The notes below the pieces were generated by a model. It saw nothing but the letters and a program-made list of their open reading frames with translations, was not told the origin of the DNA and made no database searches. A DNA stretch of 22,228 bases, taken from positions 1-22,228 of the forward strand of contig JARDZO010000125.1 of assembly GCA_029240815.1 (NCBI GenBank), in the 5' to 3' direction. Each line of letters starts with the position of its first letter. Within the stretch, counting starts at the first letter, position 1. Source of the stretch: Brevibacillus sp. (GTDB lineage: Bacteria > Bacillota > Bacilli > Brevibacillales > Brevibacillaceae). Positions 1 through 22,228 of this stretch are shown piece by piece. A program made the translations under genes and the position numbers.

Positions 1-175
1 TCGCCAAAATGAATTCGAGTTGTGCATTTTCTACGGGGATCACGAGCTTGCGGGAATCTTGGAGTTCTGCCGTCACCTGCAAGCCTGCTTGCTGCAAGAA
101 ATGGACAGCCTCTTCGAAGATCCGCCCTTTTGGCATGGCGATCGTCAGTTTCTGTGAGTTATCGGAAAAACCCAT
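1..175 (-). CDS. hisG: ATP phosphoribosyltransferase catalytic subunit, 5' part only
   Basis: HisG joins ATP and PRPP to form phosphoribosyl-ATP, the first step of histidine synthesis. Only the first 58 codons lie in the window; the gene continues past the left edge. The reading starts MGFSDNSQKLTIAMPKGRIF, and the LTIAMPKGR stretch is the usual HisG N-terminal strand and substrate loop. It begins only a few residues into the protein. The ATG at 175 follows an aggagg-type ribosome site lying inside the end of hisZ, with 3 bp between the hisZ stop and this ATG, so translation is probably coupled. The adjacent hisZ implies the short HisG form, which lacks its own regulatory domain and works as a HisG-HisZ hetero-oligomer. 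The missing C-terminus prevents direct confirmation of the short form. Confidence 0.93.
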   Translation of the reverse strand, partial: MGFSDNSQKLTIAMPKGRIFEEAVHFLQQAGLQVTAELQDSRKLVIPVENAQLEFILA

Positions 176-178
176 TCC

Positions 179-1354
179 TTATTCCTCCTGTTTCGTCAAA
201 CAGATGACCTTACTGTAAGGCTCTCCCTGGAGCGCCGCAGCCTCCGCCTGATTTTTTACCAGTCGAGCCACCACTACGAGTCCATCCTCTCGGAGCAACT
301 GCGCCTCCGCCAGTGCTTCCGCCCGCTGATCCTCCGTATAGCACAGGAGGACACGAGTAGCTGGTGGGCTTTCCAAGACAGGCGTCACGAGGAGCAATCG
401 ATCCATCTTGATGGCAAATCCTGTCGCCTGCGCCGGTCGTCCGAACTGTGCAAGCAAGTGATCGTATCGTCCCCCGCCCAATAGCGGTGAGCCCAAATCA
501 GCAGCATATCCTTCGAAGACTACACCTGTGTAGTAATTCAGGTTGATGATCAGATTGAAATCCAGCAACAAATCGTCCGTTACACCGTATGCCTCAAGCG
601 CCTCCCATAGAGATGCGATGGTTTCTACCGCTCGTCTCGCTTTACCGTTTTCCGTAAGAGAACGTGCCTCATCGATCTTTGCTTTGCCACCGCGCAATCT
701 CAGCAGAGCCTCGAGCCGTTCCTTTGCCTCAGTAGCGAGGTCCAGCGTGGACAACAGCTGACGGAATCCTACGAAGTCACGCTCGACCAAGTATTGGCGG
801 AACTGATTGCGTATCGCTTCGTCACAGATCCATTCCTCCAGTAAGCCATCCACAAAATCTACGTGTCCGATGGCGATCCGGAATGTCTCTACGCCAGCAG
901 CTCGTAGACAAAAAACAGCGAGTGCGATTGCTTCTGCATCCGCATCGACCGACGCGTCGCCGATCAGCTCAATGCCAGTCTGGAAAAATTCAGCGTTTCT
1001 CCCTGCTTCTTTTTCCTGAGCCCGGAACACATTTGCCTGATAGAACAAACGAATGGGCAATGGTACATCTTTATATAGAGAGGAAACCACTCGGGCAATT
1101 GGCGCGGTCATGTCCGGTCGCAATACCACGGTATGTCCCTGTTTATCCAGCAATCGAAACATCCGGTCCGTCAATGTCGCACTGGCAGATCCTACTGTGT
1201 CGTAGTACTCCAATGACGGCGTGGAGATTTCTTCGTACCCCCAACGCTCGATGCACTGGCGCAGCGACCGCTCCAAATGCCGTTGTTTTGCCAATGATTC
1301 AGGTAAAATATCCCGCATCCCCAGCGGCTTTTCAAATCCCAACGGCTTTGCCAT
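179..1354 (-). CDS. hisZ: ATP phosphoribosyltransferase regulatory subunit HisZ
   Basis: HisZ is a histidyl-tRNA-synthetase-like protein without aminoacylation activity. It binds short-form HisG and gives it activity and histidine feedback control. The 391-residue product keeps the class II synthetase core: an N-terminal KPLGMRDILPESL segment, a motif-2-like FYQANVFRAQ region followed by GRNAEFFQTGIELIG, and a motif-3-like GGGRYDHLLAQFG followed by ATGFAIKMDRLL. The length fits HisZ. An in-frame ATG at 1369 would add five residues, but the gaggga ribosome site lies between that ATG and the one at 1354, so 1354 is preferred. The gene heads a minus-strand unit running into hisG. It is separated from the upstream acyltransferase by a terminator and has its own promoter candidate. 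A true HisS is less likely given the HisG context. Confidence 0.93.
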   Translation of the reverse strand: MAKPLGFEKPLGMRDILPESLAKQRHLERSLRQCIERWGYEEISTPSLEYYDTVGSASATLTDRMFRLLDKQGHTVVLRPDMTAPIARVVSSLYKDVPLPIRLFYQANVFRAQEKEAGRNAEFFQTGIELIGDASVDADAEAIALAVFCLRAAGVETFRIAIGHVDFVDGLLEEWICDEAIRNQFRQYLVERDFVGFRQLLSTLDLATEAKERLEALLRLRGGKAKIDEARSLTENGKARRAVETIASLWEALEAYGVTDDLLLDFNLIINLNYYTGVVFEGYAADLGSPLLGGGRYDHLLAQFGRPAQATGFAIKMDRLLLVTPVLESPPATRVLLCYTEDQRAEALAEAQLLREDGLVVVARLVKNQAEAAALQGEPYSKVICLTKQEE

Positions 1355-1420
1355 CGTACTTCCCTCCATCGCATATGCTTTACTCTGCTAATATGGTAAC
1401 AAGTTAAAGTGTTATGAAGA

Positions 1421-1449
1421 AGAGTACCACGATAAGTCAGAGTGGTCAA
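1421..1449 (-). promoter_or_regulatory. Candidate sigma-A promoter of hisZ-hisG
   Basis: Read on the minus strand, TTGACC (1449-1444) is followed after 17 bp by TACTCT (1426-1421), giving 5/6 and 4/6 matches to the housekeeping boxes at ideal spacing. It sits between the upstream terminator and hisZ, leaving a leader of about 60 nt. I see no T-box elements in this leader. Confidence 0.5.
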
Positions 1450-1495
1450 CACAGATGAGAATAGTCGGAAAATTCTTTGCCCATCCCATTTCAAC

Positions 1496-1534
1496 CAAAA
1501 AGAGTGCCCGCACGCGAAGCAGCAGACACCCTCT
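1496..1534 (-). terminator. Intrinsic terminator after the hprK-acyltransferase unit
   Basis: On the minus strand, agag(gg)tgtctgc can pair with gcgggcactct across a short loop, with a two-base bulge and some G-U pairs. It is followed directly by a run of T. It lies 30 bp past the acyltransferase stop codon and separates that gene from hisZ. Confidence 0.6.
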
Positions 1535-1563
1535 AGTATGACCATTTCTATTCTTTTATCGTG

Positions 1564-2070
1564 CTATTCCTGTTCATCTCCCGTAGCATTCCCGCTACGG
1601 ATCACCTGCATCGGATTTCCTCCTACAAACGCACCTGGAGGCACATCCTTATGGACGACAGTCCCGGCAGCCACGATGGCTCCTTTGCCGATTGTCACGC
1701 CTGGCAAAATCGTGGAGTTCGCTCCGACCAGCACATCATCCTCAATGCGAACCTCTCCCAACCGGTATTCCTCGACCAAGTATTCATGGGCGAGAATCGT
1801 TGTATTGTACCCAATCACACAGTTGCGGCCAATCTTGATAAACTCAGGAAACATTATATCCATCATGACCATCAAGGCCACCGCACTGTGTTGCCCCACT
1901 TCCATTCGCAGGAAAGTACGATAGAGCCAGTTTTTCCAAGAGAGGAATGGCGTATATCGCGCCAATTGAATCACAATAAAGTTCTTCATGACTTTCCAAA
2001 AGCTCACCGTCTGATAGAGCTGCCACAGTGGATTCGCCCCATGGACGGGATAACGCGTCGTATTTCTCAT
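1564..2070 (-). CDS. Hexapeptide-repeat acyltransferase, YvoF-like
   Basis: This 168-residue protein belongs to the left-handed beta-helix (hexapeptide) acyltransferase superfamily, which usually acetylates sugars or similar small molecules with acetyl-CoA. The helix-forming repeats run from about residue 75 to 155 in the IGRNCVIGYN, VRIEDDVLVGANSTILPG and VTIGKGAIVAAGTVV segments. It ends with the GAFVGGNPMQVIRSG closing motif typical of maltose/galactoside acetyltransferase relatives. About 70 N-terminal residues are helical and less typical. The ATG at 2070 has an aaggag site 8 bp upstream. The gene follows hprK by 21 bp and precedes hisZ, the same relative order as yvoF near hprK and hisZ in Bacillus subtilis. 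The substrate cannot be read from the sequence. Confidence 0.85.
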   Translation of the reverse strand: MRNTTRYPVHGANPLWQLYQTVSFWKVMKNFIVIQLARYTPFLSWKNWLYRTFLRMEVGQHSAVALMVMMDIMFPEFIKIGRNCVIGYNTTILAHEYLVEEYRLGEVRIEDDVLVGANSTILPGVTIGKGAIVAAGTVVHKDVPPGAFVGGNPMQVIRSGNATGDEQE

Positions 2071-2091
2071 GAGTAGTCTCCTTCTTCCCGA

Positions 2092-3027
2092 TTACAAGTC
2101 GGAATCTGCATCTTCGAGGATGGCATCCGACTGCTTGCGGGAGAAGTGAACCGCGGCATTATACCCCATCCGTTTCAAGCGGAAGTTCATCGCTGCCACC
2201 TCGATGATGACCGCCAAGTTTCGGCCAGGACGAACGGGAACGGTAAGAATCGGGATATCCGTATCCATGATCTTGAGCGTTTCTTCATCTAAGCCGAGTC
2301 GCTCATACATTTTCTGAGGTTCCCACAGCTCCAGCTGTACAACCATCTCAATGTTTTTCAAATTGCGCACAGCACCGGCTCCGAACATCGTCATGACGTT
2401 GATGATACCCACACCGCGAATCTCCAGCAAATGCTGAATCAGCTCAGGCGCACTACCACTCAGCTGCCCTGCCTGCGTCTGCCGAATTTCGACTGCGTCA
2501 TCAGCTACCAAGCGATGTCCACGCTTCACCAGCTCCAAGGCGGCCTCACTCTTTCCGATCCCGCTGGAACCCATGATCAGTACACCCACACCATAGATAT
2601 CTGTTAAAACACCGTGGATCGTTGTGGTCGGTGCCAGTCGATTTTCGAGAAAGTTGGTCATTTTGCCGACCAAGGTCGTCGTGGCTAAAGGCGACTGAAG
2701 AACGGGAACTCCGCGCTCATTCGATATCTCTATCATTTCGTCCGGTACGGGCTGATTGCGAGTCACACAAAAGCACGGCGTCTGACCTTGCATGAGGAAG
2801 TTCATCCGTTCGAGACGCTTCTCGCGATTCAACGTTTGAAAGAAGTTGATTTCCGTCAATCCAAAGAGCTGGATTCTTTCGTCTGCATAATACGAATAGT
2901 AACCAGCCAATTGCAAACCAGGTCTGCTCAAGTCGGTTACGGTAATTTCTCGTCCCAAGCCTTCTTCGCCACTGAGGATGGACATGTTGAAATGATCGGC
3001 GAGATGACTGACATTGGTCTTGCGCAT
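2092..3027 (-). CDS. hprK: HPr kinase/phosphorylase
   Basis: HprK phosphorylates Ser46 of HPr (and Crh) when glycolytic intermediates are high, and removes the phosphate when inorganic phosphate rises. It thereby sets carbon catabolite repression through CcpA. The 311-residue length matches the family (about 310). The N-terminal domain carries a [13 protein letters not shown] segment (about 35-47). The C-terminal kinase domain has the P-loop GSSGIGKS (153-160), the acidic VADDAVE segment (about 174-180) and the HprK signature [11 protein letters not shown] (201-211). The open frame extends to 3144, but the ATG at 3027 is preceded by an agggggaa ribosome site and begins [13 protein letters not shown], in line with the family. 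Unlike the B. subtilis cluster as I recall it, no lgt or ppaX lies between hprK and the acyltransferase. Confidence 0.96.
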
Positions 3028-3072
3028 GAGATTCCCCCTAACTTGGGATTTCCGTCCCGTTTGTGTACCCCT

Positions 3073-3102
3073 ATTGTAACGAAAGCGCCCTATCGGCGAC
3101 AA
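3073..3102 (-). promoter_or_regulatory. Candidate sigma-A promoter of hprK
   Basis: On the minus strand, TTGTCG (3102-3097) and TACAAT (3078-3073) are separated by 18 bp. The leader before the hprK ATG is about 40 nt. The -10 box is strong and the -35 box moderate. Confidence 0.5.
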
Positions 3103-3146
3103 CCATTGGGCATGGAATCCTGCGAGAAGAAATTGTCGTATCATTT

Positions 3147-3181
3147 ACATTTTTCATGTTATTTCTTAAGATAGAAAATGT
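3147..3181. repeat. Inverted repeat in the hprK/agr divergent region
   Basis: ACATTTT (3147-3153) is mirrored by AAAATGT (3175-3181) with a 21-bp gap. It lies just upstream of the candidate promoter of the agr-like operon. It could be an operator, but the arms are short and AT-rich, so chance is possible. Confidence 0.3.
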
Positions 3182-3182
3182 A

Positions 3183-3211
3183 TTGGTCTCAGGCGCTACA
3201 TAGGTTACAGT
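3183..3211 (+). promoter_or_regulatory. Weak promoter candidate of the agr-like operon
   Basis: TTGGTC (3183-3188) and TACAGT (3206-3211) have exact 17-bp spacing, but the boxes match consensus only 3/6 and 4/6. A weak promoter would suit an activator-dependent or autoinduced operon. A TTGACA at 3218-3223 has no convincing -10 partner. Confidence 0.3.
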
Positions 3212-3262
3212 AAATTTGACATCATTCGCGCTCCGAATTTCGGACTGAGGGGAGGCAACACC

Positions 3263-4606
3263 TTGGATTTCCTACTTCGCTTTGTTCTCGTGGACATACC
3301 CGAAGCCTTCTTACTACTTACTATTGGTTTGGCCATGTTCAACCACTCGGTTTTCGAAAAAAAGAAACAAGCGTTCTTTTTCAGTATTCTCTTTTCGATG
3401 GCCGGTGAAATACTCTCGTTTTTGGATGTTCCCTATCAACCTAAAGTTTTGCTAATGTTCTTATTAACTGCCTTGATCATTTTATTTCTCTATCGCTATA
3501 ACATTTTAAAGTCTGTCTTCATAGGCATGACTTCCATTTGTTCCATGATCATATCTGAATCCGTTGTGATCATGATCTTCAACAGTCAGCAGATTTATTT
3601 TGAACAAATGCTCTCCACGACCATGCAGACGATTACGATTCGTGCTCTTTATTTAGGGATTTTTGTACTGATTGCCATTATCTTGCGGCTCACCAAATTC
3701 GACATTCAACGTTTGCTGCCACAGAATCGGTATAACCGTTATCTGTTTTTACTCGTTTTAGTGGGTAGTGTTGAGTTTCTCTTGATCTTATTTTTGAATA
3801 CATCTTTTTTCTTGCGTGAAAACAACACCGAGTTCATTTTAGTATATTCGCCTAAGTTCCAATTACTGTTTCAGCTATTAATTCTTGCCCTTTTTATTGT
3901 AATTGTAATCTTGTTCCGCATTTATCTCAATTTGACGATCAATCGCGTGGAAGAGGAGACCGGTACTCCCTATTTAAATAGCATCCATGATTTAGTGACC
4001 GCGATCCGTTCCATCAAACACGATTCTTTAAATCATTACACCGCGATCAATGGCTTTCTGAAAAAAGGATATGTTGACTTGGCAAAAGAGTATGTGGAGC
4101 AGCTGTTGCAAGAAACCGTCACGGTAGAAAAGTCTGTCGACTCAAGCTCACAAGTACTGGAGAGCATCAAAAACCCGGCAGTCTCCTCTCTTCTCCAGTC
4201 AAAAATGGAAGTATGTCTGGCGGAACGAATCGCACTTTCCATGAATATCAAGACCGTCAGTCAATTCTCCCAAATCAAAACGTACGATCTGATCAAGGTT
4301 CTAGGTAATCTATTCGATAATGCCATTCGAGCTACATCTTATGAACTGGAAGAAAACAGATTTATTCGCTTGGAATGGGGGCAATCCGAGGGCGAGCATT
4401 ACCTGATGATTGAAAACAGTGGGCCAACCATTCCAAAGGACAAGCTGCCCGGAATTTTCCAACCAGGTTACACCACCAAAAAAGGGGGAGAAGGCGGCTT
4501 GGGCTTGGTCATCGTTAAAACGGTTACCGATCGTTATGGTGGCAGAATCCATGTACGATCAGAAGAGGGTGTAACCAGTTTTCGGATTTCCTTTCTTAGT
4601 CGGTAA
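3263..4606 (+). CDS. AgrC-like GHKL-type membrane sensor histidine kinase
   Basis: This 447-residue protein should sit in the membrane and autophosphorylate on histidine in response to a signal, most likely the peptide encoded downstream. About six or seven hydrophobic segments span residues 5-25, 37-55, 62-78, 84-106, 124-142, 159-179 and 199-221. The H-box reads RSIKHDSLNHYTAINGFL with the likely phosphoacceptor at His253, as in AgrC/Spo0B-like dimerisation domains. The GHKL ATPase domain shows the N-box VLGNLFDNAIRA (346-357) and a G-box GGEGGLGLVIVK (408-419). Translation probably starts at the TTG at 3263, seven bases after a ggggagg site; no better start is visible. It leads a three-gene unit with agrB-like and agrD-like genes. 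No response regulator gene is nearby. The transmembrane half looks AT-richer than the flanking housekeeping genes. Confidence 0.88.
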   Translation: MDFLLRFVLVDIPEAFLLLTIGLAMFNHSVFEKKKQAFFFSILFSMAGEILSFLDVPYQPKVLLMFLLTALIILFLYRYNILKSVFIGMTSICSMIISESVVIMIFNSQQIYFEQMLSTTMQTITIRALYLGIFVLIAIILRLTKFDIQRLLPQNRYNRYLFLLVLVGSVEFLLILFLNTSFFLRENNTEFILVYSPKFQLLFQLLILALFIVIVILFRIYLNLTINRVEEETGTPYLNSIHDLVTAIRSIKHDSLNHYTAINGFLKKGYVDLAKEYVEQLLQETVTVEKSVDSSSQVLESIKNPAVSSLLQSKMEVCLAERIALSMNIKTVSQFSQIKTYDLIKVLGNLFDNAIRATSYELEENRFIRLEWGQSEGEHYLMIENSGPTIPKDKLPGIFQPGYTTKKGGEGGLGLVIVKTVTDRYGGRIHVRSEEGVTSFRISFLSR

Positions 4607-4639
4607 CGTAATAGGCACTATCCGTTGGGAGGCCAAAGC

Positions 4640-5239
4640 ATGACTTGGACGGAAAAAGTATCGATGCGGCTGGCGAAACGGTTAAAGACAGAAGATACGA
4701 CCTACTCCGTGGGACAGCTCGCACACGGCATTGAAATCTTTATGCTCAACATCATAAGCGGCTTGGCACTCATCATTGTTTCAGTAATTTTTCAGTTATT
4801 CAAAGAGGTAATGCTTCTGTGTTGCCTCTTTTTCTTGCACCGTCTAGTAACCGGCGGGGTACATTTACGAAATCCATGGACTTGCCTTCTCGCTACTCTC
4901 TCCCTGATGATGGCAGGGGGTTATCTAGTAAAACACTTGCCTGTGCTTCCAGCTCCGTACGCTCAATTGTTAGTGTTTGTTGGCGTAGGATTCGCGTACG
5001 TGATCAACTATCGGCACGCACCTGCTGCACATACCTACTCTCCTACATACCCTGCCATCCAGCGCAGAAATAGATTCATCGTCCTATGTATGCTAGCAGC
5101 AGGTTGCACAATTTCTATTATTTTGGTAGGATATACCTATCAACTCTCCATGACTTATACATTAGCAGTTCTCTTGCAATCCGTTCTTCTCATGCCAAGT
5201 TCATTCCGACTAGTTTCACGATTGGAAAAAACATTTTGA
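4640..5239 (+). CDS. agrB: AgrB-like membrane endopeptidase for a cyclic peptide autoinducer
   Basis: AgrB proteins cut the C-terminal tail from the AgrD pro-peptide and help form the cyclic (thio)lactone. The 199-residue product has the expected catalytic pair, His75 and Cys82 in GGVHLRNPWTC, with the His-to-Cys distance of seven residues known from staphylococcal AgrB (His77/Cys84). Hydrophobic segments follow at about 37-65, 83-100, 105-125, 145-165 and 170-185. The N-terminus (about 1-30) is amphipathic and basic. An upstream TTG at 4625 overlaps the ribosome site gggagg, so the ATG at 4640, seven bases after that site, is the better start. The gene lies 33 bp after the kinase and 14 bp before the pro-peptide, so the order here is kinase, protease, peptide rather than the staphylococcal order. 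Confidence 0.88.
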   Translation: MTWTEKVSMRLAKRLKTEDTTYSVGQLAHGIEIFMLNIISGLALIIVSVIFQLFKEVMLLCCLFFLHRLVTGGVHLRNPWTCLLATLSLMMAGGYLVKHLPVLPAPYAQLLVFVGVGFAYVINYRHAPAAHTYSPTYPAIQRRNRFIVLCMLAAGCTISIILVGYTYQLSMTYTLAVLLQSVLLMPSSFRLVSRLEKTF

Positions 5240-5253
5240 GAGGGTGATTGTCA

Positions 5254-5400
5254 GTGAAGAAATTTCAGATTATTCTTAGTGGATTCTTTGCTCTCCTGTC
5301 TACATTAAACATCTCCGGTATTTTAAAGGGAGGACTTCTTTATGAGCCAGTTCCGCCCCATCTCCGTGAAGAAAACAATCATGTAAACGTCAATGAATAG
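5254..5400 (+). CDS. AgrD-like autoinducer pro-peptide (48 aa) without cysteine
   Basis: This short gene has a GTG start at 5254 with a gagaggg ribosome site about 8 bp upstream, and a TAG at 5398-5400. The product has a basic start (MKKF), a hydrophobic or amphipathic stretch to about residue 24, a short Gly/Leu-rich core ending at Tyr30, and an acidic, proline-rich tail starting EPVPPHLREE. That layout matches AgrD: N-terminal membrane helix, signal core, charged recognition tail with a P-x-x-L-like motif. Position directly after agrB and before a strong terminator supports the call. The odd point is that no cysteine exists anywhere. The nearest possible nucleophile is Ser21, which would give a lactone ring of about nine or ten residues if cleavage occurs near Leu29-Tyr30. 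The mature peptide is therefore uncertain. Confidence 0.75.
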   Translation: MKKFQIILSGFFALLSTLNISGILKGGLLYEPVPPHLREENNHVNVNE

Positions 5401-5424
5401 CTAAGACGCATTTGCTTTTATATT

Positions 5425-5464
5425 AAAAACCCGCGACCTCTATCCAACGAGAGCCGCGGGTTTT
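5425..5464. terminator. Bidirectional intrinsic terminator between the agr-like operon and the yvlD-like gene
   Basis: A strong stem with acccgcg on the left and cgcgggt on the right is extended by a run of A on the left and T on the right. It can end transcription from the peptide gene on the plus strand, 24 bp after its stop. It can also end the YvlD-like gene on the minus strand, 13 bp after its stop. Confidence 0.9.
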
Positions 5465-5477
5465 CTTTGTTCGTTTT

Positions 5478-5840
5478 CTACTTCTTTGTCTTACTGAATA
5501 CCAAATCAATCAACCAGCCAAACAAACTCATGAGGGCCGAGGCTATAATCACGATCCCGATATTATCTGGCCATGGGCCTACTTCAAAGCCATTGATGAA
5601 AAACGCCGTCAACGAGAATGTAATCGCGTTGATCACGAACCAGAAAAGTCCCAGCGTCAAAATACTCAGCGGTAGCGTGAATAACGTCAACACCGGGCGA
5701 ATCAACGTATTGACGATACCCAGAATCAGGGCTGCCCATACAGCTACGCCAAAGCTGGAGACTTGAATGGACTGAAACCAGTTACTGATCAAAATCAAGG
5801 CTGCACCGTTTAATAGCAGCTTGATAATCCACCGGATCAT
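5478..5840 (-). CDS. Four-helix membrane protein, YvlD / phage-holin-IV-like family
   Basis: This 120-residue, almost wholly hydrophobic protein has about four membrane segments near residues 4-22, 27-50, 54-80 and 88-115. The pattern MIRWIIKLLLNGAALILIS, GIVNTLIRPVLTLFTLPLS and LGLFWFVINAITF is typical of the small YvlD-type membrane proteins annotated as phage holin family IV. In B. subtilis YvlD belongs to an envelope-stress-linked operon, but its biochemical role is unknown and I see no stress promoter here. The open frame extends upstream to 5906, overlapping the HD gene. The ATG at 5840, preceded by ggggag, gives the family N-terminus and is preferred. It follows the HD gene by 35 bp and is probably co-transcribed with it. 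Confidence 0.85.
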   Translation of the reverse strand: MIRWIIKLLLNGAALILISNWFQSIQVSSFGVAVWAALILGIVNTLIRPVLTLFTLPLSILTLGLFWFVINAITFSLTAFFINGFEVGPWPDNIGIVIIASALMSLFGWLIDLVFSKTKK

Positions 5841-5875
5841 GCACTTCTCCCCTTTCCAAGGTTGTTCTCTTGTTC

Positions 5876-6505
5876 TTATCGGTTGCCATACACTTCTTCT
5901 TTCCACTGTTCAAAAAACTGTACCATGAATTGATGCCGTTCTTCGGCAATTTGCTGTGCGGTTTTCGTAAACAACCTGCCTTTGATACGTTGCAGCTTCC
6001 ATTCATACTCTTTTAAGGGAGTATGCTGTTCTGCCTGATCGGATTGAATCGGTTGACCCAGTACACCTGAATAGGCGAAAGCACGCGTTACCCCGATCGC
6101 CCCAATCGAGTCGAGCTTATCAGCGTCAAACAAGATCTTCTCCTCCAGAGTAGCAGGTGGCCGATCCTTGCGAAAGCGATGAGCCAGAATGGCACGCTGA
6201 ACAAGCTCAATCTGATCGTCTGCCAGGCCCTCTTCACACAACAGCGCACCCGCCAAGCGAGCACTGATCTCTGCGTGGCACTCGCCTGTCCGACGCTCCT
6301 CTGCCCTGCCGATATCATGTAGCAGCGCAGCCAGGCCCAAAATCGTCATATCCGCGCCTTCCTCTTGCCCGATCCGTTCACACATCGCCATCACCCGCAG
6401 GTTATGCTGCCAATCGTGAGCCGGGTCCTGTCCGTCAAAAAGGCCTCGCGCCACTTCGACCAACCGCTGTGGCAACCGCGCGAGGATAGCCGTGATATAG
6501 TCCAT
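5876..6505 (-). CDS. HD-domain metal-dependent hydrolase, YpgQ/YedJ-like
   Basis: This 209-residue protein has the HD phosphohydrolase signature: His34 in DWQHNLRV, His63-Asp64 in LLHDIG, and a later conserved Asp in FDADKLDSIGAIG (about 127-135). The last segment is characteristic of the YpgQ/YedJ branch rather than of dGTPases or RelA-type enzymes. YpgQ of B. subtilis has been described as a pyrophosphohydrolase acting on nucleotides; the substrate here is inferred only. The ATG at 6505 has a gagggga-type ribosome site. It lies 95 bp after uvrA on the same strand, with a hairpin but no clear promoter between, so it may depend on readthrough from uvrBA. Confidence 0.85.
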   Translation of the reverse strand: MDYITAILARLPQRLVEVARGLFDGQDPAHDWQHNLRVMAMCERIGQEEGADMTILGLAALLHDIGRAEERRTGECHAEISARLAGALLCEEGLADDQIELVQRAILAHRFRKDRPPATLEEKILFDADKLDSIGAIGVTRAFAYSGVLGQPIQSDQAEQHTPLKEYEWKLQRIKGRLFTKTAQQIAEERHQFMVQFFEQWKEEVYGNR

Positions 6506-6548
6506 CGATAAGCACTCCCCTCAACACCAATTGCTTTTTTCTATGGCA

Positions 6549-6581
6549 AGAGGGGCGCTTCCCGATCGAGACCGCCCCTCT
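6549..6581. terminator. Stem-loop after uvrA lacking a T-tract
   Basis: Nine perfect pairs, agaggggcg (6549-6557) with cgcccctct (6573-6581), enclose a 15-base loop 20 bp beyond the uvrA stop. Neither strand shows the run of T expected of an intrinsic terminator. It may be a weak terminator or an mRNA-end stabiliser, leaving transcription into the HD gene possible. Confidence 0.45.
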
Positions 6582-6600
6582 CTGACTACCCTATTCATTC

Positions 6601-9468
6601 TTATTTCGAAACGAGTTGTTCCATTCTTACCAACGTACGAGCGCGGTCCCGCTCTAGGATTGGGCTCAAGTACTTGCCCGTATACGAACCTTCCAGCTTT
6701 GATACTTCTTCTGGCGTACCGACACCGACAATCTGTCCACCGCGAGTACCTCCCTCGGGCCCCAAATCAATGATGTAATCGACAGTCTTGATGACATCCA
6801 GATTGTGCTCAATGACGAGAACGGTTTCCCCGTTTTCCACCAGTCGCTGCAAGACCTTCAGGAGACGGTCGATGTCGTCTGTATGCAAACCAGTGGTAGG
6901 TTCATCCAGAATGTACAGCGTGCGCCCTGTACTGCGGCGGTACAGCTCAGAAGCCAGCTTGACGCGCTGCGCTTCCCCGCCTGACAACGTGGTTGCCGGC
7001 TGTCCCAGCTTCATGTAGCCAAGCCCGACGTCCACGATCGTTTGCAGCTTCCGCTCGATCTTGGGCAGATTGCGGAAGAATTCCACTGCGTCTTCGATCG
7101 TCATTTCCAAAATGTCTGCAATGCTCTTGCCCTTGTATTTCACATCGAGGGTTTCCCGGTTGTAGCGCTTTCCGTGGCATACCTCGCATGGAACGTACAC
7201 ATCTGGCAAAAAGTGCATTTCGATCTTGATGATCCCGTCACCGCTGCACGCTTCACAACGTCCGCCTTTGACATTGAAGCTGAAGCGGCCTTTCTTGTAG
7301 CCACGTACCTTGGCTTCGTTGGTAGACGCAAACAGATCGCGAATATCGTCAAATACGCCCGTGTACGTAGCAGGGTTGGAACGCGGAGTTCTTCCGATCG
7401 GTGACTGATCAATGTCGACGACCTTGTCCAAATGCTCCAGACCGACAATGCGACGATGCTCACCTGGCTTGACCTTGGCACCGTTCAAATCACGAGCCAG
7501 CACCTTTTGCAAAATTTCATTGATAAGCGTACTTTTCCCAGAGCCTGATACGCCTGTTACTGCCACGAACATTCCCAGCGGAATCTTCACATTGACGCCC
7601 TTCAGGTTGTTTTCCTTGGCACCCTCGATCTTGACCCATTTGTCCGTTGGCTTCCGGCGTTCCATCGGTACCGGAATGAACTTGCGACCACTCAAATAAG
7701 CGCCTGTGAGCGAATTAGGGTCGTTCATGACTTCTTCCGGTGTACCCTTAGCCATGATCTGACCACCGTGGATGCCCGCCCCTGGACCAATATCGATGAT
7801 GTAGTCGCATGCGAGCATCGTATCTTCATCGTGCTCGACGACAATCAGCGTATTGCCCAGCTTGGTCATATGCTCCAGTGTGCGAATCAGTCGTGCATTA
7901 TCCCGCTGATGCAAGCCGATACTCGGTTCATCCAAAATGTATAAGACACCCATCAGACTGGAACCGATCTGAGTTGCCAAACGAATCCGCTGTGCTTCTC
8001 CCCCGGAAAGGGTACCGGCAGCCCGACTCAGTGTCAAATAGTCTAATCCCACATCAATCAAGAAGTTAAGACGAGCCTTGATCTCTTTTACAATCAGAGT
8101 GGCGATCTTCGTCTCTCTTTCTGTCATTTCCAATCCATCTACAAACTGATGCGCATCCAGAATCGACAAGGTCGTCAGCTCGGAAATGCTCCGTTCGCCG
8201 ACTTTTACCGCGAGGCTCTCCTGGCGCAAGCGTTGACCTTTGCAGACTGGGCACGGCTTTTGGCTCATGAAGCCTTCGATTTGCTCGCGAATGTAGTCTG
8301 AGCTGGTCTCCAGATGACGGCGCTGCAGATTCGGGATGACTCCTTCATAAGGAACTACGGCCTCACGCACTTGGCCAAACTCGTTCTCGTAGCGAAACTC
8401 GATCTTTTCCCCCATGCTGCCGTACATCAAAATCTGTGCCTGTTCAGAAGGCAACTCTTCATACGGAATGTCCATCCGAATCCCGAAATGGCGGCAGGCT
8501 GACTCCAGGAGCTGTTGGTAATACGTAGAGGACTTCGGCTCCCACGCCCCGATTGCGCCATCATGCAAGGTTTTGGTCGCGTCAGGAACAACCATGTCCG
8601 GGTCTACTTCCAGCTTGACACCCAATCCGTCACATTCGGAGCAAGCACCAAACGGACTGTTAAAGGAGAAGATCCGCGGCTCCAGATCGCCGATGGAAAA
8701 ACCGCATACCGGGCAGGCATGCTTTTCACTGAATAGCAGCTCTTCCTGCTCCATCACATCGACGATGACCTTACCATCAGCCAAGCGCAGTGCCGTTTCG
8801 AGAGAGTCGGCCAGACGAGACTGCACATCCGGTTTGACGACGATCCGGTCGACGACGACTTCAATGCTGTGCTTTTTATTTTTCTCGAGTTTGATTTCCT
8901 CGGAGAGATCGATAATTTCCCCATTCACGCGTACACGGACAAACCCTTGCTTTCGAATGTCCTCCAGCAGTTTGACGTGCTCACCCTTGCGCCCTTGTAC
9001 CATCGGGGCGAGAATTTGCATACGGGTGCGCTCTGGAAAATCCATCACGCGATCCACCATTTGCTCGACCGTCTGCGACTGAATTTCAATGCCGTGCTCT
9101 GGACATACAGCTCTGCCTACACGCGCATACAAAAGACGCAGGTAGTCGTAAATCTCTGTGACCGTCCCTACAGTAGAACGCGGGTTGCGGCTCGTTGTTT
9201 TCTGATCAATGGAAATCGCAGGCGAGAGTCCTTCGATGGAGTCTACATCCGGCTTGTCCATCTGCCCGAGAAATTGCCGGGCATAGGCAGAGAGGGACTC
9301 TACGTAACGACGTTGGCCCTCTGCATAGATCGTATCAAAGGCGAGGGAAGACTTTCCCGAACCGGACAAGCCCGTCAGCACGACGAATTTGTCCCTCGGG
9401 ATCACCACATCAATATTTTTCAGGTTATGGGCGCGAGCACCCTTTACCACGATATGTTCCAATGGCAT
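6601..9468 (-). CDS. uvrA: Excinuclease ABC subunit A
   Basis: UvrA is the damage-sensing ATPase of nucleotide excision repair and loads UvrB at lesions. The 955-residue product has the full layout: Walker A GLSGSGKS (33-40), a first zinc module with CPVC (252-255) and CSEC (276-279), a CPVC near 406-409, signature LSGGEAQR (487-494) and Walker B ILDEP (511-515). The second half has Walker A GVSGSGKS (639-646), the DNA-binding zinc finger with CEAC (738-741) and CEVC (761-764), signature LSGGEAQR (828-835) and Walker B ILDEP (853-857). The length fits Bacillus UvrA (about 957). The ATG at 9468 follows a ggagag site. It lies 15 bp after uvrB in the same operon and should share its SOS control. 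Nothing appears truncated or altered. Confidence 0.98.
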
Positions 9469-9483
9469 GAAAAAAATCTCTCC

Positions 9484-11460
9484 TTAGAGTTCGGCCTTCA
9501 GCTCCAGAACCAAATCGCGCAATTCTGCTGCACGTTCGAACATGAGGTTGCGGGCCGCTTCTTTCATTTCTTCTTCCATTCGTGCAATCACCGTTAAGCG
9601 GTCTTTCTTCGGCATCTTTTTAAATTCTTCATGTGGTAAGTAGTCTGCTTTCTCTTCCGCCACTTTGGTGGCTTCGATCACATCGCGGACAGCCTTCTTC
9701 ACCGTTTGCGGTGTGATACCTCGCTCTTCATTGTAAGCCTCCTGGATGGTGCGTCTCCGCTCCGTCTCCCGGATAGCCGCTTTCATCGACTCAGTCATTT
9801 TATCTGCGTACATGATGACGCGTCCTTCCGCGTTACGTGCGGCGCGGCCAATGGTCTGAATCAGAGAGCGCTCGTTGCGCAAGAAGCCTTCCTTGTCAGC
9901 ATCGAGGATGGCAACTAACGATACCTCTGGGAGGTCCAAGCCTTCCCGCAGCAGGTTGATCCCGATCAGGACGTCGAATTCTCCCAAGCGCAAGGAACGC
10001 AAAATCTGCATCCGTTCAATCGTTTTGATATCGGAGTGGAGGTATCGTACCTTGATCCCCACTTCTTTCAAGTAATCCGTCAGGTCTTCAGACATCTTTT
10101 TCGTCAAGGTCGTAACCAGGACGCGTTCGTCTTTTGCGATCGTCGCCTGGATCTCTCCGATGAGGTCGTCTATCTGCCCCTTGATCGGACGCACAGAGAT
10201 CGTCGGATCGATCAAACCGGTAGGTCGAATGACTTGCTGTACCAGTTCCGTGCAGTGTTCCATCTCATACGGGCCTGGTGTAGCCGAAATGTAGACCGCT
10301 TGTTTGAGCTTTGCTTCGAACTCTTCAAACTTGAGCGGGCGGTTGTCCCTTGCAGAGGGTAGGCGGAAACCGTGCTCGACCAGGACGTCTTTACGTGCGC
10401 GGTCGCCATTGTACATCCCCCGCACCTGCGGCAAGCTCATATGGGACTCATCCATCAAGACGAGGAAATCATCTGGAAAATAATCGATTAAGGTGTAAGG
10501 CGCATGGCCTTCCGGCAAACCCGTCAGGTGGCGGGAATAGTTTTCGATCCCGGAGCAAAAGCCCATCTCAAGCATCATTTCCACATCGTAACGCGTGCGC
10601 TGTTCGAGCCGCTGTGCTTCGAGGAGTTTACCTGCTTCGCGCAATTCTGCCAGACGCGTTTCCAGTTCTGCCTCAATGCTTTGGACGGCAAGCTTCATCT
10701 TCTCTGCACGTGTAACATAGTGGGAAGCTGGAAAAATAGCGACATGATCGCGCTGGCCCATGATTTCACCTGTCAGCACGTCGATGGATGTGATGCGCTC
10801 GATTTCATCGCCAAAAAACTCCACGCGAATTGCCTGCTCACTCTGGGAGGCAGGAAAAATCTCTACGACGTCACCACGAACACGGAAGGTGCCGCGGGTA
10901 AAATTGATGTCATTGCGGTTGTATTGAATGTCGACCAGACGATGCAAAATCTCGTCCCGACCTTTTTCCATACCGACGCGCAAAGACAAAAGCAGCTCCC
11001 GATACTCCTCAGGAGAACCTAATCCGTAAATGCACGATACCGAGGCTACAATGATGACATCCCGTCGTTCAAACAAAGCACTGGTCGCCGAGTGACGCAG
11101 CTTGTCGATCTCTTCGTTGATACTGGAGTCTTTTTCAATAAACGTATCCGATTGGGGAATGTATGCTTCTGGTTGATAGTAGTCGTAGTAGCTGACGAAA
11201 TATTCAACGGCATTATTCGGAAAAAACTCCTTGAACTCCGCACACAACTGGGCAGCCAGCGTCTTGTTATGCGCCATGACCAATGTCGGCTTGTTCACCT
11301 GAGCGATCACCTGTGCAGCCGTAAAGGTCTTTCCCGTGCCCGTCGCACCCAGGAGGGTCTGGTGCCTCTTTCCTGCCTGAATGCCAGCCACTAGTTCAGC
11401 TATGGCAGTCGGCTGGTCACCGGACGGCTGATACTCCGATACCAATTCAAAACGCTCCAT
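9484..11460 (-). CDS. uvrB: Excinuclease ABC subunit B
   Basis: UvrB verifies damage after UvrA delivery and recruits UvrC for incision. Visible features include Walker A GATGTGKT (38-45), the [12 protein letters not shown] beta-hairpin region (about 90-105) that clamps a DNA strand, helicase motif [13 protein letters not shown], motif VI-like QTIGRAARN, and a C-terminal UVR domain that contacts UvrC (last 40 residues, [17 protein letters not shown]). Two in-frame ATGs compete. The one at 11472 directly abuts the GAGGAG site with no spacer. The one at 11460 gives 658 residues starting [12 protein letters not shown], which aligns with the B. subtilis start, so 11460 is chosen. It is first in uvrB-uvrA, with an extended -10 promoter and a LexA box upstream. 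Confidence 0.97.
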
Positions 11461-11501
11461 TCCCTCGTTCATCTCCTCATTGCATAAAGGTTTCTATTTC
11501 C

Positions 11502-11510
11502 ATTATAACA
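11502..11510 (-). promoter_or_regulatory. Extended -10 element of the uvrB-uvrA promoter
   Basis: On the minus strand the sequence reads TGTTATAAT, a perfect TATAAT with the TGn extension. No good -35 box sits 17 bp upstream, consistent with dependence on the extended -10. The leader before uvrB is about 35 nt. Confidence 0.65.
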
Positions 11511-11537
11511 CAATATCGACAAAAATAAGCCGAAATT

Positions 11538-11551
11538 CGAACAAATGTTTG
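11538..11551. promoter_or_regulatory. LexA (DinR) SOS box
   Basis: CGAACAAATGTTTG matches the Bacillus LexA operator consensus CGAACRNRYGTTYG at every position. It lies just upstream of the uvrB promoter, where repression relieved by DNA damage is expected. It also lies about 85 bp upstream of the divergent FlgD-like gene. Confidence 0.9.
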
Positions 11552-11636
11552 TCTTTATCCCATTCAGCCTTTATCCGATACTGATAGTGGAAGCATTTGC
11601 CCGCACGGATAAACCCGTACAGTAAGGGAGGACCAC

Positions 11637-12569
11637 ATGTCTGATAACACTACGGTAAGTAATAGTTCGAATATACCTTCATACCTCAGTTACAAAGGAA
11701 AAAAAGAGTTTTCTACGGAACTCGATAACAATGCTTTCATGAAACTATTGCTGGAGCAGCTGAAGCATCAGGACCCCATGTCACCGATGGACAACTCTCA
11801 GTTTATTCAACAGACCAGTATGATGACCATGGTAGAAAAGATGACCAAAATGGCCTCCTTAATGGAACAATCTAACAACAGCATGCTTACCCTGGAGAAA
11901 TACGAATCCTTGGTCGGTCGCACGGCTACGTACAACCTGACGACCGCGGATGAAGTCACCGGCGAGACTTCTACAACGTCCAAGGAAGGCGTCATCCAAG
12001 CCGTCTATATGGACAACGGCAAAATTTACTTCCGTCTCGCAGGCGAAACGAATCCGATTCCACTGGCTGATGTAAAGGGTCTGGAGTCACAGGGTATGAC
12101 CGGAAATGCCTTGGACAGCAGCATCAAGTATATGGAAATGATCGGAAACCAGATCTCTTACAACTCCACCACTCAAGTGGACAAGGACGGAAATCCCGCC
12201 ACCACAGATGATATCACCGCTGTCGATGAAGTCAAAAATGCCGTAATCACTGGCTTTACCATGAAAGACGGTTCCGCACAGTTCCAGCTGGACAATGGAA
12301 CGACAGTGAAATTGGACGAAATCGTGGGCATGACAGTCAAACCGAATAATCAAGCCATGAGCAATTCGCTTCAATACGCACAAATGATCGGGTACACCAT
12401 TTCCTACAACGACCCACAAACAAACACGGACGGCAGTACCGCTACCAACAGCTTGAGTGGCGTGATACAGGCAGTCAGCATGAAGAACGGCCTGGTCGAA
12501 TTCTTACTGGAGGATGGCAAGAAAGTATCCCTCAGCCAAATTACCGGCTATGAAGCAAAAGCTATATAA
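11637..12569 (+). CDS. FlgD-type flagellar hook-cap protein with three C-terminal repeats
   Basis: The N-terminal part (about 30-72) carries the FlgD conserved region NAFMKLLLEQLKHQDPMSPM followed by SQFIQQTSMMTMVEKM. FlgD caps the growing hook rod and guides hook-protein assembly outside the cell. The rest consists of three related modules at about 85-149, 160-232 and 241-310. Each opens with a (L/M)(V/I)Gxxx(T/S)YN pattern and ends with a V-x-M-x-(D/N)-G...F-x-L...V-x-L-x-x-(I/V)-x-G pattern. At 310 residues it is far longer than short Bacillus FlgD proteins of about 140. The ATG at 11637 has an aagggagga ribosome site. The gene stands alone beside uvrB rather than in a flagellar operon, so it may be a second FlgD paralogue. 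Its exact function is inferred. Confidence 0.8.
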   Translation: MSDNTTVSNSSNIPSYLSYKGKKEFSTELDNNAFMKLLLEQLKHQDPMSPMDNSQFIQQTSMMTMVEKMTKMASLMEQSNNSMLTLEKYESLVGRTATYNLTTADEVTGETSTTSKEGVIQAVYMDNGKIYFRLAGETNPIPLADVKGLESQGMTGNALDSSIKYMEMIGNQISYNSTTQVDKDGNPATTDDITAVDEVKNAVITGFTMKDGSAQFQLDNGTTVKLDEIVGMTVKPNNQAMSNSLQYAQMIGYTISYNDPQTNTDGSTATNSLSGVIQAVSMKNGLVEFLLEDGKKVSLSQITGYEAKAI

Positions 12570-12571
12570 CC

Positions 12572-12617
12572 AAAACAAATCCGCACTCTCCTAACAAGAT
12601 GAGCGCGGATTTGTTTT
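12572..12617. terminator. Bidirectional intrinsic terminator between the flgD-like and ycdB-like genes
   Basis: The arms aaaacaaatccgc (12572-12584) and gcggatttgtttt (12605-12617) are perfect complements over 13 bases with a 20-base loop. The A and T runs serve both converging genes, each ending within 6 bp. Confidence 0.92.
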
Positions 12618-12622
12618 ATTGT

Positions 12623-14308
12623 CTACTCTTTTACAACAACCTTGCCCGTCACAGCATCTACATGCACAGTAAGATCCACTTTATCCTCTACTCCACAGAA
12701 ACAATGCGCTTTCGTCTGACGGAACGAAATGTCGTATCCCAGCTTCCAGGTGATCGCTCCCGTATGGAGGTCCGTCTGGTGAATGTAGGTGAGCTCGAGC
12801 GGATATGCCTTCAGTAATCGGTCGACAGCGCCTTGTTCCATCAGGGCTTTTGTTCTGGCTGGTGCGATCACTTCCGCAGGGCGATTCATATAGATCTCCC
12901 TCACTGTTCCCGTCGATGATTCCACTTGCATGGTGTACATGCCTTTTTCCGCTGTCTGCCCTTCCTGATAGACGGGAATGCCGTTAATCATCGGATCGGC
13001 AGTAAACAATGTAAACGTGTCATCCCCCACGTCGCGAATTTGCATTTGATTGGTTCCAGTCGGGAGAAGTCGTTTCAGCACCGCTTCTGCTGATTTCCAA
13101 TCACGCTTTTTGTCAGTCTTCACACGGCTATTAGCTCCATCGCTCATGACCAGCCGGAGAAGCTGACCCGTTTTCGCGTCTGTCTCCATTAATAAATGCA
13201 GACGTTCGTTTGTTTTCACTCCTGGAGGAAATTGACCGATACTGTATGGTTTGTCGTGATCCGCCGTCCCCTCGGTGAAATGCCCCCAGATAAAAAAGCG
13301 CCGTTCCTGGCCATTGTCATATGCGTCAGTAAACGTTGCAAATGGTAGCTTCTCAGGCTCCACGCGCATCAACTTCCTCACCAGGTCCTTTGCTTGCGCG
13401 TCAGACTGTGCGATCCACTTCTCTCCTGTCCCATTTACGGAAATGGTCTGCACGGTCTGTTTCTGCGTATTGGACAGACGCTTTCCACTAAAGGCATCCA
13501 GTGCGCTGCCGGTATGTGAATCCTTGATGATGCCATATTTGATCGCGTAGGTCAGCTTCGCATGTACAGGGTCAGTCCAGTTATATTCACTTGGAAGCAG
13601 ATAGATGAGCTCCAAGGGACGGCTTTCTTTATAGCGCAAAACAGCTTGCTGGGCAGAAATGACTCGCACGGGGGTAGGGAGCGCAGTCAGGCTGATTTTC
13701 TCATAGAGCCTGCCATCAAAGGTGCGAAAGGCAATGATCCTGCCTGTTCCATCGATCGTGACGAAAGCGTCGTAGGCATCGTCCAACACCACATTGTTCA
13801 ACGTTCTTACCAGTCGGACGGTCGTTTGAGACCCTTCACGTGTGATTCCTCTAGGCTGGTATATACTTCGCGCAGATTGTAATCCTGCTACAAATGCCGT
13901 TGCCTTGGATCTCGCTTGCTGATCAGTGAGTACAACTGGCTTTTGAGTTGCTTTCGGTTGCAGATCCAATTTCAACAAATTGCCCGTCGCTGGCTCAAAA
14001 ATAGCCTGATCAGTGGACGTTTCTTTTTCTGCAGCCGATGGCGCAAACGTCACGCTCACACCGCTTACACCTGGTCCATCCACGTCTCCTCCGTACACAA
14101 CATAACGATCTGAGAGCTCGGGTATCAACCGAACCAGCTGTTGCACCCCTTTAGATACTTGGACAGGAACAGGCACGATGGCAGTTGCTTGCAGACCGGT
14201 AGCCAGACTTGCTGCCTTTGCATCATTCATTGCTGTGATTGGAGAAGTATATAGACTGACTGCGGCTAACGCTCCGGTTAGTACACACAAGACAGGTTTA
14301 CGAATCAT
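12623..14308 (-). CDS. Secreted YcdB/YcdC-repeat (PepSY-like) protein
   Basis: The 561-residue product begins with a probable signal peptide (MIRKPVLCVLTGALAAVSLY), likely cut after an Ala-x-Ala-type site near residues 26-33. The mature part shows repeated PepSY-like units, each opening with an alpha-helical xxQA...A segment (about 130, 215, 295, 405 and 500) followed by a beta-strand ending in GxIxxF or GxVxxI. This layout is typical of YcdB/YcdC (DUF4901) proteins of Bacillales. No catalytic motif is visible, and PepSY-type domains are thought to bind or inhibit proteases. A HCFCG motif near the C-terminus is unusual. The ATG at 14308 has a ggag 7 bp upstream; the frame extends to 14323, but there the ribosome site is too close. 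The gene appears monocistronic. Confidence 0.75.
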   Translation of the reverse strand: MIRKPVLCVLTGALAAVSLYTSPITAMNDAKAASLATGLQATAIVPVPVQVSKGVQQLVRLIPELSDRYVVYGGDVDGPGVSGVSVTFAPSAAEKETSTDQAIFEPATGNLLKLDLQPKATQKPVVLTDQQARSKATAFVAGLQSARSIYQPRGITREGSQTTVRLVRTLNNVVLDDAYDAFVTIDGTGRIIAFRTFDGRLYEKISLTALPTPVRVISAQQAVLRYKESRPLELIYLLPSEYNWTDPVHAKLTYAIKYGIIKDSHTGSALDAFSGKRLSNTQKQTVQTISVNGTGEKWIAQSDAQAKDLVRKLMRVEPEKLPFATFTDAYDNGQERRFFIWGHFTEGTADHDKPYSIGQFPPGVKTNERLHLLMETDAKTGQLLRLVMSDGANSRVKTDKKRDWKSAEAVLKRLLPTGTNQMQIRDVGDDTFTLFTADPMINGIPVYQEGQTAEKGMYTMQVESSTGTVREIYMNRPAEVIAPARTKALMEQGAVDRLLKAYPLELTYIHQTDLHTGAITWKLGYDISFRQTKAHCFCGVEDKVDLTVHVDAVTGKVVVKE

Positions 14309-14453
14309 TCCCACGCTCCACATTCACTCCCTCTTTTTTCCTCACAGGTTGAGACGCGCCACCTTTCATTTTGTTTCTGAATAAACGCCATATTCTGTAA
14401 AAAATTTTCTATCGGGAATTTTCTTGGTGGTTCAATCAAACTGTGGTGGAGTG

Positions 14454-14657
14454 GAGGAAAAAGGAGAAAACGCTCCAGCTTCTAGGAACACCCACTGGGG
14501 TCATCCCTGTCCAGCTCCATGCAAAAAACGAAACCGCGTCCAAAGCAGCCGTCTCAGGAAGCTTCTCAGAGGTGGACGCTTAAAAGCGTGTTTCGTTTTT
14601 TCCATTGCGCCTTGGCTGGTGTTCCTAAGAGCTTACGCTTATTTCTCCTTTTTCCTC
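14454..14657. repeat. 204-bp composite palindrome (long nested inverted repeat)
   Basis: Four pairs of arms are nested on one axis. A 16-bp perfect outer stem pairs 14454-14469 with 14642-14657 (GAGGAAAAAGGAGAAA and its complement). A 10-bp stem TAGGAACACC pairs 14483-14492 with 14618-14627. A 12-bp stem AAAAAACGAAAC pairs 14523-14534 with 14590-14601. A 7-bp stem GCGTCCA pairs 14536-14542 with 14573-14579. The tip holds the palindrome GAAGCTTC. No terminal T-run marks it as a simple terminator. It may be a structured RNA, a palindromic interspersed repeat or a miniature mobile element. I see no target duplication. Confidence 0.75.
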
Positions 14658-14736
14658 AGCCAGCCTTGACTTTTCCACTTGCCTGCTCTAGAGAGCTTTC
14701 CAACCCTACATGGGACAATATCTTTGAAGAACGAAA

Positions 14737-14769
14737 GCTTGTTTCGCCAACGCGCTTCGAAACCCAAGC
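14737..14769. repeat. Short stem-loop between the two large structured elements
   Basis: GTTTCG (14741-14746) pairs with CGAAAC (14758-14763), extended outward by GCTT (14737-14740) with AAGC (14766-14769) across a two-base bulge. A further AAAGCTT/AAGCTTT pair lies around it. It resembles the AACGAAA/TTTCGTT arms of the neighbouring palindrome but is not a copy. Confidence 0.4.
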
Positions 14770-14840
14770 GATAGACAGAATAAGCTTTTTCTCCCTCGAA
14801 CCTCTTAATACCAGGTAGCTAGAAACCACAACGGCTCGCA

Positions 14841-15062
14841 GGAGAAGCAGGTTTCCAGGCGGAGCGACTCCGGAACCCAACCTAGCGGAACAACGAATTC
14901 ACGGGATCAAGAAGCGGTACCTCTGTGTTCGCTTCGGAGCGGCTACTACTTTACCGCTTCCCCGTGAATCGTTGTGGAGCGGACAGTCTAATCTTCCTCG
15001 TAGGGCCACCGAACCTGTTCGGTGGGAATAGGCTGGAGCGGAGATCGGAAACCTGCTTCTCC
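14841..15062. repeat. 222-bp multibranched structured element, possible non-coding RNA
   Basis: A perfect 16-bp stem GGAGAAGCAGGTTTCC (14841-14856) with its complement (15047-15062) closes the element. Inside are three separate branches. The first is a hairpin CGGAG-CGA-CTCCG (14860-14872). The second is a long arm pairing 14890-14905 with 14961-14975 (one bulged base), continued by GAAGCGGTA/TACCGCTTC (14911-14919 with 14952-14960). The third is a hairpin CCACCGAAC/GTTCGGTGG (15006-15025). A closed multiloop of this kind is rare by chance and looks like a folded RNA or a structured repeat. Strand and function are unknown; no covariance evidence is available here. Confidence 0.65.
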
Positions 15063-15108
15063 CATAAAGAACTCCAAACACCTCAAAATCCCCACTTCCC
15101 AATCGGAC

Positions 15109-15150
15109 AAAAAAAGAGCGACGAATGCGTCCCTCTAAACGCACTTCGTC
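15109..15150 (-). terminator. Intrinsic terminator of the minJ unit
   Basis: On the minus strand gacgaagtgcgt pairs with acgcattcgtc across an 8-base loop, with one small mismatch, and is followed by gctc and seven T. It lies 14 bp past the minJ stop codon. Confidence 0.9.
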
Positions 15151-15164
15151 ACCCCCGTTTTCCT

Positions 15165-16433
15165 TTATGCTCCTATATGGAGCTTTTCCAGCCGTTGCTT
15201 GATCAACTCTACAACACTGGCGCGCTTCAAATCAACATAGACACTCGTATTCGCATCCGGCACTACGATAATACCCAGCTGATGATGATTCCCTGCATAC
15301 ACGGCGCATTGCACGAATTTCAGCTCCCCACCGTGTGTGAGAACCTCCATTTTGCAAAATGCCGAGTTTGCTTGTAGCGCTGGGTATAGATCTTCTTTGT
15401 TGCGCACGTTGATACCGTTCACCTTGACGATAATTTCGCCAGGTACGATTCCGATTTCCTCTGCCCGCGTGCCTGGTATGACTCCCATGACCTTCACTCC
15501 CCGAGAGGATTGAATAAAGCACGGGCTGCTCTGCCGCTCTTGGATCTGACTCTTGAAAAACAGTCCCTCATGCCCGATGAGCGCGAACAGTGCTGCGATG
15601 ATCAAAAGCGGCGGTACCAGAACGGCCAATACCGTCAACGCCAGCAGAATAATGGCATAGCCCGCCAGATTCCTGGCGATTTGCGTAGACTTTTGCCTTG
15701 GCGTCATCGTCTGAGTCATATCAGAAAAACCCGTAACTGTCGGCAAGAGCATCAGACCAAACGTCGTAGCCTCCGGTGAAAAGAAGGGCCAGCCAGGATA
15801 AAGCGATCCACTCATAGCCCCATTATCCAATTGGACAAACATCACAAGTGGTGTCAGCCAGAAAGAATGCAGCAGGTACGCACCTACGATCCTCCCGCGT
15901 TTCCCTTCCACGAACAGTGGCGATGCGTCCTTGCCACCATTCCAGCGAACGAGCACGGCTTCCATCAAGTGCATGATCGCAACGAGCGCCAGAAGCGGCA
16001 ATGGTTTGGCCTGCCCAATCATTTCCCACACAGGCCCGATTCCAGGAACGGAGCTCCAGGTCGGAATCAGCTGAGCGATTCCATTCAGGATCGAGAGCAT
16101 TGCAGCTGCATAGGCAAAGCAGAGAAAACGTAAACGGATGAGCGCCATCAAAATCGCCAATCCCCATAATAACCACAAATCCTGTACTTGTACTACGACA
16201 CCGAGAGCACCTGCGAGCAGGGAAATCAGAAAGCCCGCTGTCACTCCCATTCCTACTGATCGTATCGTCTGGAGCAGCGGCGATTGGATGCGCACAGCGA
16301 ACAGTTGCCTTTCCAGATTCATCTGCCGTCGATAGTGCAGATAAATGAAGAAAAGGAAGAGATAAAGAATCGGATTGAGAAAAATCCCAGCAAGTCCGTA
16401 TGCAATAGAGAGCATGTCTGCCTGTATCGCCAA
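15165..16433 (-). CDS. minJ: MinJ-like polytopic membrane protein with C-terminal PDZ domain
   Basis: MinJ bridges DivIVA and MinD in Bacillus and restricts division to mid-cell. The 422-residue product has about seven or eight hydrophobic segments through residue 290 and a PDZ domain in the last third, with GVIPGTRAEEIGIVPGEIIVKVNGINV as its core (about 320-346). Topology, length (about 400 in B. subtilis) and position after ctpB near ftsEX all fit MinJ. The open frame extends to a GTG at 16442, but the ribosome sequence tgaggtgagg lies just after that codon. The TTG at 16433 is therefore preferred, eight bases after the first gagg. A terminator-like hairpin ends almost at this ribosome site. 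A generic PDZ membrane protein is the alternative. Confidence 0.8.
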   Translation of the reverse strand: MAIQADMLSIAYGLAGIFLNPILYLFLFFIYLHYRRQMNLERQLFAVRIQSPLLQTIRSVGMGVTAGFLISLLAGALGVVVQVQDLWLLWGLAILMALIRLRFLCFAYAAAMLSILNGIAQLIPTWSSVPGIGPVWEMIGQAKPLPLLALVAIMHLMEAVLVRWNGGKDASPLFVEGKRGRIVGAYLLHSFWLTPLVMFVQLDNGAMSGSLYPGWPFFSPEATTFGLMLLPTVTGFSDMTQTMTPRQKSTQIARNLAGYAIILLALTVLAVLVPPLLIIAALFALIGHEGLFFKSQIQERQSSPCFIQSSRGVKVMGVIPGTRAEEIGIVPGEIIVKVNGINVRNKEDLYPALQANSAFCKMEVLTHGGELKFVQCAVYAGNHHQLGIIVVPDANTSVYVDLKRASVVELIKQRLEKLHIGA

Positions 16434-16449
16434 TTGCCTCACCTCAAAA

Positions 16450-16488
16450 GGAAAAAGAAAAAACCACGGTATTCGATTTACCGTGGTT
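16450..16488 (-). terminator. Terminator or attenuator between ctpB and minJ
   Basis: On the minus strand AACCACGGTA (16488-16479) and TACCGTGGTT (16471-16462) form a perfect 10-bp stem with a 7-base loop, followed by ttttctttttcc. Its T-tract ends within a few bases of the minJ ribosome site, leaving no room for a separate minJ promoter after it. Confidence 0.85.
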
Positions 16489-16506
16489 AACCATTTCTAC
16501 GAATGT

Positions 16507-16520
16507 CAGGGAATTCCCTG
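16507..16520. repeat. Perfect 14-bp palindrome after ctpB
   Basis: CAGGGAATTCCCTG is fully self-complementary and lies between the ctpB stop codon and the terminator hairpin. It has no loop, so a protein-binding site is more likely than an RNA hairpin. The function is unknown. Confidence 0.45.
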
Positions 16521-16535
16521 CCTTAAGACCATGGA

Positions 16536-18011
16536 TTATTTTGGTTGCTTACTGACGACTTCCACCGCTTTTTGCAATTGCAGGTCGTTTTCCGGTTTCC
16601 GCATGGTCTCCCGCAAGCTTTCTTCCAGCTGGCTCCGTGTTGCTGCGTCTACCTTGCCCGTCGCCGGCAATTTGTGAGCGGTCTGGAACTGTTTCACCGA
16701 CTGCTCCGTCTTCTCATCAAAGTATCCGTCATCCCGACCTGGGGACAAGTTCAAGCCCGTGAGAATCAACTGCAAGTTTTTCACATCGTTTCCTGCCATA
16801 TCACGAGCCAAATCCTTGTCGGCAGGAAGCTGTGTAGCATTGAAGTATGCCGGTTGAGCCACTTTGTAATCAGGCTCGATTCCTTTTTTGTGAATCCATT
16901 CGCCCTTCGGAGTCAGCCATTTTGCAATGGTGAGCTTCAACTGGCTCTTGTCTGTCATTTCCATGGTACTTTGAACGGTACCTTTCCCAAAGCTCTTCTC
17001 ACCGACCAGCTTGTAGTTGCCGCTATCGCGCAGGGCGCCTGCCAAAATTTCCGAGGCGCTGGCACTACCGCCGTTGATCAAGAGACTGATCGGGTATGGT
17101 TTGGCTGCATCTGTCGTCGAACGGTATTCTTCTTTCTGTTGACCGTGTGCACCGTACTCGATTTGGACGATCAAGCCCTTTTTCGGAACGAGCACTTCAC
17201 CGATTTCTTTGACAGCCAGCAAATAGCCTCCAGGGTTGCCGCGCACATCGATGACCAATCCACCGATGCCTTTTTTCTCAAGGGTGGCCAATTGCTCTTT
17301 GAAATGCTTGGCTGTATCCGAAGAGAATTGGGTAATCGCAATCACACCGACTTTTACACCGTTCTTTTCAATCACTTGACTGTTCACGGTTTCGATCGGG
17401 ATATCATCACGCACGCAGACGATGTTCAGCGGTTCTGCTACACCCGCCCGCACGACTTTCAATACTGCTTTCGTTCCTTTAGGGCCACGAATTTTGGTTA
17501 CTGCCTCATGCAAGTCGAGCCCTTCCAAGGATTCACCGTTTACACTGATGATCTGGTCATTCGGGCGCAATCCTGCACGTTCAGCAGGTGAGTCCTTGAA
17601 TGGAGAAACGACGGTTACCCGTCCGTTTTGCAACGTTACTTCAGTCCCAATCCCTTGGAAAGTTGAATGCAAGGTAGAAGTGAATTCTTCAGCCGATTTT
17701 GGGTCCATGTAATCACTGTACGGATCCTCCAGGGAACCCACCATGCCGCCAATAGCTCCTTCTACCAATTGGTCCGTGGTGACATTTTGGATGTAATCTT
17801 TCTTGATTGCTGAAAAAGCCTCGTACAGCTTCTTGAACTCCTGGGGATACTCTGATTTACCGCTTAACAGGGTGCTGCTTGATGCAGTGAGTGCCCCACT
17901 TTGATTCGCGTTGGCATTTGCAGATGTCTTCATCATGGACATGGTCAAAAAGCTGCTGGCCACCATCGAGACGAGTACAAGCGCAAATACGTTACGTCCT
18001 TTCCATTTCAC
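16536..18011 (-). CDS. ctpB: S41 carboxy-terminal processing protease CtpB
   Basis: CtpB is a secreted or membrane-tethered serine protease that, in B. subtilis, cuts SpoIVFA and so helps release active sigma-K during sporulation. The 491-residue product has an N-terminal signal or anchor (7-28), a PDZ domain (about 115-190), the S41 core with Ser318 in GGSASASEI, Lys343 and Gln347 in SFGKGTVQ, and a C-terminal peptidoglycan-binding domain (about 405-465). The Ser-Lys-Gln spacing (25 and 4) equals that of B. subtilis CtpB (Ser309, Lys334, Gln338), and the length is close to its 480. It starts with GTG at 18011 behind ggatggtga. It lies 90 bp after the M23 gene, and that gap contains a sigma-E-like promoter. 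CtpA is a less likely alternative. Confidence 0.93.
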   Translation of the reverse strand: MKWKGRNVFALVLVSMVASSFLTMSMMKTSANANANQSGALTASSSTLLSGKSEYPQEFKKLYEAFSAIKKDYIQNVTTDQLVEGAIGGMVGSLEDPYSDYMDPKSAEEFTSTLHSTFQGIGTEVTLQNGRVTVVSPFKDSPAERAGLRPNDQIISVNGESLEGLDLHEAVTKIRGPKGTKAVLKVVRAGVAEPLNIVCVRDDIPIETVNSQVIEKNGVKVGVIAITQFSSDTAKHFKEQLATLEKKGIGGLVIDVRGNPGGYLLAVKEIGEVLVPKKGLIVQIEYGAHGQQKEEYRSTTDAAKPYPISLLINGGSASASEILAGALRDSGNYKLVGEKSFGKGTVQSTMEMTDKSQLKLTIAKWLTPKGEWIHKKGIEPDYKVAQPAYFNATQLPADKDLARDMAGNDVKNLQLILTGLNLSPGRDDGYFDEKTEQSVKQFQTAHKLPATGKVDAATRSQLEESLRETMRKPENDLQLQKAVEVVSKQPK

Positions 18012-18056
18012 TTCGCGTCACCATCCTTTGTGCTACCGGCAAAAAGATATGCTGCT

Positions 18057-18086
18057 AGTGTATGCCAATTCCGCTAGCGATATTTG
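18057..18086 (-). promoter_or_regulatory. Sigma-E-like sporulation promoter of ctpB
   Basis: On the minus strand CATACACT (18064-18057) matches the mother-cell sigma-E -10 consensus CATACAnT exactly. CAAATAT (18086-18080), fifteen bases upstream, resembles the -35 box. A transcript would start near 18050, about 40 nt before the ctpB GTG. The CATA core is shared with sigma-K, so specificity is not certain. Confidence 0.6.
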
Positions 18087-18101
18087 TCAGACCGGACCAT
18101 C

Positions 18102-19301
18102 TTACTTGAGATACGGCATCGGGTTGACAGCAACGTCGTTTTTGTAAACGGTAAAGTGTACGTGATTACCCGTAGAACGACCAGTAGAACCAACCTCAGC
18201 AATCTTTTGCCCTCTCTCTACTGATTGTCCCACAGAAACCTTGATTCCGCCTTCTCTAATATGTCCATAGAGAGTGGTAATTTCTGAGTTATGCTTGATC
18301 ATGACCGTATTACCGAAGCCATTCGAATAGCCTGCAAAGATTACTACTCCTGCTGCGGCGGCCATAATCGTGGTACCTTTTGGAGCTGCCATATCTACAC
18401 CATTATGCCCAGCTGAACGACCAGTAAACGGGTCAGAGCGCATTCCAAAGCCTGAGCTGAACCGGAAACTTCCGTCTGCAACTGGCAGACCGAGCTTTCC
18501 GCCCTTATAACCGCTGGAGCTCGAGCTCATGGCACGCACACGCTCTGCGTATTTGGCAGATTCCTGTTTGGTCAAAGCCAACAGTTGCTGCCCGTATTGC
18601 TCCAAATCTTCTTCGAGCGCATCTTCTTTTTTCTTCAATTCCGCTTTTACCACAAGACTTTGCTTGTACTGCTTGTCCAATTCAGCTTTGAGACCTTCCG
18701 CTTGGTCAAACATGTCGACGTACACAGTCAGCTGATGGTCGATTTCTTTCTTTTTCGCTTCGATCGTTTCTTTATCCCGCATGTTATCTTCCAGAATACG
18801 CGTATCCTGCTCCAGAATCAATTGCAGGCCTTCCATACGAGTGAGAAAATCACCGAAATCCGACGAGCCGAGCAATACGTCCAGATAGGAGACGTTTCCG
18901 CGCTCATACATGGATTTTACACGTGTTTTCAAAAGAGTTTCCCGCTTGGCGACGCGATCTTTGGCTTCATCCAGCTTGTCCTGCGCCTCTGCTGCCTTTT
19001 CCTTTGTGTCATCCATTTGCTTTTCGAGCTTGTCCAATTTTTTCTGCGTCTCGTTTCGACGCAAATCGATCTGCATCAGCTCGGTTTGCAGGTCTTTCTG
19101 CTCTTTCTGCACAGCGTTGATCTTTGACTCGACCTGTCTCACCTGCTGTTGTTGACTCTTTTTCTTGTTCTGAATCTCTTTCAGTTCCCGATTGATTTTA
19201 TCTAGAGATGCTTTGCTTGCTGCCCAGCTCACATTCGTCGGGATTGCAGATCCGGCCACCAGACCGGTTATCAAGAGTGCTAGTATAATCTTCTTCCTCA
19301 T
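18102..19301 (-). CDS. Coiled-coil M23 (LytM) peptidoglycan endopeptidase, EnvC-like
   Basis: The 399-residue protein has a signal peptide (MRKKIILALLITGLVAGSA, cut near VSWA-A at 27), then a long charged coiled coil (about 30-255), then an M23 zinc peptidase domain. Metal ligands are visible as His299 and Asp303 in HNGVD and His382 in HVHF, with His347 (YGHI) and His380 as catalytic residues. All are intact, so the domain should be active, unlike the degenerate LytM domain of E. coli EnvC. The frame extends to 19388 inside ftsX, but the ATG at 19301 has a gggaggag site and starts the signal peptide. It follows ftsX by 25 bp, making it the likely hydrolase controlled by FtsEX, the role CwlO plays in B. 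subtilis. Confidence 0.92.
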   Translation of the reverse strand: MRKKIILALLITGLVAGSAIPTNVSWAASKASLDKINRELKEIQNKKKSQQQQVRQVESKINAVQKEQKDLQTELMQIDLRRNETQKKLDKLEKQMDDTKEKAAEAQDKLDEAKDRVAKRETLLKTRVKSMYERGNVSYLDVLLGSSDFGDFLTRMEGLQLILEQDTRILEDNMRDKETIEAKKKEIDHQLTVYVDMFDQAEGLKAELDKQYKQSLVVKAELKKKEDALEEDLEQYGQQLLALTKQESAKYAERVRAMSSSSSGYKGGKLGLPVADGSFRFSSGFGMRSDPFTGRSAGHNGVDMAAPKGTTIMAAAAGVVIFAGYSNGFGNTVMIKHNSEITTLYGHIREGGIKVSVGQSVERGQKIAEVGSTGRSTGNHVHFTVYKNDVAVNPMPYLK

Positions 19302-19326
19302 GATACTCCTCCCACATTCTCCTGTA

Positions 19327-20223
19327 TTAGACCCGCAAGAAACGGCGGACAGACACCAAGCTTCCCCAGATGCCAATAAACGCGCCAATCGCTAGTAAAG
19401 CGAGTGCCACTTGATAAACCAGCGGGAACAATGGCAACAATTTGAACAGTTGGGCAGCCTCAAAGCTCGACTGGATCCCATCCAGCAGATAGTAGTAACC
19501 AATGGCCAGCATCGCGGTAGGGATCAATGCACCGAGAATTCCCATCAGCAGTCCTTCTACAAAAAACGGCCAGCGAATAAACCAGTTCGTAGCACCAACC
19601 AGCTTCATGATCTCAATCTCACGGCGACGTGCCACAATCGTCAGCTTGATCGTGTTTGCGATCAGGAACATCGCGGTAAAGCCCAGCCCGATAATAAAGG
19701 CAATCCCGACATTGCGGACTGCTCCTGTCCAGGCAAACAGCTTTTCAACGGTTCCTTCTCCGTAATTGAGGTTTTTTACGTACTGCAATTTCTTAATCTG
19801 TGCTGCAACTACAGAAGTGTCCTGCGGTTCTTTAGTTTTGACTACAAAGGTGTCCGGCAAAGGATTGTCCTTTTCCAGTCCCTCAAACAAGTACGCCTTT
19901 TCCCCGAGGCTCTCCTTAAACTGCTTGAGCCCCTCGTCTTTCGGGATAAACGTCACCGTGTCCACTTTTGAGATCGTCTTGATGTTTTGCTCGACTTGGG
20001 TAACATTTTCTTTGGTAGCCAACACATCGAGGAATACGCGGATTTCTACCTGCTTTTCCACCGATTGAGCAAAGTAATTGACGTTCATCGCCAGGACGAG
20101 GAAAACCCCTAGAATGAAAAGAGTGATGGCAACGGCACTGATTGAAGCGAACGACATCCAGCCGTTCCGCCCAAGGTTTTTGACCCCTTCACGGACGTGG
20201 CGCCCCAGCGTTCTAATCTTCAT
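19327..20223 (-). CDS. ftsX: Cell-division ABC transporter permease FtsX
   Basis: FtsX is the membrane half of FtsEX, which transmits ATP hydrolysis across the membrane to cell-wall hydrolases. The 298-residue product has the four-helix FtsX topology. A first helix (about 22-48, WMSFASISAVAITLFILGVF) is followed by a large outside loop (to about 165) and then three helices (about 172-195, 220-243 and 265-290) in the conserved MacB/FtsX domain. The frame extends to 20277, but the ATG at 20223 follows gagaggggaa and gives MKIRTLGRHVREGVKNL, a typical start. The gene overlaps the end of ftsE by 11 bases, a sign of translational coupling. In B. subtilis FtsEX is also linked to sporulation entry. 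Confidence 0.96.
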   Translation of the reverse strand: MKIRTLGRHVREGVKNLGRNGWMSFASISAVAITLFILGVFLVLAMNVNYFAQSVEKQVEIRVFLDVLATKENVTQVEQNIKTISKVDTVTFIPKDEGLKQFKESLGEKAYLFEGLEKDNPLPDTFVVKTKEPQDTSVVAAQIKKLQYVKNLNYGEGTVEKLFAWTGAVRNVGIAFIIGLGFTAMFLIANTIKLTIVARRREIEIMKLVGATNWFIRWPFFVEGLLMGILGALIPTAMLAIGYYYLLDGIQSSFEAAQLFKLLPLFPLVYQVALALLAIGAFIGIWGSLVSVRRFLRV

Positions 20224-20899
20224 AACCGTATTCCCCTCTCTGCTCGTCACGGGCGATTTGCCCCGCTTCAATCGCAATGACCCGCTTTCTCATGGTGTTT
20301 ACAATTTCTCGGTTGTGTGTCGCCATCACGACAGTCGTCCCTCGCTGGTTGATTTCCTCAAACAGCTTCATGATCTCCCAGGAGGTCTCCGGGTCGAGGT
20401 TACCAGTTGGTTCGTCCGCGATGATGATTCCAGGACTGTTGACCAGCGCACGCGCCAAAGCGACACGTTGCTGTTCACCGCCTGAGAGCTCATTTGGCAG
20501 CATTTTTGCCTTGTGCTTCAGCTTCACCAGACCCAGCACATCCATCACGCGCGGCTTGATTTGCTTTGGATTGCTCTCAATAACTTCCATGGCAAATGCC
20601 ACATTTTCGAATACCGTGAGCGTCGGCAACAGTTTGAAATCTTGGAATACAACGCCAATGCTGCGGCGCACCAAGGGAATTTGCCGCTCCTTGATTCGAC
20701 TCACGTTGAAACCGCCCAGAAAGATCTGGCCTTTGGAAGGCTTCTCTTCGCGGTACATCAACTTAATAAACGTGGATTTCCCCGCACCGCTGGGACCCAC
20801 TACATACACGAATTCGCCTTTTTCAATTCGAATGTTTACACCCTTCAACGCGCTCGTGCCGTTGGGGTACGTTTTCCATACATCAAACATCTCGATCAA
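20213..20899 (-). CDS. ftsE: Cell-division ATP-binding protein FtsE
   Basis: FtsE is the cytoplasmic ATPase of FtsEX. The 228-residue product shows Walker A GPSGAGKS (35-42), Q-loop VVFQDFKLLP (about 80-89), signature ELSGGEQQRVALARAL (about 136-151), Walker B IIIADEPTGNLDP (about 155-167) and the H-loop VMATHNREIV. The GTG at 20908 has its ribosome site only a base away. The TTG at 20899, about ten bases after AGGA, yields MIEMFDVWKTYPNG, aligning with the usual MIEM start and giving exactly the 228 residues of B. subtilis FtsE, so it is chosen. It is first in the ftsE-ftsX-M23-ctpB run. Confidence 0.97.
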   Translation of the reverse strand: MIEMFDVWKTYPNGTSALKGVNIRIEKGEFVYVVGPSGAGKSTFIKLMYREEKPSKGQIFLGGFNVSRIKERQIPLVRRSIGVVFQDFKLLPTLTVFENVAFAMEVIESNPKQIKPRVMDVLGLVKLKHKAKMLPNELSGGEQQRVALARALVNSPGIIIADEPTGNLDPETSWEIMKLFEEINQRGTTVVMATHNREIVNTMRKRVIAIEAGQIARDEQRGEYGYED

Positions 20900-20952
20900 G
20901 CCAATCACATCCTACATTGTCAGATCCGTCTATTTCTCTTGATCCTTATTTA

Positions 20953-21093
20953 ATCGACAAAAAGCCCCTATCCCTCTACCCGACTATTTTTCGAAAAACG
21001 GTTATCGACAAAAATAGCGGGAATTCCCATCCTACCTATTATACCACCCTGTTTCGATGATGGAATCCACTAAATCTCTCATTTCTTGTCGAA
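20953..21093. promoter_or_regulatory. Cluster of Spo0A-box-like sites upstream of ftsE
   Basis: One perfect 0A box TGTCGAA lies on the plus strand at 21087-21093. Two 6/7 matches, TGTCGAT, lie on the minus strand at 21010-21004 and 20959-20953. The perfect box is 44 bp upstream of the ftsE -10; the others fall in the ftsE leader. A 7-base motif is common, so this is suggestive only. Confidence 0.3.
21038..21043 (-). promoter_or_regulatory. Candidate -10 box of the ftsE-ftsX promoter
   Basis: The minus strand reads TATAAT here. A poor -35 candidate (ttccat) lies 16 bp upstream. The leader to the ftsE TTG would be about 130 nt and contains an inverted repeat CTATTTTT (20984-20991) with AAAAATAG (21010-21017). 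Confidence 0.5.
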
Positions 21094-21221
21094 ACAGCTT
21101 CTCTTTCGTTTTCTTCCGACATGTTTTTATCCAAAGCGACCGCTAGCACATCCGCGGCTAGCTTACATTCAAACGGTTGGCTACAATAGAAAAGAATGAC
21201 TTTTGGAAAGGGGCATGAACG

Positions 21222-22228
21222 ATGAATAACTTTGTTTACCATAATCCTACGGAACTAATTTTCGGTAAGGGACAGCTGTCCCAGCTGCAAGACAAGGCGA
21301 AACAACTTGGTTCCACAGTCCTGATGGTATACGGTGGCGGTAGCATCAAGCGTTCAGGCCTGTACGACAACGTAATGTCTCTGTTGCAGGAAGCAGGTTG
21401 CCGAGTGCTCGAGCTAGCTGGTGTAGAGCCCAACCCGCGTCTTAGCACGGTTAAAAAAGGAATTGAGATAAGCAGACAAGAAGGCGTCGACTGGATTCTC
21501 GCGGTTGGTGGCGGCAGCGTCATCGATGCAGCCAAAGCGGTGGCTGTGGGCGTACCGTATGAAGGAGACGTGTGGGATTTTTATACGAGAAAGGCGGCAC
21601 CAGCGGCTGCTCTGCCACTTGGCACGGTTCTGACCTTGGCAGCTACTGGCTCCGAAATGAACCGAGGCAGCGTAATCACCAACTGGGATACGCAAGAAAA
21701 GCATGGAGGCTCCGGGACCTTCCCTACTTTCTCCATCCTTGATCCAGAGAACACATTCAGCGTCCCTCGCGATCAGACGATTTACGGAATTAGCGATATC
21801 ATGTCGCACGTGTTTGAACAATACTTTAGCCATACGCCAGAAATTCCGCTGCAGACCCGTTTTGCAGAATCTATCTTGAAAACTGTGATCGAAAACGCAG
21901 AGCGAGTTCTTGCCAATCCGGAAGACTACGACGCGCGTGCGAATATCCTCTATTGCGGTACGATGGCATTGAACGGAACCCTCCCTGTCGGTGTTGAAAC
22001 GGACTGGGCTACCCATTCAATCGAGCACGCTGTAAGCGCTGTGTACGATATCCCGCATGGCGGAGGACTGGCGATCATCTTCCCGAAATGGATGAGGTAT
22101 GTGTACCGTGAGAATGTTGCTCGATTCGTGCGCTTTGCCGTCGAGGTGTGGAATGTCGATCCGTCCGGAAAAACCCACGAGGAAGTGGCATTGGAAGGAA
22201 TCGCGGCTACCGAAGCCTTCTTCGCGAA
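21222..22228 (+). CDS. Iron-type NAD(P)H-dependent alcohol/aldehyde dehydrogenase, 3' end missing
   Basis: The frame is open from the ATG at 21222 to the right edge (335 codons) and lacks its C-terminus. It belongs to group III metal-dependent alcohol dehydrogenases of the YqhD/YugJ/butanol-dehydrogenase type. The nucleotide-binding loop [12 protein letters not shown] lies at 95-106. The metal ligands Asp192, His196, His265 and His279 have the same spacing as in E. coli YqhD (194, 198, 267, 281). Likely reactions are reduction of aldehydes such as butanal or methylglyoxal-type compounds; the substrate is inferred only. An upstream ATG at 21215 runs into a stop after four codons; the chosen ATG has aaagggg 8 bp before it. 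It is divergent from ftsE. A TACAAT at 21182-21187 may be its -10. Confidence 0.92.

Follow-up and report, generated by a model that had tools for sequence, protein, structure and literature searches.

What marks the known agr-type signals is a ring closed by a labile thioester or ester, and it is the Cys or Ser of that ring that annotation seeks. A 22,228-nt stretch of a Brevibacillus sp. contig (JARDZO010000125.1), called the window here, raises the question of what closes the ring, if anything does, when the AgrD-like peptide beside an intact AgrB contains no Cys at all. Between hprK and uvrA/uvrB (the latter two recognized by eye), the window carries on its + strand, in order, a GHKL/SpoOB-type sensor kinase, agrB and a 48-residue ORF. 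The features needed for the argument are as follows:

3263..4606, + strand: sensor histidine kinase with GHKL/SpoOB-type domains, probable AgrC-like receptor (Pfam; start codon uncertain).
4640..5239, + strand: agrB, membrane cysteine endopeptidase/cyclase of 199 residues with His75 and Cys82 intact (PF04647).
5240..5246, + strand: ribosome-binding site GAGGGTG, separated from the agrD GTG start by 7 nt (read from the sequence).
5254..5400, + strand: agrD-like gene for a pro-peptide of 48 residues without Cys, GTG start and TAG stop (sequence and homologues).
5254..5325, + strand: N-terminal leader, residues 1–24 (family alignment).
5326..5328, + strand: AAG codon of Lys25, putative ring-closing position (Cys in sister lineages).
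5326..5340, + strand: predicted core KGGLL, residues 25–29, candidate five-residue lactam (register from the Cys and Ser types).
5341..5397, + strand: C-terminal tail YEPVPPHLREENNHVNVNE, expected AgrB recognition tail (family alignment).
5430..5468, no strand: inverted repeat CCCGCG...CGCGGG with a T-rich stretch behind it, perhaps a terminator separating convergent genes (by eye).

The short ORF is a real gene under purifying selection. It is not a chance reading frame, because homologous short ORFs lie directly 3′ of agrB in 11 of 11 Brevibacillus loci from one bacterial-genome scan, and because agrD dN/dS is 0.10–0.28 in seven of ten pairs, those with finite dS (dS was saturated in the other three). 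The gene starts 14 nt past the agrB stop. A preliminary description of this DNA had placed a Cys-free frame with the tail EPVPPHLREE at 5254–5400, directly after agrB, and had taken it for an AgrD-type pro-peptide; the coordinates and features were confirmed, and the assignment is supported. Across the family, tail residues E31, P32, P34, P35, and R38 are invariant. The family profile matched 21 of 398 sampled genomes of the class at E values of 1e-15 or better, all of them in the Brevibacillus order, and six further genomes more weakly (E 8e-4 to 6e-3). Each of these 27 matching genomes, a set outside of which the window's own genome lies, gave a single match and no second AgrD of the family. 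Compared with a profile of 14 hand-picked ordinary AgrDs, the window's family matched at a probability of 86.6%, with an E value of 4.5e-6 for that single comparison. Two records in the set are irregular: the agrD frame of one relative (G005) is interrupted in a homopolymer run (L027:2115-2244), possibly an assembly error, with an intact homologue in P0047, and a member of the family labelled Clostridium perfringens (P0060) is Brevibacillus-like, so that the record is possibly mislabelled or contaminated.

The window's AgrB matches PF04647 over profile positions 4–183 of 185 (E 6.2e-24; 84.8 bits against a cut-off of 23), and His75 and Cys82 are invariant in 21 aligned homologous AgrBs, the window's included; together these bear out the intact catalytic pair noted earlier. 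The protein is 88% identical to an AgrB named B. choshinensis. No PDB chain matched the AgrB profile at E up to 1. In three other loci (L040, L065, L066) no AgrB was picked up by the His/Cys motif, yet His and Cys are in place on reading. A fused AgrB in a relative (G033, a 701-residue frame) was rejected because the frame runs into an N stretch. The window holds both an AgrB-family endopeptidase with catalytic His/Cys and a short AgrD with leader, core, and Pro-rich acidic tail.

Identifying the ring residue depends on the cut site, written below as a slash within a peptide, with core positions counted back from it. We expect AgrB to cut the window's AgrD between Leu29 and Tyr30, because the usual five-residue ring of its relatives would end just before the [Y/H][E/Q]P motif. 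The register is anchored by the Cys types CTGFL/HEPKPPHLRGE (B. fluminis), CINSI/YEPKPPHLRGE, and CTGHL/HEP, by the Ser type SMFMM/YQPEPP of one genome of the order, and by ordinary AgrDs of the form [C/S]xxxO/YQP; further Cys-type cores in the order are CTLSI, CTTHL, and CTGIL. If the Cys- and Ser-type relatives form the usual five-residue ring, the earlier placement of the cut at Tyr30/Glu31 is one residue too late.

Where an AgrD usually has Cys or Ser, the window has Lys25, which precedes the conserved YEP tail by five residues. Among 48 distinct family members (56 distinct full strings, with those identical from −20 to +8 merged), position 25 is Lys in 32, Cys in 15, and Met in one, and the Met member has Ser one place later. 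The two types differ at the same place, as in GIMCTGFL/HEPKPP (B. fluminis, Cys) vs. GILKGGLL/YEPVPP (window, Lys), and the clearest Cys/Lys pair, GILCINSIYEPKPPHLRGE vs. GILKMGVWHEPKPPHLRGE, aligns without a gap. Of the 39 genomes of the order, 18 have Lys as the first core residue ahead of [Y/H]EP, and six, with the same leader and tail, have Cys there. Lys25 is the sole invariant core residue of the Lys types (32/32), with Gly at −3 in 29 of 32 and variable Gly or hydrophobic residues at −4, −2, and −1; both AAA and AAG codons are used among relatives. The profile–profile alignment likewise laid Lys25 on the ring Ser of the 14 ordinary AgrDs. Judged by these alignments, Lys25, which had no part in the earlier reading, occupies the predicted ring-closing position of the Cys and Ser types. 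Ser16 was considered as a nucleophile and rejected: it is equally invariant in the Lys and Cys types, and so belongs to the leader and is not a special nucleophile. Separate from this family, paralogous Brevibacillus AgrDs (L070, L075, L076, L081, L082, L085) have Ser at the ring place (SAGLS, SAALI, SPWLT, SFGFV, SAWFV) and are candidate Ser-lactone signals.

How unusual Lys is at this position was gauged from AgrB neighbourhoods across the phylum and class, 139 loci (L115–L253) from which those of the Brevibacillus order were deliberately excluded. Eighty of the 139 were hand-picked from the matches listed, roughly by score and with gaps. Dropping 22 loci with an absent or weak AgrD (three of which, L145, L242, and L253, had once shown a Cys or Ser candidate) left 117, with 115 distinct AgrDs. 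Beside these AgrBs the residue at −5 was Cys in 64, Ser in 40, and Thr in one; the other ten consisted of one peptide with Ser at −6 (L202) and nine with Lys at −4, all from a single Paenibacillus-like family. Apart from the 22 dropped loci, to which the statement does not extend, every sampled AgrD lacking Cys, Ser, or Thr at −5 thus has a shifted Ser or a Lys. The peptide with Thr at the ring-closing position (L186, TGFWS/YQPEVPDKL) lies beside an AgrB and may form a Thr lactone.

The nine Lys(−4) peptides represent a second Cys-less AgrD family, of the form [M/L/I/A/F]-K-x-x-hydrophobic before the cut and [H/Y/N/G][S/N/A]P after it (e.g., MKPAF/HSPEAPQEL), which occurs in many Paenibacillus-like genomes (L254–L283) and in Brevibacillus paralogues (L039/L071, L065–L067, L086). 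A profile built from the nine survey peptides and five from the Brevibacillus paralogues matched 62 of 245 genomes of the Paenibacillus-like family. All of the best 30 matches have Lys at −4, a profile that already held Lys being behind this count and the nine survey peptides having been picked without it; lower-scoring matches are sister peptides in which −5 is Cys or Ser. We read 69 loci, eight of them without a core by the pattern, and left out one listed match. Among the 35 distinct peptides with the tail [HYNG][SNA]PxxPxEL, −4 is Lys in 34, and the remaining one (L313) is of the Ser(−5) type. Ser or Thr stands at −7 in 22 of the 34. In three AgrDs (L284, L285, L288) the short core is the same but −4 is Ser (ASPML/YRP twice and ASPFI/YRP, vs. 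MKPML/HSP); with a core one residue short, they suggest a smaller ring or a shifted cut. Less firmly than in the window's family, Lys thus appears to take the place of a nucleophile, here Ser, beside a distant clade of AgrBs too.

A tree of 42 chosen AgrBs (17 Lys(−5), six Cys, 14 Lys(−4), and five Ser types) places the two Lys families on opposite sides of a branch with 100/100 support. The proteins were picked by a motif that includes the catalytic His and Cys, so these residues are present by construction and are not used as evidence. One Lys/Cys change is needed within the window's family and three changes for all four types together. Two origins of Lys at the ring-closing place are plausible on this tree. 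In the drawing the Lys types enclose the Cys types, but with so long an outgroup branch the direction of change is not readable from the root. On the tree, the window's AgrB is nearest to that of G011 (76% identical). No AgrB residue clearly follows the Lys type among 17 Lys-type and six Cys-type AgrBs; at the thresholds used, only Leu/Phe at position 83 tracks it.

Any signal made here would need a receptor, for which the kinase gene beside agrB is a candidate. The N-terminal half of its product is hydrophobic by eye, and Pfam matches are to HATPase_c (2e-18), HATPase_c_5 (GHKL; 1.1e-12), and SPOB_a (8.5e-8). The top NCBIfam match is DcuS/MalK (85.8 bits against a cut-off of 520) and the second is staphylococcal AgrC (67.6 bits against 500); both scores are so far below the cut-offs that neither name applies. 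Going by reading frames, seven of eight relatives' loci have a long + frame ending just upstream of agrB, and in the eighth the kinase is interrupted. Gene order around agrBD is alike in the eight loci compared, two of which are of the Cys type (L010, L011). No AgrA-type LytTR response regulator was found among the window's ORFs from hprK to uvrA; LytTR proteins are encoded elsewhere in the genome in all ten related genomes searched. Individual loci depart from the common arrangement: in B. centrosporus the kinase gene upstream of agrBD is split by an IS110-type transposase (L001:2083-4482) with the agrB and agrD frames intact, and in the Cys-type genome G029 (L063), whose AgrB sits on a long tree branch, agrD lies upstream rather than downstream of agrB. 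Downstream of the window's agrD, a terminator scan found only a shorter stem at 5449–5465, and its one site against 2.0 in shuffled sequences is no excess over chance.

The reading we prefer, and hold to be about evenly poised between right and wrong, is that the Lys25 side chain resolves the AgrB acyl-enzyme to give a lactam autoinducer. In S. aureus, mutagenesis indicates that AgrB forms a Cys thioester acyl-enzyme, which the AgrD Cys attacks to close a 16-membered thiolactone (PMC4979651), and the leader is removed by a different protease (PMC10196373, PMC10885120). By the same logic, Cys82 of the window's AgrB would cut between Leu29 and Tyr30 and hold residues 1–29 as a thioester; the acyl group would then pass to the side-chain amine of Lys25, forming a five-residue lactam of KGGLL with a 19-atom ring. 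The leader would be taken off by another peptidase, and the neighbouring kinase would sense the product. From the family comparisons and these precedents we infer the position of the cut, the lactam, the export and sensing of the product, the pairing with the receptor, and the regulon. Computed ring sizes separate the two families: a Lys lactam closed from −4 has 16 atoms, the same as a Cys thiolactone closed from −5, and a Lys lactam closed from −5, as in the window, has 19. Without an exotail, the calculated [M+H]+ of the window's KGGLL is 469.313 as a lactam and 487.324 as a linear peptide; for KGGLV, the predicted core of G011, the values are 455.298 and 473.308. For the broader proposal, that Brevibacillus and, separately, Paenibacillus-like AgrBs make Lys side-chain lactam autoinducers, our confidence falls a little short of even.

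Several points count against a lactam. At neutral pH most Lys side chains carry a proton, so attack by the amine would need local help. The window's ring would have 19 atoms and not 16, Ser or Thr at −7 is frequent in the second family (the 22 of 34 noted above), and the kinase scores higher with DcuS/MalK than with AgrC, below the cut-off in both cases. Strict conservation is itself no proof of covalency, since Arg38 of the tail is as invariant as Lys25 in the window's family. Synthetic analogues give a mixed picture: a lactam analogue of the Listeria AIP was an agonist down to 80 nM (PMC11297923), and in S. aureus lactam analogues lost agonist activity (PMC10482373) or about 1000-fold in potency (PMC11297923). 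Given the poor or absent activity of the S. aureus analogues, a natural Lys ring would need an adapted receptor. Among the titles and abstract openings listed by searches of the open-licence AgrD/AgrB literature, none describes a natural AIP closed as a side-chain lactam, or Lys as a ring residue.

The strongest rival to the lactam is a linear peptide, which we regard as unlikely though a serious contender: AgrB would cut at Leu29/Tyr30, water would resolve the acyl-enzyme, and the kinase would recognize the Lys-containing linear product. This would require no new chemistry and would suit a peptide without Cys, in a family where 15 of 32 distinct Lys-type relatives have no Ser, Thr, or Cys at −12 to −1. 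It leaves unexplained, however, why in two AgrB clades far apart the ring-closing place is taken by Lys, and in none of the sequences seen by Arg, and why Lys stays while most other core positions vary. Linear AIPs, moreover, are reported to be inactive in S. aureus (PMC10482373, PMC12312760).

We see a small chance that the product is a homodetic head-to-tail cyclopeptide, formed if the leader were cut just before Lys25 and the freed α-amine closed the ring. Autoinducing cyclopeptides were reportedly the subject of a 2021 paper on clostridia, which by its title counts in favour, and the Listeria AIP without its exotail rearranges to a homodetic cyclopeptide (PMC11297923). The known route, however, is a Cys S-to-N shift and the window's AgrD has no Cys, and an invariant Lys would be left without a reason. 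That the locus is decayed or repurposed and yields no signal has a slight chance of being right: the transposase inside the B. centrosporus kinase gene and the one genome with an interrupted agrD frame point that way, but the low dN/dS in seven of ten pairs, the catalytic pair invariant in 21 AgrBs, and the similar gene order in eight loci argue against it. The large-ring lactone on Ser21 that the preliminary description had suggested, modelled on the nine-residue Ser lactone of GBAP (PMC12312760), is very improbable, since Ser21, although the nearest Ser, Thr, or Cys N-terminal of the cut in the window, varies among homologues, the outcome that the description had itself named as refuting (Ala in 16, Ser in 12, Ile in two, Met in one, and Lys in one of 32 distinct Lys-type relatives, with Cys types varying there too), so that a Ser conserved some nine residues ahead of the cut, as a GBAP-like ring would require, is not found. 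That reading gives way to a Lys-for-Cys AgrD family, whose product we take to be most likely a lactam, with about half of our confidence, and otherwise, distinctly less probably, a linear peptide.

Available annotation gives little hint of such families. The model TIGR04223 (quorum_AgrD, cyclic lactone autoinducer peptide; cut-off 19 bits) scored 17.0 bits for two of three Cys-type relatives tested and did not match the third; it matched none of four Lys(−5) members tested, the window's included (searched at E up to 10), and gave 12.7 bits for the one Lys(−4) member tested. Where the protein search displayed a name for a Lys-type member, that name was hypothetical protein, and the failure of Lys-type peptides to reach the TIGR04223 cut-off (five of five tested) would explain why they are unnamed. 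In a 2023 Brevibacillus genome paper, most isolates are reported to have agrB and clusters for cyclic-lactone autoinducers; the passages concerned name no ring residue (PMC9867215).

If Lys can act as the closing residue, a single natural enzyme, AgrB, would produce stable macrolactams, and agr would have a natural ring chemistry besides the thiolactone, the lactone, and the homodetic amide formed by rearrangement. Two AgrB clades far apart would have Lys as the ring-closing residue, one of them keeping the canonical 16-atom ring by having one core residue fewer, and agr families would have gone unnamed. The nucleophile range of AgrB could then be tested with natural enzyme–substrate pairs from one genus and its neighbours, and amide-stable natural agr signals would be at hand for comparison with the existing synthetic lactam analogues.

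Compared with known systems, the window resembles staphylococcal AgrB/AgrD in its gene pair, AgrB family, catalytic His/Cys, leader–core–tail layout, and five-residue core before the tail. It differs from the staphylococcal thiolactone AIPs, whose five-residue ring is closed by Cys, in having Lys at the ring-closing position and no Cys, and from staphylococcal agr in its order kinase–agrB–agrD without an adjoining response regulator. The Ser lactones of S. intermedius/pseudintermedius (AIP) and E. faecalis (GBAP) offer a precedent for swapping the ring Cys for another nucleophilic side chain; in the window, by contrast, that group would be an amine and not a hydroxyl, Ser is not conserved, and no nine-residue ring is indicated. 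As in the homodetic Listeria AIP and the clostridial cyclopeptides, the proposed end product from the AgrD peptide would be closed by an amide, although the Listeria amide arises by rearrangement of a Cys thiolactone, and the window's AgrD lacks Cys. In class C (pilus) sortases, a Cys thioester acyl-enzyme is resolved by the side-chain amine of a Lys, joining cell-wall proteins to one another. This is the same chemistry as that proposed here for AgrB, carried out by an unrelated fold and between molecules.
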